Source: Microbispora sp. NBC_01189 (GTDB lineage: Bacteria; Actinomycetota; Actinomycetes; Streptosporangiales; Streptosporangiaceae). From it: a stretch of DNA of 64,000 nucleotides. The position numbers and the translations under genes were made by a program. Positions 1 to 64,000 of the stretch are shown here, one piece after another. The first letter of the stretch is position 1, and each line of letters begins with the position of its first letter. Location of the stretch: assembly GCF_036010665.1 (NCBI RefSeq), contig NZ_CP108581.1, forward strand, positions 6,319,501-6,383,500, read 5' to 3'. The notes under the pieces are model-generated. The model ran no database searches and was not told where the DNA came from. It saw nothing but the letters and a program-made list of their open reading frames with translations.

Positions 1-1880
1 ATGACGGTGGACCCGTCGTGCAGCACGTGGCCGTACGGGACATGGTGGAAGAACAGCAGCAGTTCGTCGGGGCACCGCGCGAGCGACTCGTACACCTCCG
101 ACCACGGCGGCGGATACTGGCCCGTGAAGCCCGTGCCGGTGGCGCGGGTGCGGTCCACGCCGACGCCGTCGCGGTCGGCGAAGTGGTAGGTGCCCCACGG
201 CGTGTACTCGTAGCCGTCCACGTCCGGGCCGTAGTGGTGGCCGGGGCGGACCATGAACCCGACGCCGAGCGGCGCGGTGTACCGCTCGTACGTGCCGCAC
301 GAGTCGTCCATGATCTCGTGCAGCGCCTCCCGCAGCCGCCCGTCGTCCCCGCCCGCCGCGTCGTTCCCACCGGACCCGCCCGCCGAGGGCGGGAAGGTGA
401 GGCCGATCCACTCGTCGAGGATCGCCGCCGGGTCCGACGACGGTGCCCAGGCGAGCCGGCCGAAGGCGTACAGGTTGGCCTGCGCGAGCGGGTGGCCGGT
501 CCAGTACGGGTCGTCGCCGGCGTTGGAGACCCCCACGAGCCCTCCGCCGCCGACATCATCGGCCACGATGTCCGCCACCCAGGGCCCGGCGGGTCCCCAC
601 GGCCGGAAGCCGAGCACCTCGCTCCACATCGGCGCGAGATAGCACACGTGCCGCTGCTGGCCGGTGTACTCCTGCGTCACCTGAAGCTCCAGCGCGACCC
701 GGGTGCGGGGAATCGCCGCGATCACCGGCGACACCGGCTCGCGCACCTGGAAGTCGATCGGGCCGTGCTTCACCTGGAGGATCACGTTGTCGCGGAAGCG
801 CCCGTCGAGGGGGGCGAAGTGGTCGTACGCCGCGCGGGCACGGTCGGTGGACCTGTCGCGCCAGTCCTGCCGGTGGTCGTAGACGAAGGCGCGCCAGTGG
901 ACGACCCCGCCGAACGGCGCCAGCGCCCCAGCGAGCAGGTTCGCGCCGTCGGCGTGGTCGCGCCCGTACGCGTGGGGTCCCGGCTGCCCCTCGGAGTCGG
1001 CCTTGACCACGTAGCCGCCGAAGTCCGGGATCGCCTCGTACACCCGCGTGGTGACGGCGGCCCACCACGCCCGCACGTCCTCGTCGAGTGGGTCGGCGGT
1101 CGCCGTCCCGCCGAGGGCGAGGGGCGCGGCGAAGTTCACCGACAGGTGCACCCGTACGCCGTAGGGGCGCAGCCGGTCCGCGATCGCGGCGACGTCGCCG
1201 AGGCGGTCGGTGAGCAGGTGGGTCTCCGCGGCGTGCACGTTCACGTTGTTCACCGCGACCGCGTTCACCCCGCAGGCGGCCAGCAGCCGCCCGTAGGCGC
1301 CGACGCGCGTCAGGTCGTCGCGCGGGGCGCCGTCGCACCAGAAGATCGACCCGCCCGCGTAGCCGCGCTCCACCTGCCCCATCACGGGGTGCACGGCCAC
1401 GTTGTCCCAGTGGTCGAGCATGCGCAGCCGCGCCGCGGGCCGGTGGTGCTCGGCGGGCCGTTCGGCGCCGAACGCCTCCTCGCCGAGCCGCACCACATGG
1501 AACAGGCCGTAGAGCAGGCCGGCCGCCGAATCGGCGAGCACCACCGTGACGCCGTCGCGCCGGGAGACGACGTAGCACTCCTCCCCGATGCCCACCTCCC
1601 CGGAGCCCTCGTCCCCGGCCGCGGTGAGCGCGAGCACGAGGTCGTACGGCCCGCCGCCGTCCGCACCGCCGTCGCCGTCGCCATCGTGCCGACCGCCCGC
1701 CTGCCGCCGCACGCTGCCGCCGTACCGCGCGCAGGCCCGCGCCACCTCCTCGTGCACGGTCCCGGCGAGCGGCCCGCCGCCGCGCAGGAGCGTACGGCGC
1801 GAGCCGATCGGCCGGAACGCCTCGTCCGGCAGCCACGCTGGATGGACGCCGTGCGGATCGGGAGAGCCGGGAGAGGTCAC
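1..1880 (-). CDS. aguA: GH67 alpha-glucuronidase (3' part cut by window edge)
   Basis: Removes (4-O-methyl-)glucuronic acid from the end of short xylo-oligosaccharides (aldouronates). The 626 codons present have no signal peptide, as expected of the cytoplasmic GH67 enzymes. Family landmarks are all visible: KADSEGQPGP with the general acid at about Glu297, GPIDFQVREPVSP with Asp376, and TQEYTGQQ with Glu404; the spacing 297/376/404 equals that of the Geobacillus enzyme (285/364/392) shifted by 12. The YEYTPWGTYHFADRDG stretch near the left edge is also typical. The GTG start at 1880 is preceded by GGAGGAGG and is the only start that keeps the N-terminal domain. It lies 40 bp after the DUF624 gene and closes the aldouronate operon. 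The C-terminus lies outside the window. Family assignment is very secure. Confidence 0.96.
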   Translation of the reverse strand, partial: MTSPGSPDPHGVHPAWLPDEAFRPIGSRRTLLRGGGPLAGTVHEEVARACARYGGSVRRQAGGRHDGDGDGGADGGGPYDLVLALTAAGDEGSGEVGIGEECYVVSRRDGVTVVLADSAAGLLYGLFHVVRLGEEAFGAERPAEHHRPAARLRMLDHWDNVAVHPVMGQVERGYAGGSIFWCDGAPRDDLTRVGAYGRLLAACGVNAVAVNNVNVHAAETHLLTDRLGDVAAIADRLRPYGVRVHLSVNFAAPLALGGTATADPLDEDVRAWWAAVTTRVYEAIPDFGGYVVKADSEGQPGPHAYGRDHADGANLLAGALAPFGGVVHWRAFVYDHRQDWRDRSTDRARAAYDHFAPLDGRFRDNVILQVKHGPIDFQVREPVSPVIAAIPRTRVALELQVTQEYTGQQRHVCYLAPMWSEVLGFRPWGPAGPWVADIVADDVGGGGLVGVSNAGDDPYWTGHPLAQANLYAFGRLAWAPSSDPAAILDEWIGLTFPPSAGGSGGNDAAGGDDGRLREALHEIMDDSCGTYERYTAPLGVGFMVRPGHHYGPDVDGYEYTPWGTYHFADRDGVGVDRTRATGTGFTGQYPPPWSEVYESLARCPDELLLFFHHVPYGHVLHDGSTV

Positions 1881-1920
1881 GGGCCTCCTCCGGACGGGCG
1901 TGCCGGTCGTCGAGGAGGGG

Positions 1921-2673
1921 TCACGCGGTGAACCTGTCGCGCACCTCGGCGATCATCGGCCGGCTGTTCAGCAGCAGCAGCGCCGTGAACACCGAGGCCA
2001 GCGCCGCCGTCGCCGCCTCGGTGGCGACCAGCGTGAGACCGGCCGCCGCGACGAGGAGGCCCGCGCCGCCGAGCGCCACCCGGGGCGTGCGGAAGAGGAA
2101 GTAGGCGGCCAGGCGGGCGACGTCCCGCCCCCGGAACGTGAACAGAGAGGTGATCACCAGCGCGTTCGCGGTCCACAGGACCGTCGCGACTCCGACGACG
2201 ACGAGTGGCACCGTCCACCAGTCCGGCACCCCGGCGGCGGGGAAGTTCACGAGGACGACCGCCACGACGGTCAGCCACGCCAGCGCCGGGACCCAGACCT
2301 TGAGCGCGCCGCGCACGTTCATCGCGTAGCCGCGCAGGAACGCCGCCGCCGGACGCAGGTCCGCCAGATCCGCGCGGCGGCGGTGCACCGCGTACAGCGC
2401 GGCCGAAAGGGCCGGGCCGGCCGGGAGCAGGCAGGCCGCGGCCAGCGGGACGTTGGCGGCGGCGCGCCCGAACAGGCCGAGCAGGACGAGCCCCGCCAGG
2501 CCGGGCAGGCAGGCGGCCAGCAGCAGCAGTTCGACCACGAGCAGGGTGTAGACCAGCGCGGCGGCCCGCGAGAGCGGCCCGGTGCCGAACCGCCGTGCCG
2601 CCGCCGTCGTCACCGCTGACGTCGTCCCTCTTGACGTCGCCACTCTTGACATCGCGGTCGTCGTGCCGGTCAT
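1921..2673 (-). CDS. DUF624 (YesL-like) membrane protein
   Basis: A 250-residue integral membrane protein with about five or six hydrophobic helices, first at roughly residues 37-57. It matches the DUF624/YesL family, whose members sit almost always beside LplB/YtcP-type oligosaccharide importers; their biochemical role is not established, but a helper role in uptake or in sensing is assumed. Here it lies between the solute-binding protein and GH67 genes of the aldouronate operon, which is the usual arrangement. The ATG at 2673 has AGGAG six bases upstream; an in-frame ATG at 2724 would add 17 residues without a ribosome binding site and was not chosen. Confidence 0.85.
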   Translation of the reverse strand: MTGTTTAMSRVATSRGTTSAVTTAAARRFGTGPLSRAAALVYTLLVVELLLLAACLPGLAGLVLLGLFGRAAANVPLAAACLLPAGPALSAALYAVHRRRADLADLRPAAAFLRGYAMNVRGALKVWVPALAWLTVVAVVLVNFPAAGVPDWWTVPLVVVGVATVLWTANALVITSLFTFRGRDVARLAAYFLFRTPRVALGGAGLLVAAAGLTLVATEAATAALASVFTALLLLNSRPMIAEVRDRFTA

Positions 2674-2786
2674 GGGAATCTCCTGGTCGATCGGGCCGCC
2701 ACACTGCCGCCACGGATTCGCCACGGGGTCGCGGGGCCGCTACGGGGCCGCGCCGCGCAGCCGTACCTGCCTGGTCGGCGGAACGG

Positions 2787-4442
2787 TCAGCCGTGCTCCT
2801 TCTTGTACCGCTCGTAGGCGCTGTTCGCCAGGTTCACGTAGGCGGACATGTTCTTGCCCTCCAGCTCCTGCACGTACGCGTCCCACTCGGAGAAGTCGCG
2901 CTTGCCGAGGATGAACTCGAGCGAGTTCTGGGTGGCGTGGTCCTTCAGCGGGGTCTGCCACAGCGCGGCCTGCTCACGCTCCTCGTCGTTGAGGGGGGCC
3001 GGCGGCTTCGGCGGCAGCGCCTTCCGGGCGTTCATGCCCTTCTGCCACTCGATCTCCTCCTCCGAGAAGGTCGACTGGAGCAGTTCGGTGCTCCCGCCGT
3101 ACGCGAACACGCCGTTGGAGAAGCCGAAGTCCTTCTGCAGATGCTTGGGCGCCCCGGGGTTGAGCCCGACGAAGTCGACGTCCTTCGGCAGGTGGAAGCC
3201 GGAGGCGTCCCTGGTGTGGGTGACCCCGTCGACGCCCCACTTGGCGAACACCTGACCCTCGTCGGAGTACCAGAGCCAGTCGATGAACTGCATCATCGCC
3301 ACGAAGTTCTTGCTGTCCTTGGCCTTCGCGGAGATCATGATGCCGTTCTCCAGCCGGGTGTCGTTGGAGTCGGCCTTGATGGGCCCGAGCGGCCCGACGG
3401 GCACCGGGATCTTGACCAGCTTCGCCTTCGGGTTCACCTTCTCCAGCGGCGGGCGATACTCGTTGACGAGGGTCTGGGCGTTGCCGCTGATCACGAAGGA
3501 CTTGCCGGACGCCAGCTTCTGGATCGCCTGGTCGTCGGTCTGCGTGAAGCTCTCCGGGTCGAGTAGTTTGTCCTGCACCAGCGTGTGGATGAACTGCAGC
3601 ATCTGCTTGTACTGCGGCATCGCGCCCGTGTAGGCGAACTTCCCGGCCGCCGGGTCCCAGGTGAGGCCAGTGGTGAAGCCCCAGCCGCCGCGGGCCCCGC
3701 AGCCCAGGCCGAAGACCTGGTTCAGCATGGCGCCGCCCGGCGTGGGAATGGCCCACCGGTCGGAGAAGGGATAGGAGTCGGGGTGCTCCTCCTTCATCGC
3801 CTTAAGCATGGCGTGCACGTCGTCCCAGGTCTGCGGGGTCGCGATCCCGAGCTTGTCGAGGACGTCGGCGCGGACCGTGAGCGTGTACTCCACCCAGTAG
3901 TCCTCGTGGAGGCCGGGGAGCAGGTAGAAGCGGCCGTCCGCCTGCCGGAGGGTGTCAAGGTCGGGCTGCAGGTTCCACTTGGCGATCTTGTCCTTGAAGT
4001 TCGGCATCAGGTCGATGTAGTCGCTGACCGGCAGGACCGCGCCGGAGGCGACGAAGGGAGCCTCCTGGCCCGGGTAGGTCTTGGGGATGATCATGGGGGC
4101 GTCGCCCGCGCCGATGATCAGGCTGCGCTTGTTCTCGTAGTCGCTGAGCGGCACCACGTTCGGCTGGAGCGTCACGTTCGTCCGCTTGGTGAGCTCGGAC
4201 CAGAACAACCAGTCGTTCTTGATCGGATAGAACGGGTGGTTGTTGTAGAGGATGCTGAACGTCAGCGGCGCGGCGGCCTTGAACTGCGTGCCGACGGCGT
4301 AGTCGGCCATCGCGCCGTCCCGGTTCGCCGAGAGGGCCTCACCGCTCTTCTTGCCGCCGTTCTCGTCACCGCTGCCGCAGCCGGCGAGCGCGGCGAACGC
4401 ACCCATGGCGATCATCGCCTGACGCCGGTTGATCTTCTGCAT
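2787..4442 (-). CDS. Extracellular solute-binding lipoprotein of oligosaccharide ABC importer
   Basis: Captures an oligosaccharide outside the membrane and hands it to the LplB/YtcP permeases encoded just upstream. The 551-residue length fits the long LplA-type binding proteins. The N-terminus carries paired arginines (NRR) and a lipobox LAGC with the acylated Cys at residue 22, so it is a membrane-anchored lipoprotein, perhaps Tat-exported. It is the third gene of a minus-strand operon whose last gene is a GH67 alpha-glucuronidase, so aldouronates (methylglucuronoxylo-oligosaccharides) are the inferred ligand. No ATPase gene is present here; such importers usually share the multipurpose MsiK-type ATPase encoded elsewhere. 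Confidence 0.92.
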   Translation of the reverse strand: MQKINRRQAMIAMGAFAALAGCGSGDENGGKKSGEALSANRDGAMADYAVGTQFKAAAPLTFSILYNNHPFYPIKNDWLFWSELTKRTNVTLQPNVVPLSDYENKRSLIIGAGDAPMIIPKTYPGQEAPFVASGAVLPVSDYIDLMPNFKDKIAKWNLQPDLDTLRQADGRFYLLPGLHEDYWVEYTLTVRADVLDKLGIATPQTWDDVHAMLKAMKEEHPDSYPFSDRWAIPTPGGAMLNQVFGLGCGARGGWGFTTGLTWDPAAGKFAYTGAMPQYKQMLQFIHTLVQDKLLDPESFTQTDDQAIQKLASGKSFVISGNAQTLVNEYRPPLEKVNPKAKLVKIPVPVGPLGPIKADSNDTRLENGIMISAKAKDSKNFVAMMQFIDWLWYSDEGQVFAKWGVDGVTHTRDASGFHLPKDVDFVGLNPGAPKHLQKDFGFSNGVFAYGGSTELLQSTFSEEEIEWQKGMNARKALPPKPPAPLNDEEREQAALWQTPLKDHATQNSLEFILGKRDFSEWDAYVQELEGKNMSAYVNLANSAYERYKKEHG

Positions 4443-4502
4443 GAGAGGGGGGTCCTTTCCCTGGGGGGAGCGGGGCTGCCTGAGTGCGAGGATCCGGCGC
4501 GG

Positions 4503-5375
4503 CTATCCCTTCACCGCGCCGAGCATGACTCCCTTGACGAAATACCGCTGGACGAAGGGATAGATCGTCAGGATCGGGAGGACGGTGAGCACCATCGTCA
4601 CCGCCTTGATGTTGGTGGCCACGGTCATGTCGGTGGCGTCGGCGCCGACGGACGTGCCCGTGGTCGCCCCGGCGATGAGGTTGCGCAGGTAGACCGTCAC
4701 CGGGAACAGGTCGCTCTGGGTCATGTAGAGGAAGGCGGGAAACCACGAGTTCCAGAACGAGACGGCGTAGAAGAGCACCATCGTGGCGATGACCGCCTTC
4801 GACAGCGGCAGCACGATCCGCAGCAGGATGCCGTACGTGCTCATGCCGTCGATCGCGGCGGCCTCCTCCAGCTCCGCCGGGATGCCCTCGAAGAACGTCT
4901 TCATCACCAGGAGGTTGAAGACGCTGATCGCGTTCGGCAGCACGATGGCCCAGATGGTGTCCTTCAGCCCAAGGCTGGAGATCAGGACGTAGTTGGGGAT
5001 GAGCCCGCCGGAGAAGAACATGGTGAAGACCGCGACCCCGATCAGGAACGTGCGGCCCTTCAGGTGCCTCTTCGACAGCACGTACGCGTAGCAGGTCGTC
5101 ATGAGCATCGCGATGGCCGTGGCGACGACCGTGTAGACCACCGTGTTGCGGTAGTTCGTCCAGAACGTCGGGTCGGACGCCACGAACTGGTACGTACGGA
5201 AGGTGAACCCGACGGGGACGAGGTTGACCTTGCCGGCCCGGATGGCGAACTCGTCACTCAGCGACCGCGCGACGATGTTGACGAAGGGATACAGGGTCAC
5301 CAGCACGACGCCGGTCAGGACGACGGCGTTGACCACGCGGAACACCTGGCGGCCGCGGGTCCGGTCCACGGTCAC
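4503..5375 (-). CDS. Carbohydrate ABC importer permease, YtcP/LplC type
   Basis: A 290-residue inner-membrane permease with six predicted helices. The EAA loop for ATPase contact is visible as the EEAAAIDGMSTYGILLRIVLP region near residue 195. It pairs with the LplB-type permease upstream. The start is the GTG at 5375, which overlaps the TGA of the upstream gene in a GTGA configuration, so the two are translationally coupled; a long open frame continuing upstream of this point is only the shadow of the partner gene. Substrate is inferred from the operon as aldouronates or related xylan fragments. Confidence 0.93.
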   Translation of the reverse strand: MTVDRTRGRQVFRVVNAVVLTGVVLVTLYPFVNIVARSLSDEFAIRAGKVNLVPVGFTFRTYQFVASDPTFWTNYRNTVVYTVVATAIAMLMTTCYAYVLSKRHLKGRTFLIGVAVFTMFFSGGLIPNYVLISSLGLKDTIWAIVLPNAISVFNLLVMKTFFEGIPAELEEAAAIDGMSTYGILLRIVLPLSKAVIATMVLFYAVSFWNSWFPAFLYMTQSDLFPVTVYLRNLIAGATTGTSVGADATDMTVATNIKAVTMVLTVLPILTIYPFVQRYFVKGVMLGAVKG

Positions 5376-6364
5376 CACAGGCTCGTCCCCACGGTCCGGC
5401 GGGAGATCAGGTCGGCCGACAGCACCAGGCCCAGCCCGATCAGCGCCTCGAACAGGCCGATCGCCGCGGCGTAACTGAAGCTGTTGGAGATGATGCCCAT
5501 GCGGTACAGGTACGTGGAGATCACGTCGGCGGTCGGATAGGTCAGCGGGTTGTAGAGCAGCAGGACCTTCTCGAAGCCGACCGCCATGAACGTGCCGATG
5601 TTGAGGATCAGCAGGGTGACCGCCGTCGGCCGGATGCCGGGAAGGGCCACGTGCCAGATCTGCCGCCACCGGCCCGCGCCGTCGATCCGGGCCGCCTCGT
5701 ACAACTGGTCGTCGACCGTCGTGAGCGCGGCGAGATAGATGATCGTCCCCCAGCCGACCGTCTGCCACATCTCCGAGGAGACGTACATCGTCCGGAACCA
5801 GCCCGCCTCCTGCAGGAACGCGATCGGGTCGTCGCCCAGCGCCCGCAGCACCTGGTTCACCGGCCCGTCCACCGACAGCAGTTCCATGACGAGACCGGCC
5901 ACGACCACCATCGACAGGAAGTGCGGCAGGTAGGACACCGACTGGACGAACCGCTTGATCCGCCGGCCGCGCAGTTCGTTGAGCAGCAGGGCCAGCACGA
6001 TCGGCATCGGGAAGCAGAACAGCAGGGTCAGCGCGCCGAGGACCACCGTGTTGGTGAAGACGTGCCAGAACGACGGGTCGCTCAGGAACATCCGCACGTA
6101 GCGCAGGCCCACCCACTCCTCGCCCAGCACGCCGCCGCCGGGCCGGAACTTCCGGAAGGCGATCACGTTGCCGATCATCGGCAGGTACCGGAAGACCACG
6201 AAGAACAGCAGCGGGAGGAGCGCCAGCGAGTACAGCTGCCAGTCCCGGCGCAGCGCCTGACGCCAGGTGCGGCCCGGAGGGCGGTCCGCACGGGCGGGGC
6301 CGGGGCCCGCCCGCCGGGGATCACCGGCGTCCGGTGACGCGTCGACCGCCTGGGTGGTGCTCAT
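5372..6364 (-). CDS. lplB: Carbohydrate ABC importer permease, LplB type
   Basis: First gene of the aldouronate operon: 330 residues, a polar N-terminus of about 50 residues and then six membrane helices. The EAA motif (YEAARIDGAGRWRQIWHVALPG, quoted in part) and the motif FRYLPMIGNVIAFRKF near residue 62 are characteristic of LplB/YteP-type permeases. It couples to the next gene by a 4-bp overlap. A near-consensus promoter (TTGACG, 17 bp, TATATT) and a palindromic operator lie just upstream. Confidence 0.93.
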   Translation of the reverse strand: MSTTQAVDASPDAGDPRRAGPGPARADRPPGRTWRQALRRDWQLYSLALLPLLFFVVFRYLPMIGNVIAFRKFRPGGGVLGEEWVGLRYVRMFLSDPSFWHVFTNTVVLGALTLLFCFPMPIVLALLLNELRGRRIKRFVQSVSYLPHFLSMVVVAGLVMELLSVDGPVNQVLRALGDDPIAFLQEAGWFRTMYVSSEMWQTVGWGTIIYLAALTTVDDQLYEAARIDGAGRWRQIWHVALPGIRPTAVTLLILNIGTFMAVGFEKVLLLYNPLTYPTADVISTYLYRMGIISNSFSYAAAIGLFEALIGLGLVLSADLISRRTVGTSLW

Positions 6365-6464
6365 CCTCGTGCCTCCGGTGCCATCTCCGTTGGCGGCGCA
6401 GCCGCGTCACGACCACGCCGCCGCGTCAGCACGCCGCGAACGGAAAACGCCGGGGCGACATGAC

Positions 6465-6475
6465 CGAAAGTTTCG
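6465..6475. promoter_or_regulatory. Palindromic operator CGAAAGTTTCG
   Basis: CGAAA-G-TTTCG, two 5-bp arms around one base, placed about 20-35 bases downstream of the -10 box of the aldouronate operon, where a bound repressor would block transcription. It matches the CGAAA-N-TTTCG elements that I recall being described upstream of Streptomyces xylanase genes and the BxlR operator. The adjacent LacI protein is the likely binder. Confidence 0.7.
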
Positions 6476-6498
6476 ATGATTTGGATTAATATTGCGGA

Positions 6499-6527
6499 AA
6501 TATAAGCCTCAAGACAGGACGCGTCAA
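6499..6527 (-). promoter_or_regulatory. Promoter of aldouronate operon
   Basis: Read on the minus strand: TTGACG, a 17-bp spacer, TATATT. Both boxes are close to the housekeeping sigma consensus, and the site lies 135 bp upstream of the lplB start in an unusually AT-rich stretch. Confidence 0.7.
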
Positions 6528-6609
6528 GAGGGAAGTCAAGTGCCGTCGACTCCACTCACAATCGCGCTGGTCTCGGCTTATTAAAGGCCCTCGCGCTGGT
6601 AGAGTTTCA

Positions 6610-6620
6610 CGAAATTTTCG
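6610..6620. promoter_or_regulatory. Palindromic operator CGAAATTTTCG
   Basis: CGAAA-T-TTTCG, 24 bp before the LacI start codon, the second copy of the element at 6465. Its place between the putative LacI promoter and the start codon suggests autoregulation. GCGCTGGT elements lie around it (6563-6570 and 6592-6599 direct, 6627-6634 inverted). Confidence 0.65.
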
Positions 6621-6643
6621 GAAAACACCAGCGCACGGGAACG

Positions 6644-7696
6644 ATGAGTGGACCGATGACCAGCCCTACCTCCGCCCAGGGCCCCCGCCGCGCGACGATC
6701 GCGGCCATCGCCGAGGAGACCGGCGTCTCGGTGACCACGGTGTCCAAGGTCCTCAACGGCCGCCCCGACGTCGCGCCCGCCACCCGGGAACGCGTGGAGG
6801 CCTGCCTCACGCGGCACGAGTACCGCCCCCGCGTCAGACGGCGGCCGCTCAGGGGACAGATCGACCTCGTCTTCCACCAGCTGAACTCCGTGTGGTCGAT
6901 GGAGATCATCCGGGGGGTGGACTCCGTCGCCGCTCCCGCGAGGATCGAGGTCGCCCTGTCGCAACTGGGGGGAGCGCACCGGCCGCCGGACGAGTGGCTG
7001 GACGGCCTCCTCGACCGCCGGCCGCTCGGCGTGCTGTTCGTCATGTGCGGGCCGTCCCAGTCGCAGCAGCGGAGCCTGCGGCGGCAGCGGATCCCGTTCG
7101 TCGTCGTCGACACCGACAGCGTGACCCCGGCGACCGTGCCCACGGTGGGTTCCAACAACTGGAACGGCGGCCTGCTCGCCACCCGCCATCTCCTGGAGCT
7201 CGGCCACCGCCGCATCGCGGTCGTCTCGGGCCCGAAGGACGTGTTGTGCAGCAGGGCGCGGGTAGCCGGCTTCCGGGTCGCCCACGACGAGGCCGGGCTG
7301 GCCGTCGACCCCGGCCTGGTGCGGTACGGCAACTTCTACGTGGACGCCGGCTTCGAGCACGGCATGGACCTGCTGACCGGCGCCGCCCGCCCGACCGCGA
7401 TCTTCGCCGGGTCGGACCTCCAGGCGCTCGGCGTGCTGCGGGCCGCGCGGCGGCTCGGCCTCGACGTCCCCGGCGAGCTGTCGGTGGTCGGGTACGACGA
7501 CGTGCCCGCCGCCGCCTGGGTCGAGCCCGCTCTCACCACGGTGAACCAGCCGCTGTCGGACATGGCGGTCGTCGCGACCCAGATGCTGCTCGACCTGGCC
7601 CGTGGCACGGAGGTGGCCACGAGCCGCATCGACCTCGCGAACGAACTGGTGGTCCGCGACAGCACCGCGCCGCCGGTCAGGCCCTCGTCAGCCTGA
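6644..7696 (+). CDS. LacI-family transcriptional regulator of the xylan/aldouronate locus
   Basis: A 350-residue repressor with an N-terminal LacI helix-turn-helix (TIAAIAEETGVSVTTVSKVL, about residues 17-36) followed by a periplasmic-binding-protein-like sensor domain ending in the usual LANELVVRDST region. It is divergent from the GH67/ABC operon and the intergenic region carries two CGAAA-N-TTTCG palindromes, so control of that operon and of itself is inferred; the effector would be a xylo-oligosaccharide or aldouronate. ATG at 6656 is a possible alternative start. Its last 20 bp overlap the end of the convergent GH51 gene. Confidence 0.92.
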   Translation: MSGPMTSPTSAQGPRRATIAAIAEETGVSVTTVSKVLNGRPDVAPATRERVEACLTRHEYRPRVRRRPLRGQIDLVFHQLNSVWSMEIIRGVDSVAAPARIEVALSQLGGAHRPPDEWLDGLLDRRPLGVLFVMCGPSQSQQRSLRRQRIPFVVVDTDSVTPATVPTVGSNNWNGGLLATRHLLELGHRRIAVVSGPKDVLCSRARVAGFRVAHDEAGLAVDPGLVRYGNFYVDAGFEHGMDLLTGAARPTAIFAGSDLQALGVLRAARRLGLDVPGELSVVGYDDVPAAAWVEPALTTVNQPLSDMAVVATQMLLDLARGTEVATSRIDLANELVVRDSTAPPVRPSSA

Positions 7697-9173
7697 TCAC
7701 GTTCCAGGAGACGGGTGGAAGCACGATCCGCTGGGGATCGCTCCGGTGGGAGGTGTTGGGGCGGGGCGCCACCCGCTCGGGGTCGTCGGCCGTGTTGCGG
7801 GCGTACACGTCCTCGTGGGTGAGCGTCGTCGCCTCGGCGATCCGTACGGCGCCGAGCGCCCGCGTGTCGAGCTCCAGCTCCAAAGGCTCGGTCACCGACC
7901 GGTTCACCGCGAACACCGTGGTGAACCGGTCGTCGTGGGTGGCGACCGCGTGGAGCACCGGGACCTGCCCGAACTCGCCGGTCTCGTACGACGGCCCGAC
8001 CGGCTCGGTGAGCAGGACGTCGCCCGCGGCGTACCGCGCGGCCTGCGCGAACGGGTGGAAGGTCGTCTGCCGCCAGGCCCGGCCGCCCGGCTCGGTCATG
8101 ATCGGCGCGATGACGTTCACGAGCTGGGCGAGGCAGGCCGCCGCGACCCGGTCGCTGTGCCGCAGCAGCGTGACGAGCAGGCCGCCGAACGCCACGGCGT
8201 CGGCGAGGTGGTAGTGGTCCTCCAGCAGCGGCGGTGCGACCGGCCAGTCCGGCGGGGGAGGGGCCGACTGGTGCCGGCTGAGGTACCAGATGTTCCACTC
8301 GTCGAACGACACGGAGATCTTCTTGCCGGAGCCGAGCCGCGCCCCCACCTGGTCGGCGATGGAGACGACCGTGGAGATGAAGTGGTCCATGTCGGTCGCG
8401 CAGGCCAGGAAGCCGCCGAGGTCGCCGTCCTTCTCCTCGTAGTAGGCGTGGCAGGAGATGTGGTCGACCAGGTCGTAGGTCTCCTCCAGGACGGTCGTCT
8501 CCCAGGACCCGAACGTCGGCATCGAGGAGCCCGAGCTGCCGCACGCCACCAGTTCGAGGCCGGGGTCGACCATGCGCATCGCCCGGGCCGTCTCGGCGGC
8601 GAGCCTGCCGTACTCGCGGGCGGTCTTGTGCCCGATCTGCCAGGGGCCGTCCATCTCGTTGCCCAGGCACCACATGCGGATGTCGTGCGGCTCCTTGGCG
8701 CCGCCCGCCACCCGCAGGTCCGACAGCGTCGTCCCGGACGGGATGTTGCAGTATTCGAGCAGGTCGACGGCTTCCGCGACGCCGCGGGTGCCGAGGTTCA
8801 CCGCCATCATCGGCTCCAGGCCGGCGAGGCGGGACCACCGGACGAACTCGTCGACCCCGACCTCGTTGGTCTCCGTGGTGTGCCAGGCCAGGTCGAGCCG
8901 CCGGGGCCGCCGCTCGCGCGGGCCCACCCCGTCCTCCCAGCGGTAGCCGGAGACGAAGTTGCCGCCGGGATAACGGACGGTGGTCACGCCCAGCTCACGG
9001 GTGAGCGCGAGCACGTCGCCGCGGAACCCCTCCGCGTCGGCGGTGGGATGGCCGGGCTCGTAGATCCCGGTGTAGACGCAGCGGCCGAGGTGCTCGACGA
9101 ACGTGCCGAACGTACGGCGCCGCACCGGGGCCACCCGGTGGGCGGGGTCGATGGTCAGCTGTGCCTGGAGCAC
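7677..9173 (-). CDS. abfA: GH51 alpha-L-arabinofuranosidase
   Basis: Releases arabinofuranose from arabinoxylan or arabinan oligosaccharides inside the cell; no signal peptide is present. The 498-residue length is normal. The acid/base lies in CLGNEMDGPWQIG (Glu173) and the nucleophile in SFDEWNIWY (Glu292), close to the 175/294 positions of the Geobacillus enzyme. The GTG at 9173 is preceded by AAGGAG six bases upstream and yields the typical N-terminus (LTIDPAHRVAPV); an ATG at 9227 would add 18 unlikely residues. Last gene of the GntR-associated operon, 41 bp after the beta-helix gene; its stop overlaps the convergent LacI gene. Confidence 0.95.
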   Translation of the reverse strand: MLQAQLTIDPAHRVAPVRRRTFGTFVEHLGRCVYTGIYEPGHPTADAEGFRGDVLALTRELGVTTVRYPGGNFVSGYRWEDGVGPRERRPRRLDLAWHTTETNEVGVDEFVRWSRLAGLEPMMAVNLGTRGVAEAVDLLEYCNIPSGTTLSDLRVAGGAKEPHDIRMWCLGNEMDGPWQIGHKTAREYGRLAAETARAMRMVDPGLELVACGSSGSSMPTFGSWETTVLEETYDLVDHISCHAYYEEKDGDLGGFLACATDMDHFISTVVSIADQVGARLGSGKKISVSFDEWNIWYLSRHQSAPPPPDWPVAPPLLEDHYHLADAVAFGGLLVTLLRHSDRVAAACLAQLVNVIAPIMTEPGGRAWRQTTFHPFAQAARYAAGDVLLTEPVGPSYETGEFGQVPVLHAVATHDDRFTTVFAVNRSVTEPLELELDTRALGAVRIAEATTLTHEDVYARNTADDPERVAPRPNTSHRSDPQRIVLPPVSWNVIRLTRA

Positions 9174-9214
9174 GGGCCTCTCCTTGATCGCAGGAGTGTG
9201 TCGCCCGGCGATTG

Positions 9215-11203
9215 TCAGCACTCGCACGCTCCGTGGTCAAGGCCCGGCCGCCCGGGCGCGTCACGATACTTCCCGGTGGGACCGGCCGCGTCGATGATGC
9301 GGGCGGCCTCGGCGGGGACGGCCCCGAGGGCGATCGTCACGTTGTCCCTGGTGACGTTGCCGCGCTGTCCGTCGACGATGCCGGTGATCGCGGGGTTGGT
9401 GGAGAAGTTGCCGGTGAGGGTGAGATCGCCGGTGTGGTTGCCGCTCTGGTTGTTGGCGTGCGCCCACTGCCCGGCGGTGCCGGCGAACACGTTGCGGTTC
9501 GCGCTCAGGTAGCGGGAGCCCTCGTCGAAGTACAGGCCGAGCTGACCGCTGTTCTCGCAGTGGTTCTCGTCGATGACGCCGCCCGGGATCGCCGAGAGCG
9601 TGTAGATGCCGCCGGCGTCGAACATCGTCTGCACGACGTTGCGCACGTGGTTGCCCACGACGCGCACGTCGCGCAGGGTCGTCGGCGTGTCGTGGATCGG
9701 CTGGAAGTCGTAGAGGCCGCGGCCGGCGTACTCGGGACTGCCTCCCGGGTCGTTGGCGCCCCAGCCGTAGCCGACGCCGATGCCGATGTACGGCATGTCG
9801 GAGACGTAGTTGTGCTCGATGGCCAGCCGGGTGACGTAGCTGGCGACGATCGCGCCCTGGTCCAGGTATTCGAGCGCGGTAGAGTGGACGCGGTTGTCAC
9901 GCAGCAGGATGTCGCTGTTGACCATGCGCGGATCGGACGGGTGGTGCGCGTCCGGGCGGATGCCGCCGACCATGATGCCGCCGCCGGCACTGGCGGTGAA
10001 CGTGCTCCCCACGACCGACACCCGCCGCGCGCCGAGTCCCACGCCGGTGGCGTGGGCGCCGGCGTCGTTGCCGATGCCGAGCCCGACGGAACCGAGGTTC
10101 ACGAAGGCGCAGTCCACGAAGGCGATGTCCGCCGCGGCCGACACCTGCACCGCCGCGGGCGCCTGCGCCCAGCCGTTGCGGGACGCCTCGAACTCCCGGC
10201 AGCCGGCCGAACACGAGGTGAACGCGTCCGGCGGCCGGTGGGGCTGGACGCCGCTGATGAAGGCCCCGGTCTGCTGGTTCGCGTAACCGTCGGAGGTGCC
10301 CGGGTGCAGCCACGTGGTGCCGCTGAAGGTCAGGCCCTCGAACCGGAGGCCGCGGGCCGGCTCGTCGTAGGTGCCGCCGACCTGGACCAGCGACTCCAGG
10401 CGGGGCAGCTCGATCCGCGCACTGGAGATGTCCTGCCCGGGAAGGGGTTTGTAGTAGAGCGTTCCAGTGGCGGAGTCCAGATACCACTCGCCGGGCTCGT
10501 CGAGGAATCTCCTCGAATTGAGCAGGAAGAACTGCGGCGTCCGGAACGGAGCCTGGACGACGTCGTATCCCCAGGTGTTGTTGTCCCAGGCCGGCTGCCG
10601 CATCACGACAGTGGAGCCGGAGATGCGCTCCACCGGCGCGAACCGGTTGGTGAACGACAGCATCGCCTGGAACTCGATGCGCCTCTGGTCGGGGAGCCCG
10701 GCGAGGTAGGCGAGATCCGGGTTCCGGACGGTGAATCCGGTGGGGGTCAGGGTGATGTCGGACGGCGCCACGCTGATCCGTGCGCGCTGTGCGAGCTTCC
10801 CGTCCACGTAGAGCTGCCTGCTGTCGGCCCCGGCGGCCGCCCGGGCCCGGTAGACGCCGGTGGCGGCGTCGTCGACCTCCCAGCCGGTGACGGGCGTGGC
10901 GCCGCTCAGCACCGGCGCGGCCCCGCGCGCGGCCTTCCAGGTGACGGTGTGGCCGTTCCGGCCGGAGTCGCCGGCGTCGAAACGCAGCGGCGAGGTCAGC
11001 CGGTAGGTCCCGTCGAGGAGTTCGACCGTGACGTCGTGCCTCCCCTCGGCCGCGGCGGCACGGGCCCGCCGCCGCGCCTCCGCCAGGGTGGCCAGCGGCC
11101 GCTCCCTGCCGCCGGGGCCCGTGTCGTCGGCGTTCCCGGCCCCGGCGGGCGCCACCACGATGGGGTCGGCGGCCCGGGCCTCAGCCCGGGCGGAGCGGGT
11201 CAC
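9215..11203 (-). CDS. Right-handed beta-helix glycosidase (GH141/GH120-like)
   Basis: A 662-residue protein with the N-terminal signature VVAPAGAGNADDTGPGG and LATLAEARRRARAA, then an inserted beta-sandwich region, then repeated short coils rich in N, V and G from about residue 330 onward (a parallel beta-helix, pectate-lyase superfamily). This architecture is that of GH141 and GH120; the two cannot be separated by eye. No signal peptide is seen, so it probably acts in the cytoplasm on imported oligosaccharides. The GTG start at 11203 overlaps the stop of the enolase gene as GTGA, indicating translational coupling; the open frame extending further upstream is a shadow. Being between an acid-sugar dehydratase and an arabinofuranosidase suggests a branched, acid-bearing substrate. 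Confidence 0.75.
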   Translation of the reverse strand: MTRSARAEARAADPIVVAPAGAGNADDTGPGGRERPLATLAEARRRARAAAAEGRHDVTVELLDGTYRLTSPLRFDAGDSGRNGHTVTWKAARGAAPVLSGATPVTGWEVDDAATGVYRARAAAGADSRQLYVDGKLAQRARISVAPSDITLTPTGFTVRNPDLAYLAGLPDQRRIEFQAMLSFTNRFAPVERISGSTVVMRQPAWDNNTWGYDVVQAPFRTPQFFLLNSRRFLDEPGEWYLDSATGTLYYKPLPGQDISSARIELPRLESLVQVGGTYDEPARGLRFEGLTFSGTTWLHPGTSDGYANQQTGAFISGVQPHRPPDAFTSCSAGCREFEASRNGWAQAPAAVQVSAAADIAFVDCAFVNLGSVGLGIGNDAGAHATGVGLGARRVSVVGSTFTASAGGGIMVGGIRPDAHHPSDPRMVNSDILLRDNRVHSTALEYLDQGAIVASYVTRLAIEHNYVSDMPYIGIGVGYGWGANDPGGSPEYAGRGLYDFQPIHDTPTTLRDVRVVGNHVRNVVQTMFDAGGIYTLSAIPGGVIDENHCENSGQLGLYFDEGSRYLSANRNVFAGTAGQWAHANNQSGNHTGDLTLTGNFSTNPAITGIVDGQRGNVTRDNVTIALGAVPAEAARIIDAAGPTGKYRDAPGRPGLDHGACEC

Positions 11204-12396
11204 CTCGCCGCCCGGTCGCTCGCGGGGGCGAGCTCGTGCGGCCGGGCGGGGTGGCCGTGGCCGGGCGCGGGGAGCAGGCGCCGACCGGCGTGCTCCGGCC
11301 GGACGTTGGGGCTGTCGGCCGAGACGGCGCCCGGGAACGCGCCGATCGCGCTCTCGTCGACCGTGAGGCCGTGGCCCGGCGAGTCTCCGAGGACGAACGC
11401 GCCGTCCTCGATGTGCATGTCGGCGGACACGCCGAGCGGCGGCCGCAGGTCCTGCAGTTCGCTGACCAGGTGGTTCGGCACCGACGTGGCGGCGTGCAGC
11501 AGCCCGACCGGCACGTTGCCGATCGGGCTGACCGGCAGGTCGTGGGCGTGCGCGAGGGCCGACACCCGGAGGAAGTGGGTGACACCCCACACGGCGGCCG
11601 TCTGGACGATGTCGACGGCCCCCGCCGCCAGCGCCGGACGGAACTGTTCGAGCCCGGTGAGGTTCTCCCCGGCGGCGACCGAGGCCCGGATCCCGCGGCC
11701 GACGGCGGCCATGCCCTCGGCGTCCCACCGCCGTACGGGCTCCTCGATCCAGATGAGGTCGAGGGCGCGTTCGATCTCGCCGACGTGCCGCACGGCCTGC
11801 TTGCGCGTCCAGGCCTCGTTGACGTCGAGCATCAGGCCCGGCCGCGCTCCGTGCCCCGCCTCGGTCAGGACGTCGCGCACCAGCCTCAGCCGGCGCAGGT
11901 CCTGTTCGACGTCGAGGCCGCCCTTGATCTTGGCGGCGCGCAGGCCGTACCCGGCGTACTCCTTGTAGGCCGCGACGAGTTCGTCGTCGGTCAGGCCGAT
12001 GTCCAGGCCCGAGGCGTACGCGGGGACGCGCCGGTCGCGTCCCCCCAGCAGGCGCCAGAGCGGCTCGCCGGCCGCCTGCGCCTTGATGTCCCACAGCGCC
12101 GTGTCGATCGCGCCGATGGTCCCGAACACGACGCCCGCGTGACCCGCCTTGAAGGTGTGCCGCAGCATGCGGTCGTAGAGCGCCGTCACGGCGCGCGGAT
12201 CCTCGCCCTCGACGGCGGCGAACACCGCGTCGATCTCCACGTGCGGCCCGATGCCGACTCCGGTGATCCCCTCGTCGGTGTCCACCATGACGATCTGGAC
12301 CGGCACGGCCCCGTCGGCGTAGACGCCGTTGGCGTCACCGACGGGACGACCCCAGTCCTGGATCGTCTTCAGTGTGCGATACCCCGAAATCCGCAT
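11200..12396 (-). CDS. Enolase-superfamily (mandelate racemase/muconate lactonizing) acid-sugar dehydratase
   Basis: A 398-residue member of the MR/MLE group. An N-terminal capping domain is followed by a barrel with the KIK motif (catalytic Lys) near residue 158, metal ligands in MLDVNEAW, WIEEP and AAGENLTG, and a PIGN region near residue 292. Such enzymes dehydrate sugar acids such as gluconates, galactonates, fuconates or glucarates; which one cannot be told here. It lies 1 bp after the permease gene and is coupled to the beta-helix gene by a 4-bp overlap. The C-terminal tail after residue 360 is Pro/His-rich and unusual for the family. The FadR-type GntR regulator of the operon fits acid-sugar metabolism. 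Confidence 0.82.
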   Translation of the reverse strand: MRISGYRTLKTIQDWGRPVGDANGVYADGAVPVQIVMVDTDEGITGVGIGPHVEIDAVFAAVEGEDPRAVTALYDRMLRHTFKAGHAGVVFGTIGAIDTALWDIKAQAAGEPLWRLLGGRDRRVPAYASGLDIGLTDDELVAAYKEYAGYGLRAAKIKGGLDVEQDLRRLRLVRDVLTEAGHGARPGLMLDVNEAWTRKQAVRHVGEIERALDLIWIEEPVRRWDAEGMAAVGRGIRASVAAGENLTGLEQFRPALAAGAVDIVQTAAVWGVTHFLRVSALAHAHDLPVSPIGNVPVGLLHAATSVPNHLVSELQDLRPPLGVSADMHIEDGAFVLGDSPGHGLTVDESAIGAFPGAVSADSPNVRPEHAGRRLLPAPGHGHPARPHELAPASDRAAR

Positions 12397-12397
12397 G

Positions 12398-13225
12398 TCA
12401 GCCCTTCGTGGAACCAGCGGTCACGCCGTCGGCGATCTGGCGCTGGAGGAACAGATAGATCATCAGGACCGGGACGGCGGCGATCAGGACTCCGGAGGCG
12501 AAGGTGGGGATGTCGTCGGAGTACTGCCCGCGCAGCGAGGTGACCCCGACCATGAGGGTGCGGTGGTCGGCCGAGTTCATCGTCAGCAGGGCGATCAGCA
12601 CGTCGTTCCAGCAGAACAGGGTGTCGAGGATGCCGACCGACAACAGCGCCGGAGTGCCCAGCGGGATCATGATCCGCCGGTAGACGCCGTAGACGGTGTT
12701 GCCGTCGATCCTCGCCGCGTCGACGATCTCCATCGGGATCGTCGTGTAGTGGCTGGTCATCAGGAAGACGGTGAACGGGAGCCACTGCGCGACGTAGGCG
12801 AGGATCAGACCCGGGTAGGTGTCGGTGAGACCGGTGTCGGCCATGACCCGGGCGAGCGGCACCATGATCACCTGGAACGGGACGAACAGCGCCGCGAGAC
12901 AGCCCAGGAAGATCACCCTGGAGCCGCGGAAGCGCAGCCGGCTCAGCGCGAAGCCCGCCATCGACCCGAGCAGCAGCAGCAGGGCCACCGAGACCGTCAC
13001 CACGAGGAGCGAGTTGGCGAAGTATCGCGCCATGCCGGCGTCGGACCAGGCCGTGCCGATGTTCTCCCAGTGCGGGGAGTTCAGCGGGGCGAACCGGTCG
13101 AGGACGTACTCGCGCCGGGTCTTCATGGCCACGTTGGCGGTGAACACCAGGGGGTAGACCGTGGCCAGCGCGAGGGCCGCCATCGGAACGGCGGCCACCC
13201 AGCCGCTCAGGCGCCTGCCGCGCAT
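12398..13225 (-). CDS. Sugar ABC importer permease, MalG type
   Basis: A 275-residue permease with six membrane helices and an EAA motif (VDAARIDGNTVYGVYRRIMIP, quoted in part) around residue 170. The ATG at 13225 shares one base with the stop of the MalF-type permease (TGATG); a longer upstream frame is the shadow of that gene. It forms one importer with the genes on both sides; the ATPase would be supplied in trans. Confidence 0.92.
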   Translation of the reverse strand: MRGRRLSGWVAAVPMAALALATVYPLVFTANVAMKTRREYVLDRFAPLNSPHWENIGTAWSDAGMARYFANSLLVVTVSVALLLLLGSMAGFALSRLRFRGSRVIFLGCLAALFVPFQVIMVPLARVMADTGLTDTYPGLILAYVAQWLPFTVFLMTSHYTTIPMEIVDAARIDGNTVYGVYRRIMIPLGTPALLSVGILDTLFCWNDVLIALLTMNSADHRTLMVGVTSLRGQYSDDIPTFASGVLIAAVPVLMIYLFLQRQIADGVTAGSTKG

Positions 13226-14202
13226 CAGTCCTGCCTTCCCGCGCGGCGGAGCAGGCCGACCTGCGCCAGCCCCACCACGAGCATGATGAGGAAGAGAACC
13301 GTCGACGCGGCGGAGGCCAGCGCCGGGCGGTTCATCTGTCCCTGCTGGATCCAGATGTAGTACTCCGGCAGGTACGTCGAGCCCTCCGGGCCGCCGCTGG
13401 TCATGACGTACAGCAGGCCGAACATCGACGTCAGCATCCCGATCATCGTGGTCACGAGGACGAACGCGATGGTGCGGGACAGGCTCGGGATGACCACGTG
13501 CCAGATGGTCCGGGCCAGGGACGCGCCGTCCATCTGGGCGGCGTCCAGCAGCGAGGGGTCGAGGGTCGAGAACCCGGCGAGGAAGACCACCAGCGCCATC
13601 CCGAACGTCGCCCACACGTGCACGCCGACGACGGTGAACATGGTGACGCCCGGGTCGCCGAGCCAGTCGACCGGGCCGATGCCGACCACGCCGAGCACGG
13701 TGTTCAGCGGGCCGTCGAAGGCGAGCATCAGATTGAAGATCGAGCCGACGATCACCGGTGAGAGCACGGCGGGGAAGAAGTAGACGCTGCGGAACACCCG
13801 GTGCCCGGGGACCCGCAGGTAGATGAACGTCGCCAGCAGGCCCGGGATCGCCACCGCCACGGGCAGCAGCAGCACGAGCAGCCCCACGTTGCCCAGCGCG
13901 GTGCGGAACAGCGGGTCGTCGGCCAGCTCCAGGTAGTTGTCGAGTCCGACGACCATCCCGTTCCGGTCGCCGTCGCCGGTGAAGGAGAAGTTGACGCCGA
14001 GGATCAGCGGGTACAGCCGCAGCCCCAGGATGATCAGTACGGCCGGGGCCACCAGGACGTACGGCGCGAAACGCTCCGAGCGCGCCGCCCGCCGGGAGTG
14101 CGCTCCGGTAGCCCGGTGGCCCGCCTGCCGGGTGGTGTCCGGACCACCGGCCCGCCCGGGCGCACCCGGGCGGACCAGTGGGGAGGAGCCTCCGATCGGC
14201 AC
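13225..14202 (-). CDS. Sugar ABC importer permease, MalF type
   Basis: A 325-residue permease. About 45 polar, Arg/Gly-rich residues precede the first helix (APYVLVAPAVLIILGLRLYP). The EAA loop is LLDAAQMDGASLARTIWHVV near residue 225. It starts 2 bp after the solute-binding protein gene and overlaps the next permease by 1 bp. Confidence 0.92.
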   Translation of the reverse strand: MPIGGSSPLVRPGAPGRAGGPDTTRQAGHRATGAHSRRAARSERFAPYVLVAPAVLIILGLRLYPLILGVNFSFTGDGDRNGMVVGLDNYLELADDPLFRTALGNVGLLVLLLPVAVAIPGLLATFIYLRVPGHRVFRSVYFFPAVLSPVIVGSIFNLMLAFDGPLNTVLGVVGIGPVDWLGDPGVTMFTVVGVHVWATFGMALVVFLAGFSTLDPSLLDAAQMDGASLARTIWHVVIPSLSRTIAFVLVTTMIGMLTSMFGLLYVMTSGGPEGSTYLPEYYIWIQQGQMNRPALASAASTVLFLIMLVVGLAQVGLLRRAGRQD

Positions 14203-14204
14203 GG

Positions 14205-15476
14205 TCAGCTCGCCTTGTCGGCCGCGGCCATCTGGTCCATCGCCTTGTCGACGGTCAGCGACCCGCTCAGCAGCTTCTGTGACACCCGTCCCATCAGGTC
14301 CAGCGTCTTCGAGGACAGCGCGACGTGCAGGGCGGGCTTACCGCCCTTGATCGCCGACACGATCGCGCCGGCGGCCGGGCCGGACTGCGACGCGTCGATC
14401 GTGGTGTCGGAGGCGATCGCGCCGGCCTTGGCGTAGAACGCGGTCAGGGCGTCGGTCGACGTCAGGGACCGCACCAGATCGGCGGCCAGCTTCGGGTCCT
14501 TCGTCCACTTCGCGACCCCGTAGCCGATGCCGCCATCGTAGGCGAGGCTCGGCGTGGCTCCGTCGGTCACGACCGGGGCCGGCATCACGCCGATCTTGTC
14601 GGGCGGCAGGAACTCGCCGAAGTCCTTCCAGTGCCCGATGTCCGACATCAGCCCGATGACGTTGGCGGCCTTGCCGGACTGGAAGATCGCCCACGAGTCG
14701 TTGAACATCGCGGTCGAGTTGGCCCCGGCGTTGTTGTAGCCCTTGTCGTTGACGTCCTTCCACAGCGTGAAGATCTGCTTCACGTGGGGAGAGGTCCAGT
14801 CGCGCTTGCCGGCGATCCAGTCGTCGTACTCCTGGGGCGTCAGCACGCCCGAGCCCAGGCCCGAGAGGAAGAACTGGATGCCGAAGCCTTCCTTGTTGCC
14901 CAGCGCGAAGCAGCTCTTCCCCGCCTTCTTGACGGCGGCGCAGTCGGTCATGAGCTCGTCCCACGTCGCGGGCGGCTTGGCCGGGTCGAGCCCCGCCTTC
15001 TCGTAGACCTCCTTGTTGTAGTAGATCGGGTGTCCCTGCAGCGTGACCGGCGCGGCGTAGACCTTGCCGTCCTTGCTGAAGGCGTCCCAGCCCGCCAGCC
15101 GCTGGCGGTCCTCGGCGACGTACTCGTCGATCGGGAGGAGCGCGTCCACGCGGTCACGCAGCTGCCCGCCTCCGTTGAAGAGCATGACGTCCGGTCCCGT
15201 GCTGGACTGGATGGCCGTACCGAGCAGGGTGTAGTACTGGTCGAAGGGCTGGGCCACGAACTCGACCGTCACGCCCGGGTGCTTCTTGGCGAAGTCGGCC
15301 TTCGCCTTCTCGATATAGGAGGCCGCGGTCGCGTCGCCCGACTTCCAGTCCCAGACCACCAGCTTCGAGGGGGTTCCGGAACCGGCAGGTGAGGGAGCCG
15401 TTCGGGTGGCGCTGCCACATCCCGACACGGTCAGCCCCGCGACCAGGACGGCCGACCACAGTATTCGCTGCTTCAT
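14205..15476 (-). CDS. Sugar ABC importer solute-binding lipoprotein
   Basis: A 423-residue type-1 binding protein (SBP_bac family) with lipobox VSGC, acylated Cys at residue 20, and the usual binding-protein core (KLVVWDWKSGDAT, GPDVMLFNGGG, ATWDELMTDCAAVK). First gene of the six-gene operon ending in GH51. The ATG at 15476 lies eight bases from GGAGAG; the in-frame GTG three codons earlier is too close to that site. The promoter and a FadR-type palindrome lie 50-80 bp upstream. Ligand inferred only from the operon: arabinose-rich or acid-bearing oligosaccharides. Confidence 0.93.
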   Translation of the reverse strand: MKQRILWSAVLVAGLTVSGCGSATRTAPSPAGSGTPSKLVVWDWKSGDATAASYIEKAKADFAKKHPGVTVEFVAQPFDQYYTLLGTAIQSSTGPDVMLFNGGGQLRDRVDALLPIDEYVAEDRQRLAGWDAFSKDGKVYAAPVTLQGHPIYYNKEVYEKAGLDPAKPPATWDELMTDCAAVKKAGKSCFALGNKEGFGIQFFLSGLGSGVLTPQEYDDWIAGKRDWTSPHVKQIFTLWKDVNDKGYNNAGANSTAMFNDSWAIFQSGKAANVIGLMSDIGHWKDFGEFLPPDKIGVMPAPVVTDGATPSLAYDGGIGYGVAKWTKDPKLAADLVRSLTSTDALTAFYAKAGAIASDTTIDASQSGPAAGAIVSAIKGGKPALHVALSSKTLDLMGRVSQKLLSGSLTVDKAMDQMAAADKAS

Positions 15477-15526
15477 GGCTGTCACTCTCCAGAGCGTGGC
15501 CGGTTGACCCGGCCGTCTGCGGCGAG

Positions 15527-15555
15527 AACGTAACTCGTATGACGTCTGACGTCAA
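15527..15555 (-). promoter_or_regulatory. Promoter of ABC-enolase-GH51 operon
   Basis: Read on the minus strand: TTGACG, 17-bp spacer, TACGTT, about 50 bp upstream of the binding-protein start. The -35 hexamer is embedded in the palindrome at 15540-15554. Confidence 0.7.
15540..15554. promoter_or_regulatory. GntR/FadR-type operator TGACGTC-T-GACGTCA
   Basis: A perfect 7-bp inverted repeat around one base, the symmetry typical of FadR-subfamily operators. It covers the -35 box of the operon promoter and lies 60 bp before the divergent GntR gene, so it can control both. Confidence 0.75.
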
Positions 15556-15613
15556 TACTGCTGACATATACTCGCTGATGGCGTGCTCTCCCCGCAGGCC
15601 ATCGGAGGATGAG

Positions 15614-16384
15614 ATGACGGCATCGCAGGGAACGGCCCGCGAAGTACCGTCGCCGCCTGCCTGGGTGCGGCGACCGGCGAGTCTCGCCAAGGCGGTGACG
15701 GCGGAGCTGGTGGAGCGCATCGTGCGCGGCGTGCACCCGTCGGGGACGCCGCTGCCCCCCGAGCCCGCGCTGTGCGAGGCGTTCTCGGTGAGCCGGACCG
15801 TGGTCCGCGAAGCGGTGAAGATCCTGCAGGAGAAGGGCCTGGTGCAGGTGCGCCAGGGCGCCGGCACCATGGTCACCCCGTCGACGTCGTGGGACATGCT
15901 CGACGAGCTCGTCCTCACGGCGACCATCGCCGAGGACGAGAGCCTGGCGATCCTCGACGACGTCGTCGTCACCCGTCGTGTGCTGGAGTCCGACATGGCC
16001 AACGTCGCCGCCCGCCTCGCGGACCAGGACACCGTCGACCGGCTCCGCGCGCTGGTCGACCGGATGGACGAGCTCGTGGACGACCACCTGACGTACGAGG
16101 AGCACGACCGCGTCTTCCACGACGTGGTCATGCGGGCGTCCGGGAACCGCATCGCCCGCGGCGTGGTCCGCTCGCTGGAGAGCCAGGTCGTCAACACCGC
16201 ACGCTACATGGGCCGGTCCGAGCGGGCCCTGTGCGTGGCCTCCAACCTCGGCCATCGCCGCATCTACGAGCGCATCGCCGCCCACGACCCCGACGGCGCG
16301 GCCGAGGCGATGTTCAACCACATCACCGACGCCTGGCTGGTCCGCCGCGGCGGCCCCGCCGATCCCGTACGCCTGGAACGTTAG
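15614..16384 (+). CDS. GntR-family regulator, FadR subfamily
   Basis: A 256-residue regulator: winged-helix domain at about residues 22-90 (LPPEPALCEAFSVSRTVVRE, then VRQGAGTMV wing) and an all-helical FCD ligand domain with the conserved Asp/His metal-site positions (EEHDRVFHDVV near 155, GHRRIYERIAAHDPDGA near 220). FCD regulators commonly sense organic or sugar acids, which fits the neighbouring acid-sugar dehydratase. The ATG at 15614 has GGAGG five bases upstream; upstream in-frame starts at 15389 and 15579 lack this. Confidence 0.92.
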   Translation: MTASQGTAREVPSPPAWVRRPASLAKAVTAELVERIVRGVHPSGTPLPPEPALCEAFSVSRTVVREAVKILQEKGLVQVRQGAGTMVTPSTSWDMLDELVLTATIAEDESLAILDDVVVTRRVLESDMANVAARLADQDTVDRLRALVDRMDELVDDHLTYEEHDRVFHDVVMRASGNRIARGVVRSLESQVVNTARYMGRSERALCVASNLGHRRIYERIAAHDPDGAAEAMFNHITDAWLVRRGGPADPVRLER

Positions 16385-16425
16385 AAGAGACCCGGCCAGG
16401 TTCCGTGGTGAAGAGTGCGACACAT

Positions 16426-16438
16426 ATGAACGCTTCAT
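16426..16438. promoter_or_regulatory. Inverted repeat ATGAA-CGC-TTCAT
   Basis: Perfect 5-bp arms around CGC just after the GntR gene. A similar element with the arms swapped (GTTTCAT-CGC-ATGAAAC) occurs at 20583-20599 near the GH39-like gene. Either a regulator site or part of a short transcription stop; no T run follows. Confidence 0.35.
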
Positions 16439-16544
16439 GAGGGGGCGACGACCCTCGGCCGGCGCATCCCCGCGCTGACCAGAGCGGGTGCCGACGGTGA
16501 CCGGGTGCGGTTGTGCGGAGACCGGAATGAGTGGGCTTACGGTC

Positions 16545-16574
16545 TTGACGGTCCCGACACACGCGAACTAACAA
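16545..16574 (+). promoter_or_regulatory. Candidate promoter of ThuA-CBM6 gene
   Basis: TTGACG, 18-bp spacer, TAACAA, about 205 bp before the start codon. Only the -35 box is close to consensus. Confidence 0.4.
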
Positions 16575-16778
16575 GTAGCTGATCCCTCCGGGGCTCTCCT
16601 TCCGGGCCGGCCCACTTCGACGATCCGCACACGCCGTGCGCCGCCGCACGCCGCTCGTCCCGACGGCGGGCCTCCCCTCACAGGGCGTGACCTGACCACA
16701 CCTGGTGCGGACCCGGCACCGCCCCCACGACACCAGGAAGAAGGGGGCACCGCCGGGCGCCGCGACGAAAGGACACCC

Positions 16779-18419
16779 ATGCCGAAAGCCGCAAAGGTCG
16801 TACTGAGCGTGTCGGCGGCGGCCGCCGCGCTGGTCGCGAGCGTGTCGCTCCCGACCGCCGTCCACGCCGCCGACCCGGCCTACAAGGTGCTCGTCTTCTC
16901 CAAGACGGCCGCGTTCCGGCACGACTCCATCCCCACCGGCATCCAGGCCATCCGTGACCTGGGCGCGGCGAACAACTTCACCGTCGACGCCACCGAGGAC
17001 GCGAACGCGTTCAGCTCGGGCAACCTCGCTCAGTACAAGGCCGTGGTCTTCCTCAGCACCACCGGCGACGTGCTGAACAACTCCCAGCAGACCGCCTTCC
17101 AGTCGTACGTGGACGGCGGGGGCGGTTACGTGGGCGTGCACTCGGCGGCCGACACCGAGTACGACTGGCCCTACTACGGGCAGCTCGTGGGCGCCTGGTT
17201 CAACAACCACCCGGCGATCCAGCAGGCGACCGTCAGGACCGAGGACGCCACGCACCCGGCGACCTCGGGCCTCGCGGCGGCGTGGTCGCGGACCGACGAG
17301 TGGTACAACTACCGCACCAACCCGCGGTCCACGACCCACGTGCTGCAGACCCTGGACGAGACCAGCTACAGCGGCGGGACCATGGGCGACCACCCGATCA
17401 CCTGGTGCCACCCGCAGGCGTCCGGCCGGTCGTTCTACACGGGCATGGGTCACTCGATCCAGTCCTACTCCGAGCAGGGCCTCCGCACGGTGCTGCTGGG
17501 CGGCATCAGATACGCCGCCGGGGTGGTGCAGGCCGACTGCGCCCCGCCCGGCAACGGCAACGGCACGACGGTCGAGGCCGAGTCCTACACCTCGCAGTCG
17601 GGAGTCCAGCAGACCACCCAGAGCACGGCCGGCGGCGGCAAGGCCGTCGGCTTCATCGAGAACGGCGACTGGGTGGGCTACTCCTCGGTCAGCACGGCGG
17701 GCGCGACCGGGTTCACCGCGCGCGTCTCCTCCGCCGGCTCGGGCGGCACGATCCAGATCCGCGCCGGCTCGCAGACCGGAACCCTGCTCGGCCAGGTCGC
17801 CGTGCCGGTGACCGGCAACTGGGACACCTTCACGACCGTGTCCACGACCCTCAACGGGTCGGGGTCGGGGCCGCTCTTCCTGGTCTTCACCGGAGGGTCC
17901 GGCTACCTGTTCAACGTGGACTCGTTCTCCCTCACCAAGTCCGGCTCCAGCCCGAGTCCGAGTCCGAGTCCGAGTCCGAGCCCGAGCCCGAGCCCGAGTC
18001 CGAGCCCGAGCCCCAGCGCCAGCCCCACTCCCACCAGCCAGACGGTCGAGGGTGAGGCGTACACCGCGCAGTCGGGCCTGCAGCAGGCGAACCACGCCAC
18101 CGCCAGTGGCGGCAAGACCGCCGGCTACATCAACAACGGCGATTGGGCCGCGTACTCGCAGGTGAACACCCAGGGCGCGAAGACGTTCTCGGCGCGGGTG
18201 TCCTCCGGCGGCTCGGGCGGGACGATCCAGATCCGGTCCGGGTCGCAGACCGGGACGCTGCTCGGCCAGGTCGCGGTCTCGTCCACCGGAAGCTGGGACA
18301 CCTTCGCGACGGTCTCGACCACCCTGACCGGCTCGGCGTCCGGACCGCTGTACCTCGTCTTCACCGGCAGCGGCACCGGCTACCTGTTCGACCTCGACAC
18401 CGTCACCGTCACCGAGTGA
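16779..18419 (+). CDS. Secreted ThuA-domain protein with two CBM6 modules
   Basis: 546 residues: Sec signal peptide 1-30 (ending TAVHAAD), a ThuA-like class-I amidotransferase-fold domain at about 33-250 (VLVFSKTAAFRHDSIPTG, GGGYVGVHSAADTEYDWPYY, GDHPITWCHP, YTGMGHS), a first CBM6 at about 263-388, a Pro-Ser linker, and a second CBM6 at about 423-546. ThuA proteins are linked to sugar (originally trehalose) use, but the reaction of secreted ThuA-CBM proteins is unknown. The two CBM6 copies are clearly similar along their whole length and look like a duplication. AAAGGA precedes the ATG. It is convergent with the GH39-like gene, sharing one terminator. Confidence 0.9.
   Translation: MPKAAKVVLSVSAAAAALVASVSLPTAVHAADPAYKVLVFSKTAAFRHDSIPTGIQAIRDLGAANNFTVDATEDANAFSSGNLAQYKAVVFLSTTGDVLNNSQQTAFQSYVDGGGGYVGVHSAADTEYDWPYYGQLVGAWFNNHPAIQQATVRTEDATHPATSGLAAAWSRTDEWYNYRTNPRSTTHVLQTLDETSYSGGTMGDHPITWCHPQASGRSFYTGMGHSIQSYSEQGLRTVLLGGIRYAAGVVQADCAPPGNGNGTTVEAESYTSQSGVQQTTQSTAGGGKAVGFIENGDWVGYSSVSTAGATGFTARVSSAGSGGTIQIRAGSQTGTLLGQVAVPVTGNWDTFTTVSTTLNGSGSGPLFLVFTGGSGYLFNVDSFSLTKSGSSPSPSPSPSPSPSPSPSPSPSPSASPTPTSQTVEGEAYTAQSGLQQANHATASGGKTAGYINNGDWAAYSQVNTQGAKTFSARVSSGGSGGTIQIRSGSQTGTLLGQVAVSSTGSWDTFATVSTTLTGSASGPLYLVFTGSGTGYLFDLDTVTVTE
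17950..18016 (+). repeat. Pro-Ser linker tandem repeat
   Basis: In-frame repeats of CCGAGT/CCGAGC encode about eleven Pro-Ser pairs between the two CBM6 modules. This is an ordinary flexible linker of actinobacterial secreted enzymes. Confidence 0.9.
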
Positions 18420-18442
18420 CCCGCTGACGCCGATGACCCGAC

Positions 18443-18473
18443 GCCCGGCGGCGAGGACATCTCGCCGCCGGGC
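18443..18473. terminator. Bidirectional hairpin between convergent genes
   Basis: Perfect 13-bp arms (GCCCGGCGGCGAG and its complement) with a 5-base loop, in the 72 bp between the ThuA-CBM6 and GH39-like stops. No T tract, as usual in actinobacteria. Confidence 0.8.
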
Positions 18474-18491
18474 CGTCTCACTGGGGAGGGG

Positions 18492-20411
<1,920 letters not shown>

Positions 20412-20460
20412 TCACCGGTGGCCGCGCCGCAGGCGCGGCGGAGGCGTCCGCCGGATTCAT

Positions 20461-20472
20461 CGAATCGATTCG
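20461..20472. promoter_or_regulatory. Palindromic operator CGAATCGATTCG
   Basis: A perfect 12-bp palindrome about 7 bp downstream of the -10 box of the GH39-like gene, that is, over its transcription start. Likely a repressor site; the even symmetry fits a LacI-type protein but no binder is encoded beside it. Confidence 0.6.
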
Positions 20473-20478
20473 TCGGGA

Positions 20479-20508
20479 AGCCTAGGCTTGCCTCTGAGTT
20501 GATGTCAA
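20479..20508 (-). promoter_or_regulatory. Promoter of GH39-like gene
   Basis: Read on the minus strand: consensus TTGACA, 18-bp spacer, TAGGCT, placing the transcript start near 20472. Confidence 0.65.
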
Positions 20509-20582
20509 TGGCGGGTGTCCTGTATGTGTACGGCCCGTTTCCCGGCCAGCTTCGCGGCGTGCGATCCCGTGGACCGGCACCG

Positions 20583-20599
20583 GTTTCATCGCATGAAAC
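20583..20599. promoter_or_regulatory. Inverted repeat GTTTCAT-CGC-ATGAAAC
   Basis: Perfect 7-bp arms around CGC, followed at 20607-20616 by a second palindrome centred on AACCGGTT. Probable regulator binding site; the target gene (GH39-like or clpC) is unclear. Confidence 0.45.
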
Positions 20600-20938
20600 T
20601 TCCATCGAACCGGTTAGAGACGTGCTGCGGTGATGGGGGAGGATGCAGGCGACGCCGGTCGGTTGTCTCCGGGCCTCCGCCCGGTCCGGTGGTTACGCTT
20701 GGCGCGAAAGAACCGCGGGGCGCCGGCGCCCCGCCCGGGCTTCCCCCGCCTGCCGCCGGGCCGTTCGCGCCGAAGACGCGCAGCCCACGGCGGGTGTCCC
20801 GGTGACGGGCCGGGCCACGCCCGCTCGTCCGCCGGGCCGATCCTCGTGTTCCGTGCCGGGATTGCGGAGGACCTTACCCGGGACCAGGCAACTAGAGTGA
20901 AGACTCCGATTCCTGGCTCAGCTTCGGAGGGAGCCGAC

Positions 20939-23440
<2,502 letters not shown>

Positions 23441-23471
23441 CCACGCGCCCCCGGGCCGGAAGACGGGACAC

Positions 23472-24053
23472 ATGCGCGAAGACCAGGCATTCTGGATCGA
23501 CGCCCGCTCCGACCGGGAGCGCGCACGTGGTGGTGACAGCCGCTTCACCGAGCTGCTGCGCGACAACATCGGCGCGTTCGACGGCGTCTGGGGCGACATC
23601 GCCCCGGTCGCGTTCGCCTGCGCCGCCTGGCGGGTCGCCACGCCTCCCGTCGCCTCGCCGGGGTTCGTGCGGTGGCATCGGCGGGTCCTTTCGGCCTCGT
23701 GCGCGCGCAACGGCTGGGACGGGTCGATGATCGCCCGGATCGGCCTGGTCGCGCCGCCGCCCGCGGCGCTCACGGCGTCGCGGGCCTGGTGGCGCGACCG
23801 GGGCTGGGAGGGCTGGCCGGAGGTCTTCGGCCAGTACGTCGAGCCCGCCGAGCGGGATCTCACCAAGATCCCGTTCGTCCGGCCCGTCCTGCTCGTGGAC
23901 GCGCCGCTGCCGCTCGACGACCTCCCCCCGGCGCCGGACGGCCCCGCCGAGGACCTGCCGGAACTGGCCCACCGGGCCCTGGTTGTGCTGGTCCGGGAGC
24001 TGAACCGGCTGGTGGGCCCGATGATCGCACAGATCGAGAGCCAGGGCGCCTGA
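23472..24053 (+). CDS. Uncharacterised protein
   Basis: 193 residues, rich in Trp and Arg, no signal peptide or membrane segment. Sequence stretches such as WWRDRGWEGWPEVFGQYVEP and a helical C-terminus look like a folded cytoplasmic protein. I do not recognise the family. It begins 31 bp after clpC in the same direction and may be cotranscribed, but functional linkage is not implied. Confidence 0.7.
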   Translation: MREDQAFWIDARSDRERARGGDSRFTELLRDNIGAFDGVWGDIAPVAFACAAWRVATPPVASPGFVRWHRRVLSASCARNGWDGSMIARIGLVAPPPAALTASRAWWRDRGWEGWPEVFGQYVEPAERDLTKIPFVRPVLLVDAPLPLDDLPPAPDGPAEDLPELAHRALVVLVRELNRLVGPMIAQIESQGA

Positions 24054-24110
24054 GGCCGGTGCCGTGACCGGGCCAAGGTGTGCCCGGGGTGAAGATCGGC
24101 GGGAGGGGCA

Positions 24111-24674
24111 CTACGCGGCGGGTGAGGGGCGCAGTCCGTCGAACACGACGGCCAGCGTGCGGTCGCGGACCTCGGGGGACCAGCCGGCGTGCGGCGACGC
24201 CTGGCACAGGCCGGTCAGCAGCGCCAGCACCTCGGGGACCCCGACGTCCCGCCGTACGACTCCCGCCCGCTGGGCCCCGGCGAGTAGCCGCGCCACGGCC
24301 TCGCGCAGCGCGTCGACGGGCTCGGCCACGGTGACCTCGGCGCCCGCCTCGGTCAGCAGATCGACGACCGTCCGCTGCTCCGCGGCCTGACCGATCACCC
24401 AGCTGAAGAACCGGAAGAACGCGGTGGCCGGCTCGCCCGTGCGCGCCAGATTCCCGGTCTCCGTGGCGACGCGTACGGCGAGCACCTCGATGATCGCCTG
24501 GAGGAGCGCATCCTTCGTCGGGAAATGGCGGAACACGGTCCCGATGCCCACTCCGGCCTTCCGCGCGATCTCCTCGGTGGAGGCGGACGGCCCCTTGAGC
24601 GCGAACACGACCTCGGCGGCCTCCAGGATGCGCTGCCGGTTGCGCCGGGCGTCCGAGCGCAGCGACCTGGTCAT
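24111..24674 (-). CDS. TetR-family transcriptional regulator
   Basis: 187 residues. N-terminal TetR helix-turn-helix at about 8-55 (RILEAAEVVFALKG, STEEIARKAGVGIGTVFRHF) followed by a helical ligand domain. The ATG at 24674 gives the standard short arm before the first helix; the frame continuing upstream is not conserved-looking. Convergent with the protein of unknown function and upstream, on the same strand, of nothing obvious, so its target is unknown. Confidence 0.92.
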   Translation of the reverse strand: MTRSLRSDARRNRQRILEAAEVVFALKGPSASTEEIARKAGVGIGTVFRHFPTKDALLQAIIEVLAVRVATETGNLARTGEPATAFFRFFSWVIGQAAEQRTVVDLLTEAGAEVTVAEPVDALREAVARLLAGAQRAGVVRRDVGVPEVLALLTGLCQASPHAGWSPEVRDRTLAVVFDGLRPSPAA

Positions 24675-24814
24675 GGAACCCCCCGCGCCTCGCAGCTCTC
24701 CGAGCGGGTGCCCGCGCCGCTCAACAGGAGCTGTGACTCCGATTGTAGGGGACACCCCACGGCGACGCGGAGAGCCGTCCGCCCCGCCGGGACGGAGCGT
24801 GGCGGGACGACGAC

Positions 24815-24847
24815 GCCGGCCGGACACGTACGACATGTCCGGCCGGC
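24815..24847 (-). terminator. Hairpin downstream of the monosaccharide importer operon
   Basis: Perfect 12-bp arms (GCCGGCCGGACA and its complement) around a 9-base loop, about 105 bp past the stop of the importer permease. Confidence 0.55.
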
Positions 24848-24952
24848 GCCTCGGGTTTCCGCACGCCGCGGGAGGCAGCGGCACGACCACCGGCACCAAG
24901 AGTGGCCGTCACCCTCGGTTCGCGGTCGTCCCGGGCTACCCGCGTCCTCCCG

Positions 24953-26155
24953 TCACTTCGACTTGTTCTTGTTGTAGACGTCGAAGGCCACGGCGAGCAT
25001 CAGCACGCCGCCCTTGATCGCCTGCTGCCAGTCGACGCCGAGGCCGAGCAGCGACATGCCGTTGTTCATCACGCCCATGACCAGGCCGCCGACGATGGCG
25101 CCGACCACGCTGCCGACGCCGCCCGACGCCGAGGCGCCGCCGATGAAGGCCGCGGCGATGGCGTCGAGCTCGAAGTTCGTGCCCGCCTTGGGGGTGGCCG
25201 CGTTGAGCCGGGCGGCGAACACCAGCCCGGCGAGGGCGGCCAGCACGCCCATGTTGACGAAGACCCAGAACTTCGTCTTCTTGGTCGCGATGCCCGACAG
25301 CGCGGCCGCGCGCTCGTTCCCGCCGACCGCGTAGATGTGCCGGCCGACCACCGTGCTCGTCGTGACGAACGAGTACGCCGCGGTCAGCACGATCACCACC
25401 AGGCCGACGATCGGCAGGCCCTGGTAGACCGCGAGGACCCAGGCGAACGCCCCGATCACGGCGACGATCGCGACGGCCTTGAGCACGAACCACTGCGGGG
25501 CGGGCACGGCGAGGCCGTACTCACGCCGCCGGGCGCGCGAGCGCCAGTCGTTCCACACGATCACCGCGGCCCCGGCGAGCCCGAGCAGCATGGTCACCAG
25601 GTGCAGGTCGCCGGCGCCGAACTCCGGCACGAAGCCCGAGCCCAGCTGCCGGAACCCGGAGGGGAACGGCGCGATCGACTGCCCCTGCAGCACGACCATG
25701 CTGAGGCCGCGGAACAGCAGCATGCCGCCGAGTGTGACGATGAACGCCGGGATGCGGGCGTAGGCGATCCAGAAACCCTGGAACGCCCCGATCAGCCCAC
25801 CCGTGACGAGCGCGCCGACCACGACCAGCGGCCACGGCAGGCCCCAGTTCACGATCGCCACGCCCGTGACCGCGCCCACGAACGCCGCCACCGAGCCGAC
25901 CGACAGGTCGATCTCCCGGTTGATGATCACCAGCATCATGCCGATCGCCAGCACCAGCACGTAGCCGTTCTGCATGATCAGGTTGGTGACGTTCAGCGGT
26001 TTGAGCAGGATGCCGTCGGTCAGGATCTCGAACAGCACGACGATGACGACCAGCGCGGCGATCATCCCGTACTGCCGGAGGTTCCCCCGCAGGCGGGGAC
26101 CGGCCGACCCGCCCGAGGACGCGGGGGTGGTCGCCGGGCGGTCCACCACGGTCAT
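24953..26155 (-). CDS. Monosaccharide ABC importer permease (GguB/XylH type)
   Basis: A 400-residue permease of the ribose/xylose/multiple-sugar class with about ten to eleven hydrophobic segments. Landmarks are the [19 protein letters not shown] loop near 85 and the [19 protein letters not shown] segment near 330. The ATG at 26155 overlaps the TGA of the ATPase gene (ATGA). With the next two genes it makes a complete importer for a monosaccharide, most likely xylose, arabinose or galactose given the window. Confidence 0.93.
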
Positions 26156-27687
26156 CGGGCCACCGCCGGTGTGTTCGTCATCAGCCTCATGACAGCCTCC
26201 TGTGTCGCTTCCCGCCGTCCGAGCTCACCGGTGATCCGCCCCTGGCTCATCACGTAGATCCGGTCGCACATGCCGAGGAGCTCGGGCAGCTCCGAGGAGA
26301 TCAGCAGTACGCCCTTGCCCTCGGCGGCGAGCCCCTGGACGATCGTGTAGATCTCGTACTTCGCGCCCACGTCGATGCCCCGGGTGGGTTCGTCGAGAAT
26401 GAGCACGTCGGGGTTGGTGTACATCCACTTGCTCAGCACGACCTTCTGCTGGTTGCCGCCGCTGAGGTTGCCGGTCTTGGTGAAGACGCCGGGCGCCTTG
26501 ATCCGCAGCCGGTGAAGGAACCCCTCGGCGTCGGCCACCTCCCGGTGCAGGTCGATGACCGAGCGCCGCGAGACGCGGTGCAGGTTGGCCAGCGTGACGT
26601 TGCGCCGGATGTCCTCCTCCAGCAGCAGGCCAAGCTCCTTGCGGTCCTCGGTGACGTACGCGAGGCCGGCCGCGATCGCGTCGCCCACCGTGGCCAGGTG
26701 CAGCTCGCGGCCGTCCTTGCGGAGCGTGCCGCTGATCCGGGTGCCGTACGATCGGCCGAAGACGCTCATCGCGAGCTCGGTGCGGCCGGCGCCCATGAGC
26801 CCCGCGATCCCCACGATCTCGCCGCGCCGCACGGTGAGGCTCGCGTCGCGGACGACCTGCCGGTCGGGGACCGTGGGGTGGAAGACGTTCCACCCCTCGA
26901 CCTCGAACAGCACGTCGCCGATCTCCGGGGTGCGCGGCGGGTAGCGGTGGTCGAGGTCGCGCCCGACCATGCCCCTGATGATGCGATCCTCGTCCACCCC
27001 GTCGGCGACGTCGAGCGTCTCGATCGTCCGGCCGTCCCGCAGGATCGTGATCGCGTCGGCCACGGCCATCACCTCGTTGAGCTTGTGCGAGATGAGGATC
27101 GAGGTGATGCCGTGGTCGCGCAGGTCACGCAGGAGCCGCAGCAGGTTCTCGCTGTCGGTCTCGTTGAGCGCGGCGGTCGGCTCGTCGAGGATGAGCAGCT
27201 TCACGTCCTTGGCCAGGGCCTTGGCGATCTCGACGAGCTGCTGCCTGCCCACTCCGAGCGCGTTCACCGGGGTGTCCGGGTCCTCGCGCAGGCCCACCTT
27301 CTCCAGCAGGCGCACGGTCTCGTCCGACGTGGCGTGCCAGTCGATGATCCCGCGCCGCGCCCGCTCGTTGCCGAGGAAGACGTTCTCCGCGATGGACATG
27401 CCCGGGATGAGCGCGAGCTCCTGGTGGATGATGACGATGCCCGCCGCCTCGCTCTGCCGCAGGCCGCGGAAGGCGCAGGGGTGGGAGTCGAGGAGGATCT
27501 CCCCCTCGTAGCTCCCGTGGGGGTAGACCCCGCTGAGCACCTTCATCAGCGTGGACTTCCCGGCGCCGTTCTCGCCCACAAGGGCGTGGACGGTCCCGCG
27601 CTCGACGTCGAAGTTCACGTCGTCGAGCGCGCGGACACCGGGGAACTCCTTGGTTATCCCCCGCATCCGGAGGATATGGTCGGGCAT
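26152..27687 (-). CDS. Monosaccharide ABC importer ATPase with two nucleotide-binding domains (GguA/XylG type)
   Basis: 511 residues with two fused ABC domains. The first has Walker [10 protein letters not shown] near 38 and Walker [11 protein letters not shown]; the second has the degenerate Walker [11 protein letters not shown] and signature LSGGNQQKV usual in this class. AAAGGGG precedes the ATG at 27687. Middle gene of the importer operon, 33 bp after the binding protein. Confidence 0.96.
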
Positions 27688-27720
27688 CGGAGCCCCTTTC
27701 GTGCCGTTGAACCGCGAGGC

Positions 27721-28818
27721 TCAGCCGGTGAGCTGGGCCTCGGTGTAGTAACCGCCGTCGACCAGGATCTGCTTGTAGTTGTCCTTGTCGACCGACACGG
27801 GCTTCAGCAGGTACGACGGCACCGTCTTGACGCCGTTGTTGTAGCTGTCGGTGTTGTTCACCTCGGGCTTCTTGCCCTGGACGACGGCGTCGGCCATCGA
27901 GGCGGCCACCTTGGCCAGCTCACGGGTGTCCTTGTAGACGGTCTGCGTCTGCTCGCCCGCGATGATCGACTTGACCGACGCCAGCTCGGCGTCCTGGCCG
28001 GTGATGATCGGCAGCGGCTTGCCGGAGGAGCCGTACCCGACGCTCTTCAGCGCGGAGATGATGCCGATGCTGATCCCGTCGTACGGCGAGAGCACCGCGT
28101 CGATCTTCTCGGACGTGTAGCTGGCGCTCAGCAGGTTGTCCATGCGGGCCTGGGCGGTGGCGCCGTCCCAGCGCAGCGTCGCGACCTGGTCCAGCTTCGT
28201 CTGCTTGCTGCGCACCACGAGCTTGCCCGAGTCGATGTACGGCTTGAGCACCGACATGGCGCCGTTGAAGAAGAACACCGTGTTGTTGTCGTCGGGGGAG
28301 CCGGCGAACAGCTCGACGTTGAAGGGGCCCTTGCCGTCCTTCAGCCCCAGCTTGTCCTCGATGTAGCCCGCCTGCTGCACGCCGACCTGGAAGTTGTCGA
28401 ACGTGGCGTAGTAGTCCACGTTGGGGGTCTTCATCAGCAGCCGGTCGTAGGCGATGACCGGGATCTTCTGGCCGGCCGCCTGCTGCAGCACGTCGGTGAG
28501 GGCGGCGCCGTCGACGGCCGCGACGACGAGTACCTTCACACCCTTGGTGATCATGTTCTCGACCTGGGAGACCTGGGTCTCCACCACGTCCTCGGCGTAC
28601 TGCAGGTCGGTGTCGTAGCCCAGCGACTTGAACTGCTGGACCATGTTGTCGCCGTCCTTGACCCAGCGCTCGGACGACTTGGTGGGCATCGCGATGCCCA
28701 CGGTCCCCTTGCCGCCGGCGGTCGTGTTCCCGCCGTCCCCGCCGTCCGCGCTGTTGCCGCACGCGGCCGCGAGCAGCAGTAACAGCCCCGCCACCAGCGC
28801 GCCTGTGAATTTGCGCAT
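27721..28818 (-). CDS. Monosaccharide-binding lipoprotein (ChvE/MmsE type)
   Basis: 365 residues, lipobox ending AAAC with Cys20, then a periplasmic-binding-protein type-1 fold ([53 protein letters not shown]). This group, exemplified by ChvE, binds aldoses such as xylose, arabinose, galactose or glucose. The ATG has AAGGAG eight bases upstream. First gene of the importer operon, separated from the upstream LacI gene by a terminator. Confidence 0.94.
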
Positions 28819-28889
28819 GAGACAATCTCCTTCGGAATGGTTGTTCCTCGCGTCCCGTCGGGGGCCTAGGCCGGCGGGGCGCGGTTTTC

Positions 28890-28913
28890 CCGCCCGGCTG
28901 TGGAGCCGGGCGG
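28890..28913 (-). terminator. Terminator between LacI gene and importer operon
   Basis: Arms CCGCCCGGCT / AGCCGGGCGG with a 4-base loop; on the minus strand the stem is followed by GAAAAC. It would limit read-through from the LacI gene into the importer. Confidence 0.6.
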
Positions 28914-28919
28914 AAGCTC

Positions 28920-29954
28920 TCACGGGCTCATGCCGGTGCTCTCCCTGACCACGAGCTCGGGCTCGACCAGGCGCGCCGGTGCGCCGTCGTGGGTCGCGAT
29001 GCGGTGCAGCAGGAGCCGGAACGCCTGCCGGCCCAGCTCGCCGAAGTCCTGCCGCACCGTGGTCAGCGGCGGCCAGAAATACGCCGCCTCCGGCACATCG
29101 TCGAACCCCGCCACGCTCACATCCTCGGGCACCCGCCGCCCCGCCTCCCGCAACGCCCGCAACACCCCCATCGCCATATGGTCATTGGCCACGAACACCG
29201 CCGTCACCCCGCCATCGGCCGCCAGCCGCCGCCCCAGCTCATAACCCGACGACGCCGTCCAATCACCCACCAACGGCTCGGGCACCACCCGGCCCTCCGC
29301 CTCCAGCACCGACCGCCACCCCAAAAGACGACCACGCGAATCCACCCAGTTCGGCGGACCCGCCACATGCCACACCGTCCGATGCCCCAAACTCAGCAGA
29401 TGCCGCGTCGCCCGCGCCGCCCCCGCCACCTGATCGACCGCCACCACCGGCACCGGCACATCCCCGCCCCCACCCACCACCACCACCGGCAACCCCGCCG
29501 GAAGCTGCCGCACCCCCTCGGCCGCCGACTCATGCGGCGCCACCACGATCACCCCGTCCACCGACTGCGACCGCAGCCGATCCACCCCCCGCCCGATCCA
29601 CCGCCGATCCAGCACCGGCAAACTCGCGATGCTCACCAGATAGTCACTGTCCCGGGCCGCCTGCTCCACCCCGAACAACGTCGACGCCGGCCCGTACAAC
29701 GTGGTGTCGAAACACACCACCCCCAGCACCCCCGACCGCCCGGTCACCAGCATCCGCGCCGCCGAGTTCGGCCGGTAGTCCAGCTCCCGCACCGCCGCCA
29801 GCACCCGCTCCCGCGTCTCCGGACGCACCTTCTCCGGAGCGTTCAGCACCCGCGACACCGTCATCGCCGACACCCCCGCCAGTTCCGCGACGTCTTCCAT
29901 GACCGCCGCCCTCGGGCGCTCGGCCGGGCTCTCTCCAGGCCGGATCTTCGTCAT
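28920..29954 (-). CDS. LacI-family transcriptional regulator of the monosaccharide importer
   Basis: 344 residues: LacI helix-turn-helix at about 18-40 ([20 protein letters not shown]) and a sugar-binding domain ending [10 protein letters not shown]. It lies directly upstream of the ChvE-type importer on the same strand. Its own promoter contains the palindrome TGTTAGCGATAACA, which recurs at 32700 upstream of the GH43 gene. An ATG at 29990 is excluded because it falls inside the -10 box. Codon use is unlike the neighbours: long runs of G-ending codons (GTG, GGG, CCG, CGG) where other genes prefer C-ending ones, which hints at a different origin. Confidence 0.92.
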
Positions 29955-29988
29955 CCGCCGGTTCCCCGCTCTCGATGAGGTGTTCTGC

Positions 29989-30016
29989 ATGTTAGCGATA
30001 ACACAACACGTGTCAA
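29989..30016 (-). promoter_or_regulatory. Promoter of the LacI regulator gene
   Basis: Read on the minus strand: consensus TTGACA, 16-bp spacer, TAACAT. The -10 box lies inside the operator at 29990-30003. Confidence 0.65.
29990..30003. promoter_or_regulatory. LacI-type operator TGTTAGCGATAACA
   Basis: Arms TGTTA / TAACA around GCGA, the CG-centred symmetry of LacI-family operators. It covers the -10 box of the LacI gene, so autorepression is likely. Confidence 0.7.
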
Positions 30017-30127
30017 GCCCACTGTCTGAACCGGTTTCATAAAGGTGTTCGGCGCCGCCTCGCACGGGCCCTCTGACCGGCGGCGTCACCGGTGACGGGA
30101 GACGGCGGCCGTCCCCGGAAAGCCGGA

Positions 30128-30160
30128 AGCCGGTCCGTGCGGGACTCGCACGAACCGGCT
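30128..30160 (-). terminator. Hairpin downstream of GH10-CBM13 gene
   Basis: 14-bp arms (AGCCGGTCCGTGCG and complement, one mismatch) with a 5-base loop, 115 bp past the xylanase stop. Confidence 0.5.
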
Positions 30161-30221
30161 CCGGGTGGCGTCCCGGAAGAGGACGCCCGGGTGATCGGGC
30201 CCGGCCGGGGGAGCCGGGCAG

Positions 30222-32107
<1,886 letters not shown>

Positions 32108-32208
32108 TCAGGACCGCATCCCTCAGGGGGTCGGCCGTTCACCCGTAGGGGCTCCTGCGCGGCGGATATCCGCGGCGGCCCAGGCCTCGGCGTGTGGTGA
32201 CGACGGCT

Positions 32209-32221
32209 GTGAAAGTTTCAC
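32209..32221. promoter_or_regulatory. Palindromic operator GTGAAAGTTTCAC
   Basis: Perfect 6-bp arms around one base; shares the core GAAAGTTTC with sites at 6466, 48258 and 55938, all upstream of cell-wall hydrolase loci. Confidence 0.65.
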
Positions 32222-32373
32222 CGGGGCCGGACCGGCCGGCGGACCGGCCGCTTCGCGGTCGTCCCAGTTCGGGCGCTCCTCCCGGCCGCGGGCGACCACC
32301 CGGGAGCGGCCCGCGTGTTGACACACCCCGCGTCGTCGTATTGGCTCCGCCGCACCACCACCGACATTCGCCA

Positions 32374-32396
32374 GATGTGAGAAGGGAGTTCACATC
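32374..32396. promoter_or_regulatory. Inverted repeat GATGTGA-(9)-TCACATC
   Basis: Perfect 7-bp arms separated by nine bases immediately before the 15-bp array. The spacing resembles CRP-type sites (TGTGA-N-TCACA with a longer gap), but no binder can be named. Confidence 0.45.
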
Positions 32397-32403
32397 GCGG
32401 AAA

Positions 32404-32480
32404 TGTTAGCGCTCACAGGATCAGCGCTCACAGGATCAGCGCTCACAGGATCAGCGCTCACAGGATCAGCGCTCACCGGA
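32404..32480. repeat. LacI-type operator followed by a 15-bp tandem array of half-sites
   Basis: TGTTAGCGCTCACA at 32404-32417 resembles a symmetric LacI operator. Its right half is repeated: five 15-bp units AGCGCTCACAGGATC start at 32408, 32423, 32438, 32453 and 32468, the last with one base change. The array lies 420 bp before the GH43 start. Confidence 0.8.
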
Positions 32481-32699
32481 CTACGCGGGCAGTGGCCGAC
32501 GACCGCGAGCAGCGCGTCGGCGAGCAGGGCGGTGCGCGGGCCGGTCCTCCGGTTCTCCGGCCCGGTCCGGCCACGGGCGGCGTGGACCTCCGCTGTCCTC
32601 GTGACCGGTGGTCGCGGCTCGCGCCCCGCGCGGCCGCGGGGCGTCGTCCGGAGCTGAACCGTCGCCGGCCCCGTACCGCGGCGTTTCCGCGGCCCGCGA

Positions 32700-32713
32700 T
32701 GTTAGCGATAACT
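32700..32713. promoter_or_regulatory. LacI-type operator TGTTAGCGATAACT
   Basis: Thirteen of fourteen bases match the operator in the promoter of the LacI gene at 28920-29954. Its place 188 bp before the GH43 gene suggests control of the GH43-GH27 pair by that regulator. Confidence 0.65.
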
Positions 32714-32900
32714 CGCTCCTGGCGGCCGCGCCCGGGCGTCCGGCGCTCCCTGGCAGTGAACGCTCCCACCCGATCCGCCGAATCCGGCCCCCGGCCCACG
32801 CCTTCCACAGCCGGGGGCTATGGGGACGGCCCGCCGTCCCTCCGCCAGTGAGGGACGGCGGGCCCGTCCCCACCGCCTCCACCCCCCAGAGGAGAAGAGA

Positions 32901-36667
<3,767 letters not shown>

Positions 36668-36686
36668 CCTCTACACGGTGACCTTT

Positions 36687-36713
36687 CTCGCCGGGGGGAC
36701 CACCCCCGGCGAG
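36687..36713 (+). terminator. Terminator after GH43-GH27 operon
   Basis: Perfect 11-bp arms CTCGCCGGGGG / CCCCCGGCGAG with a 5-base loop, 20 bp past the GH27 stop. Confidence 0.75.
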
Positions 36714-36731
36714 GGACGGCAAGGAGCACGC

Positions 36732-37556
36732 ATGTCCCACTCGACGGCCCACGAGCCAGCGGCCTCGCGGATAAACACGAGCATCCCCCATCCGGCGCGG
36801 GTGTACGACTATCTGCTGGGCGGCAAGGACAACTTCGCGGCCGACCGTGAGGCCGCCGAGCAGCTCGTGAAGATGTCGCCGGGGACGCGGGAGGGCGTCC
36901 AGGCCCATCGCGCCTTCCTGCGCCGGGCGGTCGGCTACCTCGCGGCGGAGGCGGGGATCACGCAGTTCCTCGACATCGGCACCGGCATCCCCACCCAGGG
37001 CAACACCCACGAGGTCGCGCAGGAGGCCAACCCGCGGGCCAGGGTCGCCTACGTCGACAACGATCCGATCGTCCTGGTTCACGGCCGCGCGCTGCTGCGG
37101 GGCGACGTGGCCGGGGCGACGACGGTGATCGAGGCCGACCTGCGGGAGCCGGAGACGATCCTGTCCCACCCGGAGGTCCGGGAAGTGATCGACTTCACCC
37201 GCCCGGTGGGCGTCATCCTGGCCGGGGTCCTGCACTTCATCCGCGACGAAGAGGAGCCGTACGCGCTGGTCGAGCGGTTCAAGGAGGCGGTTCCCACCGG
37301 AAGCCACCTGCTGCTGTCGCACATCACGCTCGACTTCGCCCCCAAGGTGGACCGGGAGGAGTTCACCAAGCCGTACGACAACAGCACCGCCCCCATGGTG
37401 CCCCGCACGCTCGCCGAGGTGCTGCCGTTCTTCGACGGCTGGCGGGTGATCGACCCGGGCCTGGTCGAAGTGGTGCGGTGGCGGCCGGACGACGGCTTCG
37501 AGTACATCCCGGGCGGGCACGCCTGGGCCTACGGCGGCGTCGCGATCAAGCCCTGA
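36732..37556 (+). CDS. S-adenosylmethionine methyltransferase, DUF574 (Methyltransf_19) family
   Basis: 274 residues with the hallmarks of this actinobacterial family: SIPHPARVYDYLLGGKDNF near residue 18, FLDIGTGIPTQGNTHEVA (SAM-binding loop) near 77, and VAYVDNDPIVLVHGRALL near 103. Substrates are unknown; genomes of Streptosporangiales often carry many copies. AAGGAG lies six bases before the ATG at 36732. It follows the GH27 terminator and appears unrelated to the hydrolases. Confidence 0.93.
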   Translation: MSHSTAHEPAASRINTSIPHPARVYDYLLGGKDNFAADREAAEQLVKMSPGTREGVQAHRAFLRRAVGYLAAEAGITQFLDIGTGIPTQGNTHEVAQEANPRARVAYVDNDPIVLVHGRALLRGDVAGATTVIEADLREPETILSHPEVREVIDFTRPVGVILAGVLHFIRDEEEPYALVERFKEAVPTGSHLLLSHITLDFAPKVDREEFTKPYDNSTAPMVPRTLAEVLPFFDGWRVIDPGLVEVVRWRPDDGFEYIPGGHAWAYGGVAIKP

Positions 37557-37650
37557 CGCCGCCGTACCCGGCGGGTGTCCCCGCACCCGGTGCGGGCCGG
37601 CCCATCCCGTACGGTCCCTGCGGTCCTCGTGCGACGGGACCGCACGGGCC

Positions 37651-38391
37651 TCAGCGCGCCGGGATGAGCGTGGGCCCGGCCTCCACGATCGCGAGCGGCG
37701 CGGAGCCGTACCGCCGCCGCAGCACGGCGGAGGCCCGGGCCACGCCGGTGACGCCGACCTCCACCGCGGTGCCGTCGGGACGGGCGGCGACGGAGGTGAC
37801 GGACACTCCCCGCCGGCGCCAGTAGCCGATGTCGCGGCGCACCCGGGCGGCCAGCGCGTCCAGTTCGCGGGCCGCGTGCGGGGCGTCGCGGAGCTGAACC
37901 GGCGCCCCCGGGAAGCGCCCGCGCAGCGCCGCGTCCAGACCGGCGGACGGGCGCCGGTAGACGATCAGGCGGTGTCCCGAGGGGGCCAGGGCGACCCCCG
38001 CGTAGTGACGGGGGAAGTCCCGGCGCAGGACCGCGTCGATCCGGTCCGCCGTCCGGGCGAGCTTCACCTGGTCGCCCGGTATGTTACCCGGTGCGCCGCC
38101 CAATGTGTTGGCCGGTGTGTCGCCCGCTGCGTTGGCGGGTGCGCCGCGCGGTGTCGTGTCCGAGGCGCCGCTCGCCCCGCTCGCCCCGCTCGGGGCCATG
38201 GGGCCACTGCCCTCGCCGGAGGCCGGCGAGGCGCAGGCCGCCGTGGTGAGCAGGCACCCCGCGGTCAGCGCCCCGAGCAGCGCCGCTCCGACCCGGCCGG
38301 CGGTCTTCGCCCGGCGTCGCGGGGACGGGGTGTCGCCCCGGCCCGCCCCGGCCGCTCCGGCAACCGGATCGTCCTGCTCGTGCCGGTTCAT
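37651..38391 (-). CDS. Lipoprotein-like homologue of a serine-protease pro-domain
   Basis: 246 residues: Arg-rich N-terminus, hydrophobic segment with Cys at candidate lipobox sites (LTAGC and TTAAC, near 45-55), a low-complexity Gly/Ala/Pro stretch, then a domain at about 110-246 that parallels the pro-region of the S1 protease encoded 158 bp upstream (LARTADRIDAV versus LVRAADRITAA; YAGVALAPSGHRLIVYRR versus YAGIVVAPENHELRLYWK; VTSVAARPDGTAVEVGVTGV versus ITSIAPRVDGSGLTVTGL). There is no protease domain. A secreted inhibitor, foldase or decoy is inferred. A 12-bp hairpin separates the two genes. Confidence 0.8.
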   Translation of the reverse strand: MNRHEQDDPVAGAAGAGRGDTPSPRRRAKTAGRVGAALLGALTAGCLLTTAACASPASGEGSGPMAPSGASGASGASDTTPRGAPANAAGDTPANTLGGAPGNIPGDQVKLARTADRIDAVLRRDFPRHYAGVALAPSGHRLIVYRRPSAGLDAALRGRFPGAPVQLRDAPHAARELDALAARVRRDIGYWRRRGVSVTSVAARPDGTAVEVGVTGVARASAVLRRRYGSAPLAIVEAGPTLIPAR

Positions 38392-38424
38392 CAGCCGCCC
38401 TTTCTGTCGGTGTGAACCACCACG

Positions 38425-38454
38425 GCCCGCACCCTCTCCGGTGAGGGTGCGGGC
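38425..38454 (-). terminator. Hairpin between S1 protease and pro-domain homologue
   Basis: Perfect 12-bp arms GCCCGCACCCTC / GAGGGTGCGGGC with a 6-base loop. It may uncouple the two genes or only attenuate the downstream one. Confidence 0.65.
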
Positions 38455-38549
38455 GGTGGCGACGGCGATGGTGATGACGGTGGCGGGGCGGGACTCGCGG
38501 TACGCGCCGGGCCCCGCCCCGCCCGTCCGAAGCCGGGCCGGTGGGCGGC

Positions 38550-39818
38550 TCAGCCGAGCGTGATCGCGATGCCGGGGAACGCGGAGGTCGCGTTGCTCCA
38601 CGGCGAGTAGTACATCCGCCAGGCGCAGGTCCGGCCGCTGGTCACGTAGCCGGTGCAGGTGACGGCGGTGCTGGTGTCGATGGCGGTGTTGACGCCCGCC
38701 GCGTACACCTGGCTGGTGTTGGCGGAGTTGACGACCTCCACCGCGCCGCCGCTGTCGCCCTGCCCGACGGCGTTGGTGTGGGCCGACTGCTCGGCGCGGA
38801 CGGTGCCCGTGATCAGGTAGCCGACGTTGATGGTCACGCCCGTCTGCTGGACCTGGATGCTGCAGTTGGTGCCGGAGTAGGCGCCGGAGGTGCACAGCCA
38901 CATGCCGACGTAGCTGCTGGTGGTGCCGATGACCGGGTTGTTGTACTCGGTGGAGACGTTGCCGACGGGGTTGTTGAAGACGCGGCCCGCGGCGCTGGTG
39001 TTGATCAGCAGGACGTCGAGGCCGTTGTTGTCCTGGGTGACGCTGCCGATCACCTCACCGGTGGGGTCGGTGGCCGTGTTGCCCAGCGCGCCGCAGTGAC
39101 CCGCTGACAGGATCTTGCTCGATCCGCCGTAGGTCACCGCGAAGCCGGTAGTGCAGCCTCCGCCGGGCGTCTGGTACGCGCCGCCGCCGTACCAGGGCGG
39201 GGAGTCGTTCCAGCGGGTGGTGAGCTGCGGGCGGACGCCCGTCTCCACGGTGATCGGCACGGTCTCGCCCGACGCCGCCGAGCGGGCCCTGGCGGCGTCG
39301 AGGCCGGTGACGGTCAGGCCGGAGCCGTCCACGCGGGGCGCGATGGAAGTGATCACGCTGCCGGCCCTCTTGGCGATCCGGCCCATCGCGGCGGTGAGCT
39401 CCGCGGCCGAGTGCCGGGCGGGCAGGACGTTCACCGCGACGTCACCGCGTAACTGGCCGACGAGCCCGTCGATCGCCTGGGAGGTGTGGCCCTTCCAGTA
39501 CAGGCGCAGCTCGTGGTTCTCGGGGGCGACCACGATGCCGGCGTAGCCGCCGCCGTTCCGCTCCTGTGCGACGGCGGCGGTGATGCGGTCCGCGGCGCGG
39601 ACGAGCCGCTCCTGGGTCGAGAGGAGGTCCTTCCAGGAGGCGAAGCCGCCGGGCACCGCCCCGGCGGGCTCGATGGCCTGGGTCGTGGTGTCCTTGCCCG
39701 GGTCCTGGGCGGCGGCCGGATGGGCGCCGGCGACGGCCACGAGGACGAGGCCGGCGCCGAGCGCGGTCGCGAGGCGGGCGAAGCGTCCCGTGGTCCTGGT
39801 GGTGGGGGAGAGGTTCAC
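38550..39818 (-). CDS. Secreted S1-family (streptogrisin-like) serine protease
   Basis: 422 residues: signal peptide 1-37 (ending AAA-QD), a pro-domain at about 50-195, and a chymotrypsin-fold protease with His in ILSAGHCG, Asp in NGLDVLLIN and Ser in GQGDSGGAVE. The mature part resembles streptogrisins and alpha-lytic protease, which need their pro-region to fold. The GTG at 39818 has GGAGG nine bases upstream; an ATG 17 codons earlier would place an odd charged tail before the signal peptide. A separate pro-domain homologue lies downstream. Confidence 0.93.
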   Translation of the reverse strand: MNLSPTTRTTGRFARLATALGAGLVLVAVAGAHPAAAQDPGKDTTTQAIEPAGAVPGGFASWKDLLSTQERLVRAADRITAAVAQERNGGGYAGIVVAPENHELRLYWKGHTSQAIDGLVGQLRGDVAVNVLPARHSAAELTAAMGRIAKRAGSVITSIAPRVDGSGLTVTGLDAARARSAASGETVPITVETGVRPQLTTRWNDSPPWYGGGAYQTPGGGCTTGFAVTYGGSSKILSAGHCGALGNTATDPTGEVIGSVTQDNNGLDVLLINTSAAGRVFNNPVGNVSTEYNNPVIGTTSSYVGMWLCTSGAYSGTNCSIQVQQTGVTINVGYLITGTVRAEQSAHTNAVGQGDSGGAVEVVNSANTSQVYAAGVNTAIDTSTAVTCTGYVTSGRTCAWRMYYSPWSNATSAFPGIAITLG

Positions 39819-40268
39819 GAAGGATTTCCTCCTTGCCGGATATCTAGCGGGGCGAATCCGGTATTTCATGATTTCCGCGCTCGATCAATGCATTGACTGA
39901 CTGCTGAACCGGCGGTATCGCCGGGAGTCAGACAGGCCGTATACAGGGATTGCGGTCGAGAACTATGTGAGACCCGTCTGCCCTCTGGGCTGCGGCGATG
40001 GCGCTGCCTGCGGGGAATTTCACTCGATCCGAATATCGCCGTATCGGAATGCGTTTCGGGAAAAAGAATCGGTGAACCGAAAGCGGGGATGAGGGGAGCC
40101 CTCAACAACGATCCGGCCCGTCCGTACGGGGAAAAGGGAGCACGAGAATACGGCGCGGATGGGACGCGGCCCGTCGCCGCGATCCGCGGTGGGGTGACGG
40201 CCACCCGGGCGCACGCCGAATGCCGCGACCGGCCGGGCGGTCCGGCCGGTCGCGGTCCGTCCCGGCCG
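39819..40268. other. Intergenic region between M1 peptidase and S1 protease
   Basis: 450 bp without a gene. The left side upstream of the S1 protease is comparatively AT-rich and must hold its promoter, though I cannot fix the boxes. The right end holds the M1 peptidase terminator. Confidence 0.6.
40223..40255 (-). terminator. Terminator of M1 peptidase gene
   Basis: Perfect 14-bp arms (CCGCGACCGGCCGG and complement) with a 5-base loop, 14 bp past the stop codon. Confidence 0.8.
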
Positions 40269-41609
40269 TCAGCCGTCGATGCGGTGCGTGGTCCAGAACG
40301 ACGACAGGCTGACCGAGGTCGCGGCCTGGGCGGCGGCCTTGAAGTCCGCGGTGGTCGAGATCCCGTACCAGTGGGCGGCCGCGTAGTTCCTCAGGAGGGT
40401 CTCCATGGCCGTCGTGCCGATCGCGCGCCGCAGGTCGTGCAGCGCGCATTTGCCGTAGCCGTAGACGACCGTCGAATACCGGCTCGAGTGGGCGTCCCAG
40501 TAGGCCATAGAGTTGGTGATCTTCTCGGCGGACGACTGCCAGGAGACGCTGTTCCAGCAGTTGGTGCCGGACAGGCCGTTGTAGAGGTCGGTGGTGTAGT
40601 CGGCGAAAGACTCGTCCAGCCACGGGCTGGTGTACTCGTCGTCACCGACGATGCCGTACCACCACTGGTGGGCCAGTTCGTGGGCGAGCGCCGTGGAGCT
40701 GATCACGTCGAGCACGAAGCCGGGATACTCCATGCCGCCGAACCAGAAGTTGTTGTCCAGCACCACGTCCACCTCGGCGTACGGGAAGGTGCCGAACCGC
40801 CCGGCATGGGCGACCAGAGCGTTCTTGGCGGTGGTCATCATCGAGCTCGCGCTGCTCGAACTGATCGAGCTCACCCGGTAGACGTTCACCGTGACGCCGG
40901 TGGTCGTGGTGCCCGTGGTCTTCGTGAACGGCCCGGCCGCCCACGCGAACTCGCGGACGTTCTTCGCGGTGGCCCGGGTGACCGTACGGCCGGAGGCGCC
41001 CGGCGTGTCGACGGACGTGCCGGTGGCGGGCACGAGCAGCGACGTCGGATGGTCGAGCGTGACGTCGAAGTCGCCTATGAGCGCGTAGAAGGACTCCCCG
41101 TTGTTCGTGTAGGGGTCGAGGTGCCATCCGCTCGCGTCGCGGACCGCCAGGACCGGCAGCGCGTTCCCGACGAAGTTGTAGGACCCGTCGCGGCCGAACC
41201 GGTCGGCGCCACTGGGCACCACGATGCTCAGGTCGAACCCGACCGAGGCGCTCTGGTTCTGGGCGAGCGCGGCGGGTAACGCGATCTTCATCGCGGTGCA
41301 GCTTACGGACAGGGCGGACGGCGTGCCCCCGGTCACGTTGGACACCGTGATCGGAGTGGACGGGCACGCCCCGTGGGCGTTGTCCCACAACCGGAGGTAG
41401 ACCTCCGTCAGGGGGTCGGCGGACGCGTTGGTGAAGGTGACGCTCTCGTGGCCCGTCCAGGTGGTGCCCGAGGCGTTGCCGCTCAGGGTGACGGTGTAGG
41501 AGGGTTTCGACGGAGTCCGGACGCCGTCCGCGGCGTGGGCCGCCGGCGGGACACCCAGGACGAGGAGCGACACCGCGGCCGCGGCGGAGATCAGGACACG
41601 TCGCAGCAT
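40269..41609 (-). CDS. Secreted M1-family zinc metallopeptidase (short form)
   Basis: 446 residues: signal peptide 1-26 (AHA-AD), N-terminal beta domain, and thermolysin-like catalytic domain with FGGMEYPGF (substrate N-terminus recognition), zinc motif HELAHQWW (near 311) and the third ligand Glu in LDESFADY. It lacks the long C-terminal helical domain of aminopeptidase N, as do many secreted actinobacterial members. Presumably trims peptides outside the cell. A promoter TTGACC-17-TAGATT lies 50-75 bp upstream. Confidence 0.93.
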   Translation of the reverse strand: MLRRVLISAAAAVSLLVLGVPPAAHAADGVRTPSKPSYTVTLSGNASGTTWTGHESVTFTNASADPLTEVYLRLWDNAHGACPSTPITVSNVTGGTPSALSVSCTAMKIALPAALAQNQSASVGFDLSIVVPSGADRFGRDGSYNFVGNALPVLAVRDASGWHLDPYTNNGESFYALIGDFDVTLDHPTSLLVPATGTSVDTPGASGRTVTRATAKNVREFAWAAGPFTKTTGTTTTGVTVNVYRVSSISSSSASSMMTTAKNALVAHAGRFGTFPYAEVDVVLDNNFWFGGMEYPGFVLDVISSTALAHELAHQWWYGIVGDDEYTSPWLDESFADYTTDLYNGLSGTNCWNSVSWQSSAEKITNSMAYWDAHSSRYSTVVYGYGKCALHDLRRAIGTTAMETLLRNYAAAHWYGISTTADFKAAAQAATSVSLSSFWTTHRIDG

Positions 41610-41656
41610 GAGGACGGTCTCCCTTCAGGTACCCGGCCCCCCGAATCTGCCGACGT

Positions 41657-41685
41657 AATCTAACTTTTCGTCAACAACCGGTCAA
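41657..41685 (-). promoter_or_regulatory. Promoter of M1 peptidase gene
   Basis: Read on the minus strand: TTGACC, 17-bp spacer, TAGATT. Confidence 0.65.
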
Positions 41686-41747
41686 TGGACCTGCAGGGCG
41701 ATCCGCCGCCGCGCGGCGTCCGGAAGCGATACCGATCGTGCCGGGGA

Positions 41748-42035
41748 TCACATGGGGTAGCGCCGCCGTGCCTCGTCGCGGACGTCCGACGCGGACAGGG
41801 GCCGGTGCACCCGGGTCTCCCGGTAGATCCTCTCGGCGGCCTCCTCCGGGTCCTCCTCGGCGCGGATCGCGGTAATCCAGAAGTAGACGGTCGCGAGGGC
41901 CCCGAAGATGACGACGAAGCGGTATTTGTCCCAGTAGGCCGGGTCCGCGGTGATCTGCAGAACGTTCACCCCTGTGATGATCGTGAGTATCGTGGCCCGC
42001 CAGGTCAAGACAGCCCTCATGTCCGCGTCTGACAT
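41748..42035 (-). CDS. Small membrane protein, unknown function
   Basis: 95 residues. Two hydrophobic segments at about 10-28 and 38-55 connected by a short polar loop (ITADPAYWDKY), followed by an acidic and then basic soluble tail. GAGGGG lies seven bases before the ATG at 42035. No family recognised. It is upstream of the M1 peptidase in the same direction but separated by that gene's promoter. Confidence 0.7.
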   Translation of the reverse strand: MSDADMRAVLTWRATILTIITGVNVLQITADPAYWDKYRFVVIFGALATVYFWITAIRAEEDPEEAAERIYRETRVHRPLSASDVRDEARRRYPM

Positions 42036-42685
42036 TCGCCATCCCCTCGTGTCCGTAGTGTCGAATCCCATTTCGAGCGGTGCCAAAAGCCGTTTACGGC
42101 CACCCTTTCCACCCGCGCGAAACGGTGCGTTCTTCCGGATGTCACAGGGGGAACTCCCGGCGGGCTCCGCGGGTTCCATTCACCTCGGCGCCACCACGCC
42201 CCCGCCTCCTGGGGGAAACCCCCACAGTGGCCCTCGGGCCGGCGTTCACGCCCGTCGCCGCGCCCGTCGCGAAACGCCGATGCCCGGCCCCGCCGCACCT
42301 GCTGACGGTCTCAGCCCGGCACCGGCCGAAAATCCAGCGAACAAAATTCCGTTACATCGCTTTCACGAAATGTTCCGCCATTCGAAACGCAAATCCGCCG
42401 CCGGGCGCTTATGGGAGCCCGGCTGATCTCCGGCCCGTACACCAGGGCCGACGGAGAAAACAACGCCGGCGGGCGTGATCGAAGCCACAGGAGAGTGGTC
42501 CGCTGCCGATCTCGTCGCGCGGTCGGGTCCACTGTCACTGAAACCGCTTTCATCGGTGTGCGACACGCCGATTTTTCGATCACAGGGTCAGCTTAAATGC
42601 ACGAATTCCGCACAATTCCCAATTATCCCGGAAAACCCTAGCCTGATGCCGCATTGATCAACCCGCAGCAACCGGGAGAAACCTC
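42036..42685. other. Intergenic region upstream of S8 protease
   Basis: 650 bp without a credible gene. It contains the LacI/cre-like palindrome TGAAA-CCGC-TTTCA at 42539-42552 and an AT-rich stretch at 42590-42650 that probably holds the protease promoter. Confidence 0.6.
42539..42552. promoter_or_regulatory. Cre/LacI-like palindrome TGAAACCGCTTTCA
   Basis: Arms TGAAA / TTTCA around CCGC, 134 bp before the S8 protease start. The CG-centred form is typical of LacI-family operators; no binder is encoded nearby. Confidence 0.45.
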
Positions 42686-44809
42686 TTGCGAAGTTCATCC
42701 GTGGCCGTCGCCCTCACGACGGCCGTCCTCCTCGGCCTGCCCGCCGTGTCCGCCGCGGCACAGGCGGCCCCTCCGGCCCTCACCGGCGCGGCCTTCTCCA
42801 GCGCGGTCCCCACCGGAACCTCCGCGGCGACGGGAGCCGCCGCGGCCCCGCAGGACGGCGACCACACCGTCACGCTCGTCACCGGCGACACGGTGCGGGC
42901 GCGCCTGGAAGGCCACGACCTGCGCGTCCTGTCGGCCGAGCCGGGAGAGGGGCGTACGGGCGTCACCTTCGACGTCACCGACCGCGGCGACCAGGTGTCG
43001 GTGGTCCCGTCGGACGCGGCCCCCCTCGTCCGGGCCGGTCGCCTCGACCCCGACCTCTTCGAGGTGGGCACCCTGATCGCGGACGGCTACGACGACGCGC
43101 GCAGCCAGTCGATCCCGGTCATGACCACCTATGACAAGAGCACGACCACCGAGAACGCCGACCGGGCCCATGCCGCGTTCGGCGGGGCGGCCAGGAGCCG
43201 GCGCGCCTTCCCCCGGCTGGGCATCAGCGCGCTCAGCATCGGGAAGACGGCCGCGCCCGACGCCTGGCGCGGCCTCACCGGTGGCTCCGCCACGCCCACC
43301 GGCCTGCGGGGCGGCGTCACCAAGCTATGGCTGGACGGCAGGGTGACGGCCGGGCTCGACCGCAGCGTCCCGCACATCGGCGCGCCGACCGCGTGGGCGA
43401 GCGGGTACGACGGCACCGGCGTCAAGGTCGCGGTGCTGGACAGCGGCTACGACACCGACCACCCCGACCTCGTCAGCAGGGTCGTCGCCTCCGCGGACTT
43501 CACCGGCAACGCCAACGGGGTCGAGGACGGCAACTCGCACGGCACGCACACCGCCTCGACCGTCGCCGGGACCGGCGCCGCCTCCGGGGGCCGCTACAAG
43601 GGGGTCGCCCCCGGTGCGAGCCTGGTCGTCGGCAAGGTCCTCAGCGACGAGAACTGGGGCTACGACTCCTGGATCATCGACGGGATGAACTGGGCGGTCG
43701 GCCAGCAGGGCGCCAAGATCGTCAGCATGAGCATCCAGAGCGGCGCGGGCTATCCCGACCACCCGGTCGCGGCGGCGATCAACAGCCTGACCTCGCAGTA
43801 CGACGCGCTGTTCGTGGTCTGCTCGGGCAACTACGGCCCCGGCACGTCCACCATCAGCTCCATCGGCGTCGCCGACAAGGCGCTGACCGTGGGCGCGGTG
43901 GACCTGACCGACACGGTGGCGGGCTTCTCCAGCCGCGGCCCGGTGGGCGACCAGGGCCTCAAGCCGGACATGACCGGGCCCGGTGTCGACATCACCGCGG
44001 CCGTGCCGGGCGGCGGCTACGGCACGATGAGCGGATGCTCGATGGCGACCCCGCACGTCGCCGGCACGGCCGCGCTCGTGAAGCAGCGCCACCCCGCATG
44101 GGGCGCGCAGCGGCTGAAGGACGCGCTGATGGGCACGGCCGCGGCGGCCGCGGGGCTCACCCCGTACTCGTACGGCACCGGCCGGGTCGACGCGGCCCGG
44201 GCGGTCAGCCAGTCGCTCACCGCCAACCCGCCGAGCGCCGCGCTGTCGGTCACCACCGCCCAGCCCACGGCCACGCGCACGGTGACCTACACCAACGGCG
44301 CGGCCTCCGCGGTGACGCTGAACCTGGCCGTGTCCGCGACCGACGCCGCCGGGACGACGGCCGCCCCGTCGGGCCTGTTCACCCTGAGCGCGAGCACCGT
44401 GACGGTGCCCGCGAACGGCACCGCGCAGGTCACCGTCACCCTGCACCAGGTGAGCGCCGCGAACAGCCTCTACGGGGGCGTCCTGACCGCGACGTCCTCC
44501 GGCGGCGCGTCGGTGCGCACCGCGCTGGGCGGCCGGATCCAGGCGACCTCCACCTACAACACCACGGTCCGCGTCCACTACAACCCCGGCGCGGGCAACC
44601 GGATCACCCTCCGCGGCGACTCGCCGCTGAGCTGGGCCGGCGGGCAGAACTGCGTCAGCACCACGGCCGGCCTGTGGGAGTGCGGGTTCAACCTCTCCAC
44701 CGGGCAGCCGTTCCTCTACAAGCCGCTGATCAACGACAGCGTCTGGGCCACCGGCTCCAACTACTACGGCGTCGGCGGCGGGACCTACGACATCTACCCC
44801 ACCTTCTGA
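42686..44809 (+). CDS. Secreted subtilisin-like (S8) serine protease
   Basis: 707 residues. Signal peptide 1-27 (AQA-AP), a pro-domain beginning HTVTLVTGDTVRARL at about 60, then the S8 catalytic domain at about 240-500 with Asp in VAVLDSGYDTDHPD, His in GNSHGTHTAST and Ser in SGCSMATPHVAG. After it come a beta-sandwich (about 515-615) and a distinct C-terminal piece (620-707) rich in W, G, N and Y with two Cys that I do not recognise. The TTG start at 42686 follows GGGAGA; no ATG or GTG alternative keeps the whole signal peptide. Ends in a strong hairpin. Confidence 0.92.
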   Translation: MRSSSVAVALTTAVLLGLPAVSAAAQAAPPALTGAAFSSAVPTGTSAATGAAAAPQDGDHTVTLVTGDTVRARLEGHDLRVLSAEPGEGRTGVTFDVTDRGDQVSVVPSDAAPLVRAGRLDPDLFEVGTLIADGYDDARSQSIPVMTTYDKSTTTENADRAHAAFGGAARSRRAFPRLGISALSIGKTAAPDAWRGLTGGSATPTGLRGGVTKLWLDGRVTAGLDRSVPHIGAPTAWASGYDGTGVKVAVLDSGYDTDHPDLVSRVVASADFTGNANGVEDGNSHGTHTASTVAGTGAASGGRYKGVAPGASLVVGKVLSDENWGYDSWIIDGMNWAVGQQGAKIVSMSIQSGAGYPDHPVAAAINSLTSQYDALFVVCSGNYGPGTSTISSIGVADKALTVGAVDLTDTVAGFSSRGPVGDQGLKPDMTGPGVDITAAVPGGGYGTMSGCSMATPHVAGTAALVKQRHPAWGAQRLKDALMGTAAAAAGLTPYSYGTGRVDAARAVSQSLTANPPSAALSVTTAQPTATRTVTYTNGAASAVTLNLAVSATDAAGTTAAPSGLFTLSASTVTVPANGTAQVTVTLHQVSAANSLYGGVLTATSSGGASVRTALGGRIQATSTYNTTVRVHYNPGAGNRITLRGDSPLSWAGGQNCVSTTAGLWECGFNLSTGQPFLYKPLINDSVWATGSNYYGVGGGTYDIYPTF

Positions 44810-44817
44810 CAGATAAC

Positions 44818-44858
44818 GGAGAGCCCCCGGCCGGACGCCTTCCGGCCGGGGGCTCTCC
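44818..44858. terminator. Bidirectional terminator between S8 protease and cupin genes
   Basis: Perfect 18-bp arms (GGAGAGCCCCCGGCCGGA and complement) with a 5-base loop between two convergent genes; the strongest hairpin in the window. Confidence 0.9.
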
Positions 44859-44901
44859 GTTTCCGGCGGCGTACGGGCCGTGGTCGTGCGCGCGGCACTG
44901 G

Positions 44902-45366
44902 TCAGGCCGTCGTCCGGACCGGGCCGGACCATCTCAGCTCGGGCAGGTTGACCACGATGGCCTCCTGGGTGCTCCGGGCGATGACGACGACGGCCTCCAG
45001 GCCGGGGTCCGGGTTCTCCTCCCGGTGGGGCACGAACGGGGGCACGAAGATGTAGTCTCCCGGCTTCGTGTCGATCCGCACCTCCCGCGGCTCCTCGGCG
45101 TCGACGTCGAGGAACACGAACGACGGGGTGCCGCTGACCACGTAGATGGCGGTCTCGGAGTCGCCGTGGTGGTGGTTCGCCGAGACGGTTCCCGGGGCCA
45201 CGTGCGTCTGGCCCATCCACAGGCGGCTCGAACCGACGGTGGCGCCGCTGACGGCGGCGCGCCGGGTCATCCCGCCCGTCTGTGCGGTCTCGGGCGTCAG
45301 ACCGGCCGGCGCCACGTGATGCAGCCTGCGGTGGAACGGGTCCTCGGGAAGGATGATGCTGCTCAC
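44902..45366 (-). CDS. Cupin-domain protein
   Basis: 154 residues with one cupin barrel: SANHHHGDSETAIYVVSG (His metal-ligand motif, near 63) and PGDYIFVPPFVPHREENPD (second motif, near 101). Small single cupins are dioxygenases, isomerases or ligand sensors; the reaction is not predictable. GTG start at 45366 with GGAGGAG eight bases upstream. It lies after the P450 gene in the same direction, with its own palindrome CCTACTGA-A-TCAGTAGG upstream. Confidence 0.88.
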   Translation of the reverse strand: MSSIILPEDPFHRRLHHVAPAGLTPETAQTGGMTRRAAVSGATVGSSRLWMGQTHVAPGTVSANHHHGDSETAIYVVSGTPSFVFLDVDAEEPREVRIDTKPGDYIFVPPFVPHREENPDPGLEAVVVIARSTQEAIVVNLPELRWSGPVRTTA

Positions 45367-45396
45367 CTGGCGCTCCTCCGGTGCGAACGGCTTTCA

Positions 45397-45413
45397 CCTA
45401 CTGAATCAGTAGG
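45397..45413. promoter_or_regulatory. Palindromic operator CCTACTGA-A-TCAGTAGG
   Basis: Perfect 8-bp arms around one base, 31 bp before the cupin start. The length and symmetry suit a TetR or MarR regulator. Confidence 0.6.
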
Positions 45414-45478
45414 GTGTGACGGAATATTCCGGGTGAACGGCAGACGGCGCGGCGTCGCCCGCGAAGGACCCGCCCGGA

Positions 45479-46687
45479 TCACGCGTCCCAGGTGACGGGC
45501 AGATTCTTGACCCCGAAGATGTCCGCGGTCTCCGGGCGCAGGCCGACCTCCTCAGCCGGTACGGCGAGGCGCAGCGTGGGGAAGCGACTGAGCAGCGCGG
45601 GGAACGCGACCCGCATCTCGACGCGGGCGAGCTGCTGCCCCAGGCACTGGTGGATGCCGTGGCCGAAGGCCAGGTGCCCGCCGTTCTCCCGGCCGAGGTC
45701 GAGCACGTGGGGATCGGCGAAGCGCTCGGGGTCGCGGTTGGCGGTGTGGTACGACAGGATGACCGTCGTACCGGCCTCGATGGTCCGGCCGCCCAGCTCC
45801 ACGTCCTCCAGCGCCGTGCGCATGAACGTCTTGGCGACCGTGAGATACCGCAGCAGCTCCTCCACGGCCCGGTCGGTGAGCGCGGGATCGGCGCGCCACG
45901 CGGCCGGCTGTGCCGGGTGGCTCAGCAGTGCGAAGGTGCCCAGCGCCAGCATGTTCGCGGTGGTGTCGAATCCCGCTGCCAGCAGGATCAGGGCCATCCC
46001 CCGCAGCTCCTCGTCGGTGAGGTCGCTGTCGGTGAGGTCGCTGAGCACGTCGTCGGTGGGGTTCGCGCGCTTGGCCGCCACCAGTTCCGCGAGATACCGC
46101 TGGGTCGCGGTGTAGGCCGTCAGCACCTCCTCGTCGCCGGCCTCTCCGCCGAGGAACTTGTCGATGTGCTCCTGGAAGGAGCCCCGGTCCTCGTACGGCA
46201 CCCCCAGCAGCTCACAGATGACGACGGAGGGGATGGGCCTCGCGAACGCGGTCACCAGGTCGGCCGGCGGCCCGGCCTTCTCCATGGCGTCCAGGTGGTC
46301 GGCGGTGATCTGCTCGACGCGCTCGGCGAGCTGTCGCATCCGCCGTACGGTGAACCTGCCCACCAGCGGCTTGCGGTAGCGGCTGTGCCGCGGCTCGTCC
46401 ATGAGGAGGAACTCGCCGGGCGGCGCCGGTGGCACCTCGACGTCCCCGTAGTCGACCAGCGGGTGGTGGCGCATGAGCTCCCTGCGCGAGCTGAACCGCG
46501 AGTCGGCGAGAACCGACCGGACCAGGTCGTATCCGGTGACCAGCCAGCCCTGGTGCCCATCGGGGAAGGGGAATCGGCTGATGGGACCGTGTTCGCGGGC
46601 CTGGATCAGCTCCTTGGGCGGGTCGAACGGGCAACCGGACCGACGGGCCGTCGGCAGCGTCGGGACCGTGTGGAGGGAGTCACCCAT
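45479..46687 (-). CDS. Cytochrome P450
   Basis: 402 residues, soluble bacterial class: I-helix AAGFDTTANML near 240, K-helix EELLR near 283, heme-binding loop FGHGIHQCLGQQ near 343 (Cys ligand about 350). It would hydroxylate an unknown small molecule with electrons from a ferredoxin encoded elsewhere. Start ATG with AGGA. Divergent from an HTH_38/MarR regulator over a 185-bp region with several inverted repeats, so regulation by that protein is likely. Confidence 0.95.
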   Translation of the reverse strand: MGDSLHTVPTLPTARRSGCPFDPPKELIQAREHGPISRFPFPDGHQGWLVTGYDLVRSVLADSRFSSRRELMRHHPLVDYGDVEVPPAPPGEFLLMDEPRHSRYRKPLVGRFTVRRMRQLAERVEQITADHLDAMEKAGPPADLVTAFARPIPSVVICELLGVPYEDRGSFQEHIDKFLGGEAGDEEVLTAYTATQRYLAELVAAKRANPTDDVLSDLTDSDLTDEELRGMALILLAAGFDTTANMLALGTFALLSHPAQPAAWRADPALTDRAVEELLRYLTVAKTFMRTALEDVELGGRTIEAGTTVILSYHTANRDPERFADPHVLDLGRENGGHLAFGHGIHQCLGQQLARVEMRVAFPALLSRFPTLRLAVPAEEVGLRPETADIFGVKNLPVTWDA

Positions 46688-46773
46688 CGCCGTTCCTCAT
46701 TTCGCGATAGTACGTGTTTCGGGTTCTGTCGAAAGCTACGTTGCGTTCGTACTGGACGTCAATAGAGAAGATT

Positions 46774-46793
46774 GTGTTTGCCCAGATAAACAC
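46774..46793. promoter_or_regulatory. Inverted repeat GTGTTT-(8)-AAACAC in P450/regulator region
   Basis: Perfect 6-bp arms in an AT-rich stretch between the divergent genes. Just right of it, TGCAATG occurs three times (46805, 46826, 46839), and TGCAA-(7)-TTGCA at 46826-46842 forms another inverted repeat. Probable binding sites of the adjacent regulator. Confidence 0.5.
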
Positions 46794-46872
46794 GCATAAA
46801 TTGATGCAATGGCACTGAATCCGAATGCAATGCGGCGTTGCAATGAATGGAAGCGAAGGCAATACTGGCGGG

Positions 46873-47547
46873 ATGCCAGGAGGACGACTGACCCAGCAGG
46901 ACCGCCAGCGCATCGCGGCCGGGCTCGCCGACGGGCTCTCCTACGCCGAGATCGCCCGGCGGCTCGGCCGGCCGACCTCGACGATCAGCCGGGAGATCGG
47001 GCGCAACGGCGGGCCCGGCGGCTACCGGCCCCAGCAGGCGCATCAGGCGACGGTCCGGCGGGCCCGGCGTGACGCACCGGCCCCCTCGCACGCGGCCGGG
47101 CCGTCGCCGGGCGCGATGGAAGAGGAGATCATCGAGATGGCGGTCCGGACGGGCCTCCCGCGGATGATCGCGCGCGTGCACCTCGACCTGCTGCTGTCCG
47201 AGGACGGCAGGCGCACCGCGGCCGAGCTGACCCGCAGGCTCAAAGTCAGCCCGGCCTCCGTCTCCATGTCCGTGAACTACCTGGTCCAGCACGGGTTCGT
47301 CCGGCGTGAGCGCGATCCCCGGCGGCGTCGCGACGTCTACGTGGTCGACAACGAGGCCTGGTACCACTCGATCGTGACCAGTACGCGGCAGACGCTGGAG
47401 GCGGCCCGGGTCTCGATGGCGGCGGCGGAGACGGTCGGGCTCGACGGGCCCGTGGGGCAGCGGCTGGCCAGGGGAGGGGCGTTCCTGGAGCGGGTCAGCC
47501 TGGACATGATGGAGTCGGCCGACCGCTGGCGCGCCCTCCTGACCTGA
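46873..47547 (+). CDS. HTH_38 plus MarR-type transcriptional regulator
   Basis: 224 residues: N-terminal IS30-type helix-turn-helix (GLSYAEIARRLGRPTSTISR, about residues 22-41), a linker, and a MarR/GbsR-like winged helix (TAAELTRRLKVSPASVSMSV, about 115-134, wing VRRERDPRRRRDVYVV). The MPGGRLTQQ start is characteristic of a widespread actinobacterial family often divergent from transporters or oxidoreductases. Upstream in-frame ATGs at 46825 and 46843 have no better ribosome site. Likely controls the divergent P450 and perhaps the cupin. Confidence 0.9.
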   Translation: MPGGRLTQQDRQRIAAGLADGLSYAEIARRLGRPTSTISREIGRNGGPGGYRPQQAHQATVRRARRDAPAPSHAAGPSPGAMEEEIIEMAVRTGLPRMIARVHLDLLLSEDGRRTAAELTRRLKVSPASVSMSVNYLVQHGFVRRERDPRRRRDVYVVDNEAWYHSIVTSTRQTLEAARVSMAAAETVGLDGPVGQRLARGGAFLERVSLDMMESADRWRALLT

Positions 47548-47577
47548 CGGGCGTCGTCTTCCGGGCGGCCCCGCTCA

Positions 47578-48177
47578 GTGATCGTTCTTCCTGCGACCCA
47601 CGGCAGCCTCCTCCGCCTGGCCCGGGCCGTACGGGAGCGCCCCTGGGCCGCCGCGGGCGCCGGGGCGCTGTGGTGCGGGGCGAGTTACTGGGGTTTCCTC
47701 GGTTACCTGGGCCTCGGCGACGGCGCGTCCCTCGTGGCCGTCGTCATCACGGCGGTGGTCATCGGCGTGCCGGCCTTCCTCGTTCCGTTCCGGTTGCTCC
47801 GGCCGCGCCCGGCGGGCCGGGCGGGCATGAAGATCGTGGTCGCCGCCTTCACCGGCATCGGGCTGGGCTTCGCGCTCATGGGCCGGATGGAGAGCGACGC
47901 GCTCGAAGTCGCGGAGAAGGGACGGCCCGCCAGCATGCTCCTGGCCATGGCGGGTTTCCAGGACCAGTGGGTGGTCCTCACCGACCGCGACAGCGGAAAG
48001 GCGCTGCGCGGCTGCGTGGAACTGCTGCTGCTCGGCGAGCGCGAGGGCGCCTACGCGTTGTACGACTGCGCGAACCGGGAGACCTTCCGGATCTCCATCG
48101 ACTCGACCGTGCTGCGGCAGGTGACCCTGGAGCCGGACCGCCCGTCGGGGTACACCTGCGCGAAGCGGAAGAGCTGA
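47578..48177 (+). CDS. Membrane protein, unknown function
   Basis: 199 residues by the GTG at 47578, which lacks a clear ribosome binding site. Hydrophobic segments at about 24-42, 50-70 and 85-105 precede a soluble C-terminal domain (VVLTDRDSGKALRGCVELLLLGEREGAYALYDC begins around 130, quoted only as position) that looks like a small beta-rich fold. Same direction as the regulator, 30 bp after it. No family recognised. Confidence 0.65.
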   Translation: MIVLPATHGSLLRLARAVRERPWAAAGAGALWCGASYWGFLGYLGLGDGASLVAVVITAVVIGVPAFLVPFRLLRPRPAGRAGMKIVVAAFTGIGLGFALMGRMESDALEVAEKGRPASMLLAMAGFQDQWVVLTDRDSGKALRGCVELLLLGEREGAYALYDCANRETFRISIDSTVLRQVTLEPDRPSGYTCAKRKS

Positions 48178-50903
<2,726 letters not shown>

Positions 50904-50945
50904 CCGGCGGGAATCCGATGACGAGCTCCTGACCAGGAGGAGCGT

Positions 50946-50980
50946 GCTGGGCACTCCCGCCGTTCGCGGGGGTGCCCAGC
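50946..50980 (+). terminator. Terminator of CE1-GH10-CBM2 gene
   Basis: 15-bp arms (GCTGGGCACTCCCGC and complement with one G-T wobble) and a 5-base loop, 43 bp past the stop. Confidence 0.8.
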
Positions 50981-51100
50981 GCACGCCTTCGGCAGCCCTC
51001 AAGGCATCGGTGCGGCCCTGGTCCGGCGAACCCGGCCCCGCCGCCGATCTTCGGCGGGATAATGGGAGCGCCGTACGTGCCCCCGACCCACCGGAGAGTC

Positions 51101-52633
51101 ATGCCGCAGCCGCTGGAGCCCGGCGACCCCGGTCGCCTGGGCTCCTACCGCATCACCGGCAGGATCGGCGAGGGAGGGCAGGGCGTCGTCTATCTCGGCG
51201 AGGGCGAGTCCGGCGACCTCGTCGCGGTCAAGCTCTTCCACGCGCGGCTCGGTGGGGACGCCGCGGCCCGCGACGCCTTCGTCCGCGAGACGGAGCTCGC
51301 CCGCAGGGTCGCCCGGTTCTGCACGGCCCAGGTGCTGGAGTCCGGCGTGGACGGCGGCCGGCCGTACATCGTGAGCGAGTACGTCCAGGGGCACGCGCTG
51401 AGCCAGGTGGTGGCCGCACACGGGCCGATGTCGGGCGGCGCGCTCGAACGGCTCGCCATCGCCACGGCCACGGCGCTGGTCGCCCTGCACGACGCCGGGG
51501 TGGTTCACCGGGACTTCAAGCCGCACAACGTGCTGATCGGTCCCGACGGGCCGCGGGTGATCGACTTCGGGATCGCCCGCGCCCTCGCCGGCCCGAGCAC
51601 GATGACAAGCAAGATCGTCGGCACTCCCGCCTACATGGCACCCGAGCAGTTCGCGGCGGGCGAGCTCGGTTTCGCCCTCGACGTGTTCGCCTGGGCGTCC
51701 ACGATGGTGTTCGCCGCCACCGGCCGCGCGCCGTTCGGCGCCGACGCGATCCCCGCCATCATCAACCGGATCCTCCACCACGAACCCGACCTGGACGGCG
51801 TCGAGGCGCCGCTGCGCGACCTGCTCACGGCCTGCCTCGCCAAGGACCCCGGACGGCGCCCGGCCGCACGGGAGATCCTCGACCGCCTCGTGCGCCCCCG
51901 CCACGACTCCCGGGCCGCGTCCACCCCGGCCACCCTGCCCCCCGCGCCCGGGCCGGTCGCGGCGCCGGGCCGCGGGCGGCGCAGGCGGGCCGGGACGGCC
52001 GTCGCCGCCGTGGTCCTGGTGGCCGCGCTGGCCGTCGCCGTCGCGCTGCTGCCGTCATCGCGCCGGCCCTCCGCGGGAAGCGGCCCCACCGGGACGGAGC
52101 GGGCGGCGGCGGGCGGCACGGACCCGGCCGCCGCCTCAGCCGGGACCGGCGGAGGCGCGTCTCCTTCCGGGGCTCCGTCGCGCACCCCTGCCTCGCGGTC
52201 CGCCTCACCCGCCTCCTCACCCGCCTCCTCGCCCCGGCCGCGGGCGAGCCGGCCCACGGCCGGGCCCGGCGTCACCCGGCCGGCCCCGACGAGGACGATC
52301 ACCACACGGCCGACCGTCCGCCACTCGAAGACGGCCGCGCCGGTCCCCGCGGATCCGCCAGCCTCGGAGCAGGCGAAGCCGTCGCCCGCGCCGGCCGGGC
52401 GGCTCGTGGAGCTGGGCGGCGGACACTTCACCGATTACTGCGTGAGCCTCGGCTGGGAGTGGGTGGAGTACCGGGAGTCGCCCACGCCCGGTGCGTACTG
52501 CGTCAAGCGGAAGGGCGACACCATGTACCTCTCCCAGAGCCAGCGTGACGCGGGCTGCCGATGGCGCTTCCACGACCCGAAGGCCTTCCACCGGTTCAAG
52601 GGCAGGTCGAACTACTGCTACACCTACGGCTGA
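51101..52633 (+). CDS. Membrane Ser/Thr protein kinase with Cys-rich extracellular domain
   Basis: 510 residues. Kinase domain at about 10-270: P-loop GEGGQGVVY near 21, Lys in VAVKLF near 42, catalytic loop HRDFKPHN near 136, DFG near 154, APE near 177. A basic Pro-rich stretch, one membrane helix at about 297-317, a long Pro/Ser/Thr/Ala stalk, then an outer domain of about 75 residues with four Cys (DYCVSLGW, AYCVKRK, AGCRWRF, NYCYTYG). No PASTA repeats. The ATG at 51101 has GGAG; the ATG at 51062 adds 13 residues and is possible. Ligand and target unknown. Confidence 0.92.
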   Translation: MPQPLEPGDPGRLGSYRITGRIGEGGQGVVYLGEGESGDLVAVKLFHARLGGDAAARDAFVRETELARRVARFCTAQVLESGVDGGRPYIVSEYVQGHALSQVVAAHGPMSGGALERLAIATATALVALHDAGVVHRDFKPHNVLIGPDGPRVIDFGIARALAGPSTMTSKIVGTPAYMAPEQFAAGELGFALDVFAWASTMVFAATGRAPFGADAIPAIINRILHHEPDLDGVEAPLRDLLTACLAKDPGRRPAAREILDRLVRPRHDSRAASTPATLPPAPGPVAAPGRGRRRRAGTAVAAVVLVAALAVAVALLPSSRRPSAGSGPTGTERAAAGGTDPAAASAGTGGGASPSGAPSRTPASRSASPASSPASSPRPRASRPTAGPGVTRPAPTRTITTRPTVRHSKTAAPVPADPPASEQAKPSPAPAGRLVELGGGHFTDYCVSLGWEWVEYRESPTPGAYCVKRKGDTMYLSQSQRDAGCRWRFHDPKAFHRFKGRSNYCYTYG

Positions 52634-52652
52634 CCGGGCCGGCCGGGCCGGG

Positions 52653-53444
52653 TCAGGCGGGCAACGGCGGGAGGGAGGCGAGGCCGAGGTGCCGGCCCGC
52701 GGCCGACAGGGCCCGGTGCAGATCGGCCGCGACCTCCCGCTCGGCGTCCTCGCCGGGGAGCAGGTGCGGGTGCCCGAAGTCGATCCACGCCTCCGCGGTG
52801 AGACGGCCCCGGGAGACCCGTTCCGCGTACGGGCCCGTCGTGAGCTGACCGAACACGAGCAACTCGTGCAGGCCGGACGGACGCCACCAGTCGGTCCAGG
52901 CCGGGGTCGCGTTGAGTGCGGAGACGAGCCGATCGGCCGCCACGGCGTACGGCGAGCGGCGCGGGAGACTCCCGTTCCGGTGGCTCCAGTAGGCCCCCAG
53001 CCAGCCCTTGGAGAGGTCCGGAACCGGCGGCGCGGGCGCCTCCTGCGGTTCCCCGGCCAGCGCCTTCCGATACGGCTCGACGTGGTCCAGGAAGTCCTGC
53101 CAGTCCGGGCGCAGATGGGCGAGCAGCCCGTCCGGGCCGGTCGTGAGCGCGAAGGCGGCGGCGGCCAGACGGCGCAGTTCCTCGGTGACGGCGAAGGGGT
53201 TGCGGTCCAGCCAGTGATAAGGCTGTTCGTCGGGGGCGATCCCCGACATCCGGGCGGCGACCACGCAGGCGACCGCCAGGGCGGCTTCGGCGAGATCGTC
53301 GTCCTCTTCCTCGAACCGCAGGAACTCGGCGAGCAGGCCGGTCATCGCGGCCGCGACGTCGTCGCTCTCCTCGATCTCCGCCACCGCGTCGGCGGCCTCG
53401 TCGCTGTCGAACGGACCCTCCAGGAAGCCGATCTCGTCGTCCAT
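52653..53444 (-). CDS. DUF4259-like cytoplasmic protein
   Basis: 263 residues. The N-terminal third (GPFDSDEAADAVAEIEESDD, near residue 10) resembles DUF4259 proteins, which begin with a GPFDND-type motif; the rest contains W-rich segments and no signal or membrane helix. Convergent with the kinase gene, ending 19 bp away. Function unknown; a longer start at 53510 or 53487 lacks ribosome sites. Confidence 0.72.
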   Translation of the reverse strand: MDDEIGFLEGPFDSDEAADAVAEIEESDDVAAAMTGLLAEFLRFEEEDDDLAEAALAVACVVAARMSGIAPDEQPYHWLDRNPFAVTEELRRLAAAAFALTTGPDGLLAHLRPDWQDFLDHVEPYRKALAGEPQEAPAPPVPDLSKGWLGAYWSHRNGSLPRRSPYAVAADRLVSALNATPAWTDWWRPSGLHELLVFGQLTTGPYAERVSRGRLTAEAWIDFGHPHLLPGEDAEREVAADLHRALSAAGRHLGLASLPPLPA

Positions 53445-53490
53445 GGCGGCGATCCTGCCATGATCGCTCACACCGTGCGGTGACATCGCC

Positions 53491-53565
53491 GACGGAGTCT
53501 CGCGGGACACAGCATCGCGGGACCCAGCATCGCGGGACGGAGTATCGCGCGACGGAGTCAGGCCG
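53491..53565. repeat. 15-bp imperfect tandem repeat
   Basis: Five imperfect 15-bp units of the form GACRSAGYATCGCGG between the DUF4259-like gene and the GH44 gene. No coding frame uses it. Confidence 0.75.
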
Positions 53566-53573
53566 GACGGGCC

Positions 53574-53607
53574 GGAGGGCGGGCGGTGCGGGACCGCGCC
53601 GCCCTCC
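53574..53607 (-). terminator. Terminator of GH44-CBM2 gene
   Basis: Arms beginning GGAGGGCGG and ending CCGCCCTCC with a one-base bulge, 12 bp past the GH44 stop. Confidence 0.65.
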
Positions 53608-53618
53608 GCGTCCTCAAC

Positions 53619-55766
53619 TCACGCGCCGCAGGAGGCGCCGTTGAGGGTGAACTGCTTGGGTGCGGTGTTGGAGCCGTTCCAGCCGCCGAGGAAGCCGAAG
53701 CTCACGCTGCCTCCGTTGGCCGCGATCGAAGCGTTGTAGCTCGCGTTGGTCACCGTCACCTTCGCGCCGCTCTGGGTGTACGAGCCGTCCCACAGCTGGC
53801 TGACGGTCTGCCCGTTGCCGAACGTCCAGCCGAGCTGCCAGCCCTTCACGGCGGAGGCGCCGCGGTTGACGATCCGCACATCGGCCTGGAACCCGCCGGG
53901 CCACTGGTTCGTGATGGTGTACGTCACCGAGCAGGAGCCGGGCGGAGTCGGGGTCCCGCTGGGCGACGGGCTCGGCGACGGCGACGGAGACCGCGTCGGG
54001 GAGGCGCTGGGGGAGGGGCTGGGGCTGCGCGAGGGCGACACGCTGGGCGAGGGAGACGCGCTGGGTGACGGAGACGCGCTGGGCGACGGGCTGGGGGACG
54101 TCACGGTCCCCGCCGGGACGACGATCGTGCTGATCGAGTTCGCCGGGAACGTGCCGGTGAACCCGCTCGCGCCCACCTGGACGTCGGTGTCTCTCCTGAT
54201 GGCCGAGGTGTCGGCCGCGCCGTACCGGTAGACCTGCGCGGTCGCGCCGCCGGTGCGGCCCTTGAGCGCGATGTCGCTGGTCAGGGCGTCGCCGGTCTTG
54301 TTGACCACGACGAGGGTGAGGGCCTTGTCGGAGGCGCGCTCGGCGGCGTACACCGCGAGCTTGCCCTGGTCGGCGCTGACGGAGCTGACCGCGGTCTCGC
54401 CGAAGCGGCCGCCCTTGCCGTCGTAGTTGAGGTACATCCGGAAGGCGTAGGCGCCGGGCTGGGAGGCGGTCGGCGGGCCCCACAGGCTGGCCAGGTCGAC
54501 GCCCTCACGGCCGAAGATGCCGAGGACGTCGGCCTGCGCCAGCGCGCCGTTGATGTGGTCGAGGGCGCCCCAGTTGTACTCGGTGATCGCGGTCTTGGTG
54601 CCCGGATACTCGGCGGCGACCAGTTCCTTCATCCGGGGGATCAGGCGGACCTGGGTGTTGATCCAGCTCTCGTCCGTGTACGACGGGTCCCACAGGGCCC
54701 GGGTGGAGCGCAGCCGCAGCGCGTCGGTCGCAGGGTCGCCGCCGCTCCCGAACGCGACACCCGAGGCCTGGGGATAGAAGTGCTCGTCGAAGTAGTCGAG
54801 GACGCGCAGGTGGTTCGTGTCCTCGTACTTCTTCATCTGCCGCAGATACCAGGTCGTGAAGGGCAGGCCGTCGCGGGCCGCCTTGTCGGGCGGGTTCGAC
54901 CAGCAGTTGGTGCGGCCGCAGACCTCCTGGTCGAGGCCCGAGTAGTCCCACGAGGACCAGCCCCAGCCGACCGGCCCGAGCGTCTTGGCGCCGGGATCGG
55001 CGGCCTTGATCGCGGCGCCGATGAGGTACGCCTTGTCCCGCAGCTCGACCGAGCTCGCGCCCTCGGGGTGGACGTCGCGGTGCGTGCCGTGCCAGATGTC
55101 GGGCTCGTTGTCCAGGTTGTAGAACTTCACCCCGCCGCCGGCCGCCGTGCCGTACCTGCCGGTGAGGTGGCCGATCCAGTCCTTCACGTACGACGCCCCG
55201 GCCTCCACGCTCGTGTCGTGGGGGTCGTTGCCGGTGATCTTCGTGCCGTCCGGCTTCACGCCGTTGCCGCAGTCGGGCCGCCACTGGTCGGTCTGCTGCT
55301 GCGGGCCGTACTTGGCGACGGAGAAGCCGCAGGAGGCGTCGCGGCCCTTCGGCACCCAGCCGATCAGCGGCATGGTGAGGATGGTGTCGGTGCCGGTGCG
55401 CCGGTCCTGCTCCACGAACTTGTCGACGCTGGAGCCGTCGGGGAGCGCGGACGGGTTGGTGTTGTCCTCCGCGATGTTCTCGAAGAACCAGTCGGAGGCC
55501 CGGTTGCTGGTGTCGTACAGGTAGTTGTAGCGGGTGGTCGCGTTGCCGCCCCAGCGCCGTACGGGCAGGCGCAGTTCCTTGGCCAGCGCCTCGTCGGCGA
55601 AGTTCATGCCGTAGACGTACGGGCTGATGGCGTGCCGTCCGGCGGTCACGTCCACGGTGACCGCCGGGCCGGTGGCGGCGGCGAGGGCGGCCGGAGCCGC
55701 CCCGGCCGCGCCGGCGGCCAGGGCCATCGCCACCGTGAGGCTGGCGGGAAGCGTTCTTCTGAGCAC
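53619..55766 (-). CDS. Secreted GH44 endo-beta-glucanase/xyloglucanase with CBM2
   Basis: 715 residues: signal peptide 1-31, GH44 catalytic barrel at about 35-450 with acid/base in FYNLDNEPDIWHGTHRD (near 221) and nucleophile in KTAITEYNWG (near 395), a C-terminal beta domain to about 550, a long Ser-Pro linker, and CBM2 at about 610-715 (GSCSVTYTITNQWPGGFQADV). GH44 members act on mixed-linkage glucan, xyloglucan and carboxymethyl cellulose, sometimes xylan. GTG start at 55766 with GGAAGGA upstream. CGAAAGTTTCA lies 170 bp upstream, tying it to the xylan-type regulon. Confidence 0.94.
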   Translation of the reverse strand: MLRRTLPASLTVAMALAAGAAGAAPAALAAATGPAVTVDVTAGRHAISPYVYGMNFADEALAKELRLPVRRWGGNATTRYNYLYDTSNRASDWFFENIAEDNTNPSALPDGSSVDKFVEQDRRTGTDTILTMPLIGWVPKGRDASCGFSVAKYGPQQQTDQWRPDCGNGVKPDGTKITGNDPHDTSVEAGASYVKDWIGHLTGRYGTAAGGGVKFYNLDNEPDIWHGTHRDVHPEGASSVELRDKAYLIGAAIKAADPGAKTLGPVGWGWSSWDYSGLDQEVCGRTNCWSNPPDKAARDGLPFTTWYLRQMKKYEDTNHLRVLDYFDEHFYPQASGVAFGSGGDPATDALRLRSTRALWDPSYTDESWINTQVRLIPRMKELVAAEYPGTKTAITEYNWGALDHINGALAQADVLGIFGREGVDLASLWGPPTASQPGAYAFRMYLNYDGKGGRFGETAVSSVSADQGKLAVYAAERASDKALTLVVVNKTGDALTSDIALKGRTGGATAQVYRYGAADTSAIRRDTDVQVGASGFTGTFPANSISTIVVPAGTVTSPSPSPSASPSPSASPSPSVSPSRSPSPSPSASPTRSPSPSPSPSPSGTPTPPGSCSVTYTITNQWPGGFQADVRIVNRGASAVKGWQLGWTFGNGQTVSQLWDGSYTQSGAKVTVTNASYNASIAANGGSVSFGFLGGWNGSNTAPKQFTLNGASCGA

Positions 55767-55936
55767 GTGTTTCCTTCCGAATCCCTGGGATCCTGGCGGC
55801 CTGACGGCGCGGGATTACCGGGAGTCGCCGTCGCGGCCAGGGCATCACGCTGACCAAGGGCCGGGCGGGAGACAAGAAGGAAGGCCGCCGGGGCAGCGGA
55901 AACGGGCGGTGAGCTGGCACGGCCCGCCGCGCGGGA

Positions 55937-55947
55937 CGAAAGTTTCA
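55937..55947. promoter_or_regulatory. Palindromic operator CGAAAGTTTCA
   Basis: CGAAA-G-TTTCA, ten of eleven bases identical to the operator at 6465, upstream of GH44. Confidence 0.6.
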
Positions 55948-56041
55948 GCGGCGGCCGGGACCGCGCCGGGCCGCCCGCTTCCGCCCGCGCGTGAACGCCG
56001 CATGAACGCCGCGTGAACCCCGCCTGAGCTACGGGGCCTGC

Positions 56042-56293
56042 TTACCCGAGGACGTCGGAGACGCTGGGCGGCCAGATGCCGACGTGCAGGAGCCGGTGCG
56101 CGTAGAAGTAGGCCACGAGCTGGCTGCGGTTGCTGCAGGCGAACTGGACGAGCAGCTTGCTGATCCGCTCGGCCACAGTGTACCGGCTGAGGTGCATCTC
56201 GCGGGCGATCTTCGTCGTCGTGTAGCCCCTGGCCAGCATGACGATCAGCCATCGGTCGCGATCGTTGATCAGGCCGTCGGAAACAAGGTCCAT
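56042..56293 (-). CDS. HTH-only LuxR-type regulator
   Basis: 83 residues consisting of a single LuxR/GerE-type helix-turn-helix (DRDRWLIVMLARGYTTTKIA, then HLSRYTVAERISKLLVQFAC, about residues 11-55) and a hydrophobic tail with YFYAHRLLHVGIWPP. No receiver or ligand domain. It is divergent from the ABC-YcaO operon, 273 bp away, so it is its probable regulator. The ribosome binding site is weak. A true small gene is likely because the HTH pattern is complete. Confidence 0.8.
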   Translation of the reverse strand: MDLVSDGLINDRDRWLIVMLARGYTTTKIAREMHLSRYTVAERISKLLVQFACSNRSQLVAYFYAHRLLHVGIWPPSVSDVLG

Positions 56294-56566
56294 GTGCAGT
56301 CCCGGTTCGGATCGCTCGATTGTGTGACCTGGTGAGGCCCCCCCTCTGCGGCGACCCTAGAAAGGCGCGCTTAACGATCGGTATGGCCGGGCCATGGCCT
56401 CGGTTATGGCCCTCCGGGCAACGCCGGTAGCCCACGTTTGTGGGGTTGTGTCACCTGCTCGTCCCCGGCTCATACTCGACCAGCGACGCGTTCCGAGCAG
56501 GCCGGGGGACGATCGGAGGGCGACTCACATCGCTGGGCAGCGGGAGGGCGAAGTGAAGGGCAGGCT
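56294..56566 (+). promoter_or_regulatory. Divergent region between LuxR-type gene and YcaO operon
   Basis: 273 bp that must hold the operon promoter; I cannot place convincing boxes. A 59-codon frame (56394-56573) ends inside the ABC gene start but has no ribosome binding site and is not called. Confidence 0.4.
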
Positions 56567-57508
56567 GTGTTGAGAGACGTCGTGACGGCCGTGGGGCTGA
56601 CCAAACGCTATCGGGGCAGCGAGAGACCGGCCGTGGACGACGTCTCCTTCGAGATCGCCCAGGGGGAGACCATCGGCCTCCTGGGCCCCAACGGCGCCGG
56701 CAAGACCACCCTGATCAAGATGATCTGCGGCGTCACCACTCCGACCTCCGGGGAGATCCGGGTCTTCGACGCCGATCCGGTGCGTCAGCCCGTCCTCGCC
56801 AAGAGCGGCATCGGCGCGATGCACCAGTCCGGTCCGTTCGACATGATGCTGCCGGCGCTGGACAACCTGCGCATCGCCGCCCGGTTCCGCGGGCTGCGGT
56901 GGCGCGACGTACGGCCCTGGGCGTTCGAGGTGGCGGACTTCCTCGGCGTCACCGGCTCGATGCAGCGCCTGGTGTTCCAGATGTCGGGTGGTCAGCGGCA
57001 GCGGCTCCAACTGGTGCGGGCGCTGCTCACCATCCCGCGGCTGCTCATCCTCGACGAGCCCTCCGCGGGCCTGGACGTCGCGGGGCGGCGCCAGGTCGAG
57101 CGGTTCGTGACCTGGCTGCGCGAGGAGCACGGCGTGACGGTGCTGTGGACCAGCCACCACATCGACGAACTGGAGCGCAACAGCCAGCGCGTGCTGGTCG
57201 TGGACAGCGGGCGGGTGGTGCGGTTCGCCAAGCCGCGCGAGCTCGTGGAGGAGTTCGGCAGCACCCACCTGCTGGTGACCGTCGAGGACCCGGCGTCGGG
57301 CGGCCTCGTGGCCGCCTGGGCGGAGTCGGCCGGGCTCCGGGCCAAGGCCGAGGACAACGAGGTGCGCATCGACGACGCGAAGGCACGCGACCTGCTGCCG
57401 GAGTTGTCCCGCTACTGCCAGGACCACGCCGTCGCGATCACCGGGGTGTCGACCGCCGTGGACTCGCTTGAGGAGGTCTTCCTCCGGATGACCGGGAACG
57501 AGGGCTGA
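56567..57508 (+). CDS. ABC exporter ATP-binding protein (DrrA/CcmA class)
   Basis: 313 residues with Walker A GPNGAGKTT near 42, Q-loop MHQSGPFD, signature MSGGQRQRLQL near 140, Walker B LLILDEPSAGLD near 160, and a C-terminal extension typical of drug/peptide exporters. The GTG at 56567 (or the adjacent TTG) follows AAGGG. It begins the operon and pairs with the permease 2 bp downstream; export of, or self-protection from, the cluster product is inferred. Confidence 0.93.
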   Translation: MLRDVVTAVGLTKRYRGSERPAVDDVSFEIAQGETIGLLGPNGAGKTTLIKMICGVTTPTSGEIRVFDADPVRQPVLAKSGIGAMHQSGPFDMMLPALDNLRIAARFRGLRWRDVRPWAFEVADFLGVTGSMQRLVFQMSGGQRQRLQLVRALLTIPRLLILDEPSAGLDVAGRRQVERFVTWLREEHGVTVLWTSHHIDELERNSQRVLVVDSGRVVRFAKPRELVEEFGSTHLLVTVEDPASGGLVAAWAESAGLRAKAEDNEVRIDDAKARDLLPELSRYCQDHAVAITGVSTAVDSLEEVFLRMTGNEG

Positions 57509-57510
57509 CG

Positions 57511-58323
57511 ATGGCCGCCGGGCTGCACTTCCACGCCGCGCCCCCCGCCCCCACGGCGCGGGCGACGGACCTGCTCGCGGTGCTCTACCGGGAGTACGCG
57601 CTGCTCGCCCGCAACCGGGTCTACCTGATCCTCGGCCTGACGCCGATGCTGGTCTACCTCCTGCTGGTGAACACCTCGCTGAGCAACCTCGTCAGGGTCG
57701 TCGACTACAAGGGCGTCAGCGTCGGGTTCGCGGTCTTCCTGCTCCCCATGACGCTGGCGATGTCGGTCGTGAGCGCGGCGGCCACTTCCGCCATGGCCGT
57801 GTTCCAGGAGGAGATGAGCGGGGTGGCGACCCAGCTGTGGTCCTACCCCATGCGCAGGTCGCGCTTCCTGCTCGGCAAGATGATCGCCGGTGTGTCGCTG
57901 GTGCTGGGGCAGACCCTGCTGGGCCTCGGCGTGGCGGCGCTCATCTTCGATCTGCCGTTCGGCCCGGAGAACTGGGTGGGGCTGCTGTCGGCGCTCGCGC
58001 TGTCCGCCCTGGCGCTCAACGGGCTGTACCTCGCGGCGGCGATCACGATCACGGACTACCAGGCCTTCATGGTGCTGTCGAACGTGTCGATGCCCGTCCT
58101 CGTCTTCAGCGCCCCGTCGATGTACACCACCGAGAGCATGCCGACGGTGCTGCAGTGGATCTCGGTGGTCAACCCGCTGACGTACGCGATCAACGGGATG
58201 CGGGACGCCGCGGTCTTCGGGGTCGGCGAGGCCTGGGTGGACCTGCTCGTGCTGGCGGTCATGGCGGTCGTCGGCTACACCGTGGGCGGCCGCGCCCTGA
58301 TCAACCGCGCACGCAACATCTGA
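57511..58323 (+). CDS. ABC-2 type exporter permease
   Basis: 270 residues with six membrane segments, first at about 42-60. The amphipathic segment YREYALLARNRVYLILGLTP before it and the VNPLTYAINGMRDAA motif near 220 are typical of ABC-2 permeases of the DrrB/NodJ type. Forms the exporter with the preceding gene. Confidence 0.93.
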   Translation: MAAGLHFHAAPPAPTARATDLLAVLYREYALLARNRVYLILGLTPMLVYLLLVNTSLSNLVRVVDYKGVSVGFAVFLLPMTLAMSVVSAAATSAMAVFQEEMSGVATQLWSYPMRRSRFLLGKMIAGVSLVLGQTLLGLGVAALIFDLPFGPENWVGLLSALALSALALNGLYLAAAITITDYQAFMVLSNVSMPVLVFSAPSMYTTESMPTVLQWISVVNPLTYAINGMRDAAVFGVGEAWVDLLVLAVMAVVGYTVGGRALINRARNI

Positions 58324-58331
58324 CACCCGGC

Positions 58332-58359
58332 ATCCAGCACTCGGTATCCAGCACTCGGC
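58332..58359 (+). repeat. 14-bp direct repeat
   Basis: ATCCAGCACTCGGT followed directly by ATCCAGCACTCGGC in the 90-bp gap between the permease and ycaO genes. Confidence 0.8.
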
Positions 58360-58413
58360 GCCTGACACGACCGGCCTGACAGGGCGCCTCACCTCGACAC
58401 GGGCAAGGGGACG

Positions 58414-59577
58414 ATGCGGACAGAAACCTCCTCCCACTCCTGGCTACTCTCCGGTTCCGACCAGTCGAAGGTCCGGCTGCCGGGGACGGACCGGGCCCGG
58501 GACCCCGCCGCCACACTGGAGATGGCTGGCCGCGCCGCGCGCCGGGCCGGGGTCACCCGGGTCGCGGACATCACCCGGCTCGACACCCTCGGCATCCCGA
58601 CGTACCAGGCGATCAGGCCTGCCGCGCGGACCCTCGCCGTCTCCCAGGGCAAGGGCGTCACGGCGGACCTGGCGAAGCTGTCCGCCATGATGGAGTCCGT
58701 CGAACTCTGGCACGCCGAGCAGCCCATGCGGCCGGTCACGACCGCGTCCCCCCGTGAGCTGGCCGGGGAACTGGGCTACGACGTGGGCGCCCTTCCGCGC
58801 TGCGCGCCGAGCCTGCTGCACGACGGGCTGCCGGTGGACTGGGTGGCCGCCAGATCACTCGCCGACGGCTCGCCGACGCTCGTTCCGATGGAGCTCGCGC
58901 AGTTCACCCTCGTCCGCAGGACGGGCTGGCACCCACCGGTGTTCTTCTCCTCGACCAACGGCCTGGCCAGCGGGAACACGCTGACGGAGGGCGTGCTGCA
59001 CGCGTTGTACGAGGTGATCGAACGGGACGCCGTCACCGTCTTCATGACCGGCGGCGACCGGGGAACCCTGGTCGACCCGCGCTCGCTCGGCTCGCCGGTC
59101 GTCGACGACCTGTGCGTCACGATGGAACGGGCCCGCGTCCGCATGGAGGTCAGGTCGCTGGCCTCGCCGACCGGGCTGCCGTGCTTTCTCGCCCGGATCA
59201 CCTGCGACGACTATCCGCCGCCGTTCCTCGGCTTCGGCTGCCACCTCAGCTCGGAGATCGCGCTCACCCGCGCCGTCACCGAGGCCGCGCAGGCGAGGCT
59301 GGGCTACATCGCGGGGTCGCGCGACGACCTGCACGCGAACGTCCACGACGGCCAGGGCGCGCCGCGACGACCGGAGCCGCCGCGGGAGGCCGGCGCGCGG
59401 ATCACGCCGTTGCACGCGCACGAGAGCCTGGTCGACGACCTGGACGACGTGGTGAAGCGCGCCACGGTCGCCTTCTCCCACGCGCCTCTCGTCGTCGACC
59501 TGACGCGGGAGGACCCCGGAGTGCCGGTCGTCAGGGTGCTGGCTCCGGGGAGCCGCGTCTGCCCGGAGGTCTTCTGA
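58414..59577 (+). CDS. ycaO: YcaO-domain protein
   Basis: 387 residues. The YcaO core is clear: SQGKGVTADLAKLSAMMESVELWHAEQP (quoted by position, 71-98), FFSSTNGLASGNTLTEG near 176, LHALYEVIERDAVT near 195, and SSEIALTRAVTEAAQARLGY near 277. YcaO enzymes use ATP to activate a peptide amide, forming azolines, amidines or thioamides. It lacks the Pro-rich C-terminus of azoline-forming members (ends CPEVF), and its stop overlaps the tfuA start, the pattern of thioamide-forming YcaO-TfuA pairs. AAGGGG lies just before the ATG. Confidence 0.94.
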   Translation: MRTETSSHSWLLSGSDQSKVRLPGTDRARDPAATLEMAGRAARRAGVTRVADITRLDTLGIPTYQAIRPAARTLAVSQGKGVTADLAKLSAMMESVELWHAEQPMRPVTTASPRELAGELGYDVGALPRCAPSLLHDGLPVDWVAARSLADGSPTLVPMELAQFTLVRRTGWHPPVFFSSTNGLASGNTLTEGVLHALYEVIERDAVTVFMTGGDRGTLVDPRSLGSPVVDDLCVTMERARVRMEVRSLASPTGLPCFLARITCDDYPPPFLGFGCHLSSEIALTRAVTEAAQARLGYIAGSRDDLHANVHDGQGAPRRPEPPREAGARITPLHAHESLVDDLDDVVKRATVAFSHAPLVVDLTREDPGVPVVRVLAPGSRVCPEVF

Positions 59578-60965
59578 TGAGCGGGGATGTTCTGACGAGC
59601 TCGCCGGACGTGGTCGTCTACGCCGGTCCGACGATCTCCGCCGACGAGGTCCGCGGCGTCGTGCCGCACGCGCGGGTGCGGCCGCCCGTCGCCCGGGGCG
59701 ACCTGCTCAGCGAGAGGTGGAGCCCGGACGACACCGCCGTCATCATCGACGGCTACTACCGCGAGAAGCTGGCGGTGGGCCACAAGGAGATCCTCTGGCT
59801 GATCGCCGAGGGCGTGCGCGTCGTCGGCGCGGCCAGCATGGGCGCCTTGCGCGCGGCCGAGCTGAGCCCGTACGGCATGACCGGCGCCGGGACCGTGTTC
59901 GACATGTACGCGACGGGCGAGGTCGACGGCGACGACGAGGTCGCGGTGCTGCACGGCCCCGCCGACCTCGGCTATCCGGCCGGGACGGTCGCGCTGGTCA
60001 ACCTCCGGTACGGCTGCCGGGAGGGGGCGAGGACGGGCCGGATCCCGGCGGAGGCCGGGGAGCGCATCGTCCGCGCGGCCAAGGCGATGCCGTTCGCGAA
60101 CCGCACCTGGCGCGACCTCGACGCGGTGGTGGACCCCGGCGACCGCGCCTGCCTGGAGACGCTGCGGCGGCTGATCGGCACGGGGGAGTGGGACGTCAAA
60201 CGGCTGGACGCGCTGGCCGCGCTGCGGGCGGCCGGCGAGCGCCGCGCCGAAAGGCCCGTCGAGCGGGCCGGTGAGAGGCCCGGCGAGCGGCCCGGTGCGG
60301 AGCCCGCGGCCTGGGCGGCCGACACGGCGCTGACGGGGATCACCCACTACGAGGCGCTGAAGTGGCGGTCGAGGCGCGAGTACGCGCCGGGCCGGTGGAT
60401 GACCGACCTCGACGTCGTGACCGCGGGGCGGCTGTTCGGCGACGACTACCCCCGCCTGCACGAGGAGACGCTGACCGGCCTGCTGACCGGCTTCGCCGCC
60501 GACCGGGGCCTCGACCTGGAGGCGTACGTCCGCGCCGGGCTCGGGATCGCCGGAGCCGAGCCCCTGCCGCCCGTCCTCGCGCCGTGGCTCACCGAGACCG
60601 AGCGGGCCGCCCTCCCTGTCGGAGAACAGCTGCGGCTGGTCATGGTGCGGGTCTGGCCGGTCTGGCAGTCGGAGGACTGGCGGCCGGTCGTGCTGGAACG
60701 GGTCCGGGAGTCGGGCCACTGGCAGGAATGGTCGCAGATCGTCGCCCGCGCCGACGAGGCGGCGGAGCGGACCCGTGGCCGGCTCGCCGTCCCGCCGCCG
60801 GAGATCTGCGCGAAGCTCTTCCTTCGTCACTGGCACGGGAAGGGGACGTCGGCCGAGGTGGAGATGGCCCGGCGCGGGTTCACCGGCCCGCAGGAGCTGG
60901 GTCACGCCGTCCGGAGGTTCTTCGCCCTCGACGTCCAGAACGCGCGTGCCTCCGGGAACCGGTGA
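59577..60965 (+). CDS. tfuA: TfuA-domain protein with C-terminal extension
   Basis: 462 residues. TfuA core at about 10-205: VVVYAGPTISADEV, IIDGYYREKLAVGHKEI, VVGAASMGALRAAELSPYGM, GTVFDMYATGEVDGDDEVAV. After a low-complexity Arg/Glu/Pro stretch (215-245) comes a second region of about 215 residues rich in Trp and helices that I cannot assign and that is longer than in minimal TfuA proteins. TfuA is known to partner YcaO for backbone thioamidation, probably by delivering sulfur. Starts with ATG overlapping the ycaO stop (TGATG). Confidence 0.93.
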   Translation: MSGDVLTSSPDVVVYAGPTISADEVRGVVPHARVRPPVARGDLLSERWSPDDTAVIIDGYYREKLAVGHKEILWLIAEGVRVVGAASMGALRAAELSPYGMTGAGTVFDMYATGEVDGDDEVAVLHGPADLGYPAGTVALVNLRYGCREGARTGRIPAEAGERIVRAAKAMPFANRTWRDLDAVVDPGDRACLETLRRLIGTGEWDVKRLDALAALRAAGERRAERPVERAGERPGERPGAEPAAWAADTALTGITHYEALKWRSRREYAPGRWMTDLDVVTAGRLFGDDYPRLHEETLTGLLTGFAADRGLDLEAYVRAGLGIAGAEPLPPVLAPWLTETERAALPVGEQLRLVMVRVWPVWQSEDWRPVVLERVRESGHWQEWSQIVARADEAAERTRGRLAVPPPEICAKLFLRHWHGKGTSAEVEMARRGFTGPQELGHAVRRFFALDVQNARASGNR

Positions 60966-61049
60966 CGCCGGGCCGGCGCGGGGGCCCGGCGCGGGGCCGG
61001 CTGTGGTCCGTGTCCCGGAACGCCGGTGAGTCCGCGTGAGGAGAGGGTC

Positions 61050-62318
61050 GTGACCGTGACCACGCCCGGGCAGCCGTCCGGCCCGGCCGCGCAGCCGTTC
61101 GACCCGGCGGCCGCGCGGCACCGGCCGGACCCCCACCCGTTGTTCCACCGCATGCGCGAGCACACGCCGGTCTACCGGTATGTGGGCCCGGCGAGCGGCC
61201 GGGTGCTGTGGTACCTGACGCGGTACGCCGACGTGCAGCGTGCGCTGCTCGATCCGGACGTCGGGCGTCAGCTCGACCGGCTGCCGCCCGAGCTCGCCGC
61301 GCCGCACCGCCGGGCCGAGATGCGCGACCCGCTGGCCATACTGCGGCGCAACGTCTTCCACCTCGATCCGCCCGACCACACCCGCATCCGCAGGCTGATG
61401 GCGCCGGCCTTCGGCGCCCGTACGGTGGCCGCGCTGGAGCGGCGCGTCCACCGGGTCGCCGGCGAGCTCGTGGGCGGCATGGCGGCGACGGCGGCGGCGG
61501 GCGGCGAGGCCGACCTGATCCGGGAGCTGGCGCTGCCGCTGCCGGTCCTGGTCGTCGCCGACCTGCTCGGCCTGCCCCCCGAGGACCGCGCCCGGCTGCG
61601 CGGGTGGAGCGACGAGATCGTGGGCAGCGGGGACGCGGGCCGGATCCGCCGGGCCGGCCTGGAGTTCGCCGCGTACGCCAATGAGAGGATCGACGAGCGG
61701 CTGGCGCACCCGGGGGAGGACCTGCTGAGCCGGCTCGCCGAGGCCGAGCGGACGGGCGGGATCAGCCGCGCCGAGCTGGTCTCCAGCGTGTTCCAGCTGC
61801 TGCTCGCCGGGGACGAGACGACCGTCAACCTGATCGGGAACGGCATGCTGGAGTTGCTGCGGCACCCCCGCCAGATGGAGCGGCTTCGGGCGCGCCCGGA
61901 GCTGATCGGCTCCATGGTCGAGGAGGCGCTGCGGTACAACGGCCCGGTCGGCCACTCCCGCCCGCTGTACGTCCTCGCCGACGTGGAGATCGGCGGGACC
62001 GTGATCCCCCAGGGGGACGTGGTCGTGCCGGTGCTGCTGGCGGCCAACCGCGACCCTGCGGTCTTCCCCCGGCCGGACGTCTTCGACATCGGCCGCAGCC
62101 CCAACCGGCATCTGGGCTTCGGCCACGGCGCGCACTTCTGCCTCGGCGCTGCGCTCGCGCGGCTGCAGGCCGCGGCCGCCATCGGGGCGCTGGTGCGGCG
62201 GTTCCCCGGCATCGCCCTCGCGGTCGATCCCGCCGGCCTGGAGTGGACGCCCGACCTGTTCCTGCACGGCGTACGCCGCCTGCCGCTGCGGCTGCACCTG
62301 GAGGCGGGCGCCGCGTGA
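61050..62318 (+). CDS. Cytochrome P450 of the YcaO operon
   Basis: 422 residues: I-helix LLAGDETTVNLI near 257, K-helix EEALRYN near 292, heme loop FGHGAHFCLGAAL near 360. Start GTG at 61050 with GGAGAGGG; GTG at 61056 is the alternative. It is 84 bp after tfuA and in the same operon, so it likely oxidises the peptide or other product. It is not closely similar to the P450 at 45479. Confidence 0.94.
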   Translation: MTVTTPGQPSGPAAQPFDPAAARHRPDPHPLFHRMREHTPVYRYVGPASGRVLWYLTRYADVQRALLDPDVGRQLDRLPPELAAPHRRAEMRDPLAILRRNVFHLDPPDHTRIRRLMAPAFGARTVAALERRVHRVAGELVGGMAATAAAGGEADLIRELALPLPVLVVADLLGLPPEDRARLRGWSDEIVGSGDAGRIRRAGLEFAAYANERIDERLAHPGEDLLSRLAEAERTGGISRAELVSSVFQLLLAGDETTVNLIGNGMLELLRHPRQMERLRARPELIGSMVEEALRYNGPVGHSRPLYVLADVEIGGTVIPQGDVVVPVLLAANRDPAVFPRPDVFDIGRSPNRHLGFGHGAHFCLGAALARLQAAAAIGALVRRFPGIALAVDPAGLEWTPDLFLHGVRRLPLRLHLEAGAA

Positions 62319-62361
62319 CACCCGCCCCGCGCCTGTCAGAGCCTTCGGAAGGAACCGGCCC

Positions 62362-63396
62362 ATGAGCGAACTACCGCGAGGCCTCGCGGGGCAGGCGAAC
62401 CTGTCCCGGATGGCCTTCGGCTACGCCACCTCGCAGATCCTCTACGCCGCCGTCCGGCTCGGCGTGCCGGACCTGCTCGCGGAGGAGGCCGTACCGGTCG
62501 CGCGGCTCGCGGAGCGCACCGGGTCGGACCCCGGCGCGCTGCACCGGCTGCTCCGCGCGCTGGTGGTGCTCGGCGTGGCGGAGGAGGGGGAGCCCGGATG
62601 CTTCACGCTGACGCCGCAGGGACGGCCGCTCTGCGCCGGCCACCCGTGGTCGATGCGCTCCAGCCTCCTGCTGCTCGGCGACCCGGCGACGTGGCAGGCG
62701 TGGGGGGCGCTGACCCACAGTGTGCGGACCGGTGAGACGGCGTGGGACCACGCGCACGGCAGCCCGCTGTTCGACCACCTCGCCCGCCACCCGGACCTGT
62801 CGGCGGTGTTCAACAGGGCGATGCGCGAGGGCACCGAACGGATCGCGCCCGCGCTCCCCAAGGCGTACGACTTCACCGGCGCGCAGACCGTGGTCGACGT
62901 CGGCGGCGGCAACGGCACGCTGCTGGCGGCGGTGCTCGCGGCCGTCCCGGGCCTCAAGGGGATCCTGTTCGACACCGCCGAGGGGGTCGCCGGCGCCGAC
63001 GAGGAGTTCCGGCGGGCGGGGTTGTCGGACAGGTGCGTCATCGAGACCGGCGACTTCTTCGAGGCCGTGCCCGGGGGTGACGTCATGCTGGTCAAGGGCG
63101 TGCTGCACGACTGGGACGACCGGCGCTGCGTCGACCTGCTGCGTGGCTGCCGCCGGTCGATCGCGGCGGACGGGCGCCTGCTCGTGCTGGAGCCGGTGAT
63201 GCCGTCCGCCCTCGGCACGCCGGAGGCCGCCGGGGCCGTCATGAGCGACATCGCGATGCTCGTCTACACCGGCGGCCGGGAACGCGGCAGGGCCGAGTTC
63301 GCCGACCTGCTCGCCGCGGCCGGGTTCGACCTTACCGAGGTGACGCCGCCGCTCGGCGGCTCGGAGATCCGGATCCTCGTTGCGCGGCCCGCCTGA
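62362..63396 (+). CDS. SAM-dependent O-methyltransferase
   Basis: 344 residues of the acetylserotonin/carminomycin O-methyltransferase type: N-terminal dimerisation winged helix at about 10-95, SAM-binding VVDVGGGNGTLLAAVL near 178, acidic DLLRGC region and catalytic-His loop LVKGVLHDWDD near 245. AAGGA precedes the ATG. Last gene of the YcaO operon, followed by a 13-bp-stem hairpin. It would methylate a hydroxyl, perhaps one put in by the P450. Confidence 0.94.
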   Translation: MSELPRGLAGQANLSRMAFGYATSQILYAAVRLGVPDLLAEEAVPVARLAERTGSDPGALHRLLRALVVLGVAEEGEPGCFTLTPQGRPLCAGHPWSMRSSLLLLGDPATWQAWGALTHSVRTGETAWDHAHGSPLFDHLARHPDLSAVFNRAMREGTERIAPALPKAYDFTGAQTVVDVGGGNGTLLAAVLAAVPGLKGILFDTAEGVAGADEEFRRAGLSDRCVIETGDFFEAVPGGDVMLVKGVLHDWDDRRCVDLLRGCRRSIAADGRLLVLEPVMPSALGTPEAAGAVMSDIAMLVYTGGRERGRAEFADLLAAAGFDLTEVTPPLGGSEIRILVARPA

Positions 63397-63397
63397 G

Positions 63398-63445
63398 CCC
63401 CGCGCGGCCGCGTGCCGTGCTTCTCGGAGCTTCGGCCGCGCGGGG
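63398..63445 (+). terminator. Terminator of YcaO operon
   Basis: Perfect 13-bp arms CCCCGCGCGGCCG / CGGCCGCGCGGGG with a 22-base loop directly after the O-methyltransferase stop. Confidence 0.6.
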
Positions 63446-63593
63446 GAGCGGCGGTCACGGGAACTACTCGGCGCGTCAGGGCGACGCGGCGGGTCGCGGT
63501 GGTTCCAGCGGGGCTCCGCGTTCTCCTGGAGCCGGGTGGTTTCGGGAGGCGGGGGACTTCGGGAGCAGGGGGACTTCGGAAGGCGGCGTGGGT

Positions 63594-64000
63594 TCAGGGG
63601 GTCGCGGTGGCGAGGCGTGAGCGCAGCCACGCGGCCAGGCCGGGGTACTGCCCGATCGCCTCCTCGCTGGTGAGGAGGGGCTCCGGCCGTCCGGTCAGCA
63701 CCCGGGCGATCTCCGGCCTGTCCGTCGCGGTGTCATCGGAGAGCAATGTCTGGGCGGCGAAGAGCCCGGCGGCGATCCGCGGGCTGCTCAGCTTCGCCTG
63801 CGCGAGGCGGGTGCGGATCTCGCGTTCGAAGGCGTTCGGCGCGCGTCGCGGCGCATCGTCGCGTCCGGTCCCCGCACCGGCCCTTTCCACGGCGCCTGCA
63901 CCGGCCCTGCCAGCGGCACCTGCACCGGCTGTATCAATGGTGCCTGCCCTGGCACCTGCGCCGGTACCTTCAGCCCACTCTCCTGTGCCCGCGCCGGCCC
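63594..64000 (-). CDS. Hypothetical protein, 5' end outside window
   Basis: 135 codons open to the right edge. The visible N-terminal part is an Ala/Gly/Thr-rich low-complexity run encoded by short DNA repeats (GGTGCAGGTGCC-like); the C-terminal 85 residues (FEREIRTRLAQAKLSSPRIA, then QTLLSDDTATDRPEIARVL, ending AAWLRSRLATATP) look like a folded helical domain. No family recognised. Convergent with the YcaO operon. Confidence 0.6.
   Translation of the reverse strand, partial: AGAGTGEWAEGTGAGARAGTIDTAGAGAAGRAGAGAVERAGAGTGRDDAPRRAPNAFEREIRTRLAQAKLSSPRIAAGLFAAQTLLSDDTATDRPEIARVLTGRPEPLLTSEEAIGQYPGLAAWLRSRLATATP

What the first reader, a model, noticed from the sequence alone, without database searches (positions are those of the whole stretch)
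56042..63396. YcaO-TfuA-P450-O-methyltransferase operon: candidate for an undescribed RiPP-type pathway
Seen: exporter ATPase and permease, ycaO overlapping tfuA, a P450 and an O-methyltransferase in one tight same-strand run, with an HTH-only LuxR gene divergent. Known: YcaO with TfuA installs backbone thioamides (methanogen McrA, thiovarsolin-type peptides); YcaO alone makes azolines or amidines. Inference: a thioamidated (or azole) peptide further oxidised and O-methylated, then exported. The extra C-terminal half of the TfuA protein and the absence of the azoline-type partner proteins (E1-like/ocin-ThiF, dehydrogenase) set it apart from standard azole clusters. The combination with P450 and a carminomycin-type O-methyltransferase is not one I know as a characterised product class.
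Basis: partly seen in the sequence, partly recalled or inferred. Interest (0 to 1): 0.82.

Follow-up and report, generated by a model that had tools for sequence, protein, structure and literature searches.

The report
Thioamide–sactipeptide hybrid gene cluster

Summary
Observation confirmed: LuxR-type regulator, ABC exporter, YcaO, TfuA, P450 and O-methyltransferase lie where stated. The cluster runs past the window end: a convergent operon encodes a flavin monooxygenase (FMO), a stand-alone PqqD-type RRE, a radical SAM/SPASM enzyme (NCBIfam StsB sactipeptide maturase, 920 bits) and a precursor of the StsA sactipeptide family (143 bits, cut-off 75) with a WxxP RRE site and core CLCGAWSGSGSG. 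All 26 of 297 family genomes with this TfuA carry StsB in the same locus; P450 is kept in 25, OMT in 20. One operator (CCCACGTTTGTGGGGTT) stands before both operons; in 38 chosen genomes all 48 matches of a strict form lie in these clusters, none in 11 genomes without the cluster. Best reading: a hybrid RiPP, a sactipeptide-type thioether peptide further thioamidated by YcaO–TfuA, oxidised and often O-methylated. Core Trp occurs in 37 of 37 clusters with the FMO and 0 of 14 without (one evolutionary change), so Trp is a plausible FMO target. Malit et al. 2021 already noted clusters of this make-up. New variant of a known kind; chemistry untested.

The parts
56042..56293 (-). HTH-only LuxR-type regulator (83 aa), candidate activator of both operons (inference)
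   Evidence: GerE PF00196 28 bits; present in 26 of 26 loci with the TfuA ortholog
56431..56447 (+). Operator CCCACGTTTGTGGGGTT before the exporter-ycaO-tfuA operon; an identical 17-base copy stands before the precursor gene outside the window (genome C1:6386963-6386979, -)
   Evidence: CCCACNNNNGTGGGGTT has 3 matches in 7.37 Mb, two of them these
56567..57508 (+). ABC exporter ATPase (DrrA-like); start inferred
   Evidence: PF00005 105 bits; DrrA model 216 bits, below its cut-off of 312; 26 of 26 loci
57511..58323 (+). ABC-2 exporter permease
   Evidence: PF01061 81 bits; 26 of 26 loci
58414..59577 (+). YcaO, thioamide type by similarity, no PxPxP tail; the only YcaO match in the genome
   Evidence: PF02624 225 bits; McrA-glycine thioamidation model 197.5 bits (cut-off 365), SagD cyclodehydratase 101 bits (cut-off 219); nearest solved structure MJ1094; one match in genome
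59577..60965 (+). TfuA; N-terminal half is the known TfuA fold, C-terminal half modelled as helical
   Evidence: PF07812 138 bits; model mean pLDDT 84; residues 8-224 match 6xp8, Z 24.8, rmsd 2.6, 208 aligned
61026..62318 (+). Cytochrome P450 (nearest solved: CYP267B1, PikC)
   Evidence: PF00067 111.5 bits; 25 of 26 loci
62362..63396 (+). SAM-dependent O-methyltransferase, nearest solved structure CalO6
   Evidence: PF00891 161 bits; 20 of 26 loci
63594..64000 (-). 3' end of the flavin monooxygenase gene (Lsd18/MonCI-like). Whole gene genome C1:6383094-6384623(-); then, all on - and outside the window, PqqD RRE about C1:6384742-6385074, radical SAM StsB about C1:6385056-6386540, StsA-type precursor C1:6386614-6386892
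   Evidence: locus L002 = genome C1:6372501-6392500

Best explanation
A two-operon RiPP cluster in a Microbispora genome. An StsA-type precursor (leader with WxxP site, core about KCLCGAWSGSGSGAAE) is bound by the stand-alone PqqD RRE. The StsB-family radical SAM enzyme is expected to cross-link the core cysteines to backbone alpha carbons (sactipeptide thioethers). YcaO with TfuA exchanges a backbone amide oxygen for sulfur (thioamide). The Lsd18/MonCI-type flavin monooxygenase and the P450 oxidise the core, the conserved Trp being the best candidate target, and the O-methyltransferase caps a new hydroxyl. The ABC pair exports the product. A short LuxR-type protein probably switches on both operons through the shared CCCAC-N4-GTGGG operator. 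Shown: gene content, precursor, conservation, shared operator. Inferred: each chemical step, their order, the Trp target, the export role and the identity of the operator-binding protein.
For: rSAM scores 920 bits against the StsB model (cut-off 625), the precursor 143 against the StsA-related model (cut-off 75). WxxP is in 26 of 26 aligned precursors from 24 loci; binding of the RRE StsC to WxxP of StsA is experimental in PMC12710340 (passages). All 26 full-length TfuA genomes are among the 30 of 297 StsB genomes, in one locus. Same operator before both operons: upstream of the ATPase in 25 of 27 and of the precursor in 23 of 25 family loci; strict form in 26 of 27 cluster genomes and 0 of 11 others, all 48 matches on the cluster contigs, reversed control 0. 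In Celeribacter persicus precursor, rSAM, PqqD, FMO, ycaO and tfuA form one same-strand run. YcaO and TfuA resemble the McrA thioamidation pair. FMO resembles Lsd18 and MonCI. Core Trp in 37 of 37 FMO+ and 0 of 14 FMO- clusters.
Against: No product, no mass spectrum. Five FMO+ clusters (four Streptomyces, N. candida) have near-identical cores without ycaO-tfuA within about 10 kb (N. candida has a different YcaO-TfuA pair elsewhere), so the core shows no signature or site of thioamidation. Trp and FMO co-vary through one evolutionary change only. P450 and OMT are missing in some clusters. The core lacks the third Cys of StsA. The YcaO match to the McrA model is below its cut-off. The operator is not universal: none before the ATPase in the three Winogradskya/Actinoplanes loci, none at all in Celeribacter and Spongiactinospora TRM90649, none before the precursor in N. 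typhae. In five Herbidospora genomes the TfuA match runs over an in-frame TGA, so their TfuA ends earlier or is changed.
Confidence: 0.72

Rival explanations
1. YcaO with TfuA installs azolines/azoles or amidines on the StsA-type core instead of thioamides.
For: YcaO enzymes make azolines and amidines (established knowledge); the core holds Cys and Ser that could cyclise.
Against: No E1-like partner or FMN dehydrogenase among the ten operon proteins scanned (the rest of the genome was not searched for them); no PxPxP tail (sequence); better score to the thioamidation model than to SagD; TfuA partner present.
Confidence: 0.12
2. Two neighbouring but separate pathways: a sactipeptide operon and an unrelated small-molecule YcaO–TfuA–P450–OMT operon.
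For: The operons are convergent in most family loci, and five FMO+ StsB clusters lack ycaO-tfuA.
Against: 26 of 26 co-occurrence in one locus, an operator shared by both operons and nearly confined to the cluster, one-strand arrangement in Celeribacter, Winogradskya, Actinoplanes and Spongiactinospora TRM90649.
Confidence: 0.07
3. The rSAM makes C-beta/C-gamma (ranthipeptide) thioethers or other cross-links rather than sactionines.
For: antiSMASH labelled such clusters ranthipeptides (Malit et al. 2021, passages).
Against: The rSAM is well above the StsB sactipeptide cut-off and the precursor above the StsA one.
Confidence: 0.2
4. FMO acts elsewhere than on Trp and the Trp is only a recognition element or serves the P450.
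For: The closest solved relatives are polyether-pathway epoxidases by name; the Trp-FMO link is one event.
Against: Trp is the only invariant aromatic residue of the core, 37 of 37.
Confidence: 0.4

Closest known systems
StsA/StsB/StsC sactipeptide system of Streptomyces sparsogenes (Precord et al. 2023, cited in PMC12710340; paper itself not held)
   Same: Precursor and rSAM families, stand-alone PqqD-type RRE, WxxP site 16 residues before the first core Cys in both this precursor and StsA, ABC pair. I identified StsA in L107:9746-9880 by the residues that PMC12710340 numbers; its accession was not fetched
   Different: No FMO, YcaO, TfuA, P450 or OMT match within the 21 kb read (L107); core CSCDCSGG has three Cys and no Trp; 45-aa precursor against 92 aa
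Thioamidated RiPP gene cluster families with rSAM and PqqD, Fig. 5B of Malit et al. 2021 (PMC8120280)
   Same: tfuA-ycaO, rSAM/SPASM, stand-alone PqqD, P450, O-methyltransferase, precursor with several Cys and Ser; genera Sphaerisporangium, Microbispora, Herbidospora (passages)
   Different: The passages seen give no product, speak of ranthipeptides, and do not mention an FMO, an operator, StsA/StsB or Trp; figures and supplements not seen
Thiovarsolin and thioviridamide-type clusters (Santos-Aberturas et al. 2019, PMC6511847, passages only; otherwise recalled)
   Same: Adjacent YcaO and TfuA of thioamide type
   Different: The words P450, methyltransferase and sactipeptide do not occur in that main text
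Methanogen McrA-glycine thioamidation pair YcaO–TfuA (PDB 6pe3, 6xp8)
   Same: YcaO and the TfuA N-terminal domain
   Different: Here the presumed substrate is a small precursor peptide, and TfuA has an extra C-terminal half

Membership tests
StsA/StsB-type sactipeptides | Precursor scores above the StsA-related model cut-off | tested here: met
   143.3 bits, cut-off 75
StsA/StsB-type sactipeptides | rSAM/SPASM maturase above the StsB model cut-off, with CX3CX2C | tested here: met
   919.7 bits, cut-off 625; CNLRCPYC invariant in the 6 sequences aligned
StsA/StsB-type sactipeptides | RRE recognition motif WxxP before the core | tested here: met
   26 of 26 aligned precursors; binding itself not tested
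StsA/StsB-type sactipeptides | CxCxC core as in StsA | tested here: not met
   CxC-[GSA]-x-W in 37 of 37 FMO+ clusters; third Cys absent. So a related subfamily, not StsA itself
StsA/StsB-type sactipeptides | Cys S to C-alpha thioether | not testable with these tools
   needs mass spectrometry or NMR
YcaO–TfuA thioamidated RiPPs | Adjacent ycaO and tfuA | tested here: met
   one-base overlap in the window; neighbours in 26 of 26 loci
YcaO–TfuA thioamidated RiPPs | Precursor co-encoded | tested here: met
   StsA-type precursor in 26 of 26: 24 in the fetched stretches, 2 in longer named contigs L075 and L077
YcaO–TfuA thioamidated RiPPs | Backbone thioamide in the product | not testable with these tools
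   needs mass spectrometry
Linear azole peptides (TOMM) | E1-like/ocin-ThiF partner and FMN dehydrogenase in the cluster | tested here: not met
   absent among the ten operon proteins scanned; rest of genome not searched
Lsd18/MonCI flavin epoxidases (FMO) | Sequence homology over most of the protein | tested here: met
   E 3.9e-92 over residues 3-380 of 509
Lsd18/MonCI flavin epoxidases (FMO) | Olefin epoxidation | not testable with these tools
   needs an assay

The most novel reading that the evidence does not exclude
A widespread hybrid RiPP class in which one small core (CxCGxWSGSG) receives sactionine thioethers, a backbone thioamide, an Lsd18-type flavin oxidation (2,3-epoxidation or hydroxylation) of its invariant Trp, P450 oxidation and O-methylation, under a dedicated operator found almost nowhere else in these genomes.
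Probability: 0.3. Interest if true: 0.78.

Novelty: new variant of a known kind. Interest (0 to 1): 0.58.

Why it matters
It would join two RiPP chemistries (radical SAM thioethers and YcaO–TfuA thioamides) on one 16-residue core, add a flavin epoxidase-like enzyme to peptide tailoring, and give a testable natural series: clusters that lack OMT, P450 or ycaO-tfuA show which step each enzyme adds. The operator gives a handle to switch silent clusters on.

Tried and rejected

FMO as a QhpG/GoxB/LodB-type cofactor maturase: NCBIfam hits were weak (about 1e-7 to 1e-4); Lsd18/MonCI is far closer, so I dropped that reading.

TfuA C-terminal half: folded as part of the whole protein only; the structure search rows span residues 4-225, the C-terminal part is barely tested, and I make no claim of a new fold.

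OMT against core Ala (CxCGAW): 22 of 25 OMT+ against 0 of 12 OMT- clusters, but only 2 independent pairs on supported branches (4 on all), sign test not significant. Kept as a lead only.

Core signature of thioamidation: none, because clusters without ycaO-tfuA have near-identical cores.

Operator search: 14 pairs of upstream regions were compared, one exceeded its 200 shuffles. No such site was seen before the ATP-grasp or the short aroma-sacti gene of the second locus.

Literature: Precord et al. 2023 is not held, so what StsB makes was not read; the name sactipeptide rests on NCBIfam and PMC12710340.

Rows dropped or set by hand: of 80 loci I used the 49 with 50% identity or more (L074-L122) and left out 31 weak ones. 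A2 used the window TfuA and 19 of the 30 named TfuA listed; three of the 30 (L090, L091, L093) hold an in-frame stop and were left out unmended. The 51 tree rows are these 49, L002 and L068. L077 was scored as lacking ycaO only because its stretch ends there; I set it to present by hand. For L117 the core search gave two frames; I took the short one. The 38 genomes were chosen by me (27 with the FMO+ cluster, 8 other Microbispora, 3 with plain StsB), not at random.
Full report
What is there. The gene run 56042-63396 is as described: short LuxR-type regulator, DrrA/DrrB-like exporter, YcaO, TfuA, P450, O-methyltransferase. ycaO and tfuA overlap by one base. The genome is 7.37 Mb in one contig and has one YcaO match. 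The named relatives of its rSAM protein place it in Microbispora (97% identity to M. amethystogenes).

The locus is larger than the finding. I fetched 20 kb around the operon. Downstream, on the minus strand and mostly outside the window, stand an FAD monooxygenase, a PqqD-domain protein, and a radical SAM/SPASM protein that scores 919.7 bits against the NCBIfam StsB sactipeptide maturase (cut-off 625). Upstream of it is a 92-aa ORF that scores 143.3 bits against the StsA-related sactipeptide precursor model (cut-off 75).

Conservation. A search of 297 genomes of the same family with the whole TfuA found 26 genomes, this one included, with a full-length relative of 63% identity or more (in G191 as two pieces of 72% and 67%; in five Herbidospora genomes over one in-frame TGA). 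In all 26 the LuxR, both ABC genes, YcaO, TfuA, FMO, PqqD and rSAM are in one 20-kb stretch; P450 in 25, OMT in 20. The precursor is in 24 of the 26 stretches and, for the other two genomes, in longer named contigs (L075, L077). The StsB model is over its cut-off in 30 of the same 297 genomes: the 26, plus G233, G013, G153 and G283. G233 (Nonomuraea candida) has two precursors, FMO and P450 but no ycaO-tfuA at the locus, and a different YcaO-TfuA pair elsewhere; the other three are of the plain StsA kind. The 15 weaker TfuA matches that I opened lack the block.

Precursor. An alignment of 26 precursors from 24 loci shows a conserved leader, an invariant WxxP and a core CxC-[GA]-x-W-S-G-[SA]-G. 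In this precursor and in the S. sparsogenes StsA the first core Cys comes 16 residues after the W. PMC12710340 reports that StsC, a stand-alone PqqD-type RRE, binds WxxP of StsA (passages).

Modular distribution. Among 51 StsB clusters (49 named, the window's and L068) the FMO is in 37 and absent in 14; on a quick rSAM tree this is one change, support 100. All 37 with FMO have the core Trp and two Cys; all 14 without have CxCxC cores without Trp. This is one event, so it suggests, but does not prove, that the FMO works on Trp. Within the 37, ycaO changes at least twice (absent in a Streptomyces group of four and in N. candida). OMT goes with Ala before Trp, 22 of 25 against 0 of 12, but with too few independent changes to test. 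Celeribacter persicus, an alphaproteobacterium (recalled), has precursor, rSAM, PqqD, FMO, ycaO and tfuA in one run, without close relatives of the LuxR, exporter, P450 or OMT within 10 kb.

Shared operator. Of 14 pairs of upstream regions compared, one, exporter operon against precursor, exceeded all 200 shuffles; the match centres on CCCACGTTTGTGGGGTT. The pattern CCCACNNNNGTGGGGTT has three matches in the genome: these two and one with another spacer at 4,647,774; the reversed pattern has none. In 27 family loci the CCCAC-N4-GTGGG palindrome lies within 400 bp upstream of the ATPase in 25 of 27, and of the precursor in 23 of the 25 whose stretch holds one. In ten further FMO+ loci it is before the precursor in 8 of 10, and before the ATPase in 2 of the 5 that have this ATPase: the three Winogradskya/Actinoplanes loci have it only before the precursor. 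The 14 FMO- loci have none. The stricter CCCACNTTYGTGGGGTTG was sought in 38 chosen whole genomes: 48 matches, all on the cluster contigs around the cluster genes, in 26 of 27 genomes with the FMO+ cluster (G121 has none) and 0 of 11 without it; reversed control 0. In this genome only the exporter-side copy fits that stricter form. A conserved CATACTC box follows about 26 bases after the palindrome in most family sites, like a -10 box (reading it as a promoter is inference). So the two operons look like one regulon. That the LuxR-type protein binds there is inference.

Enzymes. YcaO scores better against the McrA-glycine thioamidation model (197.5 bits, below its cut-off of 365) than against SagD (101), and its nearest solved structure is MJ1094. 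TfuA residues 8-224 match the M. acetivorans TfuA 6xp8 (Z 24.8, rmsd 2.6, 208 aligned). The FMO is nearest to Lsd18/LasC and MonCI (E 3.9e-92), which epoxidise polyketide olefins (function recalled).

Regulatory companion. In 17 of the 19 family loci outside Microbispora an ATP-grasp protein with a SARP regulator (SARP seen in 16 of these 17), a short peptide with the same 'aroma-sacti' domain as the precursor leader, and a cyclase-ATPase regulator lie within the 20-kb stretch (domains). In this genome they sit apart, at 3.02 Mb. Among 15 Microbispora genomes the second locus is in 7 of 7 with the cluster and 1 of 8 without it (compared); the exception, G178, has a P450 gene and weak rSAM-like and S9 peptidase-like matches between its parts.

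Known or new. Malit et al. 2021 (PMC8120280, passages) describe two gene cluster families from Sphaerisporangium, Microbispora and Herbidospora with tfuA-ycaO, rSAM/SPASM, stand-alone PqqD, P450 and O-methyltransferase; very probably the same family. NCBIfam has models for the precursor and maturase. The paper searches named under Tried and rejected listed no product. New here, as far as I could see: the link to StsA/StsB, the FMO and its tie to the core Trp, the operator, the modular losses and the Celeribacter copy.

Verdict. Real, conserved and coherent; a hybrid RiPP pathway whose chemistry is predicted, not shown. New variant of a known kind. On rechecking, facts were narrowed but none asked for a change of the odds.

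Noticed in passing
genome C1:3017509-3023534 (L164:7010-13035): Unlinked second locus with ATP-grasp, SARP, short aroma-sacti-domain peptide and cyclase/ATPase regulator; in 17 of 19 other family loci such genes lie beside the cluster. Present in 7 of 7 Microbispora with the cluster, 1 of 8 without.
   Followed up: partly
L165:3517-17086 (G178): The same regulator set flanks a P450 gene (37% identity) and weak rSAM-like and S9 peptidase-like matches, so the regulator set may serve more than one pathway.
   Followed up: partly
L104:13054-14922, L097:13185-15026, L098:13139-14992: A prolyl oligopeptidase-type S9 peptidase follows the FMO gene in 13 of the loci searched (four Streptomyces, Winogradskya/Actinoplanes, N. 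candida and others, some genomes counted twice; Pfam checked for L104 only); a candidate leader peptidase, with no match near the Microbispora cluster.
   Followed up: partly
L097:20924-21412: In a Streptomyces cluster the short LuxR-type HTH and a leader-like aroma-sacti domain lie in one open frame, hinting that the leader-like domain has a regulatory role.
   Followed up: no
L106:9408-15605 (Celeribacter persicus): A minimal version of the pathway whose genes have lower third-position GC (0.56-0.66) than the other frames of the locus (0.67-0.85), as after horizontal transfer.
   Followed up: partly
tfuA of G173, G083, G149, G109, G163 (Herbidospora-type genomes): The TfuA match runs over one in-frame TGA; the protein may end earlier there.
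   Followed up: no
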